Program-made: the position numbers and the translations under genes
Shown here: piece after piece, positions 1-64,000 of the stretch
How positions within the stretch are numbered: position 1 is the stretch's first letter
Layout: each line of letters opens with the position of its first letter
NCBI RefSeq assembly: GCF_013449375.1
Contig: NZ_JACDRR010000010.1
Span: 1-64,000, forward strand
Length of the DNA stretch: 64,000 nt
Origin: Pectobacterium sp. CFBP8739
Lineage (GTDB): Bacteria > Pseudomonadota > Gammaproteobacteria > Enterobacterales > Enterobacteriaceae
Direction of reading: 5' to 3'
Notes under the pieces: model-generated
The model's database searches: none
What the model was told of the DNA's origin: nothing
The model's input: only the letters and a program-made list of their open reading frames with translations

Positions 1-285
1 CTGCTCCACCCCGCGTCCGTGGATGCGCACTATACTCTCCATAAGCATTGATGCAACCTATTTCTCTAAAAAACGCGGTATTTGGCTGTCAGGTGATTGA
101 TTTACCGCCTTGTAGGCTATTTTGTGACCGCAATGTGGCGGTGGGAGGAAACCCCACCTTTTACTGTGCGCGTGCCGAACGGGATACGCGCGATCCGTGG
201 ATTTATGTGCTGTCCCATTCCTTTCTCGATAGCCGTTTGTTATCGTTCGACGGTAAATTTTTTGATGTAAAAAGCGAGCGCAAAG
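1..285. other. Upstream region of mltA, no gene recognised
   Basis: No coding region here looks real. Short open frames exist on both strands, but they overlap each other and match no family I know. The stretch presumably holds the mltA promoter and leader. I could not pick out a convincing sigma-70 promoter or tRNA, although in E. coli tRNA-Met genes lie next to mltA. Confidence 0.4.
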
Positions 286-1422
286 ATGAAGGGACGGTGG
301 GGAAAATATGTGCTGACCGCAGTGGTCATTGCCATTCTGGCAGGGTGTCAATCTCGGCCAACCGATCGCGGGCAGCAATATAAAGATGGCCACCTCAACC
401 AGCCTCTGGAATTGGTGAATGAGCCGAATGCCAAGGGTAAACCCGTCAATGCACGGGATTTCATGACTCAGGTTTCTGAAATCCGCTCGGCGTCACCGAG
501 TCTCTATACGCGCAATAATACAACCTTTCAGGCGATTGAAAACTGGATGATGTCTGGGGCTGATACTCGTGAACTGAGCAAGTTTGGCCTGAACGCCTGG
601 CAGATGGAAGGCGTCGATAACTTCGGCAACGTGCAGTTCACCGGTTACTACACGCCAGTGCTACAGGCGCGCCATACTCGTCAGGGTGAATTCCGCCATC
701 CTTTATATGCCATGCCATCAAAGGGCAGAAAGAACAGTCGGCTACCGGATCGTGCTGGCATTTATGCTGGTGCACTGGATGACAGGCTGGTTCTCGCCTG
801 GACTAACTCGCTGGTCGATAACTTCATGATGGAAGTGCAGGGCAGCGCCTATATTGATTTTGGCGATGGACGCCCGCTGACGTTCTTCGGCTATGCCGGT
901 AAAAACGGCCATGCCTACCGCAGTATTGGTAAAGTGCTGATCGATCGGGGTGAAGTCCCGCGTGAAGAGATGTCTATGCAGGCCATTCGCAAGTGGGCGG
1001 AGCAGCATTCCGAGTATGAAGTCCGGGAATTGTTTGAGCAGAATCCTTCTTTTGTGTTCTTTAAACCCATGATGTCCGCGCCTGTGAAAGGGGCAAGTGC
1101 CGTGCCGCTGGTGGCGAAAGCCTCTGTTGCCTCTGACCGTTCACTGATTCCGGCGGGCACCGCTTTGTTAATGGAAGTGCCGCTGTTGGATAATGTGGGT
1201 AAATTTACTGGCAAGTATGAAATGCGCCTGATGATTGCACTGGATGTCGGCGGGGCGATTAAAGGCCAGCACTTCGATATGTATCAGGGCATTGGGCCAG
1301 ATGCAGGGCATTCGGCTGGCTTCTATAACCACTATGGGCGGGTCTGGGTATTGAAGAGTGCGCAAAGCAGCCCAGCGAACGGTTCAGGTTCTTCACTGCT
1401 GGTTAATTATCAACAAAACTGA
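286..1422 (+). CDS. mltA: Membrane-bound lytic murein transglycosylase A
   Basis: MltA cleaves the MurNAc-GlcNAc bond of peptidoglycan and leaves 1,6-anhydro-MurNAc ends. It is anchored to the inner face of the outer membrane. The 378-residue product starts with a lipoprotein signal whose lipobox LAGC puts the modified Cys at residue 21. The MltA/3D fold follows, with the stretch VQFTGYYTPVLQARH near residue 116 and the C-terminal motif IALDVGGAIKG near residue 318; the Asp in that motif is the family's catalytic acid. Length is close to the E. coli enzyme (365). The next gene begins 18 bp downstream. The assignment is firm from family motifs and the tcdA-csd neighbourhood. Confidence 0.96.
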   Translation: MKGRWGKYVLTAVVIAILAGCQSRPTDRGQQYKDGHLNQPLELVNEPNAKGKPVNARDFMTQVSEIRSASPSLYTRNNTTFQAIENWMMSGADTRELSKFGLNAWQMEGVDNFGNVQFTGYYTPVLQARHTRQGEFRHPLYAMPSKGRKNSRLPDRAGIYAGALDDRLVLAWTNSLVDNFMMEVQGSAYIDFGDGRPLTFFGYAGKNGHAYRSIGKVLIDRGEVPREEMSMQAIRKWAEQHSEYEVRELFEQNPSFVFFKPMMSAPVKGASAVPLVAKASVASDRSLIPAGTALLMEVPLLDNVGKFTGKYEMRLMIALDVGGAIKGQHFDMYQGIGPDAGHSAGFYNHYGRVWVLKSAQSSPANGSGSSLLVNYQQN

Positions 1423-1440
1423 TTCTTCTCTGAGGTTGTC

Positions 1441-3699
1441 ATGGCGATTAAACGTTATCCGCATCTTGCGCATTGGGGCGCGTTTACCGCTGTGGTGGAA
1501 GATGGCAGGCTGATCCGATGTGAGCCCTTTGCGGGCGATCCCGCTCCTTCCCCTATGCTCGATTCCATCGTGCCGCTGGTGTATTCCGACCGACGTATCC
1601 GTCGGCCTTCGGTGCGGCGTTCCTGGCTCCAGAAACGTGAGAATAGCGACAGAACGCTGCGTGGCCGAGAAGACTTTGTTGAAGTGGATTGGGATGTGGC
1701 GCTCGATCTGGTTGCGCAGGAGAATCGCCGTATTCGCGATCGCTACGGTGCGGATGGCCTGTTTGCCGGTTCCTACGGCTGGTCATCTGCCGGGCGCTAT
1801 CACCATGCGCGTTCTCAGGTACGACGTTTCTATTTCTCCGGCGGTGGCGCGGTCGATCAGCAGGGGAATTACAGCTGGGGCGCAGCGCAGTTCTTCCTGC
1901 CGTACGTGATTGGCACCTTCCATCCTCTGACGGGCAAGGTGACGGAATGGCGCAGCGTCGCCGAGCACTGTGATATTTTCCTCGCGTTTGGTGGTCTGGC
2001 GCTGAAAAACGCGCAGGTGGCCTCCGGCGGTGCTGGGCACCACACCTTGAAGCCCGCGCTGGAAACGCTGGTGGCGAAAGGGATTCCGGTCATTAACATC
2101 AGCCCGATGCGCGATGACTGCCCTGAATTTGTGAATGCCGAGTGGATTCCAATCCGTCCGAATACTGATGTCGCTCTGATGCTGGCGCTGGGCTATGAGA
2201 TTCAGCGTTTGGGCGCTGACGATAAGGATTTCCTGCAACGCTACTGTGTTGGTTACGAGCAACTGAGTGACTACTTGCATGGTCGCGGCGATGGCGTGGT
2301 GAAAACGCCCGAATGGGCCAGCGACATCACGGGCATTCCCGCTGAACGTATTCGGCGTCTGGCGCAGCAGTTGATCGGTGTGCGCAGCTTTATTACCTGT
2401 TCTTACTCTGTGCAGCGCGCGCATCGCGGTGAGCAGCCATACTGGATGATGATTGCGCTGTCTTCGATGTTGGGGCAAGTGGGGTTGCCCGGCGGCGGAT
2501 TCTCCTTCGGTCATGGTTCGATGAATAGCGTGGGCAACGAGCGTATTTCAACGCCTGCGCCAGCTTCGCCTTCCAGCCCGAATGCGGGGCGAGCGATCCC
2601 CGTGGCGCGCATTGCCGATATGCTCTTGCATCCCGGTACGCCTTATACCTTTCAGGGCGAAACCCATACTTATCCCGATATTCATCTGATTCACTGGGCG
2701 GGCGGTAATCCGTTCCATCATCACCAGCAGTTGAACCGTCTGGTGGACGGCTGGCGCAAACCGGATACGGTGATTGTGCAGGATATCGTCTGGACGCCAG
2801 CCGCGCAGATGGCGGATATCGTACTGCCCGTGACGACCACGTTGGAGCGTAATGATATCGGTGGGTCGTCCCGCGATCGCTTTATTTTTGCCATGCATCA
2901 GGCGATTACGCCGCAGCATCAGGCGCGTAATGACGTGGATATCTTCAACGAGTTGGCGGAACGCTTGGGTTATGGCGACACGTTCACGCAAAATCGCAGT
3001 GAGTGGCAGTGGTTAGAACACCTTTATGACGAGTGCCGTTCAAGACAGCGAGGCGTTGCTGATAACTGGCCGTCATTCGAGGATTTCTGGCAGCAGGGAT
3101 ATGTCGAAATCCCGATGGATGAAAAGCCATTTGTGTTCTTTGAGGATTTCCGCCGCGATCCGCAGCAGCATGCACTCAGCACGCCCAGTGGTAAAATTGA
3201 ACTGTTTAGCTCCGCGATTGCCAGCTATGGCTATGCCGATTTTGCACCGCACCCAGAGTGGCAGCCTCCCGTTGAATGGCTGGGAGCCAAAAGCACGGAA
3301 GAATGGCCGCTGCACTTTATCTCCATTCAGCCGTCCGACCGTTTGCACAGCCAACTGGCCGCGACGCCGCAGGTTGCCGCGAATAAAACCGCAGGAAAAG
3401 AGACGCTTTACATGCACCCGCAGGATGCTGCTGCGCGGGATATCGCCGACCGTTCGCAGGTGGAAGTTAGAAATGCGCGTGGTCGTATTCTGGCTGGCGT
3501 ACAGATTACTGACGGCGTCACGCCGGGCGTGGTGATTATGTCCACCGGTGCCTGGTTTGAGCCTGGATTTGGTCAGAAAACGTGGCATCCGGTTGAACAG
3601 TCTGGCAATGCGAATGTACTGACGCTGGATATCGGCACGTCGCCGCTCACACAGGGGCCGAATGCCATGAGCTGTCTGGTAGATGTCGTGCGGATTTAG
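1441..3699 (+). CDS. bisC: BisC-type molybdopterin oxidoreductase (biotin/methionine sulfoxide reductase)
   Basis: A 752-residue member of the DMSO reductase family. It lacks an N-terminal Fe-S cysteine motif and a twin-arginine signal, which points to a cytoplasmic BisC-like enzyme rather than periplasmic TorA/TorZ. The motif YGWSSAGRYHHARSQ near residue 114 should contain the Ser ligand to molybdenum. Further typical stretches are WGAAQFFLPYVIGT and GGGFSFGHGSMNSVGNERIS. The C-terminal molybdopterin-dinucleotide-binding domain starts near residue 620. The likely role is reduction of biotin sulfoxide or free methionine sulfoxide with bis-MGD cofactor. GAGG lies 5 bases before the ATG. The exact substrate (S-oxide versus N-oxide) cannot be settled from sequence. 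Confidence 0.85.
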   Translation: MAIKRYPHLAHWGAFTAVVEDGRLIRCEPFAGDPAPSPMLDSIVPLVYSDRRIRRPSVRRSWLQKRENSDRTLRGREDFVEVDWDVALDLVAQENRRIRDRYGADGLFAGSYGWSSAGRYHHARSQVRRFYFSGGGAVDQQGNYSWGAAQFFLPYVIGTFHPLTGKVTEWRSVAEHCDIFLAFGGLALKNAQVASGGAGHHTLKPALETLVAKGIPVINISPMRDDCPEFVNAEWIPIRPNTDVALMLALGYEIQRLGADDKDFLQRYCVGYEQLSDYLHGRGDGVVKTPEWASDITGIPAERIRRLAQQLIGVRSFITCSYSVQRAHRGEQPYWMMIALSSMLGQVGLPGGGFSFGHGSMNSVGNERISTPAPASPSSPNAGRAIPVARIADMLLHPGTPYTFQGETHTYPDIHLIHWAGGNPFHHHQQLNRLVDGWRKPDTVIVQDIVWTPAAQMADIVLPVTTTLERNDIGGSSRDRFIFAMHQAITPQHQARNDVDIFNELAERLGYGDTFTQNRSEWQWLEHLYDECRSRQRGVADNWPSFEDFWQQGYVEIPMDEKPFVFFEDFRRDPQQHALSTPSGKIELFSSAIASYGYADFAPHPEWQPPVEWLGAKSTEEWPLHFISIQPSDRLHSQLAATPQVAANKTAGKETLYMHPQDAAARDIADRSQVEVRNARGRILAGVQITDGVTPGVVIMSTGAWFEPGFGQKTWHPVEQSGNANVLTLDIGTSPLTQGPNAMSCLVDVVRI

Positions 3700-3766
3700 C
3701 GCTATCCTGAGCCGCTTTTTTCGCTGTGTTATTCTTCTGTGATTTTGTTTTCGTAAGGTTGGTTGA

Positions 3767-4579
3767 ATGAGTACGCAATTATCCGAAGCCTATTTGCAAC
3801 GTTTCGGCGGCACCGCGCGGTTATATGGTCAACAGGCGCTGGCGTTGTTTTCCCAGGCTCACGTTTGCGTGATTGGCATTGGTGGCGTCGGTTCCTGGGC
3901 GGCTGAGGCGCTGGCGCGTACCGGCATCGGCGCGATTACGCTTATCGATATGGATGATGTGTGCGTCAGTAATACCAACCGCCAGATCCATGCGCTGCGT
4001 CAGCACACTGGGCAGTCGAAGACGGAAGTGATGGCGGAACGTATTCTGGCGATCAACCCGGAATGTCGCGTCACCTGCGTGGATGATTTCATTAGCGCGG
4101 AAAACGTGGCCGAGCTGCTCGATAAAAACTTCAGCTATGTGATTGATGCCATCGACAGCGTACGCCCGAAGGCGGCGCTGCTCTCTTACTGTCGCCGCTA
4201 TAAGATTCCAGTGGTGACAACCGGCGGTGCAGGTGGGCAGATCGATCCGACTCGGATTGAAGTGGTCGATCTGGCGAAAACGATTCAGGATCCGCTGGCG
4301 GCCAAGCTGCGCGAGCGGTTAAAGCATGATTTTAACGTGGTGAAGAACAGCAAAGGAAAGCTGGGGATCGACTGCGTGTTTTCCAGCGAGCCGCTGGTTT
4401 ATCCGCAGCCTGACGGTTCCGTTTGTGCCTCGCGCAGTACGGCAGATGGCGTAATGCGTATGGATTGTGCGTCAGGCTTTGGCGCCGCGACGATGGTCAC
4501 CGCAACCTTCGGGTTTGTTGCAGTATCCCATGCGTTGAAGAAGATGATGGCGAAAAGGGAAAGAGCATCTGCGACGTAA
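3767..4579 (+). CDS. tcdA: tRNA threonylcarbamoyladenosine dehydratase TcdA
   Basis: TcdA (CsdL/YgdL) is an E1-like enzyme that uses ATP to convert t6A37 of tRNA into cyclic ct6A. The 270-residue product has the nucleotide-binding glycine motif GIGGVGSWAAEALARTGIG near residue 37, followed by the acidic strand LIDMDDVCVSNTNRQ. It also has the family's Cys-containing segment CVFSSEPLVYPQPDGSV. It is convergent with csdE-csdA, which supply the sulfur-relay partners known to work with it in E. coli. AAGG precedes the ATG at normal spacing. Length matches E. coli (268). Confidence 0.95.
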   Translation: MSTQLSEAYLQRFGGTARLYGQQALALFSQAHVCVIGIGGVGSWAAEALARTGIGAITLIDMDDVCVSNTNRQIHALRQHTGQSKTEVMAERILAINPECRVTCVDDFISAENVAELLDKNFSYVIDAIDSVRPKAALLSYCRRYKIPVVTTGGAGGQIDPTRIEVVDLAKTIQDPLAAKLRERLKHDFNVVKNSKGKLGIDCVFSSEPLVYPQPDGSVCASRSTADGVMRMDCASGFGAATMVTATFGFVAVSHALKKMMAKRERASAT

Positions 4580-4631
4580 CAGGTGTTTGTGACAAAATAA
4601 AGCCTGTGGTGCAGAAGTCGCGCGAATCTTG

Positions 4632-5105
4632 CTATTTTCCCGTTGCTTCGTGTTCCGCAATGTCTCGGATTCTGGCGGTCAACGCAGCCAGCCCGCTTGA
4701 ACGTGAAGCGCTGAGCTGAGCGCGTAACCCCAGCATGTCAAAGAGCGCCAGCGGATCGTGCTGCAATAGCGTATCTGGCGTTTTTCCCTCAACGGCGGTT
4801 AGCAACACCGCCAGTAATCCCCGTACGATGCGTCCGTCGCTGTCACCGTAAAAATGCAAGCTGCCATCTTCCTGACGTTGATAACCCAGCCAGACGCGAT
4901 TTTCACAGCCGGATAATGAAATCTCGTCTGTTTTCAGCCCCTCAGGCAGTGCTGGCAGCGCTTTTGCCAACAAAATGAGCTGCCGATAGCGATCTTCCCA
5001 TGCGCGACAGGTATCGAAGCGCGCCAGCAGTTCGGTGGCGGTGATGGCGTGGCCGAAAGGGTGCCTGTGCTCAAAAGGATACATAGCGTCAGTTGTCTCG
5101 TTCAT
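4632..5105 (-). CDS. csdE: Sulfur acceptor protein CsdE (SufE-like)
   Basis: CsdE accepts sulfane sulfur from the desulfurase CsdA and stimulates its activity; in E. coli it also interacts with TcdA. The 157-residue protein contains the SufE-family motif [10 protein letters not shown] near residue 66, whose Cys is the acceptor. The stretch [18 protein letters not shown] is also typical. It starts three bases after the csdA stop, so the two genes form a translationally coupled operon. No clear ribosome-binding site precedes the first ATG, and an internal ATG seven codons later is possible. Confidence 0.93.
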
Positions 5106-5108
5106 GGT

Positions 5109-6314
5109 TTAGTCAATCAGTAATTCAAGGGCGTTGCCTACCGCGGCGATCAGCGCGGCAACATCCTGTTGGTTATTGTACGGAGCAAATGAGGCGCGAA
5201 GCGTGCCGCTGACGCCGAGTACGTCCATCAGCGGCTGCGCACAGTGATGCCCAGCACGCAGTGCGATGCCACTTTCTGCTAACAGCGTCACCAGATCGCT
5301 GTGATGCACATCGGCAATATCAAAGGACAGTACGCTGGACTGCGGGCTACGGAAGCTGCGAAAGCCGGGGAACTGCGCCAGATGGGTTTCGGCAAGCTGC
5401 GCTAAATGCTGGCTGTGCTGTTCCGCCGCGTGCCACTCCTGCTCGCTGAGCCAGTCTAACGCCGCAGACAGGCCAAGCACGCCGGCAATGTGTGGCGTTC
5501 CCGCTTCAAACCGCTGTGGAATCGCCTGCGGTTTAAAGCCATCAAAGGACACCTGCGTCATCATTTTTCCACCGCCTTGCCACGGCATCATGCTTTCCAG
5601 CAAGGCGGTTTTGCCGTACAACACGCCGATCCCCGTTGGGGCATACAGTTTGTGCCCAGAAAACGCATAGAAATCAATATCCAGCGCTTGTACATCTGGC
5701 GGGCAGTGAACTATGCCCTGCGCGCCGTCAACCATCACTACCGCGCCATAGCGGTGAGCCAGCGCAATGGCGCGCGCCAGATCGGGCTGACCGCCTGTCA
5801 CGTTTGACATTTGCCCCAGCGCCAGCAGACGAGTTTTGGGGGTGATTAACGTGGCGAGCTGCTCAACATCCGGTAAGAAGTCTGTGCCTATCGGTAACTT
5901 CACCACTTTTGCGCCGGTTTGCTGTGCCACCATTAGCCATGGAATGAGGTTAGCGTGATGCTCCGCCTCACTTACAACAATCTCATCACCCGGTTGAAGG
6001 CGAGGGCGAGCATAGCTCTGCGCGACCAGATTGATCGCTTCCGTTGTGCCTCTGGTCCAGACAATGGAACGCGGATCGTCCGCGTGGAGTAAGGTAGCGA
6101 CTTGCTCTCGAGCGCCTTCAAAGCGCTGGGTCAACGCCTGCGCACCGCGATGCTGGCTGCGATGCACCGTGCCACTCTCGCTGCAATAGAATGCTTGTAC
6201 CGCATCAATAACGGGCTGTAGTTTCAGCGCGGTCGCGGCGCTATCAAGATAGACCGTTGAATGCTGGAGGGCGGGGAACGGTTGGCGAAAGGTGGCGGGG
6301 TTAAACGGTGTCAT
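5109..6314 (-). CDS. csdA: Cysteine desulfurase CsdA
   Basis: A PLP-dependent enzyme that converts L-cysteine to alanine and passes persulfide to CsdE. The PLP lysine lies in FSGHKLYAPTGIG, and the catalytic Cys is in GIALRAGHHCAQPLMD near the C terminus. I chose the ATG at 6314 rather than the in-frame one two codons upstream: GAGGA sits 5 bases before it, and it gives 401 residues, the E. coli length. It is the first gene of a leftward csdA-csdE pair. SufS and IscS are the other members of the fold, but the csdE/tcdA neighbourhood identifies CsdA. Confidence 0.95.
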   Translation of the reverse strand: MTPFNPATFRQPFPALQHSTVYLDSAATALKLQPVIDAVQAFYCSESGTVHRSQHRGAQALTQRFEGAREQVATLLHADDPRSIVWTRGTTEAINLVAQSYARPRLQPGDEIVVSEAEHHANLIPWLMVAQQTGAKVVKLPIGTDFLPDVEQLATLITPKTRLLALGQMSNVTGGQPDLARAIALAHRYGAVVMVDGAQGIVHCPPDVQALDIDFYAFSGHKLYAPTGIGVLYGKTALLESMMPWQGGGKMMTQVSFDGFKPQAIPQRFEAGTPHIAGVLGLSAALDWLSEQEWHAAEQHSQHLAQLAETHLAQFPGFRSFRSPQSSVLSFDIADVHHSDLVTLLAESGIALRAGHHCAQPLMDVLGVSGTLRASFAPYNNQQDVAALIAAVGNALELLID

Positions 6315-6497
6315 GAGCATCCTCTTTTGGAGGGCAGATCCTGTCCCATTTTGTTGAGAGAGACAAGTTTAGGACTATGCCTAATGCGATTTTATGGAAA
6401 AAAAAGCAACTATTGCTACGCTTTAAAGTGTTAATTTTCAGGATTTCCTGATGAATATGGTTAATTAGAAAATATTTAAATTCATTGAGGGTTAACT

Positions 6498-6719
6498 ATG
6501 AAGAATAAAATTTCTATTTTTGCCGCTATCGTGATGGCGTTTTCTCTGGCAGCCTGTTCCAGTAATTACGTCATGCATACCAATGACGGGCGCACCATCG
6601 TTGCAGAGGGGAAACCGAAGGTTGATGATGAGACGGGGATGATCAGCTATACCGATGCCTACGGTCAGCAGCAGCAAATTAACCGTGATAATGTGAAAGA
6701 AATGGCAAAAGAGAAGTAG
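6498..6719 (+). CDS. Small YgdI/YgdR-family lipoprotein
   Basis: A 73-residue protein with a lipoprotein signal (SLAACSSN; lipidated Cys at residue 20) and a DUF903 domain containing VMHTNDGRTIVAEGKP and YTDAYGQQQQINRDNVKEM. These form a small SH3-like beta fold common to YgdI, YgdR and YsaB. The position before gcvB/gcvA matches ygdI/ygdR of E. coli; I cannot say which of the two it descends from. The function of the family is unknown. A purine-rich stretch (GAGGG) lies ahead of the ATG. Confidence 0.88.
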   Translation: MKNKISIFAAIVMAFSLAACSSNYVMHTNDGRTIVAEGKPKVDDETGMISYTDAYGQQQQINRDNVKEMAKEK

Positions 6720-6806
6720 TGCTGCTTGCTTACCACTGCACGTTGCCCGTTAAGCCTTGTCAGACTCAGATAGGTGTGACATGGCATTCAGGTGTGAAAC
6801 GCAGGC

Positions 6807-6833
6807 AAAAAAAAGCACCGCAATTTGCGGTGC
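6807..6833 (-). terminator. GcvB rho-independent terminator
   Basis: Perfect inverted repeat GCACCGCAA/TTGCGGTGC (6815-6833) followed on the minus strand by eight T residues (6807-6814). It forms the 3' end and likely Hfq-binding tail of GcvB. Confidence 0.95.
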
Positions 6834-7005
6834 TACACAAAAAATCACTTTGGACAGACAGGGTAAATGTACAGGAAGTGAATAGGGTAGACTCGCTACC
6901 ACATCTGCAAAGGGCAGACAAACAAATAGCAAACACAACATCACAACCACAAGCCAAAAGCACCTCAGGTCACCCCTCCGCACTTTTCGTTCCGGCCCAG
7001 GAAGT
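6807..7005 (-). ncRNA. gcvB: GcvB small RNA
   Basis: GcvB is an Hfq-dependent sRNA that represses many amino-acid and peptide transporter mRNAs. Read on the minus strand, the RNA begins ACTTCCTGGGCCGGAACG, nearly identical to the E. coli 5' end. It contains the G/U-rich R1 seed region (complement of about 6921-6958) and the conserved block TTCACTTCCTGTACATTTAC. It ends in a perfect hairpin followed by eight U. Length is about 199 nt (E. coli about 206). The position divergent from gcvA, which activates it in E. coli, agrees. The segment between the first hairpin and R1 differs from E. coli. Confidence 0.96.
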
Positions 7006-7011
7006 TGCGCT

Positions 7012-7040
7012 AATATAGGTATTTGCTGGTACATCCTCAA
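7012..7040 (-). promoter_or_regulatory. gcvB promoter
   Basis: On the minus strand TTGAGG (7035-7040) and TATATT (7012-7017) are separated by exactly 17 bases, and the GcvB 5' end follows seven bases after the -10 box. The strong hexamers fit the high expression of this RNA. GcvA sites should lie just upstream between here and gcvA, but I did not define them. Confidence 0.8.
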
Positions 7041-7255
7041 CGGACAAATTATAATGTCTCGGATTATAAAAACTAATAGATGTACCCGTCATCTTTTCGT
7101 TGCAGAGAATCCGGCTATTGCCACTGGCATTAATCGCTTAGCCAGCTAATTGGCAGGCGATCTTGCCCTTTGTTGCCTTTCTGCATCTTAAGATTTAATG
7201 GGTACGAATGTACCTGATAAATCGCTGATTTAGCGTAAACCAAAAGATTTCATTC

Positions 7256-8179
7256 ATGTCAAAACGTCTCCCACCGCTCAACGCATTGCGCGTTTTTGAT
7301 GCGGCGGCTCGCCATTTAAGCTTTACCAAAGCGGCAGAAGAACTGTTTGTTACGCAGGCTGCCGTCAGTCACCAGATTAAGTCACTGGAAGATTTTCTGG
7401 GGCTTAAATTATTCCGCCGTCGTAATCGCTCCCTGCTACTGACGGAAGAGGGACAAAGTTACTATCTTGATATCAAAGAGATCTTCTCCTCTTTGAATGA
7501 CGCGACCCGTAAGCTGCAATCCCGCAGTGCCAAAGGCGCGTTAACGGTCAGCCTGTTGCCCAGCTTTGCCATTCATTGGCTGGTGCCGCGTCTGTCGAGT
7601 TTTAACTCCGACTATCCGGGAATTGATGTGCGTATTCAGGCGGTGGATCGCGATGAAGATCGGCTGGCGGATGACGTGGATGTCGCGATTTTCTACGGTC
7701 GCGGAAACTGGCCGGGGTTGCGGGTAGAAAAACTGTACGCTGAGTATCTTTTGCCAGTTTGTTCGCCAGCGTTGCTGACGGGGAATCACCCGTTAAAAAC
7801 GCCGGATGATTTGGTCGCACACACACTGTTGCACGATGCGTCGCGTCGTGACTGGCTGTCCTATACGCGCCAGCTTGGTGTGCAGATTAACGTACAGCAA
7901 GGGCCGATTTTCAGCCACAGCGCGATGGTGTTGCAGGCGGCGATTCACGGGCAGGGCGTCGCGCTGGCAAATAATGTGATGGCACAGACGGAAATCGAAG
8001 CCGGGCGTTTGGTATGCCCGTTTAACGATGTGCTGGTCAGCCGGAACGCTTTTTATCTGGTATGTCATGACAGTCAGGCAGAACTGGGTAAAATAGCCGC
8101 CTTTCGTCATTGGATTCTGGCGCGGGCAGCCAGCGAGCAAGAAAAATTTCGTTTTCGCTATGACAACGGCACGCGCTGA
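7256..8179 (+). CDS. gcvA: Glycine cleavage system LysR-type regulator GcvA
   Basis: A 307-residue LysR-family regulator. The N-terminal helix-turn-helix reads LSFTKAAEELFVTQAAVSHQ, and a substrate-binding domain follows. In E. coli GcvA activates the gcvTHP operon with glycine, represses it with purines through GcvR, and activates gcvB. Divergent placement from gcvB is the classic arrangement and supports the assignment over other LysR proteins (AmpR is the nearest relative). The C-terminal tail is a few residues longer than in E. coli. Confidence 0.95.
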   Translation: MSKRLPPLNALRVFDAAARHLSFTKAAEELFVTQAAVSHQIKSLEDFLGLKLFRRRNRSLLLTEEGQSYYLDIKEIFSSLNDATRKLQSRSAKGALTVSLLPSFAIHWLVPRLSSFNSDYPGIDVRIQAVDRDEDRLADDVDVAIFYGRGNWPGLRVEKLYAEYLLPVCSPALLTGNHPLKTPDDLVAHTLLHDASRRDWLSYTRQLGVQINVQQGPIFSHSAMVLQAAIHGQGVALANNVMAQTEIEAGRLVCPFNDVLVSRNAFYLVCHDSQAELGKIAAFRHWILARAASEQEKFRFRYDNGTR

Positions 8180-8278
8180 GGCCGTGTGGCTGTCGAAGGT
8201 TGAGTGACCGAATAACTCACGTAGATAATTTATGCAGATAGCTACGATGATAGATAACAACGATTATAGGTAACTACG

Positions 8279-8674
8279 ATGAATAGTCGTTTCATGCTGG
8301 TGTTTGCTGCTATCAGCGGCTTCACTTTTGTCGCGCTGGGCGCGTTTGGTTCCCATGTTCTTAGCAAGACGCTGGGTGCAACAGAACTGGGCTGGTTGAA
8401 AACCGGCCTTGAATATCAGGCATTTCATACGCTAGCGATTCTGGCGCTGGCGGTTGCGATGCAACAGCGAACCAATCTGTGGTTTTACTGGAGCAGCGTT
8501 TTTCTGGCGTTGGGAACGGTACTCTTCAGTGGAAGTTTGTACTGTCTGGCGCTTTCTCACCTGAAACTGTGGGTTTATGTGACGCCGATTGGCGGAACCT
8601 GTTTTCTGGTGGGATGGATATTATTATTGATTGGCGCACTGCGTCTGAAGAGAAAGGCTGAACGCCATGAATAA
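8279..8674 (+). CDS. ygdD: DUF423 inner-membrane protein YgdD
   Basis: A 131-residue hydrophobic protein with four predicted membrane helices: near residues 5-22, 43-62, 68-90 and 98-120. The motif [14 protein letters not shown] is characteristic of DUF423. Its biochemical role is unknown. The same gcvA-ygdD-rlmM order is found in E. coli. Its end overlaps the rlmM start by 8 bases, indicating translational coupling. Confidence 0.93.
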
Positions 8675-9767
8675 AGTCGTTTTGTATTGCCGTCCTGGGT
8701 TTGAGAAAGAGTGTGCGGCGGAAATAACGGAAAAAGCTACGCAGCATAATGCGTTCGGCTTTGCGCGGGTAAAAGAAAACAGCGGTTACGTGGTGTTTGA
8801 GTGCTATCAGCATGAAGATGCTGAGCGTTTGGTGAAAACACTGCCGTTTCATGAGCTGATTTTTGCCCGTCAGATGTTCGTAAGTGGTGAACTACTGCGC
8901 GATTTGCCGCCAGAAGATCGTATCACGCCAATTGTCGGTATGTTGTCGGGGGCTATTGAACGGGCGGGAGAGCTGCGCGTTGAAGTTCCTGACACCAACG
9001 AAAGCAAAGAACTGATGAAATTCTGCCGCAAATTCACCGTGCCGCTGCGTGCGGCATTGCGCGAACATAAAATTCTGTTGGGCTATGAAAAAGCGGATCG
9101 GCCGGTACTACATGTGCTGTTCATTGCGCCAGGCTGCTGCTATGTCGGCTATTCCTATAGCAACAACAATTCACCGTTTTACATGGGTATCCCACGGCTT
9201 AAATTCCCTTCTGATGCGCCAAGCCGTTCGACGTTAAAACTGGAAGAAGCGTTCCACGTCTTTATTCCTGCGGATGAATGGGATGAACGCTTGGGCAGCG
9301 GAATGTATGCGGTGGATCTAGGCGCGTGTCCCGGCGGTTGGACTTACCAACTGGTGAAACGCAGCATGATGGTTTATGCGGTAGACAACGGCCCAATGGC
9401 ACCGAGCCTGATGGAGACTGGGCAGGTGATGCACCATCAGGCGGACGGCTTCCGCTTTGAACCGCCGCGTAATAATGTGTACTGGCTGGTGTGCGATATG
9501 GTAGAGAAGCCCGCGAAAGTTACCAGCCTGATGAGTGATTGGCTGATCAAGGGTTGGTGTCGCGAGGCCATTTTCAACCTGAAATTGCCGATGAAGAAAC
9601 GCTATGAAGAGGTGTCGCAGAATCTGGCCGTGCTGCGTGAACGCCTGAGCGAAAATGGGATTAATGCTGAAGTGCATGCCAGGCATTTGTACCATGACCG
9701 CGAGGAAATCACCGTACACGTTCGTCGTTTCTGGAGCGCAGTGCCTGGCCGTCGCGACGAGCGGTAA
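8667..9767 (+). CDS. rlmM: 23S rRNA (cytidine-2498-2'-O)-methyltransferase RlmM
   Basis: RlmM methylates the 2'-OH of C2498 in 23S rRNA using S-adenosylmethionine. The 366-residue protein has an N-terminal THUMP-like domain. The RrmJ-type methyltransferase domain starts near residue 190, with the SAM motif [13 protein letters not shown] and the catalytic lysine segment [13 protein letters not shown]. Length equals E. coli RlmM. It overlaps ygdD by 8 bases. Its transcript would run straight into the structured repeat at 9791. Confidence 0.96.
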
Positions 9768-9790
9768 AATAAGAGATATTGTGGATTTTG

Positions 9791-10082
9791 CTGTTATCCG
9801 GCGTAAAAAATTATGCTGAGGAGATAGTCGGCTTAGGATGAGCCGCACGGATGCGGCGAAAGCTTGCGCCAGGCTGGGAGCATGTCGCAAGCGGTCCGTT
9901 AAGCCAGATACCGACGAAGGTACCGCATAGCGGCATAATTTAGCCAGAAGCCTGAGGTCATGGGGCGAGCGGCGTGTGAGCCGCCCCATGTCGGGCGCAT
10001 GCTACTGGGGTAGCATGAAAAATGACGGTATTATTGCGCACGAGACCCTCTCCTAGTCTGCATAAAAAATGTGACTAAGAGG
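9791..10082 (+). repeat. Structured dispersed element, copy A
   Basis: A 292-bp noncoding stretch homologous to 54498-54790. Conserved blocks include GCGTAAAAAATTATGC, GCACGGATG, GCGGCATAATT and GCATAAAAA-TGTGACT. It folds into several hairpins: GCCGC/GCGGC (9842-9846 with 9853-9857), CTTGCG/CGCAAG (9863-9868 with 9886-9891), CATGGGGCG/CGCCCCATG (9959-9967 with 9982-9990), and a CATGCTAC/GTAGCATG hairpin near 10000. Relative to copy B the stems change by compensating substitutions, so structure is conserved. It fills the gap between convergent rlmM and xni. I do not recognise the family; a standalone HEARO/omega-type RNA or a non-autonomous mobile element are possibilities. Confidence 0.75.
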
Positions 10083-10113
10083 CAGGTATCAATAGGGGCA
10101 CATCGTCCGTCTC

Positions 10114-10869
10114 TTAATATGGTAGCCTCAACTGTTGCAGATTGCCATTGAGCGTTAAATCGGTACGCAGTGTGGCAATCTGACGGCTGACTAGCGCCAT
10201 TTCTTTATGCTGTTCCAGCTTCTTACGCCACTTTTCTGGCACGCTATCTAATTGTTGATAGAGCGCTTCCAGACTCCCTGCCTGCTGCAACAGTTGTGCG
10301 GCGCTTTTAGGGCCGATACCTGCGACGCCCGGTATTTTGCTGCTGCTAATGCCCGCAAGCCCCCAATAGTCCGTAAGCTGCTGCGGCGACACACCAAACT
10401 CCTGTTCAACAAACGGCAGATCCAACCAGCGCTTCTGGAAGTAGTCCCTGATCTGAATGTGTGGCGCTAATAGCTGGCAGTATCCTTTATCGGTCGACAC
10501 AATCGTTGCCTGATGACCCGCTGATGAAAGCTTGGTGGCTAGCGTCGCCGCCAGATCGTCGGCCTCATTGCCGAGACTATGCCAGCTTGCTACGCCTGCT
10601 GCGGCAAATGCTGCTTTAATCTGCGGGAGTTCCTGCTTCAGATTCTCCGGCATTGGCGTGCGTCCTGCTTTGTAGTCCGGCAGGAGCTGGTGACGCCAGC
10701 TGGTATCGCGATCTTCATCATCAAAGACGGCGACAGCATGCGTAGGCTGACTGTGTTGTATGAGTTGATGCAGCGCATGTTGGCATGCCGTGATACAAGG
10801 CGAACCTTGTACCGCATGAATGCGACGTATCAGATTGAGCGCGTCGACAATCAGCAAATGGACGGGCAT
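10114..10869 (-). CDS. xni: Flap endonuclease Xni (exonuclease IX)
   Basis: A 251-residue 5' nuclease-like protein, the same length as E. coli Xni/YgdG. It begins [20 protein letters not shown] and carries the PIN-domain metal cluster around [10 protein letters not shown] and [11 protein letters not shown]. The helix-hairpin-helix segment [20 protein letters not shown] follows. It resembles the 5'-exonuclease domain of DNA polymerase I without the polymerase. E. coli Xni has flap endonuclease activity. AGGA lies 9 bases before the ATG. It is transcribed toward repeat copy A and downstream of ppnN. Confidence 0.94.
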
Positions 10870-10940
10870 CGCGTAATTCCTGATGTGATAAGAGGGGGAA
10901 GCTGTGCTTCCCCACAGAGGTACGACTGAGCGGTAAACCG

Positions 10941-12305
10941 TTAGGAGCAGATTTCGTAGCAGGGGATATAGGCACTGCCGGGCAGCTTCATGCGCTGCTG
11001 TGCGACAAAGCCTTGTAGCAGCGTATCCATGCTTTTCATCATCTGCGGGTCGCCGTGAATTTTGTACGGCCCACGTTGCTCAATCGCTTGAATGCCGACT
11101 TCCTTCACATTACCAGCCACAATGCCGGAGAACGCCCGGCGCAGCGCGGCAGCCAGCTCTTCAGCGGGCTGATTAGGGTGCAGGTTGAGATCGGCCATAT
11201 TTTCATGTGTCGGCTCGAAAGGCAGTTGCAGATCGGGCGCAATGCGTAGTGACCAGTTAAAGCTGTACGCATCGCCAGTATGGCGACGGCTCTCTTTCAC
11301 CAACGGCATGGCTTTTTTCATCTGACGAGCGACTTCTGCGGCATCATTAATGATGATCGAGTAGTAACGACGCGCCTGACGGCCCAGCGTGCCAACGATG
11401 AATTCGTCCAGTACGCGGAAATAGTCGGCGCTTTCTTCCGGCCCAGTCAGGATAATTGGCAACACCTGCTCGCTGTTTTCTGGGTTCATCATGATGCCTA
11501 GCAGATAGAGGAACTCTTCCGCCGTTCCGACCCCGCCGGGGAAAATGATGATGCCGTGTCCGATACGGACAAACGCTTCCAGACGCTTTTCGATGTCCGG
11601 CATGATGATCAGTTCATTGACCAGCGGATTCGGCGGTTCGGCCGCAATGATGGACGGTTCGGTCATACCGATGAATCGCCCTTCTTTATAGCGCTGCTGT
11701 GCGTGGCCGACGGCGGCACCTTTCATTGGTGCTTCCATGGCACCTGGGCCGCAGCCCGTACAGATATTCAGTTCACGCAGGCCGAGCTGGCTGCCCACCT
11801 TGCGGGCATACTGGTATTCGATTTCATTAATCGAATGGCCGCCCCAGCAAACTACCATGTTCGGCTCTTCCCCGACGTGGAGCGCCTTGGCATTACGCAG
11901 GATAGAAAACACCAGATTGGTGATATGAGCCGAATTTTCCAGATTCAGGTTCTGATAGCGCCCCGCGCTGGCGATTTGGCCGTTGACGAAAAGAATGTCG
12001 CGCAATACGGCGAACAGGTTAGCTTGCAAGGCGCGAATAATGTTGCCGTCAACGAAAGCATCTTCCGGCGGGTTCACCAATTCCAGTTTGACACCGCGCT
12101 CACGGCGCAGCACGTTGATATCAAAATCTTCATAGCGAGACAGCAGCTCTTTGCTGTTATCGGTCTGGCTACCGGAATTCAGTACGGCGAGAGAACAGTT
12201 GCGAAACAAACGGTAGAGATCGCTGCTGGCTGTGCTTTTCAGCATGTCCACTTCCAACTGCGATAACAAATCCATCGATCCCAATGGGCTGATATGTGTA
12301 ATCAA
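10941..12305 (-). CDS. ppnN: Nucleotide 5'-monophosphate nucleosidase PpnN
   Basis: PpnN (YgdH) hydrolyses purine and pyrimidine nucleoside monophosphates to base and ribose 5-phosphate; the E. coli enzyme is stimulated by (p)ppGpp. The 454-residue protein contains the LOG-type motif [16 protein letters not shown] near residue 250 and the conserved [20 protein letters not shown]. The start is a TTG preceded by AAGGAG at 4 bases, and the sequence from [12 protein letters not shown] is collinear with the E. coli protein, which is also 454 residues. Confidence 0.95.
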
Positions 12306-12622
12306 TTTTGCTCCTTGAAACGCAATATAATTCGCGATGCCATGCTGGCTGCCGAGAGCACGTTCCGTTATTACACGCTCGACGCTTCAGCAACATGGCA
12401 CGAATGTCATCCATTTAAGGCACGAGGCGGAACGTCATACGTAAAATACCGCGAGCCTAAATGAAACCTACTTGAGCACCGTTCAGACGTTATGGATCTT
12501 TTGTTGTCTGGCACACCACCTTAACGCGCTGCCATCATTTTTTCCAATGTTGGCAGCAGTCTGCTGCCTAACTTGCGTGACGCTACGCATCTTATCGTGC
12601 GGAGCTGTGATTTATCGGTCGG
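12306..12622. other. Intergenic region between queF and ppnN
   Basis: This 317-bp gap lies after the queF stop and before the ppnN start, both leftward. It holds a perfect hairpin GGCAGCA/TGCTGCC (12551-12567), but no T-tract follows on either strand, so it is not a clear terminator. No supported small gene was found. It presumably carries the ppnN promoter. Confidence 0.4.
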
Positions 12623-13471
12623 TTACTGGCGTGGCAGACGTCCATTTGGCGCGTTAAACGGGGTGTTACTGCGCCACGGGTTGATGTCCAGCCCGCCGCG
12701 TCGGGTATAGCGGGCATAAACGCTGAGTTTTTCCGGCTGGTAGTAGCGCATAATGTCGTTAAAAATTCGTTCCACACACTGTTCATGAAATTCGTTATGA
12801 TGACGAAAGGAGACAATGTAGCGCAGCAGCGCTTCACGGTTAATGCGTGTACCGCGATAGTGGATCTGTACCGAGCCCCAGTCGGGCTGATGGGTAATCA
12901 AACAGTTGGATTTCAGCAGGTGGCTGACCAGCGTTTCCTCAACGACAGGCGCGTCCTGTTCGTTTGTCGCCAGATAGTCGGCGTTGAAATCGTAGCTGTC
13001 GATCTGAATGTCTTGATCGTCGATGCACTCGCCTGTGAATCCTGCTATCGGCTGGCCTTCAAGCTCGCAGAGTTTGAAAAGCGTGATGCTGACGTCCCCC
13101 TGAGCGCAGTGCGCCAGATCCTTGGCTAACGTAGCACGTACGCTTTCCCAACTGTCGAATGTCGTCTGATTAAAGCTGTTCAGGTACAGCTTGAAACTTT
13201 TTGATTCAATCAGATTCAGGCTTTCCGCATTGAGATGCATTTCACCGACGGCCACCTGAGGCACGCCGCGGGTGTTCAGCCAGGAAAGCTCGTAGAGCGT
13301 CCAGATATCTGCACCATGAAAAGGCAGACTATCAGGATGAATACCCAGTGGATCGCGGTTCAGGCTACGTGGTACCGGTTGCAGAAGTGCGGCATCATAG
13401 CGGTCGTGATAGGGGGTGGGTTTGCCCAGAGTCAGCCCGCTCAGGGCCTGATGTTTGTCATAAACGGACAT
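12623..13471 (-). CDS. queF: NADPH-dependent 7-cyano-7-deazaguanine reductase QueF
   Basis: QueF reduces the nitrile of preQ0 to the amine preQ1 in queuosine tRNA modification. This is the long, two-domain type (282 residues, same as E. coli). The catalytic Cys lies in [13 protein letters not shown] near residue 190, and the acidic segment ending in PDWGS contributes the catalytic Asp. [15 protein letters not shown] is the QueF substrate motif. AAGG lies 7 bases before the ATG. It is divergent from syd, as in E. coli. Confidence 0.97.
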
Positions 13472-13541
13472 GCTGTTACCTTGATGTGATAAACGTGATA
13501 GCGAATAGTGTAACCTGACTAAAAGAGTGATGAGAAAAATT

Positions 13542-14090
13542 ATGGAGCATGAGGTTGTTTCGGCACTGTCGGCGTTTACCCAGCGCTATGTTGATTACTG
13601 GCAGCAGCAGAAGGGGCATTTTCCCGCCAGTGAAGCCCTTTACGGCATACCTTCCCCGTGCATTATCGAAAATCATGAGGGTACGGTTTACTGGTCGCCC
13701 CAACCTTTTGCTCCTTCAGCCGCATTGGACGGCGTAGAACGTGCGCTGGACATCAGCCTGCATCCTGATATTCATGCTTTTTACACTGCGCAGTATGCCG
13801 GAGATATGACGGCGCAGTTTGATTCGCTCTCCTGTCACCTGTTGCAGGTATGGAGTGAGGAAGATTTCACCCGTATGCAGGAGAATCTGATTGGCCATTT
13901 ATTAACGCAGAAACGCCTTAAGCTGACGCCAACGCTGTTTTTAGCAACGACCGATTCAGAGATGACAATGGTGTCGTTGTGTAATATTTCTGGTGAAATC
14001 ATCCTGGAAGAGTTCGGCACGAAAAATCGTCAAATTTTAGCGCCGACGCTGACAGCGTTTCTTTCTAACCTGAACCCGTTAGCGGTCTAA
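13542..14090 (+). CDS. syd: SecY-interacting protein Syd
   Basis: Syd binds the cytoplasmic face of SecY and is thought to monitor SecYEG assembly. Family signatures include [27 protein letters not shown] and [18 protein letters not shown] placed the start at the ATG at 13542: a GAG lies 7 bases upstream, and the 182-residue product is collinear with the 181-residue E. coli protein. An upstream GTG (13527) and ATG (13530) are in frame but give an unusual extension. The gene ends just before the tandem GacA boxes of rsmB. Confidence 0.95.
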
Positions 14091-14117
14091 TGGTTAATCG
14101 AATTTCACTTTCGGCTT

Positions 14118-14135
14118 TGTAAGAGATCTCTTACA
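14118..14135 (+). promoter_or_regulatory. GacA/UvrY-type upstream activating box (perfect)
   Basis: TGTAAG-AGATCT-CTTACA is an exact match to the TGTAAG-N6-CTTACA palindrome bound by GacA/UvrY/ExpA response regulators upstream of rsm/csr sRNA genes. It lies about 210 bp before the predicted rsmB start, a typical distance. Confidence 0.85.
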
Positions 14136-14140
14136 TTTGC

Positions 14141-14158
14141 TGTAAGAAATATCTTATC
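14141..14158 (+). promoter_or_regulatory. Second, imperfect GacA-type box
   Basis: TGTAAG-AAATAT-CTTATC keeps the first half-site and most of the second. It is spaced 23 bp centre to centre from the perfect box, about two helical turns, so both would face the same side of the DNA. Confidence 0.6.
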
Positions 14159-14432
14159 TTTAATGTTGAAAATAGGTTTCATTTTTATTTTTCCATTATT
14201 AATTAGCAAATTACAATAAAAAATTACCGTATCGCTGAAGGGGTATTGAGAAACATTGTCACTTACCCCTTGCTGAAAGCTGACAATTAATACATCTTAT
14301 TACTTAAGTTAGTAACCGGTTACAGTGTGTGTAATGGTGACTATTGGTAACAAAATAGTGTTGCTGCGCTCCGAATGTTTTCAGGACGAAACGTTGTTTC
14401 AGGAAGAGACAACGTCTCAGGATGAAACACTT

Positions 14433-14540
14433 TTTTAGGGATAAAGATTGTTTTAAGAAGAAACATTATTTTAGGAATAAACATTGTTTTAGGAATAAAC
14501 ATTGTTTTAGGAATAAACATTGTTTTAGGACGAAACACTC
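14433..14540 (+). repeat. 18-bp tandem repeats within rsmB
   Basis: Six 18-bp units; units 3-5 (14469-14486, 14487-14504, 14505-14522) are identical copies of TTTTAGGAATAAACATTG. The other three differ at several positions, and one (14451-14468) has AAGA instead of AGGA. The same 18-nt phase of the GGA core continues upstream to 14383. Each unit can fold as a small GTTT/AAAC hairpin presenting the GGA in its loop. Confidence 0.9.
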
Positions 14541-14785
14541 GTTTCAGGAAGGAACACGGTTTCAGGATGAAATCAGGGACACCTCCAGGAAGGAGACCGA
14601 GAGCCGATTAGGAATATCGGTGGGGCAGGAGCCTAAAGGGATTGAGTCACGGAAGATACAGGATGGAAACGTCAGGAAGAAAGTAGGACGCCTGCAAGGA
14701 TTGTGGGTCAGGGAGACCAAAAAGGAAAAGTTTTCATGGATGAGCAGGGATGCAAATGTGTAGCGGGATAGCTATAAAACGAACC

Positions 14786-14819
14786 GGGGGTACTGAGCAA
14801 TCAGTACCCCCACTTTTTT
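14786..14819 (+). terminator. rsmB rho-independent terminator
   Basis: Perfect 11-bp stem GGGGGTACTGA/TCAGTACCCCC with GCAA loop (14786-14811), then ACTTTTTT. It defines the RsmB 3' end. Confidence 0.96.
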
Positions 14820-14944
14820 GCCTGTAGCATGGTGAACTCAGGCTGTCGCCGATAGCCTGTGGTCAACATGCGGCGATTGGGTCAGGCTGATATCAATGCT
14901 ATGCTTTGCCGCCATTACTGTTGGCTTCAAGGGCGAGAAACCGC

Positions 14945-15295
14945 ATGAGTAGAGAGAATCAGGTTCGTCAGTCATTATTCGATATTGAGCGCGCATTGAG
15001 AGAAAGTCCTTTCTGGCAAGTTGTTCCGCCAGAAGATGAGGCGTTTAACAGCACGGAGCCCTTTAGCCTCGATACCATGAAACCCGAAGAGTGGTTGCAG
15101 TGGGTCTTTTTACCGCGCATGCATGCTTTACTGGACAGCGAATTAGCGTTGCCCGCTGAGCTGGCTTTGCTTCCTTATTTTGAAGAAGCGTTGGAAGGCA
15201 CGCCAGAAGAGACGGCGGCGATCCTGTTGCGTATCGGGCTGCTCGATGAGCTATTCCGCTCAGATGCTCAGGATGGCGCAGCACACGATGCTTGA
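14945..15295 (+). CDS. yqcC: YqcC family protein
   Basis: A 116-residue small acidic protein of the YqcC/DUF446 family, recognised by FNSTEPFSLDTMKPEEWLQW near residue 34, then FLPRMHALLD. Its function is unknown. I chose the ATG at 14945, which aligns with the start of the E. coli protein (109 residues); the open frame continues 13 codons upstream without a good start. The stop overlaps the truC start by 8 bases, showing a coupled operon yqcC-truC-yqcA. Confidence 0.9.
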   Translation: MSRENQVRQSLFDIERALRESPFWQVVPPEDEAFNSTEPFSLDTMKPEEWLQWVFLPRMHALLDSELALPAELALLPYFEEALEGTPEETAAILLRIGLLDELFRSDAQDGAAHDA

Positions 15296-16043
15296 GATTA
15301 TTTATCAGGATGAGCATCTGGTCGCTGTCAATAAACCTAGCGGCTGGCTAGTCCACCGTAGCTGGCTGGATCGCAAAGAAAAGGTCGTGGTGATGCAGAC
15401 CGTGCGCGATCAGATCGGCCAGCACGTGTATACCGTTCATCGTCTCGACAGGCCGACATCCGGCGTGTTGCTGCTCGCATTGTCCAGCGAGGTGGCACGT
15501 TCGTTATCCCAGCAGTTTGAATCACACCAGATGCAAAAAATGTATCATGCCGTTGTGCGGGGCTATGTGCTGGATGACGGCGTGCTCGACTATGCGCTCA
15601 CCGAAGAGCTGGACAAGATCGCCGACAAGTTTACTAATCCTGATAAGGCACCGCAGCCTGCTGTTACGCATTACCGTTCCTTGGCGCAGGTCGAGATGCC
15701 GGTTGCCATCGGCCGTTACCCAACGGCACGCTACAGTCTGATGGAGCTGAAGCCGCAGACTGGGCGCAAGCATCAACTCCGCCGCCATATGTCACACCTT
15801 CGTCATCCGATCATCGGCGATACCGCGCACGGTGACCTGCGACACAATCGTGGCATGGAGACACATTTTTCCTGCGGTAGACTCATGCTGCATGCCAGCG
15901 AGCTGCAACTGAATCATCCAGTGAGCGGGCAGCTATTGACGTTACAGGCCCGCTGGGATGCGCCGTGGCAGGGGGTGATGACTCAGTTTGGCTGGCAGGG
16001 GATTCTCCCTGAGTTTGAAGGGGTTGAGTTTCCTGCCGACTAG
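15288..16043 (+). CDS. truC: tRNA pseudouridine(65) synthase TruC
   Basis: TruC isomerises U65 of tRNA-Ile1 and tRNA-Asp to pseudouridine. The RluA-family signature HRLDRPTSGVLLLAL, with the catalytic Asp, lies near residue 48. The tail motif KPQTGRKHQLRRHMSHLRHP follows. I start it at the ATG at 15288, giving MLEIIYQDEHLVAVNKPSGW as in E. coli and 251 residues; longer in-frame starts run back through yqcC. It overlaps yqcC by 8 bases and precedes yqcA. Confidence 0.95.
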   Translation: MLEIIYQDEHLVAVNKPSGWLVHRSWLDRKEKVVVMQTVRDQIGQHVYTVHRLDRPTSGVLLLALSSEVARSLSQQFESHQMQKMYHAVVRGYVLDDGVLDYALTEELDKIADKFTNPDKAPQPAVTHYRSLAQVEMPVAIGRYPTARYSLMELKPQTGRKHQLRRHMSHLRHPIIGDTAHGDLRHNRGMETHFSCGRLMLHASELQLNHPVSGQLLTLQARWDAPWQGVMTQFGWQGILPEFEGVEFPAD

Positions 16044-16140
16044 GGTCAGGATAGCGAGCATTTCATCGGGTAATATCTGCCGTATTACTTTTGTATAGCT
16101 TTTATATCAAACACATCGAATTCAAAAGGGAGTCAGACGC

Positions 16141-16596
16141 ATGGCGCAGATTGGTATTTTTGTTGGTACGGTCTACGGGAATGCATTGCTGGTGGCCGAA
16201 GAAGCCGAAAATATTCTCAGAGATCGTGGCCATGAGGTTAAGGTCTTTGAAGATGCGACGCTGGAATCCTGGCTGGGCTACCGCGAGCAGACGGTTTTAG
16301 TGGTCACGTCGACGACGGGACAAGGCCAACTGCCTGATTCTATTATTCCGCTTTACGCTGCACTGCGTGAAAAAGGTGGTTACCAGCCCGCGCTGCGTTA
16401 TGGTGTGATTGCGCTGGGCGATAGCAGCTATCCGAATTTCTGCGCGGGCGGCCATCTTTTTGATGCGCTGTTGCAGGACATCGGTGCTAAGCGTCTGGGC
16501 GACGTGTTGGAAATTGATGCCGTCGAACATCCAGAACCGGAAGTGATGTCATGCCCGTGGGTTGAAGGATGGTCTGATTTGGTTGATGCACAGTGA
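16141..16596 (+). CDS. yqcA: Flavodoxin YqcA
   Basis: A 151-residue MioC-like short flavodoxin. The FMN phosphate loop is near the N terminus ([14 protein letters not shown]). The isoalloxazine-contact segments are [12 protein letters not shown] and GLGDSSY-like [14 protein letters not shown]. It is an electron carrier of unassigned partner. A good AGGGAG site lies shortly before the ATG. It is the third gene of the yqcC-truC-yqcA set and is closed by a hairpin terminator shared with yaeH. Confidence 0.93.
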
Positions 16597-16613
16597 TGCT
16601 GTGCTGAAATGAG

Positions 16614-16641
16614 AAACGGGAGCCTGTCGTGCTCCCGTTTT
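16614..16641. terminator. Bidirectional terminator between yqcA and yaeH
   Basis: Perfect 10-bp stem AAACGGGAGC/GCTCCCGTTT (16614-16623 with 16631-16640). A short T-run lies on the plus strand and an A-rich 5' arm on the other, serving the convergent genes. Confidence 0.8.
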
Positions 16642-16667
16642 CGTTGCGGCCTGTGGAGATCATCGCC

Positions 16668-17057
16668 TTAGCGATTCTTGGTCAGCTTCTCTAAATCCGC
16701 TTCGATTTCGGTAATTTTGTTGGAAACGACGCTTTCCAGATGACGCAGATCGTCAAGGATTTTGCGTTTCAGATCGACTTCAACCTGTTCCTGCTGGCAG
16801 ATCTTGTCTAATTCATCAATTACATAGCGCAGATTTGGGCTGATCTCATTGATCTCTTTATAGCCCTGTCCAGTGTTGTCGGCCACGATGGTCTTACGCT
16901 GGCGTGGATATTTGAATTTCACGCTTTTGGCGAAAAACTCGCCCTTATCTTTACGAAAATAGATCTTCAGGATGTCGTTGTTCGCTTCCTGACGCAGGCT
17001 ATAGCGATCGATATCATCGGGATTGGTAATGCCCAGGCTTTTTAGATTGTCATACAT
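16668..17057 (-). CDS. yaeH: UPF0325 protein YaeH
   Basis: A 129-residue highly charged protein of the UPF0325/DUF3461 family. It starts [20 protein letters not shown] and ends in a likely coiled coil from residue 80 on ([20 protein letters not shown] and following). Function unknown. It sits downstream of dapD as in E. coli. Confidence 0.95.
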
Positions 17058-17176
17058 AGCGTCACCTTCTCGGTTTTTAGATAGTCCTGATTATCATGCC
17101 AGCGAGAACCTACACTGTTTATACCCGCCATACCGAAGTATTTAGGGAACATATAAATAACTTATCGTTCGTACAT

Positions 17177-17204
17177 AAAAAAACGGCGGGTGATTAACCC
17201 GCCG
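17177..17204 (-). terminator. dapD terminator
   Basis: On the minus strand CGGCGGGT-TAATC-ACCCGCCG is followed by seven T residues (17177-17183), directly after the dapD stop. Confidence 0.93.
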
Positions 17205-17212
17205 CTTCTCGT

Positions 17213-18040
17213 TTAGTCGATGGTGCGTAATAACTCATTGATACCCACTTTTCCACGGGTTTTCGCATCCACTTTCTTCACAATAACGGCACAGTACAGG
17301 CTGTAGCTGCCATCTTTGGACGGCAGGTTGCCGGAAACCACAACGGAGCCAGCCGGTACGCGGCCATAGTGGACTTCGCCAGTTTCACGATCGTAAATAC
17401 GGGTGCTTTGGCCGATGAACACGCCCATGGAGATGACGGAACCTTCTTCTACGATCACGCCTTCTACCACTTCAGAACGCGCGCCGATGAAGCAGTTGTC
17501 TTCGATGATAGTCGGGTTAGCCTGCAGCGGCTCCAGAACACCGCCGATGCCGACGCCGCCGGACAGGTGAACGTTTTTACCGATCTGAGCACAAGAACCG
17601 ACGGTTGCCCACGTATCCACCATGGTGCCTTCATCAACGTAAGCGCCGATGTTGACGTAAGACGGCATCAGTACGGTATTACGTGCAATAAACGCACCTT
17701 GACGCACGCTTGCTGGTGGCACGACACGGAACCCTTCACGCTGGAAGCGGGCTTCATCATAGTCGGCAAACTTCATCGGCACTTTGTCGTAATAACGCGT
17801 TTCCGCGCCTTCCATTACCTGATTATCGTTAATACGGAAAGAGAGCAGCACGGCTTTCTTCAGCCATTGGTGGGTAACCCACTGGCCGTCGATTTTCTCT
17901 GCAACGCGCAGGGCGCCGCTATCCAGCAGGCTGATAGCCTGATTGACGGCTTCACGCGTGACGGTGTCTGCGTTTGCCGGAGTGATTTCAGCGCGGCGCT
18001 CGAAAGCCGTCTCAATGATGTTCTGTAGTTGTTGGTGCAT
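17213..18040 (-). CDS. dapD: 2,3,4,5-tetrahydropyridine-2,6-dicarboxylate N-succinyltransferase
   Basis: DapD adds a succinyl group from succinyl-CoA to tetrahydrodipicolinate in the lysine/diaminopimelate pathway. The 275-residue product has an N-terminal helical domain ([19 protein letters not shown]) and a left-handed beta-helix with hexapeptide repeats ([40 protein letters not shown]). One residue longer than E. coli at the N terminus. It follows glnD in the same direction with only 28 bp between them. Confidence 0.97.
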
Positions 18041-18068
18041 CCTGATTTCTCTTTCCTGATTGTGAAAA

Positions 18069-20783
18069 TTAACTCAATGGTACTTTATCGTTTGGGTTAA
18101 GGGCTTCTGTCAACCGTTCTTGCAATTTAAGGCGTAAATCCGGCTTTAATGCCCGTCTGTCGCTGTCTGCTAGGATGAAAAGATCCTCTACCCGCTCGCC
18201 GATCGTGGAAATGCGTGCGCCGTGCAGCGACAGGTTGAGATCGGCAAAAATCTCACCGATACGTGCCAACAGCCCTGGTTGGTCAAGCGCGCTCAGCTCC
18301 ATATAGCTACGTCTGTCCGTATGTGTCGGCAGGAAGTTGACTCCCGTTGGCACGCTGAAGTGGCGCAGCTTAGGTGACGGTCGCCGTACGCGCGGGTGTT
18401 GATAATGCCGTTGTGTCAGCGCTTGCTCCAGCGAGTGACGTATCATTTCATGCCGATCCTGCGCCAGCGGGCTGCCATCAGGTTCCAGCACGATGAACGT
18501 ATCCATCGCCATACCGTCGCGGCTGGTAAAGATTTGCGCGTCGTGCACGCTGAGGTTGCGTCGATCTAACTCACCGGCGACCGCAGCGAAAAGATAAGGC
18601 CTGTCTGGGCTCCAGATAAAAATCTCTGTACCGCCACGGCTGGCCTGATGGCTTATCAGCACCAGCGGTTTGTTGACATCATGCTCCAACAGGTGGCGCG
18701 CGTGCCAAGCCAACTGGTTTGGTGAGTGGCGCAGGAAATAATCGGCCCGACAGCGGCTCCAGATGCTGTGCAACGCTTCTTCATCGATGTTATCCATTCG
18801 CAGCAGCGCCAGCGCCTGCAAGCGATGATGGCGGACGCGTTCGCGTAAATCCGGCGTATTTTGCATGCCGCGGCGCAGCTGTTTCTCTGTCGCAAAATAG
18901 AGTTCGCGCAACAGGCTTTGCTTCCAACTGTTCCACAGCGTTTCATTGGTGGCGCAGATATCCGCTACTGTCAGGCTGACCAGATAGCGCAAGCGGGTTT
19001 CGCTCTGCACTTCGGTAGCAAATTGCTGAATGACAGTGGGATCCTGAATGTCGCGACGCTGTGCGGTGACGGACATCAGTAGATGGCAGCGCACCAGCCA
19101 GGAAACCAGTTGAGCTTCGCGTGAATTCAGCCCGTGCAGCGCGGCAAATTCCAGCACGTCCTGCGCACCCAGTTCAGAGTGATCGCCGCCGCGGCCTTTC
19201 GCAATATCGTGGAACAGGGCGGCCAGCAGCAATAATTCGGGCTGAGGCAGGCGAGGGTGAAGTTCTACGCACAGTGGATGCTGTGGCCGCGTCTCCTCGT
19301 CGGCGAAGCTTTCCAACTTGAGCAGGACGCGAATCGTGTGTTCATCCACGGTATAAGCATGGAACAGATCGAATTGCATTTGGCCGACAATATTTCCCCA
19401 CAGTGGCATGTACGCCCACAGCACGCTGTGGCGATGCATTGGTAGCAGCGCACGACTCACCGCATGTGGGTGGCGCAGAATATTCATGAATAGCTGGCGC
19501 GCTTCCGGAATGGTGCAGAGCGGGCTGGCGAGGTGACGACGTGCATGGCGCAGTTGGCGCAACGTGGTGGAGTAGATGCCGTTGATGTCGCGGTTGCGCA
19601 CCATCAGGTAAAACATGCGCATGATGGCTTCCGGCTTTTTGATAAACAGGTTTTCATCGCGCAGGTCCACCAGATTACCGCGTAGCTGGAATTCATCGTC
19701 AATCGGACGAGGTTTCTCACTCGCATCCAGTGCCAGAATAGCTTCGTCAAAGAGCTGCAACAGCATCTGATTCAACTCGCTGACGCGGCGCGTCATGCGG
19801 TAGAAATCCTTCATCATGCGCTCTACTGGCGTGTTGCCTTCACCCCGATATTGCAACAGCTGTGCGACGTTAAGCTGTCTGTCGAACAGCAGCCGGTTGT
19901 CGTAACGCGGCAGGAGCAGATGCAGGGCAAAGCGGATGCGCCACAAAAAGCTTTGGCACTCGTTCAGCTCTTTACGTTCGGCCTCTGTCAGGAAGCCGAA
20001 CCCCACCATCTCATTCAGCGAGGTGGCGCCGAAGTGGCGTCTCGCGACCCACAGCAACGTGTGAATATCGCGCAGCCCGCCCGGACTGCTCTTGATGTCG
20101 GGTTCCAGATTGTAGCTGGTGCTGTGATAGCGTTGATGGCGTTCCTGCTGTTCGGCGATTTTTGCTGGAAAAAACGTGGATGACGGCCAAAATTCGTCAC
20201 TGAATACGTGTTTTTGCAGCGTGAGAAACAGGGCGACGTCGCCGCATATCATGCGCGATTCGATCAGATTGGTTGCGACGGAGATATCGGCGCGCCCTTC
20301 CTGTAGGCACTCTTCCAACGTTCTGACGCTATGGCCGACTTCCAGTTTCAGATCCCACAGCAGGGTGATGAATTGGCCGACACGCTGGGAATGTTCCTCA
20401 CTTAGCGCCGTCTGGCTTAAGACCAGTACGTCGATGTCGGAGAGGGGGTGCAGTTCACCGCGGCCGTATCCGCCCACGGCGACCAGCGAAGTTTGGGCGA
20501 TGGTTTCAAAGCCGTAGAAGTACCACAGCCGCTGCAACAGGCGATCGATAAACAGGGTTCTGGCATCTATCAGCTTTTCTGCGCTGACGCCGGCGCGGAA
20601 TTCTGCACCGAGCCACAGCTGAAACAGTTCTAATTGCTGTTTCAATGTCTGACAATCCAGCATGTCATCTGAGTAAGTCAGCGGTGACGCGGGGAGCTGT
20701 ACGGGGGCAGTGGCGTCTGCTGGGCTGTCTGGTGAGGACGCAGCGGGTGGCGTACTGTCTGGCGAAAAGCGGTTATCTGTCAT
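18069..20783 (-). CDS. glnD: Bifunctional uridylyltransferase/uridylyl-removing enzyme GlnD
   Basis: GlnD senses glutamine and adds or removes UMP on the PII proteins GlnB/GlnK. Domains in order: nucleotidyltransferase with [20 protein letters not shown] near residue 102; HD phosphohydrolase with [18 protein letters not shown] near residue 510; and two C-terminal ACT domains ([17 protein letters not shown] and [20 protein letters not shown]). The N terminus carries a Pro/Ser-rich extension of about 30 residues. I use the ATG at 20783 (904 residues). An upstream in-frame TTG at 20795 lies inside the T-tract of the map terminator and is unlikely. Confidence 0.96.
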
Positions 20784-20793
20784 AGCGCAGCCC

Positions 20794-20820
20794 AAAAAAA
20801 GCCGGCATCTGCCGGCTTAG
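20794..20820 (-). terminator. map terminator
   Basis: On the minus strand AAGCCGGC-AGAT-GCCGGCTT is followed by a T-run (20794-20800). It lies right after the map stop and just before glnD, so glnD is probably expressed from read-through or its own promoter. Confidence 0.9.
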
Positions 20821-20823
20821 TGT

Positions 20824-21618
20824 TTACTCTTCATGCGTGATGATGTTGGGGAGGGTGTCATCCTTTCGCAACGTCATTATTTCGCAGCCGTTATCAGTTA
20901 CCACAATAGTATGCTCGTACTGTGCCGACAAGCTGCGATCTTTGGTTTTTACCGTCCAGCCGTCTTTCATCGTGCGAATACGGAAATCACCGGCATTGAG
21001 CATGGGCTCGATCGTAAAGGCCATACCCGCCTGCAACACCACACCGCCGTCATCGGCATCATAGTGCAGAACCTGCGGCTCTTCATGGAAGCCTTTACCG
21101 ATACCGTGGCCACAATATTCACGCACGACGGAGAAGTTATTCCCTTCCGCAAACTGCTGGATAGCTTTACCCAACGTACGCAAGCGAATGCCGGGTTTCA
21201 CCATTTTCAGCGCCAGATAGAGGCTTTCCTGCGTGATGCGACAGAGGCGCTCGCCCAGAATGGTTGGCTTGCCTGCGATGAACATTTTTGAGGTATCGCC
21301 GTGGAAGCCGTCTTTGATGACGGTGACGTCGATATTGACGATATCACCATCTTTAAGGATTTTGTCGTCGCTAGGAATGCCGTGGCACACCACTTCGTTG
21401 ATGGAGATGCAGACGGATTTCGGGAAGCCGTGATAGCCCAGACAAGCAGAAATGGCCTGCTGCTTGTTGGTGATGTGATCGTGACAGATTCTGTCCAACT
21501 CGGCGGTACTCACGCCTGGCACCACATAGGGTTCGATGATTTCGAGAACCTCGGCAGCCAGACGGCCAGCTACGCGCATTTTTTCGATGTCTTCAGGAGT
21601 TTTAATTGAAATTGCCAT
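20824..21618 (-). CDS. map: Methionine aminopeptidase, type I
   Basis: Removes the initiator methionine from nascent proteins with small second residues. With the ATG at 21618 the product is 264 residues, equal to E. coli Map, and begins MAISIKTPEDIEKMRVAGRL. The two metal-site aspartates lie in NIDVTVIKDGFHGDTSKMF, the His in EYCGHGIGKGFHEEP, and the glutamates in FTIEPML and QYEHTIVV. The open frame extends 11 codons upstream, but those residues are not part of the family. Divergent from rpsB, as in other enterobacteria. Confidence 0.97.
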   Translation of the reverse strand: MAISIKTPEDIEKMRVAGRLAAEVLEIIEPYVVPGVSTAELDRICHDHITNKQQAISACLGYHGFPKSVCISINEVVCHGIPSDDKILKDGDIVNIDVTVIKDGFHGDTSKMFIAGKPTILGERLCRITQESLYLALKMVKPGIRLRTLGKAIQQFAEGNNFSVVREYCGHGIGKGFHEEPQVLHYDADDGGVVLQAGMAFTIEPMLNAGDFRIRTMKDGWTVKTKDRSLSAQYEHTIVVTDNGCEIMTLRKDDTLPNIITHEE

Positions 21619-21745
21619 TGATGATTGTCCGCAGGTGCCTGTTAAGCACAAAAATTAAGAGCGATAACTAATAACTTATGTTACCAGCCATGCCGCTGGC
21701 TTGCCAAACTATCATTCTGATTTGTGGACGATTGAATAACAAATG

Positions 21746-21775
21746 TTGGTGTCGCTGGGGGATTTATGGTATAAA
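21746..21775 (+). promoter_or_regulatory. rpsB promoter
   Basis: TTGGTG (21746-21751) and TATAAA (21770-21775) are 18 bp apart, followed by a GC-rich discriminator GCGCGCC. The discriminator is typical of stringently controlled ribosomal-protein promoters and close to the E. coli rpsB promoter. Confidence 0.75.
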
Positions 21776-21781
21776 GCGCGC

Positions 21782-22688
<907 letters not shown>

Positions 22689-22737
22689 TAAGTCTGGCTC
22701 GTTGAGCCCTTATTAACCAGGTAGTACTAGTTTGGTT

Positions 22738-22762
22738 AGGGGCCTTTTTATGGCCCCTTTTT
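22738..22762 (+). terminator. rpsB-tsf intercistronic attenuator
   Basis: AGGGGCC/GGCCCCT (22738-22744 with 22752-22758) is followed by TTTTT between rpsB and tsf. An intercistronic terminator of this kind is known in E. coli, where it lowers but does not abolish tsf read-through. Confidence 0.85.
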
Positions 22763-22822
22763 CACTTTTAAAGCTGTTTGGTTGTGACGACCAGGCAGAA
22801 CAAATCTTCCGAGGATTTTAGA

Positions 22823-23674
22823 ATGGCTGAAATTACCGCATCCCTGGTAAAAGAGCTGCGTGAGCGTACCGCTGCGGGCATGATGGAATGTAAGAAAGCG
22901 CTGGTTGAAGCTAACGGCGACATCGAGCTGGCAATCGAAAACATGCGTAAATCTGGCGCAATTAAAGCTGCGAAGAAAGCAGGTAACGTTGCTGCTGATG
23001 GCGTGATCAAGACTAAGATCGACGGTAACTACGCTGTGATCCTGGAAGTTAACTGCCAGACCGACTTCGTTGCTAAAGACGCTGGTTTCCAGGCATTTGC
23101 TGACAAAGTGCTGGACGCTGCGGTTGCAGGCAAAATCACTGACGTTGACGTGTTGAAAGCACAGTTCGAAGAAGAGCGTGTTGCACTGGTTGCGAAAATC
23201 GGTGAGAACATCAACATCCGTCGCGTTTCCGCTCTGGAAGGCGAAGTTCTGGGTAACTACCAACACGGTGCGCGCATCGGTGTTCTGGTTGCCGCTAAAG
23301 GCGCTGACGAAGAGCTGGTTAAACACCTGGCTATGCACGTTGCAGCAAGCAAACCAGAATTCGTTAAGCCAGAAGACGTGTCTGCTGAAGTGGTAGAGAA
23401 AGAGTACCAGGTTCAGTTGGAAATCGCGATGCAGTCTGGCAAGCCGAAAGAAATCGCAGAGAAAATGGTTGAAGGCCGTATGAAGAAATTCACCGGTGAA
23501 GTTTCTCTGACGGGTCAGCCTTTCGTTATGGATCCAGCTAAGTCTGTTGGTCAACTGCTGAAAGAGCACAACGCTGACGTGACTAACTTCATCCGTTTCG
23601 AAGTGGGTGAAGGTATTGAGAAAGTTGAGACTGACTTTGCTGCTGAAGTTGCAGCAATGAGTAAGCAGTCTTAA
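22823..23674 (+). CDS. tsf: Elongation factor Ts
   Basis: EF-Ts is the guanine-nucleotide exchange factor for EF-Tu. With the ATG at 22823 the product is 283 residues, equal to E. coli, and begins [22 protein letters not shown]-Ts signature 1 ([16 protein letters not shown]) and signature 2 ([12 protein letters not shown]) are both present. The open frame continues 15 codons upstream, but AGGA sits just before the chosen start. A long antisense open frame here is a product of the strong codon bias. Confidence 0.99.
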
Positions 23675-23686
23675 TAGCAAAAAAAA

Positions 23687-23712
23687 GAGCCGCCAGTTGG
23701 CGGTTCCTTTTT
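23687..23712 (+). terminator. tsf terminator
   Basis: GAGCCGCC-AGTT-GGCGGTTC (23687-23706) followed by CTTTTT, 13 bp after the tsf stop. Confidence 0.92.
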
Positions 23713-23829
23713 ATCCAGCCCAAAGAGTTTTAGTTCGCTTGGTTTCCTGCATTCAGATAGGAGCCGAGTGGAACAGTTTTGATTTTTACAACCCCCCAAT
23801 ACGACGACAGCCTGTAGGATAAGAACACC

Positions 23830-24555
23830 ATGGCAACCAATGCAAAACCCGTCTATCAACGAATCCTGCTGAAGCTCAGTGGCGAAGCTTTACAGGGAAC
23901 TGAAGGTTTTGGTATCGATGCGAGCATTCTGGATCGCATGGCTCAGGAAGTGAAAGAACTGGTTGAGTTAGGCATTCAGGTCGGTGTGGTTATCGGCGGT
24001 GGTAACCTGTTTCGTGGCGCGGGTCTGGCTAAAGCGGGTATGAACCGCGTTGTGGGCGACCACATGGGAATGCTGGCGACCGTCATGAATGGTCTGGCAA
24101 TGCGTGATGCGTTGCACCGTGCCTATGTGAACGCTCGCCTGATGTCTGCTATTCCGCTGAATGGCGTCTGTGACAACTACAGCTGGGCAGAGGCGATTAG
24201 CCTGCTGCGTAATAACCGCGTAGTGATCTTCTCAGCCGGAACAGGCAACCCTTTCTTCACCACGGATTCTGCGGCTTGTCTGCGCGGCATTGAAATTGAA
24301 GCGGATGTCGTATTGAAAGCGACAAAAGTCGATGGCGTCTATTCTGCCGATCCCGTCAAAGATCCTTCAGCGACGATGTATGAAACGCTAACCTATCAAG
24401 ACGTGTTAGAACGTGAGCTGAAAGTCATGGATCTTGCCGCGTTCACGCTGGCACGCGACCATAATTTACCAATCCGTGTTTTCAACATGAACAAGCCAGG
24501 CGCACTGCGTCGCGTTGTCATGGGTGAAAAAGAAGGGACGTTGATTAGTCAGTAA
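23830..24555 (+). CDS. pyrH: UMP kinase
   Basis: PyrH phosphorylates UMP to UDP in pyrimidine nucleotide synthesis; it is hexameric and regulated by GTP and UTP. The 241-residue protein shows the amino-acid-kinase fold: [15 protein letters not shown] at the N terminus, [12 protein letters not shown] near residue 55, [16 protein letters not shown] near 137 and [17 protein letters not shown] near 162. Length equals E. coli. AGGA precedes the ATG. It stands in the conserved tsf-pyrH-frr order. Confidence 0.98.
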
Positions 24556-24691
24556 TAACGGCTCACGCCAATTATGGGGTACTATACCCCCCAGTATTGC
24601 GCCATACGCCAGCCGCGCGCTGGCATTAATTATTCACCGGGTCATGTACTGACATGGCCTGCCAGGCAACCAGTTTTCAAGGGTTCACAAC

Positions 24692-25249
24692 GTGACTAAT
24701 GAAATCAGAAAAGATGCTGAAACGCGCATGGACAAATGTGTTGAAGCGTTTAAAAATCAGATCAGCAAAATCCGTACCGGCCGTGCATCGCCTAGCATTC
24801 TCGATGGCATCCAGGTTGAATACTATGGCAGCGCAACGCCACTGCGTCAGGTTGCGAACGTTGTCGTAGAAGATTCCCGCACGCTGGCGATTTCGGTATT
24901 CGATCGTTCACTTGGCCCGGCCGTTGAGAAAGCGATCATGGCTTCCGACCTCGGCCTGAATCCGTCTTCTGCTGGCACCGTAATCCGTGTTCCGTTGCCA
25001 CCGCTGACGGAAGAGCGCCGTAAAGACCTGATCAAAGTGGTTCGTGGCGAAGCTGAGCAGGGTCGTATCTCCGTACGTAACGTGCGCCGTGATGCTAACG
25101 ACAAACTGAAAGCGCTGCTGAAAGATAAAGCGATCAGCGAAGATGAAGAACGTCGCGCTCAGGACGACGTGCAGAAACTGACTGACAACTTCATTAAGAA
25201 AGTGGACGTCGCTCTGGCAGAGAAAGAAGCGGAGCTGATGGAGTTCTAA
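24692..25249 (+). CDS. frr: Ribosome recycling factor
   Basis: RRF splits post-termination ribosomes together with EF-G. The 185-residue protein (E. coli 185) has the triple-helix domain signatures [20 protein letters not shown] and [20 protein letters not shown], then [19 protein letters not shown]. The start is a GTG, and the sequence aligns with E. coli from the second residue. It stands alone between pyrH (136 bp upstream) and dxr (244 bp downstream). Confidence 0.98.
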
Positions 25250-25493
25250 TCAGCCTGTTAAATAGTGCGTCGCAGGGAATCTGTGGGCTTGCCCTCTTTT
25301 TCCGGCGGCGCTTTATTTTATGGTTATACAAGGAATGGGTGAAGGCTAGCCCCTCTGGGTAGTAAACAATTTTTTTGCTGTGTATATGCCTGCGACTGTC
25401 GTGACTGTGATCGATAGCAGAGATATATCATGGTAATCGCCTCAGACTCGTGTACCTTCCTGTCATCAAATCCGGTTATTCAGAGCATTTTTA

Positions 25494-26690
25494 ATGAAGC
25501 AACTGACAATTCTTGGTTCCACTGGCTCTATTGGCGTCAGTTCGCTGGCAGTCATTAAAGCCAATCCCGATAAATTTGCCGTACGCGCGTTATCCGCCGG
25601 GTACAACGTCAAGTTGATGCTGGAGCAGTGCCTCACTTTCCAACCCGCCTATGCCTCAATGGCTGATGAAGCCTCAGCAACTGCTCTGCGCCAGCAGTTG
25701 GCGGAATATGGTTGTAAAACGGAAGTGCTGGCTGGCGAGCAAGCCGCGTGTGACCTTGCTGCATTGGATGGCGTCGATCAGGTCATGGCCGCGATTGTGG
25801 GAGCCGCAGGGCTATTGCCAACACTCGCGGCCATTCATGCTGGAAAACAGGTGTTGTTGGCGAACAAAGAATCGCTGGTGACCTGCGGACGTCTGTTTAT
25901 GGACGCCGTGGCGCAAAGTGGCGCACAGCTTTTACCGATTGATAGCGAACATAATGCGATTTTTCAGAGTTTACCTGAGCAAATTCAGCGTCAATTAGGC
26001 TACGCTTCATTGTCGCAGCATGGGGTCGAACGTATTGTTCTGACCGGTTCCGGTGGGCCGTTTCGTGAAACTCCGGTGTCGGCGCTGGCGGGCATGACGC
26101 CAGATCAGGCGTGTGCGCATCCAAACTGGTCAATGGGGCGCAAAATTTCGGTTGATTCAGCCACGATGATGAACAAAGGGCTGGAGTATATCGAAGCGCG
26201 CTGGTTGTTTAATGCTTCTGCCGAACAGATGGAAGTCATTATTCATCCGCAGTCCGTGATTCACTCGATGGTGCGTTACCGTGATGGCAGCGTTCTGGCG
26301 CAGTTGGGATCGCCTGACATGCGTACGCCGATTGCCCATGCAATGGCTTATCCCGAACGTGTGGCATCGGGTGTAAAAGCGTTAGATTTCTGCCAGATTG
26401 GCGCGCTGACATTTTTGGCACCGGACTATGCGCGCTATCCTTGTTTACAGCTCGCTATTGATGCCTGTAATCATGGTCAGTCGGCCACCACGGCATTAAA
26501 CGCCGCAAATGAAATTGCGGTAGCGGCATTTTTGCAGTCGCAGATCCGTTTTACGGATATTGCGTCGGTAAATCGTCATGTTATTGAACAACTTACATTA
26601 CCAGAACCCACCAGCGTTGATGATGTTCTGTTTATCGACCGCTGGGCCAGACAGGTCGCAACACAGACCCTGACACATTATGCGCGATAG
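25494..26690 (+). CDS. dxr: 1-deoxy-D-xylulose 5-phosphate reductoisomerase
   Basis: DXR (IspC) rearranges and reduces DXP to 2-C-methyl-D-erythritol 4-phosphate with NADPH in the MEP isoprenoid pathway. The 398-residue protein has the NADPH motif [12 protein letters not shown] at residue 7. Metal and substrate segments are [26 protein letters not shown] and [20 protein letters not shown]. Length equals the E. coli enzyme. A hairpin terminator follows, separating it from uppS. Confidence 0.98.
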
Positions 26691-26816
26691 CTGGATAACG
26701 CACGCGCGATAGCTAGATAGCGCCGTGGCACAATTTGTTCATGTGCGGTGGAGGTGGTATAGTCTGCGCCACTCAATGGTTGATTATGCGAAAGTTGTTT
26801 AATCGACCGTGAAGCT

Positions 26817-26843
26817 AAGCCGTGATCGTTCACGGCTTTTTTT
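26817..26843 (+). terminator. dxr terminator
   Basis: AAGCCGTG-ATCGTT-CACGGCTT followed by TTTTT, about 125 bp after the dxr stop and 68 bp before uppS. Confidence 0.9.
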
Positions 26844-26910
26844 GCGCTAACGGGGTCTGATGTTACGGAAGGACTGTTGTATTTCTTGCTTGAGGAAATA
26901 AGTACGCGTT

Positions 26911-27672
26911 ATGCCGTCCGATAATCAAAAAAATACTAACGATCTGCCACCCGCCGGGCCGCGGCATGTTGCCATTATCATGGATGGCAATGGTCGCTGG
27001 GCAAAAAGCCGAGGGAAAATGCGGATTTTTGGCCATCAGGCTGGTGTAAAAGCTGTGCGGCGTTCGGTCAGTTTTGCAGTAAGCCAAGGGCTGGACGCAC
27101 TGACACTTTACGCATTTAGCAGTGAAAACTGGAACCGTCCGGCGCAGGAAGTTTCCGCACTCATGGAACTGTTTGTTAGAGCGCTGGACAGCGAAGTGAA
27201 AAGCCTGCACAAGCACAATGTTCGCTTGCGGGTCATTGGCGATATCGGCCGCTTCAGTCCGCGTTTACAAGAGCGAATCCGCCGTTCAGAAGCACTGACG
27301 GAAAAGAATCAGGGGCTCACACTGAATATTGCCGCGAATTATGGCGGCCGTTGGGATATTATTCAGGGAGTACGGCAACTTGCAGAACAGGTGCAGGAAG
27401 GCATTCTGCGTCCTGATAGTATTGATGAAGCATCATTATGTCAGTACATCTGTCTGCATGATCTGGCTCCGGTTGATTTGGTGATCAGAACCGGTGGAGA
27501 ACACCGCATCAGTAATTTTCTTCTGTGGCAAATTGCTTATGCTGAACTTTACTTTACTGATGTCCTCTGGCCTGATTTCGATGAACAAGTCTTTGAAGGT
27601 GCGCTGAATGCTTTTGCACAACGCGAGCGCCGCTTCGGGGGAACAACACCTATCGATGCTGATGCATCCTAG
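26911..27672 (+). CDS. uppS: Undecaprenyl diphosphate synthase
   Basis: UppS (IspU) makes C55 undecaprenyl diphosphate by adding eight isopentenyl units to farnesyl diphosphate, the carrier for peptidoglycan and O-antigen. The 253-residue protein has the Asp-containing loop [14 protein letters not shown] at residue 25, [12 protein letters not shown] near 69 and the C-terminal [20 protein letters not shown] near 194. Length equals E. coli. It begins a tight run uppS-cdsA-rseP-bamA. Confidence 0.98.
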
Positions 27673-27681
27673 GGGGAACTT

Positions 27682-28539
27682 TTGCTGAAGTATCGCCTGA
27701 TTACTGCTTTTATTTTGATCCCGATTGTTATTGCAGCGCTTTTCTTGCTGCCTCCTCTGGGATTCACGCTTGTTACGCTGGCTGTCTGTATGCTGGCTGC
27801 ATGGGAATGGGGTCAGTTGGCAGGGTTTGCCTCTTATGGTCAACGCCTGTGGCTCGCGATCCTGTGTGGTTTCTTGCTGGCGCTGATGCTGTTATCACTC
27901 CCGGCCTACCATTATTCCGTCCATATTCCACAAATCAGTATCGCGCTCTGGTCATCACTGGTGTGGTGGGGTGTCGCGCTGCTGTTGGTGCTGTTCTATC
28001 CGGCTTCCGCCTCATTCTGGCGTCATTCGCGTACATTGCGACTGGTATTCGGTATCATGACGATCGTGCCGTTTTTCTGGGGCATGGTCGCGCTTCGCCA
28101 TTACAATTACGCGATTAACCCATTTGCAGGCGCTTGGTGGCTGCTGTACGTCATGCTGCTGGTGTGGGGCGCGGACAGCGGTGCCTACATGTTCGGTAAA
28201 CTGTTTGGTAAGCGTAAGCTCGCGCCAAAAGTCTCACCGGGCAAAACCTGGGAAGGCTTTCTCGGTGGCCTGGCAACCTCCGCGCTCATTTCCGTGCTGT
28301 TTAGCCTGTATGCGCCCTTAACGATAGCGCCATCGACGTTGTTGATTTGTTCTATCGCCGCTGCGTTGGCCTCGGTGCTGGGTGATTTGACGGAAAGTAT
28401 GTTCAAACGCGAGGCGGGCATCAAAGACAGTAGCCATTTGATTCCGGGGCACGGTGGCGTGCTCGATCGTATCGACAGCCTGACTGCTGCGGTTCCTGTG
28501 TTCTCTTGCCTGATGCTGCTGCTGTTTAAAGTGGCTTAG
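27682..28539 (+). CDS. cdsA: Phosphatidate cytidylyltransferase
   Basis: CdsA makes CDP-diacylglycerol from phosphatidic acid and CTP for phospholipid synthesis. The 285-residue integral membrane protein has about eight helices and the C-terminal CDS signature KREAGIKDSSHLIPGHGGVL, then DRIDS. The TTG start at 27682 is supported by GGGGGA upstream at normal spacing and by alignment with the E. coli N terminus (MLKYRLI). It begins 9 bp after the uppS stop. Confidence 0.97.
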   Translation: MLKYRLITAFILIPIVIAALFLLPPLGFTLVTLAVCMLAAWEWGQLAGFASYGQRLWLAILCGFLLALMLLSLPAYHYSVHIPQISIALWSSLVWWGVALLLVLFYPASASFWRHSRTLRLVFGIMTIVPFFWGMVALRHYNYAINPFAGAWWLLYVMLLVWGADSGAYMFGKLFGKRKLAPKVSPGKTWEGFLGGLATSALISVLFSLYAPLTIAPSTLLICSIAAALASVLGDLTESMFKREAGIKDSSHLIPGHGGVLDRIDSLTAAVPVFSCLMLLLFKVA

Positions 28540-28560
28540 AATAAAGCGGTAGAGCTATTT

Positions 28561-29916
28561 ATGCTGAGTTTTCTCTGGAATCTTGCCGCGTTTATCATCG
28601 CACTGGGTGTGCTGGTCACTGTCCATGAATTTGGGCATTTCTGGGTAGCGCGCCGCTGTGGTGTGAAGGTCGAACGCTTCTCCGTCGGTTTCGGACGCGC
28701 GCTATGGCGTCGTCGCGATCGCACCGGTACAGAATTCGTGATTGCGCTGATCCCGCTTGGCGGCTACGTGAAGATGCTGGATGAGCGTGTCGATACGGTC
28801 GCGCCAGAATTCCGTCACCAGTCATTTAACAGTAAAACGGTCTGGCAGCGTGCGGCTATTGTTAGCGCGGGTCCGATTGCCAATTTCCTGTTTGCCATTG
28901 TGGCGTACTGGCTGGTGTTTATTCTCGGCGTACCGGGAGTGCGTCCGGTAGTGGGTGAAATACTGCCCAACTCCATTGCGGCGCAGGCGGAAATGTCGGC
29001 AGGAATGGAACTAAAGTCCGTTGACGGTATCGAAACGCCTGATTGGGATACTGCGCGTCTGGCGCTGATCGGTAAAATCGGCGGTAGCGAGGTGGTGATC
29101 GGAACCGCACCGTTAGGCTCTGACCGTGTTGTCCAGAAAACGCTGGATTTGCGCGAGTGGCAGTTTGAGCCTGATAAGCAAGATCCCGCCGCCTCGCTCG
29201 GGATTATTCCGCGTGGTCCGCAAATTGAGCCGGTACTGCATCAGGTGCAGGCTGGGTCGGCGGCGGAAAAAGCAGGTTTGCAAGTCGGAGATAGGATCGT
29301 TAAAGTCGACGGGCAGGTGCTAGCGCAATGGCGTGATTTTGTTATCGCCGTGCGTGACAACCCTGGGCAATCTATTGCGCTGGAGGTGGAGCGGAACGGT
29401 GCAACAGTACCGTTGACGTTAACGCCAGACAGCAAATCTGTGGGGAGTGGCAGAGTTGAAGGGCTGGCGGGCGTTATGCCAAGTGTGACGCCACTGCCTG
29501 AAGAATACAGAACTGTGCGCCAGTATGGGCCGTTTAGCGCAATCTACCAGGCAACAGATAAAACCTGGCAACTGATGAAATTGACCGTCAGTATGTTAGG
29601 GAAACTGGTTATGGGTGATGTTAAGCTGAACAACCTGAGTGGTCCCATTTCGATTGCTCAGGGTGCAGGAATGTCAGCAGATTATGGATTGATTTATTAC
29701 CTGATGTTTTTGGCCTTAATTAGCGTCAATTTGGGGATCATCAATCTGTTCCCTCTGCCGGTATTGGATGGTGGACACCTGCTCTTTCTTGCAGTTGAAA
29801 AGCTGAAGGGTAGGCCGGTTTCTGAGCGTGTGCAGGACGTTAGCTATCGCATTGGTACAGTGTTGCTGATGTTGTTAATGGGACTCGCACTTTTCAATGA
29901 TTTCTCTCGTCTCTAG
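28561..29916 (+). CDS. rseP: Site-2 intramembrane protease RseP
   Basis: RseP cuts the anti-sigma factor RseA after DegS and so releases sigma-E; it also removes signal peptide remnants. The 451-residue membrane protein has the zinc motif HEFGH at residues 22-26, two PDZ domains in the periplasmic loop (about 115-310), and the third zinc ligand in [15 protein letters not shown] near residue 400. One residue longer than E. coli. It is 35 bp ahead of bamA, linking the envelope-stress protease with outer-membrane assembly. Confidence 0.97.
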
Positions 29917-29951
29917 GCGCGGGATTAGGTTAGGAAAAACGCATAACAACG

Positions 29952-32396
29952 ATGGCGATCAAAAAGTTGCTCATAGCGTCGCTGCTGTTCAGCAGCGCAA
30001 CCGTATACGGTGCAGACGGGTTCGTAGTGAAGGACATTCATTTCGAGGGCCTGCAAAGGGTTGCCGTCGGGGCGGCATTACTTAGTATGCCAGTCCGCGT
30101 TGGTGATACCATCGGTGACGATGATATCGGTAACACCATCCGTGCCTTGTTTGCGACCGGAAATTTTGAAGATGTTCGCGTCCTGCGCGATGGCGAAACG
30201 CTGATTGTGCAGGTGAAAGAACGTCCAACCATCGCCAGCGTCACGTTTTCCGGCAATAAGTCTGTTAAAGACGATATGCTGAAAGAGAACCTTGAGGCCT
30301 CCGGCGTGCGCGTCGGTGAAGCGTTGGACCGCACTGCGCTCACCAGCATCGAAAAAGGACTGGAAGATTTCTACTACAGCGTGGGTAAGTACAGTGCATC
30401 GGTTAAAGCCGTTGTCACGCCACTTCCACGTAACCGTGTAGACCTGAAACTGGTCTTCACGGAGGGCGTTTCCGCCAAGATCCAACAGATTAATATTGTC
30501 GGTAACAAAGCGTTCAGCTCCGACGAATTGATCTCCCGTTTCCAACTGCGTGATGAAGTGCCGTGGTGGAACGTGGTCGGCGATCGTAAATACCAGAAAC
30601 AAAAACTGTCTGGCGACCTGGAAACCCTTCGGAGTTTCTATCTGGATCGCGGCTATGCGCGTTTCAACATCGATTCTACTCAGGTGAGCCTGACGCCAGA
30701 TAAAAAAGGTATCTACATCACCATCAATATGACGGAAGGCGAGCAGTACAAGCTGTCCGGCGTGACGGTGAAAGGCAATCTGGCTGGCCACTCTGCGGAA
30801 ATCGAAGGACTGACGAAGATTGAACCGGGTGAACTCTACAACGGGACGAAAGTGACCCGGATGGAAGAGGACATCAAGAAACTGCTGGGTCGTTATGGCT
30901 ATGCCTATCCGCGCGTGGTAACGCAGCCGGAAATTAATGATGCAGACAAGACGGTGAGATTAAACATCAACGTTGATGCTGGTAACCGTTTCTATGTGCG
31001 TCATATCCGCTTTGACGGCAACGACACGTCGAAAGACGCCGTTCTGCGTCGCGAAATGCGTCAGATGGAAGGTGCCTGGTTAGGCAACGATCTGGTTGAA
31101 CAGGGCAAAGAGCGTCTAAACCGACTGGGCTTCTTTGAAAGCGTTGATGTGGAAACGCAGCGCGTTCCCGGCGTCGCCGATCAGGTTGATGTCACGTATA
31201 AAGTCAAAGAGCGTAATACAGGGACATTCAACTTTGGTGTCGGTTTCGGTACAGAAAGTGGCGTGAGCTTCCAGGCTGGGGTTCAGCAGGACAACTGGCT
31301 GGGAACGGGTAACTCCGTGGGTATCAGCGGGACGAAAAACGACTACCAGACGTATGTCGAATTGTCACTGACCGACCCGTACTTTACCGTCGATGGCGTT
31401 AGTCTCGGTGGCCGCATCTTCTATAACAAATTTGAGGCCTCTGACGCCGATTTGTCCGACTATACCAACGTGAGCTACGGCGTTGGCAGTACCCTAGGCT
31501 TCCCGATTAACGAGAATAACTCACTGCGTGTCGGTCTGGATTATGTCCATAACGATCTGTCGGATATGAGACCGCAGGTGGCGATGTGGCGTTATCTGGA
31601 TTCCGTCGGAGTTAATCCATCTGTGGTTGAAGAAGGTAATAAATCTAGCGCTGACTTCAAAGCGAACGATTTCTTCCTGAATACCGGGTGGTCGTATAAC
31701 AATCTGGATCGCGGTTACTTCCCGACGAAAGGGACACGTGCGTCCGCGAATGCCAAGATCGCTGTGCCAGGCTCGGATAATGAATATTACAAGCTGACGT
31801 TTGATTCGGCGAGCTACTATCCATTGACCGAGAGTGGAAAATGGGTCGTGATGGGTCGTACGCGTGCGGGCTTTGCAGATGGCATCGGTAGTAAAGAAGT
31901 GCCGTTCTACGACAACTTCTATGCGGGTGGTTCCAGCACGGTGCGTGGCTTCCAGTCAAACACCATTGGTCCTAAAGCCGCGTATTATAAGTGCCCTGCG
32001 AGTCTTGTAGGTTCTGGCTCAGGTTCTTATTCTTCTTGCCCGATTGATTCAAGTAATCTGGATGACGCGGTGGGCGGTAATGCGATGGCGGTGCTGAGCG
32101 CGGAACTGATCGTGCCGACGCCGTTTATCAGCGACAAATACGCGAGCTCCGTGCGTACTTCCTTCTTTGTCGATGGTGGTACGGTGTGGGATACCAACTG
32201 GGAGAATACGGCTGAAACACTGAACGCAGGCGTGCCGGATTACAGCAAAGCGAGCAACTTCCGTGTTTCCAGCGGTATCGCATTGCAATGGATGTCTCCG
32301 CTTGGGCCATTGGTCTTCTCCTATGCCCAGCCGGTTAAAAAGTACGATGGAGACAAGTCGGAACAATTCCAGTTTAACATTGGCAAAACCTGGTAG
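29952..32396 (+). CDS. bamA: Outer membrane protein assembly factor BamA
   Basis: BamA is the core of the BAM complex that folds beta-barrel proteins into the outer membrane. The 814-residue precursor has a cleavable signal peptide ([20 protein letters not shown], residues 2-21), five POTRA domains to about residue 420, and a 16-strand barrel. The barrel includes the lid-loop motif VRGFQSN near residue 660 and ends in a C-terminal aromatic residue (GKTW). Length is close to E. coli (810). The small differences are in surface loops, for example a Gly/Ser/Cys-rich stretch near residue 690. Confidence 0.98.
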
Positions 32397-32538
32397 TGTG
32401 ACGTCAATAGGTTGTATGCAGGGAATGTCGCATCGTTGTTCATGGACATGAATGGTTGGACATAAACCGTTCATGTCATGGCGCGATGCCCATAATTAAA
32501 GTGTTAAGACACAAATAGGTTAGGTTGAGGAGTTTATA

Positions 32539-33036
32539 GTGAAAAAGTGGTTATGTGCCGCAGGCCTCGGTTTAGCATTGGCTGCTTCAGCCAGCGTTCA
32601 GGCTGCTGATAAAATTGCCGTTGTTAACGTCTCCAGCATTTTCCAACAGCTGCCGCAGCGTGAAACCGTTGGCAAACAGCTGGAAAACGAGTTCAAAGGC
32701 CGTGCTTCTGAACTGCAATCTATGGAAAACGATTTACAGGCCAAGATGCAGAAGTTGCAGCGTGATGGTTCTACCATGAAAGCGAGCGATCGCAGCAAAA
32801 TGGAGAAGGATGTCATGGCACAGCGTGAGCAGTTCTCTACCAAAGCGCAGGCTTTTGACCAGGACAACCGCCGTCGTCAGATGGAAGAACGCAACAAAAT
32901 CCTGAGCCGTATTCAGGATGCCGTGAAAGCGGTTGCAACCAAAGAAGGCTATGATGTTGTGATTGACGCTAACGCTGTTGCGTATGTCGCCAATGCGAAA
33001 GACATTACTGCCGATGTGCTGAAACAGGTTAAATAA
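32539..33036 (+). CDS. skp: Periplasmic chaperone Skp
   Basis: Skp (OmpH) is a trimeric periplasmic holdase for unfolded outer-membrane proteins on their way to BamA. The 165-residue precursor starts at a GTG preceded by TGAGGAG. Its signal peptide is cleaved after VQA near residue 22. The mature part is a long, basic coiled-coil region (about residues 50-125). It follows bamA by 142 bp. Confidence 0.96.
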
Positions 33037-33039
33037 ACC

Positions 33040-34062
33040 ATGTATTCAATTCGACTGGATGCGTTAGCTCAACAGTTGGATGCACAATTACACGGTGATG
33101 GCGATATCGTCATCACCGGTGTTGCTTCTATGCATTCGGCAAAAACTGGGCAAATTACGTTTCTTTCCGACAGTCGTTACCGTGAGCAACTGGCTGGGAC
33201 GCAAGCGTCAGCAGTCGTGCTGACGGAAGCGGATTTACCTTACTGTCAGGTTACTGCGCTGGTAGTGAAGAATCCCTACCTTACCTATGCGCGCATGGCG
33301 CAACTGCTGGATACCACGCCGCAACCGGCCACTGACATTGCGCCGAGCGCGGTTATTGCGCCAGACGCGACGCTGGGTCAGCAGGTGTCCGTTGGTGCAA
33401 ATGCCGTCATTGAATCTGGTGCACAGCTGGGCGATGGTGTTGTTATTGGTCCCGGCTGCTTTATCGGTAAAGATGCCCGTATTGGCGCGGGTACCCGTTT
33501 GTGGGCAAATGTCACGATTTATCACCGCGTTGAGCTGGGTGAGCATTGCCTGATTCAGTCGGGAACGGTTATCGGCTCAGACGGTTTTGGCTATGCCAAC
33601 GATCGCGGTAACTGGGTGAAGATCCCGCAGTTAGGAACGGTCAGAATTGGCGACCGAGTTGAGATCGGCGCAAGCACGACCATCGATCGTGGCGCGTTGG
33701 ATGATACGGTCATTGGCAATGGTGTTATCATTGATAACCAATGTCAGATTGCGCACAACGTCGTGATTGGCGACAATACCGCGGTAGCGGGTGGCGTCAT
33801 TATGGCGGGGAGCTTAAAAATTGGTCGTTATTGCATGATCGGTGGTGCCAGCGTCATTAACGGGCACATGGAAATCTGCGATAAAGTGACGGTAACGGGA
33901 ATGGGGATGGTCATGCGACCAATCACAGAACCTGGGGTATACTCTTCGGGCATTCCTTTGCAACCCAACAAAGTATGGCGTAAAACCGCAGCGCTGGTGA
34001 TGAATATTGATGAGATAAGCAAACGGTTGAAAGCCGTTGAACGAAAAGTCGATAACGTTTAA
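33040..34062 (+). CDS. lpxD: UDP-3-O-(3-hydroxymyristoyl)glucosamine N-acyltransferase
   Basis: LpxD carries out the third step of lipid A synthesis, adding the second 3-hydroxyacyl chain to UDP-3-O-acyl-glucosamine from acyl-ACP. The 340-residue protein has an N-terminal uridine-binding domain (to about residue 100) and a left-handed beta-helix of hexapeptide repeats. The catalytic His is expected in [14 protein letters not shown] near residue 239, and a C-terminal helix follows. It begins 3 bp after the skp stop. Confidence 0.97.
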
Positions 34063-34081
34063 TCACTCGCGTTTTTATTTG

Positions 34082-34123
34082 CGGCCTGCCTGAAGACACC
34101 TAATTTAGGGTCTGTGCAGGCCG
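34082..34123 (+). other. Intercistronic hairpin between lpxD and fabZ
   Basis: CGGCCTGC (34082-34089) pairs with GCAGGCCG (34116-34123), and the enclosed AGAC-A-CCT / AGGGTCT adds an imperfect inner stem. There is no T-tract, so it is more likely an RNA processing or stability element than a terminator. Confidence 0.5.
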
Positions 34124-34164
34124 TGTTGTTGATGGCATCAGTTTTTATGGACAGGAAGAGTATT

Positions 34165-34620
34165 TTGACTACTGACACTCATACTCTGCATATTGAAGAG
34201 ATTTTAGAACTATTACCGCACCGTTTCCCATTTTTACTGGTTGATCGGGTACTGGATTTTGAAGAAGGGAAGTTTCTGCGGGCGGTGAAAAACGTCTCTT
34301 TCAACGAACCCTTCTTCCAGGGCCATTTCCCGGGCAAGCCAATTTTCCCCGGCGTGCTGATTCTGGAAGCGATGGCTCAGGCTACGGGTATTCTGGCGTT
34401 TAAAAGCGTGGGTAAGCTGGAGCCGGGTGAGCTGTACTATTTCGCCGCTGTTGACGAAGCGCGCTTTAAGCGCCCTGTACAGCCAGGCGATCAAATGATC
34501 CTTGAAGTTGAATTCATCAAAGAGCGTCGTGGCGTTGCACGCTTTAAAGGTGTTGCCAAAGTTGATGGCGAAGTGGCCTGCGAAGCGTCAATGATGTGTG
34601 CTCGCCGTCGGGAGTCCTGA
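34165..34620 (+). CDS. fabZ: (3R)-hydroxyacyl-ACP dehydratase FabZ
   Basis: FabZ dehydrates 3-hydroxyacyl-ACP in fatty-acid elongation and competes with the lipid A acyltransferases for the same substrate. The hot-dog fold signature [20 protein letters not shown] holds the catalytic His, with Glu in the same helix. I chose the TTG at 34165: GGAAGAG lies just upstream, and the 151-residue product aligns end to end with E. coli FabZ. In-frame ATGs upstream (34114, 34147) are less likely. lpxA begins 5 bases after its stop. Confidence 0.96.
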
Positions 34621-34624
34621 TAAC

Positions 34625-35413
34625 GTGATTGATCAAACCGCCTTTATTCACCCAAGTTCGATTGTTGAAGACGGTGCCATTATTGGCGCTGGCGTTCATA
34701 TTGGCCCGTTCTGCTATATCGGTTCTCAGGTTGAGATCGGTGCGGGTACGGTGCTGAAATCACATGTCGTCGTCAATGGCGTCACTAAAATTGGTCGCGA
34801 TAACGAAATCTATCAGTTCACGTCAATTGGTGAAGTGAATCAGGATCTCAAATATGCAGGGGAACCAACCTGCGTTGAGATTGGCGATCGTAACCGCATC
34901 CGTGAAAGCGTCACGATTCATCGCGGCACAACGCAGGGCGGTGGGTTGACTAAAGTCGGTAGCGATAATCTGTTGATGATCAATACGCATATCGCGCACG
35001 ACTGCGTGGTGGGCAATCGCTGTATTCTGGCGAATAATGCAACGTTGGGCGGCCACGTTTCTGTCGATGATTTTGCGATTATCGGCGGGATGACGGCGGT
35101 ACATCAGTTCTGCATTATTGGTGCTCACGTCATGGTGGGTGGATGCTCCGGCGTGGCGCAAGACGTGCCGCCGTATGTTATCGCGCAAGGTAACCATGCC
35201 ACGCCGTTTGGCCTGAATATTGAAGGCCTGAAGCGTCGTGGTTTCGAGAAAGAGACCCTGCACGCGATCCGTAACGCGTACAAACTGCTCTACCGCAGCG
35301 GTAAAACGCTGGACGAAGTGAAACCGGAAATTGAAGCACTGGCAGCGGAATACCCTGCTGTACAGGCGTTTACCGATTTCTTTGCCCGTTCTACTCGCGG
35401 CATCATTCGTTAA
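34625..35413 (+). CDS. lpxA: UDP-N-acetylglucosamine acyltransferase LpxA
   Basis: LpxA performs the first step of lipid A synthesis, O-acylation of UDP-GlcNAc. With the GTG start at 34625 the product is 262 residues, as in E. coli. It is a left-handed beta-helix with hexapeptide repeats; the catalytic His is in [14 protein letters not shown] near residue 125, and the stretch [20 protein letters not shown] is conserved. The open frame extends into fabZ but without a supported start. lpxB follows after 3 bp. Confidence 0.97.
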
Positions 35414-35416
35414 TCC

Positions 35417-36571
35417 ATGTCATCGCGTCCTTTGACTATCGGGCTGGTCGCCGGGGAAACTTCCGGCGACATCCTTGGCGCGGGCCTGATCCGAGCGCTA
35501 AAAGAAAAGATGCCTGATGCACGGTTTGTTGGCGTTGCCGGGCCGCGTATGCAGGCTGAAGGTTGTGAAGCCTGGTACGAGATGGAAGAGCTGGCCGTCA
35601 TGGGCATTGTTGAAGTGCTTGGGCGGCTTCCTCGCCTGCTGAAAATTCGGCGGGATTTGACCCAACGTTTCAGCGAACTTCAGCCCGATGTCTTCGTGGG
35701 GATTGATGCACCTGATTTCAATATCACGCTGGAGGGTAACCTCAAGCAGCTCGGCATCAATACCATTCACTACGTCAGTCCGTCCGTGTGGGCATGGCGT
35801 CAAAAGCGCGTTTTCAAAATAGGTAAAGCGACCAATTTGGTGCTGGCCTTTTTGCCTTTTGAAAAAGCGTTTTACGATCGTTTCAATGTACCTTGTCGCT
35901 TTATCGGCCACACGATGGCTGATGCAATGCCATTGCACCCCGATAAGCTGGCGGCGCGTGCAACATTGGGTATTGCGCCAGAAGCGCACTGTCTGGCGCT
36001 GCTGCCGGGTAGCCGCGGCGCAGAGGTGGAAATGCTTAGCGCGGATTTCCTCAAGACCGCTGTGCTGCTGCGCCAACATTTTCCCGATCTGGAAATTGTC
36101 GTTCCGCTGGTGAACAGCAAACGGCGTGAACAGTTTGAGCAGATCAAAAGCACTGTGGCTCCCGATTTACGCGTACATCTGCTGGATGGTCAGGCGCGAG
36201 AAGCCATGATTGCCAGTGATGCGGCGCTATTGGCATCCGGTACGGCAGCGCTGGAATGCATGTTGGCAAAATGCCCGATGGTGGTGGGTTATCGCATGAA
36301 ACCCTTTACCTTCTGGTTGGCACAGCGTCTGGTCAAAACACAGTGGGTGTCGTTGCCGAATTTGCTGGCTGGGCGCGAACTGGTAACGGAACTGCTTCAG
36401 ACCGACTGTTCACCTGACAAGCTGGCCGCCGCGCTATTGCCGCTGTTCGCAGATTCGGATAAAACGGCTGCGCTGCGTACGACATTTGTGGATTTGCATC
36501 AGCAGATTCGCTGTAACGCTGATGAGCAAGCGGCTCAGGCGGTACTGGAATTAGTCAAGCCGCATTCATAA
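35417..36571 (+). CDS. lpxB: Lipid-A-disaccharide synthase LpxB
   Basis: LpxB joins UDP-2,3-diacylglucosamine and lipid X into the lipid A disaccharide; it is a peripheral membrane GT-B enzyme (GT19). The 384-residue protein has the N-terminal motif [20 protein letters not shown], then [17 protein letters not shown] near residue 115 and [20 protein letters not shown] near 272. Tightly packed in lpxA-lpxB-rnhB. Confidence 0.97.
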
Positions 36572-36603
36572 ACCCCTATTCGTAAGACCATGTTAATAAA
36601 GCC

Positions 36604-37200
36604 ATGAGTGAGTTATTTATCTATCCGCAGGCGACCTGTATCGCTGGCGTTGATGAAGTGGGGCGCGGCCCTCTGGTTGGCGCAGTGGTGACGGCCGCGG
36701 TGATTCTTGACCCGACTCGGCCAATTGTCGGGCTGGCGGATTCCAAACAACTGAGTGAAAAACGTCGGTTGGCGCTCTATGATGAAATCAAAGAGAAAGC
36801 GTTGGCGTGGAGCCTTGGTCGAGCAGAGCCAGAAGAGATTGATCAACTGAATATCCTGCATGCAACCATGTTGGCCATGCAACGTGCGGTGGCTGGGTTG
36901 GCAGTCGTGCCTGATTTTGTTCTGATTGACGGCAACCGTTGTCCGGCGCTGCCGATGCCCGCTCAGGCGGTGGTTAAAGGGGATAGCCGCGTGGCAGAAA
37001 TCAGCGCGGCTTCGATTATGGCGAAAGTGACGCGTGATCGTGAGATGGTCGAGTTGGATCAACGCTTCCCCGCTTATGGTTTTGCCCAACACAAAGGCTA
37101 TCCAACGGCTTTTCATCTGGAGAAACTGGCCGCACTGGGTGCCACTGAGTTTCACCGTCGGAGCTTCGCGCCAGTCAAACGCGCATTAGGGCTGGCGTAA
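36604..37200 (+). CDS. rnhB: Ribonuclease HII
   Basis: RNase HII cuts at ribonucleotides embedded in DNA and starts ribonucleotide excision repair. The 198-residue protein has the acidic cluster in [20 protein letters not shown] near residue 13 and further acidic residues in FVLIDGN and [12 protein letters not shown]. Length equals the E. coli enzyme. It lies between lpxB and dnaE as in E. coli. Confidence 0.97.
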
Positions 37201-37284
37201 AACATCATCATTCACTCTCGGTGTGGCGTGCGCACGTAGTCGTGCCTGCCATGCTGACTAATCGATAAGTTCTGGGATCTGGAT

Positions 37285-40200
37285 ATGGCCGAACCACGTT
37301 TTGTTCACCTGCGTGTTCATAGTGACTATTCCATGATCGATGGGCTGGCCAAAGTCGGTCCGCTGGTAAAAAAAGCGGCGGCACTCGGCATGCCAGCGCT
37401 GGCGATTACCGATTTTACCAACCTATGCGGGCTGGTTAAGTTCTATGGCGGCGCGCATGGTGCGGGCATCAAGCCGATTATCGGCGCAGACTTTTCTGTC
37501 GAAAGCGACGAATTAGGGGATGAACTCGCCGCCCTTACGGTTCTGGCGATGAACAATACGGGCTACCAGAACCTTACTCTGCTGATTTCCCATGCTTACC
37601 AGCGAGGTTATGGCGCGGCGGGGCCAACCATTGATCGAGATTGGCTTGTTGAATACCAAGAAGGGCTTATTTTACTGTCTGGCGGTCGCCGGGGTGATGT
37701 TGGCCGATTCTTGCTACGTGGCAACCAGACGCAGGCCGAGCAGTGTCTGGCGTTTTATCAGGAACACTTTCCTCAACGTTATTACCTAGAACTGACCCGC
37801 ACGTCACGCCCCGACGAAGAAAGCTATTTGCATGCAGCCGTCGAGCTGGCGACAAAGCACGGGTTGCCTGTGGTCGCGACCAATGAAGTGTGTTTTATCA
37901 GCACTGATGATTTTGACGCTCACGAAATCCGCGTGGCTATCCACGATGGCTACACGCTTGATGACCCCAAACGCCCGCGTAATTACAGCCCACAGCAGTA
38001 CATGCGTACCGAAGAGGAAATGTGCGAGCTCTTTGCGGATATCCCCGAAGCGCTGGCGAACAGCGTTGAAATTGCCAAACGCTGTAACGTAACGATTCGT
38101 CTGGGGGAATATTTCCTGCCTAAATTTCCGACGGGCGACATGAGTACCGAAGATTTTCTGGTTGAGTGTTCGAAAAAGGGGTTGGAGGAACGCCTCGAAT
38201 TCCTGTTCCCTGACCCAGAAGAGCGGGCTGCGCGGCGACCAGAGTATGATGAGCGTCTGGATATTGAGCTGGGCGTTATCAACCAGATGGGATTCCCCGG
38301 CTACTTCCTGATCGTAATGGAGTTTATTCAGTGGTCGAAGGATAACGACGTGCCTGTTGGGCCGGGGCGTGGTTCCGGTGCTGGGTCGCTGGTGGCCTAT
38401 GCGTTGAAAATCACCGATCTGGATCCATTGGAATTCGACCTGCTGTTCGAACGCTTCCTCAATCCTGAACGTGTTTCCATGCCCGACTTTGACGTTGATT
38501 TTTGTATGGAAAAACGCGACAAGGTCATCGATCACGTCGCGGAAATGTACGGGCGTGATGCGGTATCGCAGATTATCACCTTCGGTACGATGGCGGCGAA
38601 AGCGGTGATTCGTGACGTCGGGCGCGTGCTTGGGCACCCTTATGGATTTGTCGATCGTATTTCAAAACTGGTGCCGCCCGACCCGGGCATGACGCTGGAA
38701 AAAGCCTTTGCCGCTGAACCGCAATTGCCGGAAATTTATGAAGCCGATGAGGAAGTTAAGGCTCTCATTGATATGGCGCGCAAACTCGAAGGGGTAACGC
38801 GTAACGCCGGTAAACATGCAGGTGGGGTGGTGATATCCCCCACCAAGATTACCGATTTCGCGCCGCTGTACTGTGATGCTGAAGGGAATCATCCGGTTAC
38901 CCAGTTCGATAAGAACGACGTGGAATATGCCGGGCTGGTGAAGTTTGACTTCCTAGGTCTGCGTACGCTGACCATCATCGACTGGGCGCTGGGGATGATT
39001 AACGCCCGCCGCGCGAAGCAGGGGCAGGAACCGATTGACATCGCGGCGATCCCGCTTGATGACAAGAAAAGTTTCGATATGCTGCAACGCTCGGAAACCA
39101 CCGCGGTATTCCAGCTTGAATCACGCGGCATGAAAGATCTGATCAAGCGGCTGAAGCCCGACTGCTTTGAAGATATGATCGCGCTGGTGGCGCTGTTCCG
39201 TCCGGGTCCACTGCAATCTGGCATGGTGGATAACTTTATTGACCGTAAACATGGTCGTGAAGCGATCTCCTATCCTGACATCGAATGGCAGCACGAATCA
39301 CTCAAGCCCGTGTTGGAACCGACCTACGGCATTATCCTGTATCAGGAACAGGTTATGCAGATCGCTCAGGTCCTGTCTGGCTATACGCTAGGCGGCGCAG
39401 ATATGCTACGCCGTGCGATGGGTAAGAAAAAACCGGAAGAGATGGCCAAACAGCGGTCCGTCTTTAAAGACGGGGCGGAGCGGATGGGCGTCGACGGTGA
39501 ACTGTCGATGAAAATCTTCGATCTGGTGGAAAAATTTGCTGGTTACGGCTTTAATAAATCTCACTCTGCCGCTTATGCACTAGTGTCTTACCAGACGCTG
39601 TGGCTGAAAGCGCACTATCCGGCTGAATTCATGGCGGCGGTCATGACAGCTGATATGGACAATACGGATAAAATCGTCGGGCTGGTTGATGAATGCTGGC
39701 GGATGGGGTTAAAAATCCTGCCTCCTGACATCAACAGTGGGCTGTATCACTTCCATGTGAATGACGATGGCGAGATTGTTTACGGCATCGGCGCAATTAA
39801 AGGCGTGGGTGAAGGCCCAATTGAGGCCATCATTGAGGCACGCAATCAAGGCGGTTATTTTAGAGAGTTGTTTGACCTCTGTGCGCGTACCGACATTAAA
39901 AAGCTGAACCGACGCGTGCTGGAAAAGCTGATTATGTCCGGAGCATTTGACCGCCTTGGGCCGCATCGTGCTGCGCTAATGAATTCATTGGCTGATGCGC
40001 TTAAAGCTGCCGATCAGCATGCGAAAGCGGAAGCCATTGGTCAGGTGGATATGTTCGGTGTGCTGGCAGAGGCGCCTGAGCAGGTTGAGCAATCTTACAG
40101 CACCGTGCCGCCGTGGCCGGAGCAGGTGGTGTTGGATGGGGAGCGGGAAACGCTGGGGCTGTACCTGACCGGCCACCCGATCACACAATATATTAAGGAA

Positions 40201-40767
40201 ATCGAACGTTATGCCGGTGGCGTGCGTTTGAAAGATATGCACCCGACGGATCGGGGTAAAATGACCACTGCCGTAGGGCTGGTGTTGGCAGCTCGCGTCA
40301 TGGTAACCAAGCGGGGTAACCGCATTGGTGTCTGTACGCTGGACGATCGTTCCGGTCGGCTTGAGATCATGCTGTTTACCGATGCATTGGAAAAATATCA
40401 GCATTTACTTGAGAAAGACCGTATCCTTATCGCCAGTGGACAGGTCAGCTTTGATGACTTCAGCGGCGGGCTTAAAATGACCGTCCGAGAGTTAATGGAT
40501 ATCAGTGAAGCGCGGGAAAAATACGCGCGCGGGCTTGCTATCTCGCTGACTGACAGGCAAATTGATGACCAGCTATTAAACCGTCTCCGTCAATCGTTGG
40601 AACCCCATCGATCGGGGACGATCCCAGTGCATCTCTATTACCAGCGTGAAGATGCGCGCGCCCGACTACGTTTCGGCGCAGCATGGCGTGTAACGCCTGC
40701 CGATGCGCTACTGAACGCGCTGCGCACATTAGTGGGTAATGAGCAGGTGGAACTGGAATTTGACTAA
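37285..40767 (+). CDS. dnaE: DNA polymerase III alpha subunit
   Basis: The catalytic subunit of the replicative polymerase. The 1160-residue protein (same as E. coli) has an N-terminal PHP domain ([20 protein letters not shown]) and the C-family polymerase core, with catalytic Asp residues in [13 protein letters not shown] near residue 400. A tandem HhH region follows, then the beta-clamp-binding motif and the OB-fold domain (about residues 990-1080). accA begins 12 bp after its stop. Confidence 0.98.
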
Positions 40768-40779
40768 TATAGGAATACT

Positions 40780-41739
40780 ATGAGTCTGAATTTTCTTGAT
40801 TTTGAGCAGCCGATTGCAGAGTTGGAAGCGAAAATTGACTCGCTGACCGCAGTCAGCCGTCAAGACGAAAAATTGGATATTAATCTGGACGAAGAAGTCC
40901 AGCGCCTGCGTGAGAAGAGCGTTGAATTGACGCGTAAAATCTTCGCTGATTTGGGCGCCTGGCAGGTTGCGCAATTAGCGCGCCATCCGCAACGTCCTTA
41001 TACGCTTGATTATATTAAGCACATCTTTACTGACTTTGATGAATTGGCTGGCGATCGCGCCTATGCCGATGACAAAGCCATCGTCGGTGGGATTGCCCGT
41101 TTGGATGGGCGTCCGGTGATGATCATTGGTCATCAGAAAGGACGTGAAACCAAAGAAAAAATTCGTCGTAACTTCGGCATGCCGGCACCGGAAGGCTATC
41201 GCAAAGCGCTGCGCCTGATGGAAATGGCCGAGCGCTTCAAGATGCCGATCATTACCTTTATCGATACGCCGGGCGCCTATCCGGGCGTTGGCGCGGAAGA
41301 GCGCGGTCAGTCTGAAGCGATTGCGCGCAACCTGCGTGAAATGTCGACGCTGCGTGTGCCAATCATCTGTACCGTTATCGGTGAAGGTGGCTCCGGTGGT
41401 GCGTTGGCTATCGGCGTGGGCGACAAGGTCAACATGTTGCAGTACAGCACCTACTCGGTTATTTCACCGGAAGGCTGTGCATCTATCCTGTGGAAGAGTG
41501 CGGATAAGGCACCGCTGGCGGCGGAAGCCATGGGCATTATCGCGCCGCGTCTGAAAGAGCTAAAGCTGATCGATACCGTGATACCGGAACCGCTGGGTTC
41601 GGCGCACCGTAACGTCCCAGCGATGGCTGAGTCGCTGAAAGCGCAGTTGCTAGCTGATCTGCTCGACCTCGACGGCCTGACGGAAGAAGAACTGCTGAAC
41701 CGCCGTTACCAGCGTTTGATGAACTATGGTTACTGTTAA
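40780..41739 (+). CDS. accA: Acetyl-CoA carboxylase carboxyltransferase subunit alpha
   Basis: AccA with AccD transfers CO2 from carboxybiotin to acetyl-CoA, forming malonyl-CoA. The 319-residue protein (E. coli 319) begins [20 protein letters not shown] and carries [20 protein letters not shown] and [17 protein letters not shown] of the crotonase-like CoA site. It is the last gene of the long uppS-to-accA cluster and is followed by a strong terminator. Confidence 0.98.
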
Positions 41740-41817
41740 GTACAGTGGCTACTGCTGATAAGGAGATTGTCTGATTGATTGCAGTATTATCAATCAGGCA
41801 ATTCTGGCGTTACTCTG

Positions 41818-41851
41818 AAAATCCGTTGTCAGAAATGACAGCGGATTTTTT
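41818..41851 (+). terminator. accA terminator
   Basis: AAAATCCG/CGGATTTT outer stem with inner TGTCA/TGACA and GAAA loop (41818-41849), ending in TTTTTT. It closes the cluster and leaves the yaeR remnant and tilS to separate transcription or read-through. Confidence 0.92.
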
Positions 41852-41869
41852 GCTATAAGGGGGTGAAGC

Positions 41870-41995
41870 ATGCTGAAGCTGCTTGATGTCCATCACATTG
41901 CGGTGATTGCCTCTGACTATGAACACAGTAAGGCATTTTATTGTGATGTACTGGGGTTTACGTTGAACCATGAGGTCTACCGTGAACACCACTGA
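41870..41995 (+). pseudogene. yaeR: yaeR (VOC/glyoxalase-family) 5' remnant
   Basis: The 41-codon frame starts MLKLLDVHHIAVIASDYEHS and continues KAFYCDVLGFTL to EVYREHH, then stops. It matches the first third of E. coli YaeR (129 residues, glyoxalase/VOC fold), which lies directly before tilS there. The rest of the gene is missing: the frame breaks right after the conserved EVYRE and runs into tilS. A GGGGTGAAG ribosome-binding site before its ATG is intact, so the fragment may still be translated and its last 14 bases overlap the tilS start. It lacks most metal and substrate residues, so no enzyme activity is expected. Confidence 0.85.
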
Positions 41996-43316
41996 ATCTG
42001 ATGATGGATTACTTGACGATAGATTGCTCCAGACGATCACGGCGCAAACGATCGGATGCAGGTCGATCCTGCTGGCTTACAGCGGCGGTCTGGATTCTAG
42101 CGTATTGTTACATCTGCTGGTGGCGGTTCGCCAGCGTTCTGGGCTGGCTATTCGCGCGGCTTACATCCATCACGGCTTAAATCCGCGGGCAGATAGCTGG
42201 GCTGAACATTGTCGTCAACAGTGTGAACGCTGGCAGGTGCCATTTGCCTCGCTGTCGGTGACGGTTGAGACGCAGAACGGTGGTATTGAAGCGGCGGCCA
42301 GAACGGCGCGTTATCAGGCGCTGCAAGCGCATCTGCAAGAGGGGGAAACCCTGCTGACGGCGCAGCATCTTGATGACCAGAGTGAAACTTTTTTACTGGC
42401 GCTTAAACGCGGCAGCGGGCCTGCCGGATTGTCGGCCATGGCGGCACACAGTACGCTGGGTCATCATCGTCTCATTCGTCCGCTGCTGGGTTTTTCTCGT
42501 TTGCAGTTGGAAGCGTATGCGCAGCGGCATCAGCTGCAGTGGATTGAAGATGACAGCAATCAGGATGAGCGTTTCGATCGCAATTTTCTACGCCGCCAGA
42601 TTTTACCGCGATTGACGCAGCGCTGGCCGCATTTCTCTTCCGCCGTAGCGCGTAGCGCCGAGCTGTGCGCCGAGCAGGAACAACTGCTGGATGAGTTGTT
42701 GGAAGAATCATTGCAGGCGTTATGTCAGCCGGATGGGGCGCTGAGTATTGACGGTCTGGTGCCGCTAAGCTCGGTGCGTCGTTTTGCGCTACTGCGTCGC
42801 TGGCTGGCGCAGCAGGGGGCGGCCATGCCGGCGCGTGAGCAGCTACAACGACTCTGGGATGAGGTGGCGACGAGCCGCCAGGATGCGGAGCCTGTATTGC
42901 AACTGAATCAGCAGCAGATCCGCCGTTTCCGTCAGCATCTCTATCTGCTGCCGCTGATGACGTCGTTACAAGACTGCATTTTGCCGTGGCAGCCGACGTC
43001 ACGTCCGCTGTCGCTCCCTGACAATCTTGGCACGCTGCTGTTGGCCGATAGTGGGATGGCGATTCGCGCGCCGGAAAACGGTGAAGCGGTGAGTATCCGC
43101 TTTTCGACCCGTGGAACCGTGCATATTGTCGGCAGAATCCACGGGCGGCAAATCAAGAAACTTTGGCAGGAATTGGGTGTTCCGCCCTGGTGGCGCGACC
43201 GGACGCCGTTGGTATTCTACAACGAACAGCTAATTACGGCCGTGGGACGATTTGTCACGTGGGAAGGGCAGGTAAGAGAACATCAGCCCGTGTGGCACAT
43301 TGTTTGGGAAAAATAA
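41982..43316 (+). CDS. tilS: tRNA(Ile)-lysidine synthase TilS
   Basis: TilS attaches lysine to C34 of tRNA-Ile2 (CAU) so that it reads AUA. The PP-loop ATPase motif is LLAYSGGLDSSVLLHLLV near residue 28. TAQHLDDQSETFLLALKRGS and DDSNQDERFDRNFLRRQILP are also typical, and the C-terminal TilS domain contains GRQIKKLWQELGVPPWWRD. I prefer the GTG at 41982 because GAGG lies 6 bases upstream; an in-frame ATG at 41970 would add four residues. The start region lies inside the yaeR remnant. Confidence 0.94.
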   Translation: MNTTESDDGLLDDRLLQTITAQTIGCRSILLAYSGGLDSSVLLHLLVAVRQRSGLAIRAAYIHHGLNPRADSWAEHCRQQCERWQVPFASLSVTVETQNGGIEAAARTARYQALQAHLQEGETLLTAQHLDDQSETFLLALKRGSGPAGLSAMAAHSTLGHHRLIRPLLGFSRLQLEAYAQRHQLQWIEDDSNQDERFDRNFLRRQILPRLTQRWPHFSSAVARSAELCAEQEQLLDELLEESLQALCQPDGALSIDGLVPLSSVRRFALLRRWLAQQGAAMPAREQLQRLWDEVATSRQDAEPVLQLNQQQIRRFRQHLYLLPLMTSLQDCILPWQPTSRPLSLPDNLGTLLLADSGMAIRAPENGEAVSIRFSTRGTVHIVGRIHGRQIKKLWQELGVPPWWRDRTPLVFYNEQLITAVGRFVTWEGQVREHQPVWHIVWEK

Positions 43317-43364
43317 GGTTTGGGAAAAAAGCTGAGGGAAAAGCCAGAGGCTAGCGCTGAAATA

Positions 43365-43392
43365 AAAACGGACAACCAGCGTTGTCCGTTTT
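43365..43392. terminator. Bidirectional terminator between tilS and rof
   Basis: Perfect 12-bp stem AAAACGGACAAC/GTTGTCCGTTTT with CAGC loop. It serves the convergent tilS and rof transcripts. Confidence 0.92.
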
Positions 43393-43438
43393 GGAAGCGT
43401 TTTTTCAGCATTTGCTGCTGAATGAAAGGAGAAGCCAG

Positions 43439-43699
43439 TCAGGATTCGCTGACGACAATCTTCCCGATTTCAGGGTGACTGAAACTGACGATGTGGTCGA
43501 GGCGCAGTTCGCGCGTTGCACCGGAGGCTTCGATCACCAGATATTCGACCTGCTTACGGGAGATCATGTCACTGGCTTTACCGGTTACAACTTCACCATT
43601 GCGTAGTTCCAGCGTCAGCGTTAGATTCTGCTGACAAGTGGCTTCCAGGCTGTCGTAATCATCACAGTTGATGGGTTGATATTCATTACTCATTGACAT
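43439..43699 (-). CDS. rof: Rho-binding antiterminator Rof
   Basis: Rof (YaeO) binds Rho and inhibits Rho-dependent termination. With the ATG at 43699 the product is 86 residues, starting [20 protein letters not shown], and it contains [20 protein letters not shown] and [13 protein letters not shown], collinear with the E. coli protein. Other starts (GTG 43705, ATG 43693) are possible. It overlaps the 3' end of yaeP by 14 bases, implying coupled translation. Confidence 0.94.
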
Positions 43700-43886
43700 A
43701 GTCACTCACCAATAAGTTAGCGGCGGCAAAAGCGGCCTGTTCCCTGACGGAGGATGGCAGCGCATCATTTGCGGCAATGCCATCCAGGGTTTTCAAAACA
43801 CAACCCAGCGAATCGGGTATATAGCCCAGATCGCCGCTGGCGATCTCTGCGTATAAGCGACGTACTAATTCACAGTATTCTTGCAC
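43686..43886 (-). CDS. yaeP: UPF0253 protein YaeP
   Basis: A 66-residue protein of the UPF0253 family; function unknown. The conserved block is [20 protein letters not shown], and the C terminus reads [17 protein letters not shown] start it at the GTG at 43886 because GGGAGG lies 5 bases upstream, and the length then equals E. coli YaeP. The frame opens 13 codons further up, but those residues are not conserved. It forms an overlapping pair with rof, as in E. coli. Confidence 0.92.
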
Positions 43887-44125
43887 TATATCCTCCCTTG
43901 AAAGCTTAGCTCGGTAGATATTCATGCATCATCACCTGTTGCGGTGCGCGATGTTGTAAGCCTACGAAGATAAACTCTATTTATCAAACCGACTATAGCA
44001 TAGGCACTAACAGGATATCAGTAGTCCTTAGAGGCCTAATCTACCAGTTACGTCGCAGATATCACCTTTACTGTGAGGATGGCGCTAACTCAAGTAAACT
44101 AAAGGGATTAACGACGAGGTTACTG

Positions 44126-44680
44126 ATGGCATTAAAAGCAACGGTTTACAAAGCAGCGATCAATATTGCTGATATGGATCGGAATTTTTTTCACGACGCG
44201 AACCTGACGATAGCGCAGCATCCGTCAGAAACGGAACAGCGCATGATGCTGCGGCTTTTAGCGTGGATTTGTCATGCTGATGAAAACCTGCGCTTTACCA
44301 AAGGGCTCAGTGCCGATGACGAACCGGAAATCTGGCGGCGCAACGATACGATGGAACTGGAGTTGTGGATTGAGCTGGGCCTGCCGGATGAAAAGCGGCT
44401 TAAGAAAGCCTGCAACCAGTCGCGCGCCGTGGTGCTATACGCGTACAGCGAGCGTGCGGCGCAGGTTTGGTGGAGTGCAATATCAAGTAAGGTTTCTGGG
44501 TACAAGAATTTGGCTATCCGTTTTTTAGATGATAGCCAGTTGGCTCAGCTTGCCGGACTGGCCGCACGCACGATGGCGTTGCAGGCAACGATACAGGAAG
44601 GCACGATCTGGTTGTCTGACGATAAGAATAGTCTGGAAATCGCATTTTCTGAGTGGAAAATTCCTCAGACTCAGGGATGA
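44126..44680 (+). CDS. yaeQ: YaeQ family protein
   Basis: A 184-residue member of the YaeQ family, which has a PD-(D/E)XK nuclease-like fold. It begins [20 protein letters not shown] and contains [20 protein letters not shown] and [20 protein letters not shown]. coli YaeQ was first linked to suppression of RfaH loss, but its biochemistry is unclear. In E. coli yaeJ (arfB) lies between yaeQ and nlpE; here nlpE follows after 70 bp. Confidence 0.93.
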
Positions 44681-44750
44681 TAACAGGCTGGATACATTCC
44701 AGGGCATTGAGTCAGAACGATAAAAACAGGGCAGAGACGGCAGGACAATA

Positions 44751-45449
44751 ATGATGAAAAAACTGGCTATCGGTGTGCTGTTGATTGCAGGGGTTTCTGG
44801 GTTGATCGGGTGCCATACTCGCTCACAAGTTCAGGAAGAACCCCTTAAACCAATGGCACAGAGTTATCGTGGCGTTTTACCCTGCGCGGACTGCGGAGGG
44901 ATTGATACGTCGCTGTTTTTGGAAAAAGACGGGACTTTTGTGTTGCGAGAGCAGTATCAGACAACGCGAGCAGGTAACAACACGTTTGCTTCCTATGGGC
45001 AATGGCGACGTACCGCTGATAAGCTGGTATTGACGGATAGTGCAGGAGAAAAACGTTACTTCCGCCCGATTGATAAGGGGCTGGAAATGCTGGATCAGCA
45101 AGGGCTTCCCATCAACTCCTCTCTTCCTCGTCAACTGACGACAACCGAGCAGGCATTGCCGGATACGCCGATGTCGATGAAGGGCATATACCGCTATCTG
45201 GCCGATGCTGCGACGTTCTCTGATTGCGCCACGGGTAAAACGTTTGTGGTGGCAAGCAATGCTGTGCTGCAAAGGATGTACCTCCGTACGACGGTGTCGG
45301 CGGGTGAACCGGTGCTGGTTTCCTTTACCGCGCATTTTGCCGTGATTCCATCGATGGAAGAAGGGCAGATGGTGAAAGCGGTGGTTCCCAACAGCAGTGA
45401 TAACGCTCGTATGCGAGCACGGGCAAACTGCGATACACAGATAGATTAA
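44751..45449 (+). CDS. nlpE: Envelope stress lipoprotein NlpE (CutF)
   Basis: NlpE is an outer-membrane lipoprotein that reports surface contact, lipoprotein-trafficking and redox faults to the Cpx system. The 232-residue precursor has the lipobox GLIGC with Cys21. The N-terminal domain carries the CXXC motif LPCADCGGIDTSLFLEKDG, and the C-terminal OB-like domain has two further Cys (FSDCATG and RANCDTQ) that could form the redox-sensing disulfide. AGGA lies 5 bases before the first of two adjacent ATGs. A terminator shared with mutS follows. Confidence 0.95.
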   Translation: MMKKLAIGVLLIAGVSGLIGCHTRSQVQEEPLKPMAQSYRGVLPCADCGGIDTSLFLEKDGTFVLREQYQTTRAGNNTFASYGQWRRTADKLVLTDSAGEKRYFRPIDKGLEMLDQQGLPINSSLPRQLTTTEQALPDTPMSMKGIYRYLADAATFSDCATGKTFVVASNAVLQRMYLRTTVSAGEPVLVSFTAHFAVIPSMEEGQMVKAVVPNSSDNARMRARANCDTQID

Positions 45450-45464
45450 TGCAGCTTTAAAAAT

Positions 45465-45491
45465 AAAAGGCACTGATTTCAGTGCCTTTTT
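45465..45491. terminator. Bidirectional terminator between nlpE and mutS
   Basis: AAAAGGCACTGA/TCAGTGCCTTTT (45465-45490) with a tiny loop. A/T tracts on both arms suit both convergent transcripts. Confidence 0.92.
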
Positions 45492-45506
45492 GGTATCGGT
45501 TATGCG

Positions 45507-48071
45507 TTAGAGCATTTTCTTGAGCTGATAAAGCCAGTCCAGCGCCTGACGTGGCGTGAGCGCATCAGGATCGATGGCTTCCAGCGCTTCGATTGCCGGA
45601 GACGGCTCATCATTGCTCAGCAGCGCCAACTGTGCCCCATCGATATGGCTGGATGACGCATTATTCGATAACGTTTCCAGCTCCTTCAGTTTCTGGCGTG
45701 CGCGTTTAATCACTTCTTTCGGTACGCCAGCTAGAGCGGCGACGGCAAGACCATAACTCTTGCTGGCTGCGCCATCCTGTACGCTGTGCATAAAGGCAAT
45801 GGTATCACCGTGTTCGCGCGCATCTAAATGCACGTTCACCACGCCTTCCATTTTTTCCGGCAGAGTGGTCAGTTCAAAGTAGTGCGTGGCAAACAGCGTC
45901 ATCGCTTTGATGCGGTTCGCCAGATTTTCGGCACAGGCCCAGGCCAGCGATAGGCCGTCGTAGGTTGAGGTTCCACGGCCGATTTCGTCCATCAATACTA
46001 GGCTGTTTTCCGTGGCATTGTGCAGAATATTTGCCGTTTCTGTCATTTCCACCATGAAGGTAGAGCGGCCAGAAGCCAGATCGTCGGCGGCACCCACACG
46101 AGTGAAAATACGATCGACGGGGCCAATGACCGCCTGATCCGCAGGCACAAAGCAGCCGATATGCGCCATCAGCACAATCAGTGCAGCCTGACGCATATAG
46201 GTACTTTTCCCGCCCATGTTGGGGCCGGTGATAATCAGCATACGACGCTGTGGTGCTAGCGATAGGGGGTTCGAAATAAACGGCTCACGAAGCACCTGCT
46301 CAACGACGGGGTGACGACCGCTTGTGATTTTGATGCCGGGCTTATCGCTCAGCGTCGGGCAGACGTAATTCAGCGTATCGGCACGTTCGGCCAGATTCGT
46401 CAGAACGTCCAATTCTGCCAACGCGGCGGCGCTTTGCTGAAGCTCGGCCAGATGAGGCAACAGCAGATCGAAAAGCTCATCATAGAGCGCTTTTTCCAGC
46501 GCCAGTGCCTTGCCCTTCGAGGTCAGAACCTTGTCTTCGTACTCTTTCAGCTCGGGGATGATATAGCGTTCGGCATTTTTTAGCGTCTGGCGGCGTACAT
46601 AGTGGATCGGCACCAGATGGCTTTGGCCACGGCTGACCTGAATGTAATAGCCGTGTACGCCGTTGAAGCCGACTTTTAGCGTATCGAGCCCCAGTTTTTC
46701 GCGCTCGCGAATTTCCAGACGATCCAGATAATCGCTGGCACCGTCAGCCAGCGCGCGCCACTCATCCAGTTCCGCGTTGTAGCCTGGCGCGATGACGCCA
46801 CCGTCACGAACCAGCACGGGCGGCGCTTCGACAACCGCGTGTTCCAGCAGGTCTCGTAGTTCATCAAATTGCCCAATCAGGTTGACTAAACGGCGAACGG
46901 AGTCAATATCCAGCGGTGCAAGCTGCTCACGAATATCGGGAAATTGCTGGAAAGCGTGGCGCATACGTGCCAGATCGCGCGGGCGTGCCGTGCGCAATGC
47001 GAGTCGCGCCAGAATACGTTCCAGATCGCCGACCTGTCGCAGATAGGGTTGCAGATCGGGCGTGATGTCCTGCAACGCGCTAATGGCCTGCTGGCGCTGT
47101 TTTAGTGCATCAATATCGCGGCTGGGCATATGAATCCAGCGCTTCAGCATTCGGCTGCCCATTGCTGTTACGGTGCAGTCCAAGACGGCAGCCAGCGTAT
47201 TTTCCACGCCACCGGACAGATTCTGCGTCAGTTCAAGGTTACGTCGGGTGGCCGCATCCATGATGATGCCGTCCTGCTGGCGCTCCATGGTAATCCCACG
47301 GATATGCGGCAGCGAGGTGCGCTGTGTGTCTTTTACGTATTGCAGCAGGCATCCGGCGGCACGCAGCGCGAGCTTGGCCTGCTCTACACCAAAACCCGTC
47401 AGATCGCGGGTGCCAAATTGCAGGTTAAGCTGCTGGCGTGCGGTATCCGGTTCAAACTCCCACAGCGGACGACGGCGTAGCCCATGACGGTTTTCGATCA
47501 AATCCATGGATTCGAAGGATTCAGGGTAGAGTAATTCTGCCGGGTTGGTGCGCTGTAATTCGGCCGCCATGGTTTCCCGATCAGCAGGTTCACTGACACG
47601 AAAACGCCCTGAGCTGATATCCAGAGTGGCGTAGCCAAATCCCCGACTATCCTGCCAGATTGCGGCCAGCAGGTTATCCTGCTTTTCCTGCAATAGCGCT
47701 TCGTCGCTGATGGTGCCGGGGGTGACGATACGCACGACTTTACGTTCTACCGGGCCTTTGCTGGTGGCGGGATCGCCGATCTGTTCGCAGATAGCAACGG
47801 ATTCGCCCATTTGCACCAGTCTGGCAAGGTAGTTTTCAACGGCATGATGAGGGACGCCTGCCATCGGTATCGGTTCCCCTGCGGAGGCACCGCGCTTCGT
47901 CAGTGAAATGTCCAGCAGTTGGGAAGCCCGTTTGGCATCGTCATAGAACAGTTCGTAAAAATCACCCATGCGGTAAAACAGCAGGATTTCCGGATGTTCA
48001 GCCTTTAGTCTAAAGTACTGCTGCATCATGGGGGTGTGGGCAGTGAAATCCTTGTCGGTAGAATCTTTCAT
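45507..48071 (-). CDS. mutS: DNA mismatch repair protein MutS
   Basis: MutS recognises mismatches and starts methyl-directed repair with MutL and MutH. The 854-residue protein (E. coli 853) has the mismatch-contact motif [15 protein letters not shown] near residue 28 and the Walker A motif [15 protein letters not shown] near 610. Then come [20 protein letters not shown] and [12 protein letters not shown], and a C-terminal oligomerisation segment ([16 protein letters not shown]). Position next to nlpE differs from E. coli K-12. Confidence 0.98.
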
Positions 48072-48465
48072 ATTGATTTTACTCAGTTTTAACGCTTTTG
48101 TTCGTTCAGGTGATGGTGCAGGGTTTGATGGTCAACCGTGCTGATGGCGCGTCACCTGAGCCTTGAAATGGAATGCCAGAAGTATACTGGCTGGCAGATG
48201 AAAAACATCACCCGCGAATGCGCTATCTTACCACTGGTGGCCGTTATTTGGCGTCAGACGACGTTACCAGACTGAATCAGGGATGCGTATCCGATTTGCT
48301 CGAACGCGCGAGGCGGCTCGCAAGTTTGCCATGAAGAGGTATCAGGTCAATAATAATTAATTTATGAAAATCAATGTTGCTGATTTTAGCATTAGATCGC
48401 TTCTGCTAAATTAATGAGTCTATTTGACGGTATTAAATCCCGCCAAATAGATTATCTTTTTAACG
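48072..48465. other. Intergenic region upstream of mutS
   Basis: This 394-bp gap holds the mutS promoter region (leftward), the REP-like repeat copy at 48281-48330, and an AT-rich stretch. An imperfect hairpin CTATTTGACGG/CCGCCAAATAG (48420-48450) sits just past the DUF711 stop and may end that transcript. No gene was supported. Confidence 0.45.
48281..48330 (+). repeat. REP-like direct repeat, left copy
   Basis: GGATGCGTATCCGATTT, then GCGCGAGGCGGCTCGCAAG and TTTGCC. It is matched in the same orientation at 50004-50062. It contains short palindromes: GGATGCGTATCC, GCGAG-GCGG-CTCGC and GCAA-GT-TTGC. Confidence 0.75.
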
Positions 48466-49698
48466 TTATGGTACAGCCAACACCGCACAATTACATAAGT
48501 CATCACTTTCAAAGTTGGTGATGTCACCCGCCTTCATATCAGGAACAGGGAAGACTCGAACAGTAAGCGGTTTATTTAAGCGAAAAGCCATCGTCCCTGT
48601 GTCTCTCATTAGGGCTGAAAGTTTATCAATAGAGACATCACCGGGAACAGGAACGGTATCCAGCCCAATTCCACAAACAGCGCTGTAAGTCAGCAACGAG
48701 CGAATATCAAAATTTGATTTTACAGATCCATCAGCTAAACCTTGATCTTCAGTTAATGCAAGCATTAACCCAGAAAACCCCACCAACTCTGTATCTTTTA
48801 CTGATTTAAATACCTTAGTTAATAATCCTGATACTTCGACAGTGCCTGATGCTCCAAAATATTCGACCCCCATTTGTTCATAGACTTCGGCCATACTAGC
48901 GCAATTTTTAGAGGGTGCTGCCGAACTATCGAAGCCTGAAAACGTAAAGGGAAAATCCATTTTTGCATGGTTAATAATATGTTGAATTGCTGAGATATGA
49001 TACTGAATGGCTGTGCTCAGGACGGTGTAATAATTACTGAACAGCTGATTATGGTTTTTTGTGCCTTTCTGTTTATTGAAGTTTTTTAAGGTATTAACCA
49101 GCAGGTCGGGGGTTTCAAGACCAATAACAAAGCAATCCCCTAATTCTTTTTTATGATATCCGGCCGGAAAATAAGGTATTAGTGGTTTACAATTGAAGTT
49201 GACGGTAAAGTTAAAATTTCCCTCACCTCGTGGGGTTATTACACTAATTTTTTTCACACATGACGCGGCAGTCTTAATAAGCTCATTGTCGACAATACCA
49301 TAATCGTCCAAGGGGATATTTACACAGGCATTGCACAAATCGCCAAACTCATTAATGAGATCAGGCAGCATCTCAATTTCTCTTGCGGTTTTTGCTTCAC
49401 CAATAGCAAATCTTACCCTTATTCCTGACTGATTATTGTGAGCCAGTAATTTGCTAATATAGTGTAAATCAGCTCGGGCACTCTCTATACTGCTTAGGTT
49501 GAGATATTCCCCAAATGGATTGGTAACAATGCGAATGGACTGTACCGTGTAGTGGTGACGTTGAAACTCTGCCGTTAAATCTGATAAAAATGTTGAGGCT
49601 TTATTAATTTCTGTCTGCCAACTCTCTTTATCGTGGCTTAATGATAGAAATGCTGTCACAGTCCGTATTTTACAAAGTGCTTTCTCTTTATAACCCAC
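48466..49698 (-). CDS. DUF711 (UPF0210) family protein
   Basis: A 410-residue protein recognised as DUF711 by CGIGLDTVPVPGDVSIDKLS near residue 335, FSGLMLALTEDQGLADG near 300 and the N-terminal KIRTVTAFLSLS. The family is widespread and related in fold to glycyl-radical-type proteins, but has no proven activity that I know. I chose the GTG at 49698, preceded by GGGAG at 6 bases, over an ATG nine codons upstream. The gene is distinctly more AT-rich than the neighbouring mutS, and stands alone between two REP-like repeats, which suggests acquisition. Confidence 0.82.
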   Translation of the reverse strand: MGYKEKALCKIRTVTAFLSLSHDKESWQTEINKASTFLSDLTAEFQRHHYTVQSIRIVTNPFGEYLNLSSIESARADLHYISKLLAHNNQSGIRVRFAIGEAKTAREIEMLPDLINEFGDLCNACVNIPLDDYGIVDNELIKTAASCVKKISVITPRGEGNFNFTVNFNCKPLIPYFPAGYHKKELGDCFVIGLETPDLLVNTLKNFNKQKGTKNHNQLFSNYYTVLSTAIQYHISAIQHIINHAKMDFPFTFSGFDSSAAPSKNCASMAEVYEQMGVEYFGASGTVEVSGLLTKVFKSVKDTELVGFSGLMLALTEDQGLADGSVKSNFDIRSLLTYSAVCGIGLDTVPVPGDVSIDKLSALMRDTGTMAFRLNKPLTVRVFPVPDMKAGDITNFESDDLCNCAVLAVP

Positions 49699-50093
49699 TG
49701 GATTCTCCCTGGAAATTATTGCCATACATTGGGTGGCTCTGTCATATCATCCTACTCGGTAGAGCAAAACAAATACAATGGCATTTGGAGTGTGTGGCGG
49801 CATGTCTTGCTTTTTATACGTATTAATATGCATGAGTCGCAGTGGGGTTATGAATCATGGCATTGAAAAATAACATATTATTTGTTTTGATAGGGATGCC
49901 GACGCTTTAGGCAAAATATGAGGTCATCCCCACGTTGGATACTTCCCACCACGTTATCAAGCATAAGGCCAGTTCTTTGTAATGTAGCAGATGACTGGGA
50001 TAAGGACGCGCATCCGATTTTCCACTGGCGCTTAAGTGCGCGAGGCGGTTCGCAAACTTGCCTGTTAAATAAGTGATGCCTCGCGCTGAGGCT
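49699..50093. other. Intergenic region between DUF711 gene and GST gene
   Basis: About 395 bp containing the presumed DUF711 promoter (leftward), AT-rich DNA, the right REP-like repeat (50004-50062) and a small hairpin GCCTC/GAGGC near 50078-50093 just past the GST stop that may terminate the GST gene. No gene was supported. Confidence 0.4.
50004..50062 (+). repeat. REP-like direct repeat, right copy
   Basis: GGACGCGCATCCGATTTTCC, then a 9-base-longer middle, then GTGCGCGAGGCGGTTCGCAA and ACTTGCC. Same orientation as 48281-48330. The palindrome GCAA-AC-TTGC has a changed centre but keeps its arms, and GCGAG/TTCGC stays pairable through G-T. Confidence 0.75.
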
Positions 50094-50723
50094 TTATTCT
50101 ACGCGCGATTCAATGTCCTGAACTTTCTGCCAGCTAGGCAAATTTTTCAGACGCTGTGAATAGCATTGAATATTCGGGAATCGTTCTCTGGGCACGAGCC
50201 GTTCTACGACGGTATTAATCACGAAGCCCAGCATAATATCCGCGCCACTCAGCTTATCGCCCACGATAAATTCTCTTGCAGACAGCATGTCGTCTAAAAA
50301 TGAAAAGACTTTCTCGAATTCGTTGTCGGCGTAGTTCTCAAGGAAATTCAGCGTGGTGCCGGTATTCTTTTCAAATTCGCCAAAGATCTTTAATAACACT
50401 GGCAGCATGGCTGAGCTTTCTGCAAAGTGTATCCACTGAAGATAGTCAATGTATTCGGCCTCACTTACATCTGGAGCCAGGTGTTTAGCATAGCGATTGA
50501 TCAAGTATTCAACGATAGCGCCAGATTCCGCGATGATCTTTCCCCCTTCCTCAATCAACGGCGATTTACCCAAAGGATGTATTGCTTTTAATGAGTCCGG
50601 TGCTAAGTGCGTTTTTTCATCCCGTTGATATCTGACGAGTTCATAAGGTATTCCCGCTTCCTCAAGCAGCCAGAGGATACGAACAGACCGTGAATCATTA
50701 AGATGGTGTAATGTTAATCCCAT
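50094..50723 (-). CDS. Glutathione S-transferase family protein
   Basis: A 209-residue GST. The N-terminal thioredoxin-like domain has LHHLNDSRSVRILWLLEEAG at residue 4 (the Ser-Arg-Ser region that activates glutathione in related GSTs) and NPLGKSP-like IHPLGKSPLIEEGGKIIAESGAI near residue 57. The all-helical C-terminal domain includes FIVGDKLSGADIMLGF near 156. I start at the ATG at 50723, which has AAGGA upstream; the longer open frame adds 14 unsupported codons. Substrate unknown. AT-rich relative to core genes. Confidence 0.85.
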   Translation of the reverse strand: MGLTLHHLNDSRSVRILWLLEEAGIPYELVRYQRDEKTHLAPDSLKAIHPLGKSPLIEEGGKIIAESGAIVEYLINRYAKHLAPDVSEAEYIDYLQWIHFAESSAMLPVLLKIFGEFEKNTGTTLNFLENYADNEFEKVFSFLDDMLSAREFIVGDKLSGADIMLGFVINTVVERLVPRERFPNIQCYSQRLKNLPSWQKVQDIESRVE

Positions 50724-51112
50724 ATTATTTTTCCTTAAATTCTGATGAAGAATGCGAGTCGTCATGATGTGGTTCCCTCCGCTTATGTGGGTTCCATGTC
50801 ATATCAGCAGAGTAGCGGTTCCGGTGGTTTGCGGCTAACAAGGCTATTTTTGAGGGGGTATAAATATTTTTATGAGGTAATAATGACTATGAATGACGGC
50901 CATGAATGATGGACAAAAACATGGTCAGCGATCGCCGCACCACGGGCATCGAGTGGCTAGAGACGGAGTCGGCATGGATCTTTGCCTGATAGGCGCTGTG
51001 GAACCTGATGATTACCGAGGTCTTAAAATCTGAATTATTTGAGATATCGATACATTGTGGAGAAGGGTTGTGTGCTATGTTGGATTTATCATGGTAATGA
51101 TGCGTCGCTCCT
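50724..51112. other. Intergenic region between GST and EAL genes
   Basis: A divergent promoter region of about 390 bp, AT-rich near the GST gene. A 26-codon frame beginning near 50910 (MDKNMVSDRRTTGIEWLE...) is not supported by any family. No hairpin terminator or RNA gene was recognised. Confidence 0.35.
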
Positions 51113-52735
51113 ATGAAAAAAAGCCTACTAGCGTATTTTTCCGTCATTTCTCTTAAGAAAAATTTTTTCTTATTGTCTTTCTTTTTGTTTTTTATCCTGA
51201 TTTCTCTCTTTGCATTGGTGTTTGTCGTTTATGTGTCATTCACACTCAAGCAGTTTGAAGATGATGTAGATAACTTTTCTTCTGTTACTGTGGCGCATGC
51301 TGAAAAGATAATGTTGCAGGCGACATCTGCTCTCGATGAATTAGAAAAAAATTACCCACCGTATTGTGATGACTTGCATCTGAATTCACTGCGTAAGGTC
51401 GCCTATGACAATGATTATATTCAGGATACCGTCTATATTGATGGGAATCGACCTCGTTGTTCTGCGATGCTGGGTGAAATGAAAACGGTATATCTCCCAC
51501 CACCTGATTTTCGCTATAAAAATACTTATGATGTTTGGTATAAGATAGATGGTTTTCTCAATAAAAACAGACCAATGATTTATGTTGGTTCAGCACGTCA
51601 TCTTGTTGTGTTGAACCCCCGTTCATTTTGGGATGTTCCTTCTTATAGTTATAATATCCAGTATGCTTTTTTAGAAGAAAGTCATAAAAATGGTCAGGTT
51701 ATTTTATCGAATGTTATAAATGGAAATATCTATTCTCATATTCTCACTGATGGTGAAGACAATGATAGGTTTTATATGGATAATAAATATTATGTCCACA
51801 CGGTCTTACCCGAAAGTGAAGTTTCATTAGTCGTGAGTGCAGATAATCCTGTTGATGTTTCATTTTATATTAAGGCTTTTTTCTCTTCGTTCCCGATTGC
51901 TTTTTTAATGGCTCTGGTTATTTCTTCCATCATATCCAGAAAAACTCGTGAAATTCAAAGCCCTGCTTATATTATTAATCAAGCGATAGTAAAAAAAGAG
52001 TTTGAACTTCATTACCAACCGATCATTAAATTAGATGCCGCCGACGTTGTTGGGTGTGAAGCATTAGTGCGCTGGCGTCATTCTGATGGACATCTGATTA
52101 CGCCGGATTCCTTTATTCCGATGGTTAGACAAATGGGTTTAATGAAAGATCTCACTTTTTTCATTATTAATGAAGCGTTACAGACGGCTAGCGTGCTGAA
52201 GAAAAGTTATCCTGATCTGTTTGTTTCTATCAATCTTGAAGCGGCTGAATTTGAAGATATGTCCGTTTTCAATTATCTCGTGGAAAACATAGAAAAATAC
52301 GATATCGAGGGGAAGAATGTTAATGTCGAATTAACCGAATCCTCTATGGTCGAACCGCAAAAAGCAGCACCAATGGTGGAATTATATCAACAACAAGGCG
52401 TTGATGTCGCCATTGATGATTTTGGCACTGGGTATTCTGGGCTGTCGTATCTTGAGCGGGTAAAAGCCAATAAGCTTAAAATCGACAAGTCCTTTGTTGG
52501 AAATATTAATGACCATTCGCCAACTGATATTGTACTGTCCCATATTGTCAGCATGGCGCACTGTCTTAATCTGCATATCGTGGCTGAGGGGATTGAAACC
52601 CCTGCTCAGGAGGCCTATCTGAAAAACCTGGGCGTTGCTTATGCGCAGGGCTGGTTGTATTCCAAAGCGCTAACGCAAGAAGACTTGCTTGCGTTTCTGG
52701 CGGCAAGAAGTGAAATGGTACTGGAAGGACAGTAA
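51113..52735 (+). CDS. CSS-motif EAL-domain c-di-GMP phosphodiesterase
   Basis: A 540-residue inner-membrane phosphodiesterase predicted to hydrolyse c-di-GMP to pGpG. Helix 1 spans residues 17-41 and helix 2 about 251-275, enclosing a periplasmic CSS-type sensor with Cys85 and Cys116 (RPRCSAM), like the E. coli PdeB/C/D group, where thiol oxidation tunes activity. The cytoplasmic EAL domain keeps the key residues: EALVRW (316-321), ELTES (406-410), IDDFGTGYS (434-442), LKIDKSFV (455-462), VAEGIET (490-496). It should therefore be active. The N-terminal half is AT-rich. Single gene, no operon partner. Confidence 0.9.
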   Translation: MKKSLLAYFSVISLKKNFFLLSFFLFFILISLFALVFVVYVSFTLKQFEDDVDNFSSVTVAHAEKIMLQATSALDELEKNYPPYCDDLHLNSLRKVAYDNDYIQDTVYIDGNRPRCSAMLGEMKTVYLPPPDFRYKNTYDVWYKIDGFLNKNRPMIYVGSARHLVVLNPRSFWDVPSYSYNIQYAFLEESHKNGQVILSNVINGNIYSHILTDGEDNDRFYMDNKYYVHTVLPESEVSLVVSADNPVDVSFYIKAFFSSFPIAFLMALVISSIISRKTREIQSPAYIINQAIVKKEFELHYQPIIKLDAADVVGCEALVRWRHSDGHLITPDSFIPMVRQMGLMKDLTFFIINEALQTASVLKKSYPDLFVSINLEAAEFEDMSVFNYLVENIEKYDIEGKNVNVELTESSMVEPQKAAPMVELYQQQGVDVAIDDFGTGYSGLSYLERVKANKLKIDKSFVGNINDHSPTDIVLSHIVSMAHCLNLHIVAEGIETPAQEAYLKNLGVAYAQGWLYSKALTQEDLLAFLAARSEMVLEGQ

Positions 52736-52855
52736 AGTCACGATAAACTCGGCTTCACTATCAAAAATAGGCATAAAAGGGTAAAATATCGAAATTATGG
52801 TAGTTACCTAATGATATTTATTGCTTTTTTATTGTGATTTTTTTAGGAGTTTATC

Positions 52856-53197
52856 ATGCAACAGTTACCTCATTGTCCAAAATGCAGTTCTGAATATACC
52901 TGGCAAGAGGGTGAAATGCTTAACTGCCCAGAATGCGGAAATGAGTGGTCGGCGGCAGGCGATGCACCCGCGCAGGATGATGTTTTAGTGGTAAAAGATG
53001 CCAACGGTAATCTTCTGGCAGATGGCGATACGGTCACGGTCATTAAAGACCTAAAAGTTAAAGGCAGTTCGACCCCGCTGAAAATCGGCACCCGCGTAAA
53101 GGGCATTCGTCTGGTGGAAGGCGACCACAATATTGATTGTAAAATCGACGGTTTCGGTCCGATGAAACTGAAATCTGAGTTTGTGAAGAAAAACTGA
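52856..53197 (+). CDS. yjdM: Zinc-ribbon protein YjdM (PhnA family)
   Basis: A 113-residue protein with an N-terminal zinc ribbon ([22 protein letters not shown], split as CPKC and CPEC, residues 8-30) and a C-terminal PhnA domain with [20 protein letters not shown] and [17 protein letters not shown]. Once linked to phosphonate use, it is not a phosphonoacetate hydrolase in E. coli and its function is open. AGGAG lies shortly before the ATG. Confidence 0.93.
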
Positions 53198-53333
53198 TTC
53201 GGGTGTGATGGCGTGCGCCGGTCTGCCATCTGGTCGGCGCGCGGCACTTTTTCACTTCTGGCTGGTTTTTTCACATCAGACAATCCTTTACCATAGCGGG
53301 TATTGATTTCTTACCTGGCTATACGGATATCTG

Positions 53334-54404
53334 ATGCGTCATTTGGTTCGTTTTCTCCCTCTGCTTGTTTTGCTCTCGGCTTGTAGCAGTCAGCCGGCTC
53401 CTCCCCCCGCAGACGCGCCTTCAGGTAATCCTTTTAAAGGCGGTTTCCTGCTTGAACCTGCACACAGTGTCCATCCGTTAGGCGGCGATTTTGCGACTAA
53501 CCCAGCTACAGCGCGGTTTGTCGACAAAATGGTGCTGGAACACGGCTTTAATCGCCAGCAACTGCATGATGTGCTGGTTCAGGCGAAAAGCCTGGATTGG
53601 GTTATTCGCCTGATGGATAAACAGGCTCCGGCATCACGCGGGCCTTCTGGGCCAAACGGGGCTTGGAACCGCTACCGCAACCAGTTTATTACGCCGGATA
53701 ACGTGCAGAATGGTGTGGCGTTCTGGAATCAATATCAGGATGCGCTACAGCGCGCCCAGAACATCTATGGCGTTCCGCCTGAGATTATCGTTGGTATTAT
53801 TGGTGTTGAAACCCGTTGGGGCCGAGTGATGGGGAAAACGCGCATCATTGATGCTCTGGCCACGTTAGCGTTTGATTACCCGCGACGTGCCGATTACTTT
53901 GCGGGTGAGTTGGAAACCTTCTTGCTGATGGCGCGTAAAGAAGGCAACGATCCGCTCAGCCTGCGTGGCTCTTACGCGGGGGCGATGGGCTACGGACAGT
54001 TTATGCCTTCCTCCTTCAAGGACTACGCGGTGGATTTCGACGGCAACGGACACACTAACCTGTGGGATCCGGTGGACGCGATTGGCAGCGTGGCCAACTA
54101 TTTCAAAGCGCACGGGTGGGTGAAGGGTGCCCCTGTGGCGGTGCAGGCAAACGGTCAGGCACCACTGCTGGCGAATGGTTTTAATACCCGCTACTCGCTT
54201 ACTGAACTCCAGGCCGCGGGTTTAACGCCACAGCATTCGCTGGCGGGATACAGTGAAGCCAGCCTGCTACGGTTGGATATCGGTACGGGCTATCAATACT
54301 GGTATGGATTACCGAATTTCTACACCATCACGCGCTACAACCACAGCACGCACTACGCGATGGCCGTATGGCAATTGGGTGAGGCCGTAGGCCGCGCTCG
54401 CTAG
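53334..54404 (+). CDS. mltB: Membrane-bound lytic murein transglycosylase B
   Basis: MltB cuts the glycan strand of peptidoglycan to 1,6-anhydro products. The 356-residue precursor has a lipobox LLSACSS (Cys17). The SLT family 3 domain has the catalytic Glu in GIIGVETRWGRVMGKTR near residue 162 and the substrate motif YAGAMGYGQFMPSSFKDYA near 223, followed by an EF-hand-like loop DFDGNGHTNLWDPVDAIG. The gene is followed by the second copy of the structured repeat. Confidence 0.96.
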   Translation: MRHLVRFLPLLVLLSACSSQPAPPPADAPSGNPFKGGFLLEPAHSVHPLGGDFATNPATARFVDKMVLEHGFNRQQLHDVLVQAKSLDWVIRLMDKQAPASRGPSGPNGAWNRYRNQFITPDNVQNGVAFWNQYQDALQRAQNIYGVPPEIIVGIIGVETRWGRVMGKTRIIDALATLAFDYPRRADYFAGELETFLLMARKEGNDPLSLRGSYAGAMGYGQFMPSSFKDYAVDFDGNGHTNLWDPVDAIGSVANYFKAHGWVKGAPVAVQANGQAPLLANGFNTRYSLTELQAAGLTPQHSLAGYSEASLLRLDIGTGYQYWYGLPNFYTITRYNHSTHYAMAVWQLGEAVGRAR

Positions 54405-54497
54405 GGTCAGGGCTATTATTTTGTGGCTTGCTAATAACGGCTGACTCCAATCTCAGGGCTGTTTCTTATACACGGTGTGGGATGCCAGCAGGATTGA

Positions 54498-54790
54498 CTG
54501 TTATCGGGCGTAAAAAATTATGCATCGGTGGGCGTGGCCGCCGAGTGAGCGGCACGGATGCCGCGAAAGCCAGTGCCGCGTCGGGAACGCGTCACTGGTG
54601 GCTCGATTAGCGGTCATGAACACCGATGGCACCGCTTTAGCGGCATAATTCCCGCCAAAAGCCTGGGGTCTCGGGGCGAGCGGCGTTTGAGCCGTCCCGA
54701 GTCGGGCGCGTGCGACGAAGTAGCATGAGAATAACGTTATTGTGGCGCACGAAACGGCCTCTGAGCCTGCATAAAAATGTGACTCAAAGG
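54498..54790 (+). repeat. Structured dispersed element, copy B
   Basis: A 293-bp noncoding element homologous to 9791-10082 in the same orientation relative to the upstream gene. Its stems are GCGGC/GCCGC (54549-54553 with 54560-54564), CCAGTG/CACTGG (54570-54575 with 54593-54598) enclosing CGCGT/ACGCG, and CTCGGGGCG/CGTCCCGAG (54670-54678 with 54693-54701). These occupy the same places as the stems of copy A, but with different base pairs. It lies in the 535-bp gap between mltB and the TauE-family gene. Confidence 0.75.
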
Positions 54791-54939
54791 ACTGTCGAGA
54801 ATCTCACTCTTCCTAATCCTCCCTTTGCCTCAAATTTTCCCTGAATCACCCTCAATACAATCCGCATCGACAGCTTTGCAGCATCATTGGACTATTCCTG
54901 CATAGGGGTTTCCTATGGCGTTGTAAACCGAGGCGATGA

Positions 54940-55665
54940 ATGACAACGATGATGGTGGTGTTCCTGCTGGCTGGCGTGGTGAAAGGCGTGATTGGTCTGG
55001 GATTACCGACAATCGCGATGGGGCTGTTAACGCTGGTGATGCCCGCTGCCAGCGCGGCGGGGCTGTTGATTGTTCCGTCACTGGTGACCAACATCTGGCA
55101 GCTTGCCTGCGGCCCCGCCTTTATGAGCCTGATTCAGCGGTTCTGGACGCTGTTTGCCGGGATTATTATTGGGACACTCTGGAACGGCCTGCCGACGCTA
55201 ACCTCGTCATCGTCATGGACGAGTGCGGCGCTCGGCGGCATTTTGGTGGTTTATGGCCTGTGGGGAATCATCGCGACGACTTTGCCGCAGCCTGGCCGCC
55301 ATGAAATCTGGCTGTCGCCGCTGGTGGGTTACATCACTGGCGCTATCACGGCGACGACGGGGGTCTTCGTGATCCCCGCCGTACCTTACCTGCAATGCCT
55401 GCGACTCAATAAAAACGATCTGATACAGGCGCTGGGGCTGATGTTTACCGTTTCCACGTTGGGGCTGGCGTTACAGCTAATGCAGGGGATCGGGCTACAG
55501 GGCATCGATCTCTGGCAATCGATGCTGGCGCTGATCCCCGCGCTACTGGGCATGATGATGGGGCAACGCCTGCGCCGCGCGATTAGCGAGCAGGTTTTCC
55601 GGCGCTGCTTCTTCCTCGGACTGGTGCTGCTGGGCGGATATATGGCCGTGCGCGGCCTGATTTAA
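54940..55665 (+). CDS. TauE/SafE-family sulfite exporter-like membrane protein
   Basis: A 241-residue integral membrane protein with about eight hydrophobic helices. The TauE/SafE motif near the N terminus is GVVKGVIGLGLPTIAMGLL, and its second half-repeat starts at GYITGAITATTGVFVIPAVP near residue 129. The family exports or imports sulfite, sulfoacetate or other small organic anions; the substrate here is unknown. GAGG lies 7 bases before the ATG. It is convergent with a LysR gene and overlaps it by 4 bases at the stops. Confidence 0.87.
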   Translation: MTTMMVVFLLAGVVKGVIGLGLPTIAMGLLTLVMPAASAAGLLIVPSLVTNIWQLACGPAFMSLIQRFWTLFAGIIIGTLWNGLPTLTSSSSWTSAALGGILVVYGLWGIIATTLPQPGRHEIWLSPLVGYITGAITATTGVFVIPAVPYLQCLRLNKNDLIQALGLMFTVSTLGLALQLMQGIGLQGIDLWQSMLALIPALLGMMMGQRLRRAISEQVFRRCFFLGLVLLGGYMAVRGLI

Positions 55666-56555
55666 GCGGCGTTCTCTGTCGTAATAAACGTGACGAAGTC
55701 CTGAACGTAACCGGGCAGTGTGGAAAACTGGCGGGCGCAGACAACCAGATTACGTCTCGCCCAGTCGTCTGACAGTGGGACTGTGCGGATAGCCAGACGC
55801 TCCATCATACGCTGTGCGGCATGACGTGGAAGAATGCCAATGCCGATACCGCTGTGAATCACCTGCGTAACGGCATCAAAGCTGGCAAGACGCACGCGGT
55901 AATTCAGGCGTTTCCCCAGCCTTCTGGCGTGCTCGTCGATGTGCTCCTGTAACGCCGCGCCTTCGCTAAGCCCGATAAATTCGGCATCGGCGATGTCAGC
56001 CAGGCTGAGTTGTTGTTCGCCGAACCCTGTGCTGTTTTGCGGCAGCACGACCACCAGTTCGTCCTGACGGAACGGGCGCGTTTCCAGTCCATCGAGTGGT
56101 ACGGAATCGGCCACAATGCCGAGATCGGCGGTTTGATTGCGGAGAGCATTAACGATGTCGCGGCTGAGTTTTTCATTCACCGATACGGATATCTGTGGGC
56201 AGACCACCAGATAGTGACCCAGCAGAGCGGGTAAATATTCATTCAGTGCCGCAGAGTTGCACAACAGCGGAATATGGCCGCGCAACCCCTTGCTGTATTG
56301 ATGTAATTCGCTGCGCATGTGATCGACCTGACGCAGGATGATGTGGGCATGGTGCGCAAGAGAAAATCCCGCGTCGGTGAGTGAGACGCCCGCCTTTGAC
56401 CGCAGCAGCAGCGGTACGCCAAGTTCCTCTTCCATACCGCGGATACGTTCGCTGGCGGCCTGAACGGTCAGGCTGGACGCTCCTGCGCCACCGGTAATGC
56501 TGCCTGCTTTCTGAATATTGAGAAACAGCCGGAGATCGGTTAAATCGAATCGCAT
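55662..56555 (-). CDS. LysR-family transcriptional regulator
   Basis: A 297-residue LysR regulator. The helix-turn-helix is at the N terminus (LRLFLNIQKAGSITGGAGAS, then SLTVQAASERIRGMEEELGV), and the substrate-binding domain starts near residue 90. The target is unknown. Convergent overlap with the TauE/SafE gene suggests a shared job, since such pairs commonly regulate transport of the LysR ligand, but this is inference. Confidence 0.88.
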   Translation of the reverse strand: MRFDLTDLRLFLNIQKAGSITGGAGASSLTVQAASERIRGMEEELGVPLLLRSKAGVSLTDAGFSLAHHAHIILRQVDHMRSELHQYSKGLRGHIPLLCNSAALNEYLPALLGHYLVVCPQISVSVNEKLSRDIVNALRNQTADLGIVADSVPLDGLETRPFRQDELVVVLPQNSTGFGEQQLSLADIADAEFIGLSEGAALQEHIDEHARRLGKRLNYRVRLASFDAVTQVIHSGIGIGILPRHAAQRMMERLAIRTVPLSDDWARRNLVVCARQFSTLPGYVQDFVTFITTENAA

Positions 56556-56635
56556 AGCGGGAATCTGTCTCGGAGAAGCCGATACCCACTATTATGTTCG
56601 TGAGTCAGGGTGACGGCAACCGCCCAGCACGCGAC

Positions 56636-57343
56636 TTACTGAAATTCCACTCTATTTCTGCCTTTTTCCTTGGCCTGATAGAGCGCGGCATCCGCTGCGC
56701 CATAGAGCGCATCGAAACGGGTGTTCTGCGCTGCCCAACTGACGCCAAAGCTGGCGGTAACACGCTGTTGCGGCAGGACGCTAAGCGGCATTCTGTTGAG
56801 ATCCTGATGAATGCGGCTGGCGAGCGAGACAGCCTGCATCAGCGTATGGCCTTCCAGCAGAATGGTGAACTCCTCACCACCAACGCGGCCAATGCTGCTT
56901 GTGGTATTCAGCACGTGTTGCACGCGTGATACGAGATCGCAGATCACGGCATCGCCGGTAGGATGACCGTAGGCATCGTTCACCAGTTTGAAGTGATCGA
57001 TATCCAGCACGATGAGCGCTGCCTGATTGCGTTCCAACGCGTGGTTGATGCGTTCAATGATCGCGCCACGGTTATACACGCTGGTCAGCGGATCGTGGCT
57101 GGCCTTGTATTCCAGTTCGACTGCCAGTTGATTGAGCTGGGCATTCAAACGGTTCAGCTCTTTCTCCGCCCGATCGCTGCGTGAAATCAGGCGGTGCGAT
57201 TCTCGTACCAGCCGCTGGTAATGGTCGGTTAACGCCAGCAGCGTGTCGCGATAGACTTCAGCAGGTCTTTCCTGCTGGTTAGCAATGTTACGCGCGGCGA
57301 GCAGAATATCGTATTCCGGTGTAAACAATTCAATTGTGCTCAT
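56636..57343 (-). CDS. siaD: SiaD-like GGDEF diguanylate cyclase
   Basis: A soluble 235-residue protein. An N-terminal helical coiled-coil stretch (about residues 10-85, including RAEKELNRLNAQLNQLAVEL) is followed by a GGDEF domain with DHDPLT-like ASHDPLTSVYNRGAI and the catalytic loop RVGGEEFTILLEG, so it should make c-di-GMP. I see no clear RxxD inhibitory site before the loop. I start it at the ATG at 57343; the frame also opens at a GTG three codons earlier. It overlaps siaC by 14 bases and is the last gene of a four-gene operon. In Pseudomonas aeruginosa, SiaC binding activates SiaD; the same is inferred here. Confidence 0.85.
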   Translation of the reverse strand: MSTIELFTPEYDILLAARNIANQQERPAEVYRDTLLALTDHYQRLVRESHRLISRSDRAEKELNRLNAQLNQLAVELEYKASHDPLTSVYNRGAIIERINHALERNQAALIVLDIDHFKLVNDAYGHPTGDAVICDLVSRVQHVLNTTSSIGRVGGEEFTILLEGHTLMQAVSLASRIHQDLNRMPLSVLPQQRVTASFGVSWAAQNTRFDALYGAADAALYQAKEKGRNRVEFQ

Positions 57344-57782
57344 GGTTCTCACTCAAAATCGTGCTGTGAAAGGTCAGGGCAGGGAAGTCAATGTGAAGCT
57401 CTTCACCAAATTCTTCCGCAATGTCGTCGTCTTTGTCGTAATACCAATACAGGGCAATCGGTAACGACTGTTCCGCCGCCTGATTAAGCAGGTTGAATAA
57501 ACTGAACAGCATCTTGGTACTGGAACTGTTGAAGTAAATTAGGGAGACGTGAATCTCGATATTCGGTAGCGCCTCATCCGGCGGTATCGTTTCCGCGTAG
57601 GTCGTCAGCGTGTGCAGATACGCCTCAATCTCCGTAAGCAGTGGGCGGTAAAACGCCGCGGCATTCTCAGGATAAGACTCGCCAGAAAGATAAAGACGGT
57701 GTGTGTCAAAGTGAAAGTCAACAGTTGGGGTACAGGATGTCCCCGAAATATGGAGATTGCTTATGGTCGTTATATTTTTCAT
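57330..57782 (-). CDS. siaC: SiaC-family (DUF1987) regulatory switch protein
   Basis: A 150-residue protein with the DUF1987 signatures LYLSGESYPENAAAFYRPLL (residues 30-49) and IHVSLIYFNSSSTKMLFSLF (77-96). In Pseudomonas SiaC is phosphorylated by SiaB on a Thr in this FNSS region and dephosphorylated by SiaA; the unphosphorylated form activates SiaD. Thr89 (with Ser86-88) is the likely equivalent. It starts directly after the siaB stop and overlaps siaD, so stoichiometry is probably set by translational coupling. Confidence 0.87.
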   Translation of the reverse strand: MKNITTISNLHISGTSCTPTVDFHFDTHRLYLSGESYPENAAAFYRPLLTEIEAYLHTLTTYAETIPPDEALPNIEIHVSLIYFNSSSTKMLFSLFNLLNQAAEQSLPIALYWYYDKDDDIAEEFGEELHIDFPALTFHSTILSENHEHN

Positions 57783-57783
57783 G

Positions 57784-58338
57784 TCAAATGATTGCCTTCA
57801 GATAAAACGTAGATAGCCCCGTTGATGCGTCGGCCCGAAACGTAAACTGGAGTGGCTCACTGGCATCACGCGCGACGGTCAACAGCCCCATATCCGCGCC
57901 TTTGCTTGATGACGGGGTTTCATCGCGCAGGGAGGCCTTATAGGCGAGGCGGATTTCATCAAGCGTCATACCGCGCAGTGGCTCAAGGCGTCCCCGCAGC
58001 GCCTCGACATCGTCGGGGTGTACTGGGTTAGCACATAGCAGGAAGTATTTCCCATTTTCGTAACCCAGACAGACGGAGCCATGACGGACTTCGGCGGGCT
58101 GATCGAGCGCCGTTAGCGGGGCGGCGGAATAGCGAGTAATGTTCTGCACCATTTCGACGAAGGTAGAGAACAGTCTGCGACGGATACCGGCAGGAAGCTG
58201 TTTTTTCTCCAGCTGTAGTCGCATGGTTTCAGCCAGTGAACTGATGATGTTTTGTGAAAAATAGCCCACGTAATATAGCGTGATGTCATGCTGGTGTGAG
58301 GGCGTGAAAAATTCAGTGTATTTGATATTTGGCATCAT
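57784..58338 (-). CDS. siaB: SiaB-family protein kinase
   Basis: A 184-residue protein of the SiaB family, distantly related to GHKL anti-sigma kinases. RRLFSTFVEMVQNITRYSAA (near residue 55) corresponds to the N-box helix, and SSSKGADMGLLTVARDA (near 142) to the glycine-rich ATP lid. It is expected to phosphorylate SiaC. I start at the ATG at 58338, which has AGGCAG upstream; a TTG start further up would overlap the phosphatase gene. It lies between the phosphatase and siaC. Confidence 0.82.
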   Translation of the reverse strand: MMPNIKYTEFFTPSHQHDITLYYVGYFSQNIISSLAETMRLQLEKKQLPAGIRRRLFSTFVEMVQNITRYSAAPLTALDQPAEVRHGSVCLGYENGKYFLLCANPVHPDDVEALRGRLEPLRGMTLDEIRLAYKASLRDETPSSSKGADMGLLTVARDASEPLQFTFRADASTGLSTFYLKAII

Positions 58339-58351
58339 TCTGCCTGCCTGA

Positions 58352-59596
58352 TTAAACAAAAGTCGAACAATGTCGGAAGCCCCAAAATGTTAAATCATCT
58401 CGTCGGGTCTGATCGCCCTGGTAGATCTTGTGTGCCGACAGGAGCTGGTTAGCCAGCTCACGCATCGGCTGGTGTTGATAGTGCTGGAGATGCTCCTGTA
58501 GCCGACGTTTTCCAAACATAATCCGGCGTTCTCCGCCGATTTGATCCGTCAATCCATCCGTGGTGGTAAAAAACATATCGTCATCATGAAGCGGCAATTC
58601 GTAGCTCGACCACTGGTAGTCATAAGGTGTTTCGGTATAGCCGATCCCCATACGATCGCACTGAAGTGGTGTCAGTTGCCCAGTATGGCGTTGCAGCATG
58701 AAAGCAGGCATCCTCGCGCCGGAAAATGTCAGCGTGTTGCGCGTCATGTCGCAAAACATCAGCATGGCATCGCAACCGTCGTTAGAAGCCGAAAGCTGGC
58801 GCGTCTCGTCACGCTGCCCCAGCGTATCTTTAATATGGCGGTTGATCGTTTGTAATAGCTGCGCAGGCAGCATCGGACCGTGCTGGGTCAGCGCCTGTTC
58901 CAGTGCGGAAGAGAAAATCAGTGTCATAAATGCACCGGGTACGCCGTGTCCAGTGCAGTCTGCGACGGCAGCAAGCCAGCCATTCTGATAGGTTTTAAAG
59001 GCATAGCAGTCACCGCCGACACAGTCTCGCGGTTCCCAAGCCAAACACCAGTCCGCAAGCGTGCGGGACATCGCCTGCGTTGACGTCGTCAGCATCGCGG
59101 CCTGAATCACGCTGGCATATTCTATACTCTGCATAATCTGCTGATGCTGGCGCAGGTGCATATCGGAGACGGCCTTAATCAGATCGATGCCCAGCCCGAT
59201 ACCGATATAACGCCCGCTCTCGGTGATCATAAAGCCATCCGTCAGCGATTTATCTCCCGTGATCACCGTTTGATCGGCCACGTCGTTTAACGACGACAAC
59301 GCATCAACAATCAGCGGGTTTTTATCCATAAACGCGATGCAGCTCTTTTTATCGTACAGTTCGCGATAAAAGGGCCGTGCCATCTGCGAGAGAAAAATGT
59401 GGCGGTTGATTAAGCCGAAAGGGCGTCCATCCTCAACGACAGGCAGGCTGACCCACTCTTTATTTTTACTAAATAACTGCAATACGGTGGCGTTGTCGGT
59501 GTCAGGGGAAACATCCGGCAAGGGAATGCAAAGATCGCGCGCCACCGGTATATCTCGGAGGTGCGGTTGGGCGGATCGAACGGGCATGGCGATCAT
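58352..59596 (-). CDS. SiaA-like SpoIIE phosphatase with CBS-type N-terminal domain
   Basis: A 414-residue protein, first gene of the operon. The C-terminal PP2C-like SpoIIE domain (about 160-410) has the metal-binding segments PRDCVGGDCYAF (189-200), AVADCTGHGVPGAFMT (210-225), FTTTDGLTDQIGG (343-355) and DDLTFWGF (400-407), so it should be an active Ser/Thr phosphatase, presumably on SiaC. Residues about 15-145 look like a CBS pair (WVSLPVVEDGRPFGLINRHI). There is no membrane helix. Pseudomonas SiaA instead carries membrane and HAMP segments, so the input signal here must be cytoplasmic. Assignment of the N-terminal fold is by eye. Confidence 0.82.
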   Translation of the reverse strand: MIAMPVRSAQPHLRDIPVARDLCIPLPDVSPDTDNATVLQLFSKNKEWVSLPVVEDGRPFGLINRHIFLSQMARPFYRELYDKKSCIAFMDKNPLIVDALSSLNDVADQTVITGDKSLTDGFMITESGRYIGIGLGIDLIKAVSDMHLRQHQQIMQSIEYASVIQAAMLTTSTQAMSRTLADWCLAWEPRDCVGGDCYAFKTYQNGWLAAVADCTGHGVPGAFMTLIFSSALEQALTQHGPMLPAQLLQTINRHIKDTLGQRDETRQLSASNDGCDAMLMFCDMTRNTLTFSGARMPAFMLQRHTGQLTPLQCDRMGIGYTETPYDYQWSSYELPLHDDDMFFTTTDGLTDQIGGERRIMFGKRRLQEHLQHYQHQPMRELANQLLSAHKIYQGDQTRRDDLTFWGFRHCSTFV

Positions 59597-59680
59597 GGTT
59601 AATCTTTGGGCAGATTTGTCTTTAAGGCAAAATACCCGCCCTTGATGACCAAATGATGACAGCCCCCGTTTTCGGTAAGG

Positions 59681-60874
59681 CTATTGTGCGTCCAGTACGT
59701 TAGCCATGATTTGATTTTGCCAGTCGAAATAGGGGTTAAAGGTCAGACGCACGTGGGTTTTGCCGTTTTCCTCGTATCCCCAATCGGAATACCACAGCGT
59801 GCTGCGATCCGCACAGGCCGCTAGGTCACTATTGGTTTGTCCATTGGCGCAAATGACGATTGCACCGGCTTTACCGTATTCCTTATTCTCTGGCGAAAAC
59901 AGCAGCGACATGTGTGAGAACTGGCTGATGCGCCACTCAGGCAGCGAGCCTGTTCGCACCAAAACGCGTGAGAAATGTACGCCAGCAGGGCGATCGCCAT
60001 ACCAGATCAGACGGCTGGACGGGTGGGTAAACTGCTTATCGAACGCGTCGACAATGTAAGTCGTATCAACGACGGAATCATGCTCTGCCAGCACGATTAA
60101 TACCGGCTTGTCATAAGGTTTTTTGGCAAGCTCTGAACGCACCCCGCTGCTGGAATAATAATATTGGGCGAAACCGTTGGTCGGCACACGCATATAGCGG
60201 GTTGCCAACTGCTCAGGGTAGCCGGGGCGTGCCGGCATCAGCCAGTCGGTAAAGACAGACAGCATCGGCGTCATGAAGTCGTATTTTTCGTTGGATTTAA
60301 TTGCGGGGGAAAATAACACCAGCCCTTTGATTTCCGGATGTTGTAACGCGTATTCCAGCACCAAATTGCCGCCAGTGGAGAAGCCACCCAGATAAACCTC
60401 ATCGACCTCTTTGCTAAGGATGGCGGCCTGTTCGGCGACGACCTTGCGCCAGTCATCGACGGTAACGTGCAATAGATCTGACGGTTGCGTGCCATGCCCC
60501 GGTAGCAACACGGTTCTGACCAGAAACCCTTGTTCGACCAATTGCGGGGTCACATCGGTGAATGAGCCGGGTGAGTCACCCAGTCCGTGCACCAGTAAAA
60601 TAGCCTTATGCGGCTGGCCGATGGGGCGGGTTTCACTGGGCGTGTTCCAGCGTAATTCCAGCTGTTTATCCGTGGTCTGGAAGGTGCGGTGCTGTGCGAC
60701 CCAGCGAGCCGTGTCTTGCTGATAGTGCTCGAATGACGTTTGCCCTAATGGCGTGATATCGCGCGGCGTGCTTGTACACCCCATGATGAAAAGGACGCCG
60801 ATAAGGGCGAATAAACCGGCCATTACCCGCTTCCCGATTGCCCACGAAACGAACCGGAATACGTTTATTGTCAT
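59681..60874 (-). CDS. Alpha/beta hydrolase lipoprotein
   Basis: A 397-residue protein with an N-terminal signal (residues 15-33, lipobox LFIMGC) and an alpha/beta hydrolase domain. The oxyanion segment is LLVHGLGDSPGSF near residue 92, the nucleophile elbow GFSTGG near 163, the acid LAEHDSVVD near 267 and the His probably in QFSHMS near 316. It resembles lysophospholipase/carboxylesterase proteins of the outer-membrane or periplasmic side; substrate unknown. AAGGAG lies 5 bases before the ATG. It is in the same direction as the Sia-like operon but lies 84 bp upstream of it and may be a separate unit. Confidence 0.83.
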   Translation of the reverse strand: MTINVFRFVSWAIGKRVMAGLFALIGVLFIMGCTSTPRDITPLGQTSFEHYQQDTARWVAQHRTFQTTDKQLELRWNTPSETRPIGQPHKAILLVHGLGDSPGSFTDVTPQLVEQGFLVRTVLLPGHGTQPSDLLHVTVDDWRKVVAEQAAILSKEVDEVYLGGFSTGGNLVLEYALQHPEIKGLVLFSPAIKSNEKYDFMTPMLSVFTDWLMPARPGYPEQLATRYMRVPTNGFAQYYYSSSGVRSELAKKPYDKPVLIVLAEHDSVVDTTYIVDAFDKQFTHPSSRLIWYGDRPAGVHFSRVLVRTGSLPEWRISQFSHMSLLFSPENKEYGKAGAIVICANGQTNSDLAACADRSTLWYSDWGYEENGKTHVRLTFNPYFDWQNQIMANVLDAQ

Positions 60875-61033
60875 TTATGCTCCTTGCCTGTTGGCAATAT
60901 CAACCCGATCGTTAACGGGATAATGGCGTTTCGACAACACTATATCCGAAATTATTTCGCGTGCAGATTGCTCAATGTGCGGCGTAATAGGGCTTCATGT
61001 TATACTTCAGACAAATTGGGCATTTTTCTGTCT

Positions 61034-61048
61034 TTTGGTCAGGCCAAT
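61034..61048 (+). promoter_or_regulatory. Putative UxuR/ExuR operator upstream of its own gene
   Basis: TTGGTCAGGCCAA (61035-61047) is an inverted repeat with TTGG/CCAA arms of the FadR-subfamily type. It lies 38 bp before the regulator ATG and downstream of a TATACT -10 box at 61001-61006, a good place for autorepression. Confidence 0.55.
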
Positions 61049-61084
61049 ATTGCGATGGCCGATGTTGAATAAAGGGATGGTGGT

Positions 61085-61819
61085 ATGCGTTTATATCAGC
61101 AGATTGGTGACAATCTCCGCGAGGAAATTCTGAAGGGCAACTATCAGATTGGCGATCGCTTGCCTCCCGAACGTGATATTGCTGAAACCTACAATGTCAG
61201 CCGTAGCGTGGTGCGTGAAGCGCTGATCATGCTGGAGCTGGAAAAGCTGATCGAGGTGCGTAAAGGCTCTGGCGTTTATGTCATGCAACTGCCGACCACA
61301 CAGTGGAAAGAGGGCGTAGTGGACAGCGGCTATGGTCCCTTTGAGCTGATGCAGGCGCGTCAACTGCTGGAAGGTGAAGTGGCCGCTTTTGCCGCGATGC
61401 AGGCGACCAAAAGTGACATTGTGAAAATGCGGCAGGCCATTGAACAAGAAAGGACATCGCTTGAAAACGGCAGTGTGGATGAAAGTGCCGATGAGCAATT
61501 CCATTGCCTACTGGCGCAGTCTACCCAAAACAGCGTCTTAGCCAATATGGTGTATGAAGTGTGGCAGGCGCGTAAACGCAGCCCAATGTGGCAGGGCATT
61601 CACTCCCATACCGAGGATTTCAGCTATCAGCGCCAGTGGCTGGACGATCATGAACAGATCCTGCGTGCCGTGTCTCGTCGTGATGTGAACATGGCGCGTC
61701 AGGCAATGTGGCAGCATCTGGAAAACGTAAAAATTAAACTACTGGAAATCTCGAACGTGGACGATCCAGCGTTCGACGGCTATCTGTTCGAGTCTGTTCC
61801 TTCGCGTCTGGAATCCTGA
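61085..61819 (+). CDS. GntR/FadR-family uronate regulator (UxuR/ExuR-like)
   Basis: A 244-residue regulator with an N-terminal winged helix (GDRLPPERDIAETYNVSRSV, then VREALIMLELEKLIEVRKGSG) and a C-terminal FCD ligand domain containing GPFELMQARQLLEGEVAAFA and MARQAMWQHLENVKIKLLEI. The N terminus resembles E. coli ExuR and the C-terminal SNVDD-FDGYLF resembles UxuR, so I do not choose between the names. These repress hexuronate catabolism and respond to fructuronate or related uronates. It is followed in the same direction by uxuA and has operator-like palindromes before both genes. Confidence 0.88.
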   Translation: MRLYQQIGDNLREEILKGNYQIGDRLPPERDIAETYNVSRSVVREALIMLELEKLIEVRKGSGVYVMQLPTTQWKEGVVDSGYGPFELMQARQLLEGEVAAFAAMQATKSDIVKMRQAIEQERTSLENGSVDESADEQFHCLLAQSTQNSVLANMVYEVWQARKRSPMWQGIHSHTEDFSYQRQWLDDHEQILRAVSRRDVNMARQAMWQHLENVKIKLLEISNVDDPAFDGYLFESVPSRLES

Positions 61820-61978
61820 TTGCGCTTTGCATTCTCTTTCCCGTCTGGATTTTCTCTCCGGCATCGCATCGGTGTGCGGAGAGAAAAGATATCAGACCAA
61901 ATAACCTTTCTTTGATTTTCTCCTTCATTTTTTCAGTATTATTGGCATGATGTTAGGCCAAAAAACGAATTTTTTGTG

Positions 61979-61996
61979 TAATTGGTCAATCAATTT
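61979..61996 (+). promoter_or_regulatory. Putative UxuR/ExuR operator upstream of uxuA
   Basis: AATTGGTCAATCAATT (61980-61995) has AATTG/CAATT arms and resembles the known hexuronate box built on ATTGGT..ACCAAT. It sits just upstream of TTGACA. A weak CRP-like pattern TGTGT-N6-TCAAT (61975-61990) overlaps it, which would suit catabolite control but is uncertain. Confidence 0.6.
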
Positions 61997-62007
61997 GTGC
62001 ATTTCGT

Positions 62008-62036
62008 TTGACAGCCTGCCTCGGTCAGGTAGTCTT
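62008..62036 (+). promoter_or_regulatory. Candidate uxuA promoter
   Basis: A perfect -35 TTGACA (62008-62013) is followed, 16-17 bp later, by a poor -10 (TAGTCT/AGTCTT), which would suit an activator-dependent promoter. It lies about 70-95 bp upstream of the ATG. Confidence 0.45.
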
Positions 62037-62103
62037 TTCCTTATTTATTGATGAAAAAAGTGACAAAACAACTTTCTCACTTGGCGAAAAAAGGTAACTC
62101 GGT

Positions 62104-63300
62104 ATGGAACAAACTTGGCGTTGGTACGGTCCGAACGATCCTGTCTCACTGGATGATGTTCGGCAGGCGGGCGCGACTGGCGTGGTGACGGCATTACACC
62201 ACATTCCCAATGGTGAAATCTGGTCGATTGAAGAGATTGAAAAACGCAAAGCCGAATTGAAGGCGAAAGGGCTGGTCTGGTCGGTGGTAGAAAGCGTGCC
62301 GGTGCATGAAGAGATCAAAACCCAGACGGGGAATTATCAGCAGCATATTGCTAATTACCAGCAATCGCTGCGTAATTTGGCGCAGTGTGGGATTGATACG
62401 GTGTGCTATAACTTCATGCCCGTGTTGGACTGGACGCGAACCGATCTGGAGTATGTCCTGCCAGATGGTTCAAAAGCGTTGCGTTTCGATCATATTGCCT
62501 TTGCGGCCTTTGAACTGCATATCCTACAGCGTCACGGTGCTGAAAAAGATTACACGGCGGATGAACAGGCACAGGCTGCCGACTATTTCCGTGCGATGAG
62601 TGAAGAAGAGATTGCGCGTCTGACGGGGAATATTATCGCGGGCCTGCCGGGCTCCGAAGAAGGCTATACGCTTGAGCAATTCCGCGGACGTTTGGCGGAA
62701 TATGACGGTATTGACCATGCGACACTGCGTGAGCACCTTGGGCATTTCCTGCGTGAGATTGTGCCTGTTGCGGAAGCTGTCGGTATTCGCCTAGCCATTC
62801 ACCCCGATGATCCGCCGCGCCCGATTCTTGGGTTGCCGCGCGTGATGTCCACGATTGACGACATGCGCTGGTTGAAACAGACGGTTGATAGCCTGCATAA
62901 CGGCTTTACCTTCTGTACAGGTTCTTACGGCGTACGGGCCGATAATGATTTGGTGACGATGCTGGAAACGTTTGCCGATCGCGTGCATTTCACCCATCTG
63001 CGTGCCACCTGTCGCGAAGATAACCCCAATTCCTTCCACGAAGGGGCGCATTTGCAGGGGGATGTAGATATGGTGGCGATTATCAACGCCATTCTGGCGG
63101 AAGAGCTGCGGCGCCAGAGGGCGGGCGATCGCCGTCCGATCCCGATGCGGCCAGATCACGGGCATCAGATGCTGGACGATCTGAAAAAGAAAACCAATCC
63201 CGGCTACTCGGCAATCGGTCGTCTGAAAGGGCTGGCGGAACTGCGTGGCGTCGAGCTGGCGCTGAAGCGCACGCTGTTTACCGAATTGCAGCAAGGATGA
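62104..63300 (+). CDS. uxuA: D-mannonate dehydratase UxuA
   Basis: UxuA converts D-mannonate to 2-keto-3-deoxygluconate in glucuronate breakdown. The 398-residue TIM-barrel protein (E. coli 394) starts [20 protein letters not shown]. It carries [17 protein letters not shown] near residue 100 and the metal-site segments [18 protein letters not shown] (near 234), [12 protein letters not shown] and [14 protein letters not shown]. Expected partner uxuB (fructuronate reductase) does not follow; a pectate lyase gene lies downstream on the other strand. KDG formed here feeds the same route as pectin breakdown products. Confidence 0.97.
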
Positions 63301-63309
63301 TGAAATGAA

Positions 63310-63337
63310 ACAGACCGTGCTTAGTAGCACGGTCTGT
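63310..63337. terminator. Hairpin after uxuA, between convergent genes
   Basis: Perfect 12-bp stem ACAGACCGTGCT/AGCACGGTCTGT with TAGT loop, 10 bp after the uxuA stop. The T-tract is missing on the plus strand; on the minus strand a short TTTCATTTC follows. It is probably a terminator for one or both transcripts. Confidence 0.7.
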
Positions 63338-63398
63338 AGATGACTGATGCGTCAGGACCCCAGAGGAAGTTAATTACGAGTGAACTCTGCCAGCAGAA

Positions 63399-64000
63399 TT
63401 ACAGGGCTTTAACGTTTGAGCGGCTGACTTTACAGTTCTTGGTATCCCAGTATTCACCGTGTTTAGGAGAGTTACCTTTGCCTTTTTCTACGCCGGTAAA
63501 CTCTTCACATACCGGTGGTTTTCCTTCTTTATAGTTTTTAATACGCAAATCGCGGATTTCAGCCACATCGCCAAAGTTACGGTTTACGCCAGCGATGCTG
63601 TCGATGGTGCCATTAACGGTTGCGCTGATGATGGTCAGGTTACGCGGGCCACCGTTGTTGGTGCAGTCACCGCAAGAGCGCCACAGTTTGCCGTGTTGAC
63701 CGGTCAGGGTGAAGTTGCCCTGTACGATCGTGTGGCTGTTTTTGGCATTCTGTTGCAGCACTTTGTCCGGTTTTCCACCAGGGCCATTGGTGGTGTTATG
63801 TGCGACACCGCCGACGATGGTCAGCGTTTTGCCGTTATTGGTTGCGGCATCTTCACAGATGTCTTCCCAGATCACGTTTTCAATACGGCAGTTGCCTGAT
63901 TTACAGTGGATACCGTCAGAACCGCCTTTTTCGGAGATGCGCAGGTTCTTAATGGTGGCATTTTCCAGCGTGATAACCGGAGGCTGCTTATCACTGTCGC
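63399..64000 (-). CDS. pel3: Pectate lyase, polysaccharide lyase family 3 (partial, N terminus outside window)
   Basis: The frame runs off the right edge; about 200 C-terminal residues are visible. The sequence TLENATIKNLRI, SEKGGSDGIHCKSGNCRIEN and VIWEDICEDAAT is the PL3 core, where the Asp/Glu-rich strand binds Ca2+. LTIVGGVAHNTTNGPGGKPD, DKVLQQNAKNSHTIVQGNFT and KLWRSCGDCTNNGG follow. PL3 enzymes cleave polygalacturonate by beta-elimination and are secreted virulence factors in soft-rot bacteria (Pel-3/PelI). The many Cys suggest disulfides formed in the periplasm before secretion. The symbol is a best guess; signal peptide and any N-terminal extra domain cannot be seen. Confidence 0.9.
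   Translation of the reverse strand, partial: DSDKQPPVITLENATIKNLRISEKGGSDGIHCKSGNCRIENVIWEDICEDAATNNGKTLTIVGGVAHNTTNGPGGKPDKVLQQNAKNSHTIVQGNFTLTGQHGKLWRSCGDCTNNGGPRNLTIISATVNGTIDSIAGVNRNFGDVAEIRDLRIKNYKEGKPPVCEEFTGVEKGKGNSPKHGEYWDTKNCKVSRSNVKAL

What the first reader, a model, noticed from the sequence alone, without database searches (positions are those of the whole stretch)
9791..10082. Structured noncoding element with covarying stems, copy A
Seen: this 292-bp stretch aligns end to end with 54498-54790, but the copies differ at many positions. Stem by stem the changes compensate. GCCGC/GCGGC becomes GCGGC/GCCGC. CTTGCG/CGCAAG becomes CCAGTG/CACTGG, with three pairs replaced. CATGGGGCG/CGCCCCATG becomes CTCGGGGCG/CGTCCCGAG. 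Loops such as ACGGAT and the flanks GCGAAAGC and GCGGCATAATT stay fixed. This is the mark of selection on RNA (or single-stranded DNA) structure. Inference: a structured RNA family or a non-autonomous mobile element whose folded form is functional. Size, multi-hairpin layout and lack of an ORF recall standalone HEARO/omega RNAs of IS200/IS605-type elements, but I could not confirm that.
Basis: partly seen in the sequence, partly recalled or inferred. Interest (0 to 1): 0.75.

Follow-up and report, generated by a model that had tools for sequence, protein, structure and literature searches.

The report
Dispersed repeats folding into CsrA-type RNA
This bacterium carries about thirty scattered copies of a folded RNA element with two hairpin loops that look like docking sites for the global regulator RsmA/CsrA, so a spreading repeat may be loading the genome with regulator-binding RNA.

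Summary
In detail: both copies fold alike and differ by compensatory changes. They are 2 of at least 30 copies in this genome, and all 25 genomes searched in the genus carry the element. On 25 copies, 93.4% of cells of a 65-pair structure pair and 40 pairs show double changes. It is not HEARO. Two adjacent hairpins keep GGA loops (80 and 79 of 81 rows), the CsrA/RsmA-site signature, while stems change. Relatives in other genera reach the threshold of Rfam TwoAYGGAY, a predicted CsrA-binding RNA, at 5 of 18 places. The window copies do not match it even at E 5, so I file them as divergent relatives, not members. Copies sit at gene 3' ends (0 of 30 between divergent genes) and come and go between species. 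Binding, transcription and mode of spread are inferred; no target duplication or promoter was found. TwoAYGGAY is itself a dispersed repeat, found in 85 of 295 genomes of the order. In one genus, inverted pairs bracket genes matching anti-phage defence profiles in 8 of 12 intervals.

The parts
9787..10081 (+). copy A of the element; shared core 9800-10047, 3' terminal hairpin 10048-10081 (read by eye)
   Evidence: alignment of 30 copies; model R1 match 9800-10047, 246.9 bits (copy A is in the training set)
9800..9945 (+). P1 closing helix of the first domain: 9800-9803 with 9943-9945, 9809-9815 with 9934-9940
   Evidence: helices 1 and 2: 92.6% and 98.9% of cells paired
9830..9905 (+). P0 helix enclosing the two GGA hairpins (GGCTTAGGA / TCC..TAAGCC)
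   Evidence: helix 3, 76.2% paired (alignment uncertain there); the other subtype can pair GACCGC with GCGGTC instead (read by eye)
9842..9857 (+). hairpin H1, loop ACGGAT (9847-9852) closed by C-G: CsrA/RsmA-type hexaloop
   Evidence: stem 100% paired with swapped pairs; A(N)GGA loop in 80 of 81 rows
9862..9892 (+). hairpin H2, loop with GGA at 9877-9879
   Evidence: 98.7% paired; GGA in 79 of 81 rows
9923..9933 (+). small hairpin H3 (CCGC/GCGG)
   Evidence: 99.0% paired
9959..9990 (+). domain II hairpin (CATGGGGCG/CGCCCCATG)
   Evidence: 98.2% paired, up to four pair types at one position
9991..10043 (+). P3 helix: TCGGGCGC 9991-9998 with GCGCACGA 10036-10043 (one non-standard position left out), hairpin H4 9999-10016 inside
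   Evidence: 100% and 83.7% paired; same place pairs with other letters in other genera (by eye)
54507..54756 (+). copy B core; H1 54549-54564 with loop ACGGAT 54554-54559; H2 54569-54599 with GGA 54584-54586
   Evidence: model R1 match 256.0 bits (also in the training set)
14467..14821 (+). rsmB/CsrB RNA, the known RsmA-sequestering RNA, used here as yardstick: it holds the words CATGGATG, CAGGGATG, CAGGATG
   Evidence: Rfam RF00018, 248.6 bits; motif count

Best explanation
The element is a dispersed repeat that encodes a folded RNA of about 250-300 nt, a divergent relative of the TwoAYGGAY RNAs. Shown: the structure is kept by compensatory change; two adjacent hairpins keep GGA loops; the element is multicopy, lies at gene 3' ends, differs in presence between species, and its domains are mosaic between copies (the last by eye). 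Inferred: it is copied into RNA by read-through from the gene upstream, as part of mRNA 3' ends. The two hairpins then dock one RsmA (CsrA) dimer, so the set of copies forms a spread-out store of RsmA-binding sites that competes with mRNA targets or marks the host mRNAs. The outer helix, domain II and the conserved 3' end (..CGAAA) probably fix the geometry and may also serve spreading.
For: Covariation. Loops: H1 has A(N)GGA in 80 and H2 has GGA in 79 of 81 rows; the two H1 positions that vary are those CsrA tolerates (the tolerance is recalled). Other genera keep GGA loops on unrelated stems and match the model over positions 1-248. Their cores reach TwoAYGGAY's gathering score at 5 of 18 such places (43.5-55.8 bits against 43). 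TwoAYGGAY was proposed to sequester CsrA (PMC4333381, passages read). The genome has one CsrA/RsmA gene, and rsmB in the same window uses the same loop words. 3'-end location by codon scores: 15 convergent, 15 co-directional, 0 divergent neighbourhoods of 30; the upstream gene points into the element in 24 of 30. Presence/absence and mosaics at the two window sites.
Against: No transcript, binding or phenotype was tested. No promoter or terminator consensus around copy A. Neither window copy matches TwoAYGGAY at E up to 5; of seven loci of this genome two sibling copies do, below threshold (34.2 and 31.5 bits), and three genomes of the genus had no hit. In other genera 9 of 18 model places give no TwoAYGGAY match at E up to 1, and one G027 copy reads CATGAATG, without GGA. 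GGA is not uniquely conserved: 32 of 128 columns unpaired in the model are at least 98% constant, so other parts matter as much. H2 in this genus is mostly a pentaloop with GGA, not the full hexaloop, and 9 of 81 rows carry an inserted hairpin in that loop. A store of this size could be negligible beside rsmB if transcription is weak.
Confidence: 0.57

Rival explanations
1. A REP/BIME-like 3'-end element: the folded RNA protects mRNA 3' ends or ends transcription between convergent genes, and RsmA plays no part.
For: 0 of 30 copies between divergent genes and 15 of 30 between convergent ones. At site A the genomes without it carry a different hairpin in its place (by eye).
Against: No terminator-type T-run at copy A. 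It does not explain why two loops hold A(N)GGA and GGA while their stems change, in several genera. It can be true at the same time as RsmA binding.
Confidence: 0.25
2. Selfish DNA: the hairpins matter as single-stranded or cruciform DNA for an unknown transposition or recombination enzyme; the GGA loops are enzyme recognition letters.
For: Multicopy, present or absent at the same site. Among TwoAYGGAY elements of six genomes, opposite-direction neighbours under 10 kb are 14 (-,+) against 1 (+,-), that is 3' ends outward, like transposon ends; they occur in four of the six genomes, the other two have none. Own genome: 3 against 0 under 10 kb.
Against: Own genome under 15 kb: 3 against 3. No direct-repeat (target duplication) signal in the flanks of 20 copies. 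No mobilising protein found: the Y1 protein next to one TwoAYGGAY copy is found in no genome of this family in the sample. A DNA enzyme would not obviously demand the CsrA loop.
Confidence: 0.2
3. A Tn5/IS50-type MITE: ends like CTGTCTCTTATACACA move it, the RNA inside is a passenger.
For: Some copies carry CTGTCTCTTATACACA-like 5' sequence (up to 14 of 16) and ACTAAGAGACAG-like 3' sequence (up to 15 of 16); likeness to Tn5 ends is recalled.
Against: By eye the arms fall within hairpins of their own; many copies lack them; no 9-bp duplication; the core outlives the ends.
Confidence: 0.05
4. HEARO/omega RNA of an IS200/IS605 element.
For: Size and lack of ORF only.
Against: No HEARO match; TwoAYGGAY matches in relatives instead. 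ORF lists around copies in other genera and in the own genome showed nothing I read as tnpB, but no profile search for it was run.
Confidence: 0.01

Closest known systems
TwoAYGGAY RNA (Rfam RF01731, clan CL00106 with CsrB)
   Same: Two adjacent hairpins with GGA loops inside a closing helix; relatives of the element in other genera reach its gathering threshold at 5 of 18 places.
   Different: Window copies do not match at E up to 5. The plan here adds H3, domain II and P3, beyond the two-hairpin stretch that matched the Rfam model (model positions about 43-119 of 168). Rfam types it cis-regulatory; the passages seen do not describe it as a dispersed repeat.
CsrB/RsmB, RsmX/Y/Z sequestering RNAs
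   Same: GGA hairpin loops, some with identical words.
   Different: Single genes with many sites each (rsmB here has 24 GGA); this has two such hairpins per copy and many copies, no promoter found, and an elaborate conserved fold. General traits recalled.
REP/BIME and ERIC-type intergenic repeats
   Same: Dispersed, intergenic, palindromic, at gene 3' ends.
   Different: About 300 nt with multi-helix architecture and long-range pairs; the Y1-type protein tested was not found in this genome. Family traits recalled.
Ysr224 (Rfam RF02770)
   Same: A second element at site B in some species also has two adjacent GGA hairpins.
   Different: Other sequence and fold; Rfam matches it on the opposite strand.

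Membership tests
TwoAYGGAY (RF01731) | Score at or above the Rfam gathering threshold (43 bits) | tested here: not met
   Copies A and B: no match at E up to 5. Seven loci of this genome: best 34.2 and 31.5 bits. Three genomes of the genus: no hit. In G026, G027, G033: 5 places at 43.5-55.8 bits of 18 model places in the sources scanned, those of G039 included.
TwoAYGGAY (RF01731) | Two hairpins with AYGGAY-type hexaloops in one helix | tested here: inconclusive
   H1: A(N)GGA in 80 of 81 rows, 22 of these with a 5-nt loop; H2: GGA in 79 of 81 but mostly a pentaloop such as CGGGA.
TwoAYGGAY (RF01731) | Homology to accepted members over the whole element | tested here: inconclusive
   Model R1 from this genome matches positions 1-248 at the five places where TwoAYGGAY passes its threshold (L153, L155, L161, L170, L171), but the Rfam match there covers only the two-hairpin core.
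CsrA/RsmA-sequestering RNA | Binds CsrA/RsmA and relieves its repression | not testable with these tools
   Needs binding and reporter assays.
CsrA/RsmA-sequestering RNA | GGA in hairpin loops, in pairs | tested here: met
HEARO / omega RNA (RF02033) | Rfam match or tnpB/IS605 neighbour | tested here: not met
   No match. Neighbours read from ORF lists only, no profile search for TnpB.
Tn5-type MITE | Terminal inverted repeats with 9-bp target duplication | tested here: not met
REP/RAYT system | Y1 (RAYT-like) protein in genomes with the element | tested here: not met
   One 175-aa Y1-like query (no Pfam match of its own) found in 101 of 295 genomes, not in the own genome; 36 of 85 genomes with TwoAYGGAY lack it. 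Other Y1 types not searched.

The most novel reading that the evidence does not exclude
TwoAYGGAY and its divergent relatives are one superfamily of mobile RNA elements of gamma-proteobacteria that dock the host regulator CsrA. Each new copy adds a regulator-binding site; in a Psychromonas-like genus pairs of copies with 3' ends outward act as ends of small cassettes that carry single anti-phage defence systems between core genes.
Probability: 0.27. Interest if true: 0.9.

Novelty: new variant of a known kind. Interest (0 to 1): 0.72.

Why it matters
The RsmA/rsmB system regulates virulence factors in Pectobacterium atrosepticum (stated in PMC4710047, passages read). A repeat family that puts some thirty RsmA-type docking sites at mRNA 3' ends would be a hidden, strain-variable part of that network. 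It would also give the orphan Rfam family TwoAYGGAY a biology: a dispersed, probably mobile element, and in one genus a possible marker of a new kind of defence cassette. Both are directly testable.

Tried and rejected
HEARO/omega: not supported. Tn5-like MITE: end-like sequences exist in some copies but there is no duplication, and by eye the arms fold on themselves. RAYT/Y1 mobiliser: a 175-aa protein next to copy L216 looked promising and is associated across the order (49 genomes with both, odds ratio 4.1), but it is absent from this genome and from 36 of 85 genomes with the RNA, so it is not the general mobiliser. Clean insertion junctions: site A shows a different whole intergenic region, site B shows mosaics and inverted occupants, so no exact boundary was found. 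Plasmids and phages: no blastn match. Own promoter or terminator: none at copy A. Defence genes near copies in the own genome: the ORF listing of nine stretches reads as housekeeping by eye; of six proteins scanned, two gave partial PADLOC matches to what look like ordinary RNA-methyltransferase and RelA-type proteins, which shows that PADLOC matches alone are not specific. Single-site exchange of cassettes: of 23 rplI loci of the Psychromonas-like genus, 2 show an element pattern in the downstream stretch held (1.5 kb for most, 82 and 485 bases for two), so exchange at one site was not shown. A cross-genus alignment (A4) was made but not scored for pairs.

Papers: PMC4333381, PMC2864571, PMC4710047 and PMC12594629: passages found by term search. 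All others: search listings only. In searches (open-licence library only) I saw no paper that, by its listing, describes this repeat, TwoAYGGAY as a dispersed repeat, or such cassettes; I did not read the listed papers beyond the four named.

Full report
Observation. The two stretches align end to end and the quoted stem changes are exactly there. BLAST of copy A against the own genome gives 35 matches, 31 places once four split copies are merged; one more place appears (C62:119146). 30 copies were aligned (28 fetched loci plus the two in the window). The two left out are a partial at C3:249151 and C62:119146. All 25 genomes searched in the genus have matches, 11 to 39 matched pieces each with one old copy as query (at most 31 first-look candidates scored in most genomes).

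Structure. I drew 65 pairs by hand: P1, P0, H1, H2, H3, domain II, P3, H4 and scored them on 25 copies (A2). 93.4% of cells pair, 40 pairs show double changes, the covariation score is 0.340 against 0.149 in shuffles, and no shuffle reaches these three (further pair types: 9 of 500 do). Slid controls fall to 26-48%. By helix: H1 100%, P3 100%, H3 99.0%, H2 98.7%, domain II 98.2%, P1 92.6 and 98.9%, H4 83.7%, P0 76.2%. P0 is the weak one; the alignment is gapped there between the two subtypes. Copies are related and share domains, so cells are not independent events.

Loops. R1 gave 82 matches in 83 sources; 81 rows were used, one short one dropped. They include the best match of many genomes and many copies of one site, so they are not a random sample. 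H1 has A(N)GGA in 80 and H2 has GGA in 79. The letter between A and GGA, and the one after GGA, vary. 9 of the 81 have a roughly 80-nt hairpin inserted in the H2 loop; 7 of those keep GGA at the junction. This is the CsrA/RsmA hexaloop ANGGAN closed by C-G (recalled; that the GGA hairpins generally come in pairs because CsrA is a dimer is stated in PMC4333381). rsmB lies 4.4 kb from copy A and holds CATGGATG, CAGGGATG, CAGGATG. GGA is not the only conserved unpaired part: 32 of 128 columns unpaired in R1 are at least 98% constant.

Relatives. A covariance model from A2 (R1) hits 29 of 59 related genomes: 25 of 25 in the genus, 3 of 10 others in the family, 1 of 24 elsewhere in the order. Six genomes were searched again; G025 and G028, without a match before, gave only weak ones (E 0.0016 and 0.04), and the G025 stretch does not look like the element. 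In G026, G027 and G033 the matches span model positions 1-248 with bits up to 124.9 and keep GGA loops on unrelated stems, for instance GGCA-CAGGGATG-TGCC and CCAA-CATGGATG-TTGG. One G027 copy reads CATGAATG. In the 11 sources, R1 has 18 places: TwoAYGGAY passes its gathering score at 5, matches below it at 4, and does not match at E up to 1 at 9, among them the commonest G026 type. In the window's genus it reaches only 31.5 and 34.2 bits in two of seven loci, and copies A and B show nothing at E up to 5. I therefore call the window elements divergent relatives, not members.

Place in the genome. By codon scores of flanks up to 520 bp, trained on 20 window genes, 15 of 30 copies lie between convergent genes, 15 in co-directional pairs (9 with and 6 against the genes' direction), 0 between divergent genes. 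Some flank scores are weak (L010, L013, L019, L026, L030 upstream; L014 downstream). Site A is occupied in 4 of 25 genomes; the other 21 have a short region, with another hairpin by eye. Site B was read in 22 of 25 genomes (in three the downstream gene was not found on the locus): 16 show the 3' signature in the window's orientation, 4 in the other, 2 have none. By eye, domains I and II occur in different combinations at this site. There is no direct-repeat signal in the flanks of 20 copies.

Reading. Kept folds, fixed docking-type loops, a 3'-end position open to read-through, and spread in copy number fit a repeat that makes RsmA-binding RNA. Binding and transcription are untested. A structural role at mRNA ends, or a DNA role in spreading, remains possible and need not exclude it.

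Wider view. Six genomes chosen for many copies and searched deeper hold 10 to 30 each. Loci from several families show a similar longer plan, with a domain II hairpin and often a CGAAA-like 3' end (read by eye). Neighbours under 10 kb in opposite directions are 14 (-,+) against 1 (+,-) in four of these six genomes, p 0.001 by sign test treating pairs as independent; the other two have only same-direction neighbours. In the own genome it is 3 against 0 under 10 kb and 3 against 3 under 15 kb.

Defence genes. I looked at (-,+) pairs of the genus g22 with at least 1 kb between. There are twelve intervals: five from stretches fetched because copies lay close together, before any protein was looked at, five from G170, and two more seen in the listing and checked last. 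PADLOC profiles hit in 8 of 12: L203 KAP-type NTPase (PDC-S49), L204 NsnA-like with a GmrSD_N domain, L211 and L212 PDC-S31, L216 PDC-M11A and B plus an RTasSLATT match, L229 Ppl-like (partial), L230 PDC-M01A and B/PtuA, L231 AbiH and Shedu. L228, L232, L269 and L270 gave none. Matches cover most of the profile in L203, L204, L216, L230 and L231; the rest are partial. I scanned the main reading frames, 23 proteins, not all. Gaps under 1 kb (L205, one in G170) were not counted. Controls: seven proteins from same-direction intervals gave no hit, but two of six housekeeping proteins of the own genome gave partial hits, so the profiles are not fully specific. A gene beside a single copy in L210 hit PDC-S20. 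A 37-base exact string from these elements occurs only in one named genome of the collection, Psychromonas sp. MB-3u-54, hence Psychromonas-like. Many PADLOC names are candidates, not proven systems, and the sample is small and from one genus.

Noticed in passing
L203, L204, L211, L212, L216, L229, L230, L231 (Psychromonas-like genus g22): Inverted pairs of TwoAYGGAY elements, 3' ends outward, bracket genes matching defence profiles in 8 of 12 intervals checked; the cassettes of L203 and L204 lie next to ribosomal protein genes (rplI, rpsB, named by eye).
   Followed up: partly
L081 2289-2386, L095 2289-2386, L085 2281-2387, L086 2345-2462 (site B in four other species): A second element with two adjacent GGA hairpins (such as GCGCCATGGATGGCGC and GTACAGGGACGTAT) matches Rfam Ysr224 on the opposite strand (74.8 to 100.6 bits in three, 51.3 in L086, gathering 70), so Rfam's strand may be wrong or both strands matter.
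   Followed up: partly
L019, L020, L021, L024 and site-B loci L074, L075, L082, L088: A hairpin-rich insert of about 80 nt (ACAAAAACGTCAGAGACGTTTTTGAACAGC... in most) sits in the H2 loop of some copies and is present or absent at the same site in different species: a repeat within the repeat.
   Followed up: partly
L155 1-1130, L154 3700-5260: In G026 elements and fragments occur in clusters, with short repeats of the 3' end and a CAGACTTCCCG-type tandem repeat next to them; three copies lie about 150 bases from contig ends (L156, L157, L158).
   Followed up: no
genome G139: L214, and C1:3660687-3662476: Arrays of three to four same-direction TwoAYGGAY elements at a spacing of about 430 to 610 bp.
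   Followed up: no
window 6807-7005 (-), 14467-14821 (+), 21833-21936 (+): Known RNAs GcvB, CsrB/RsmB and t44 in the window (Rfam).
   Followed up: no
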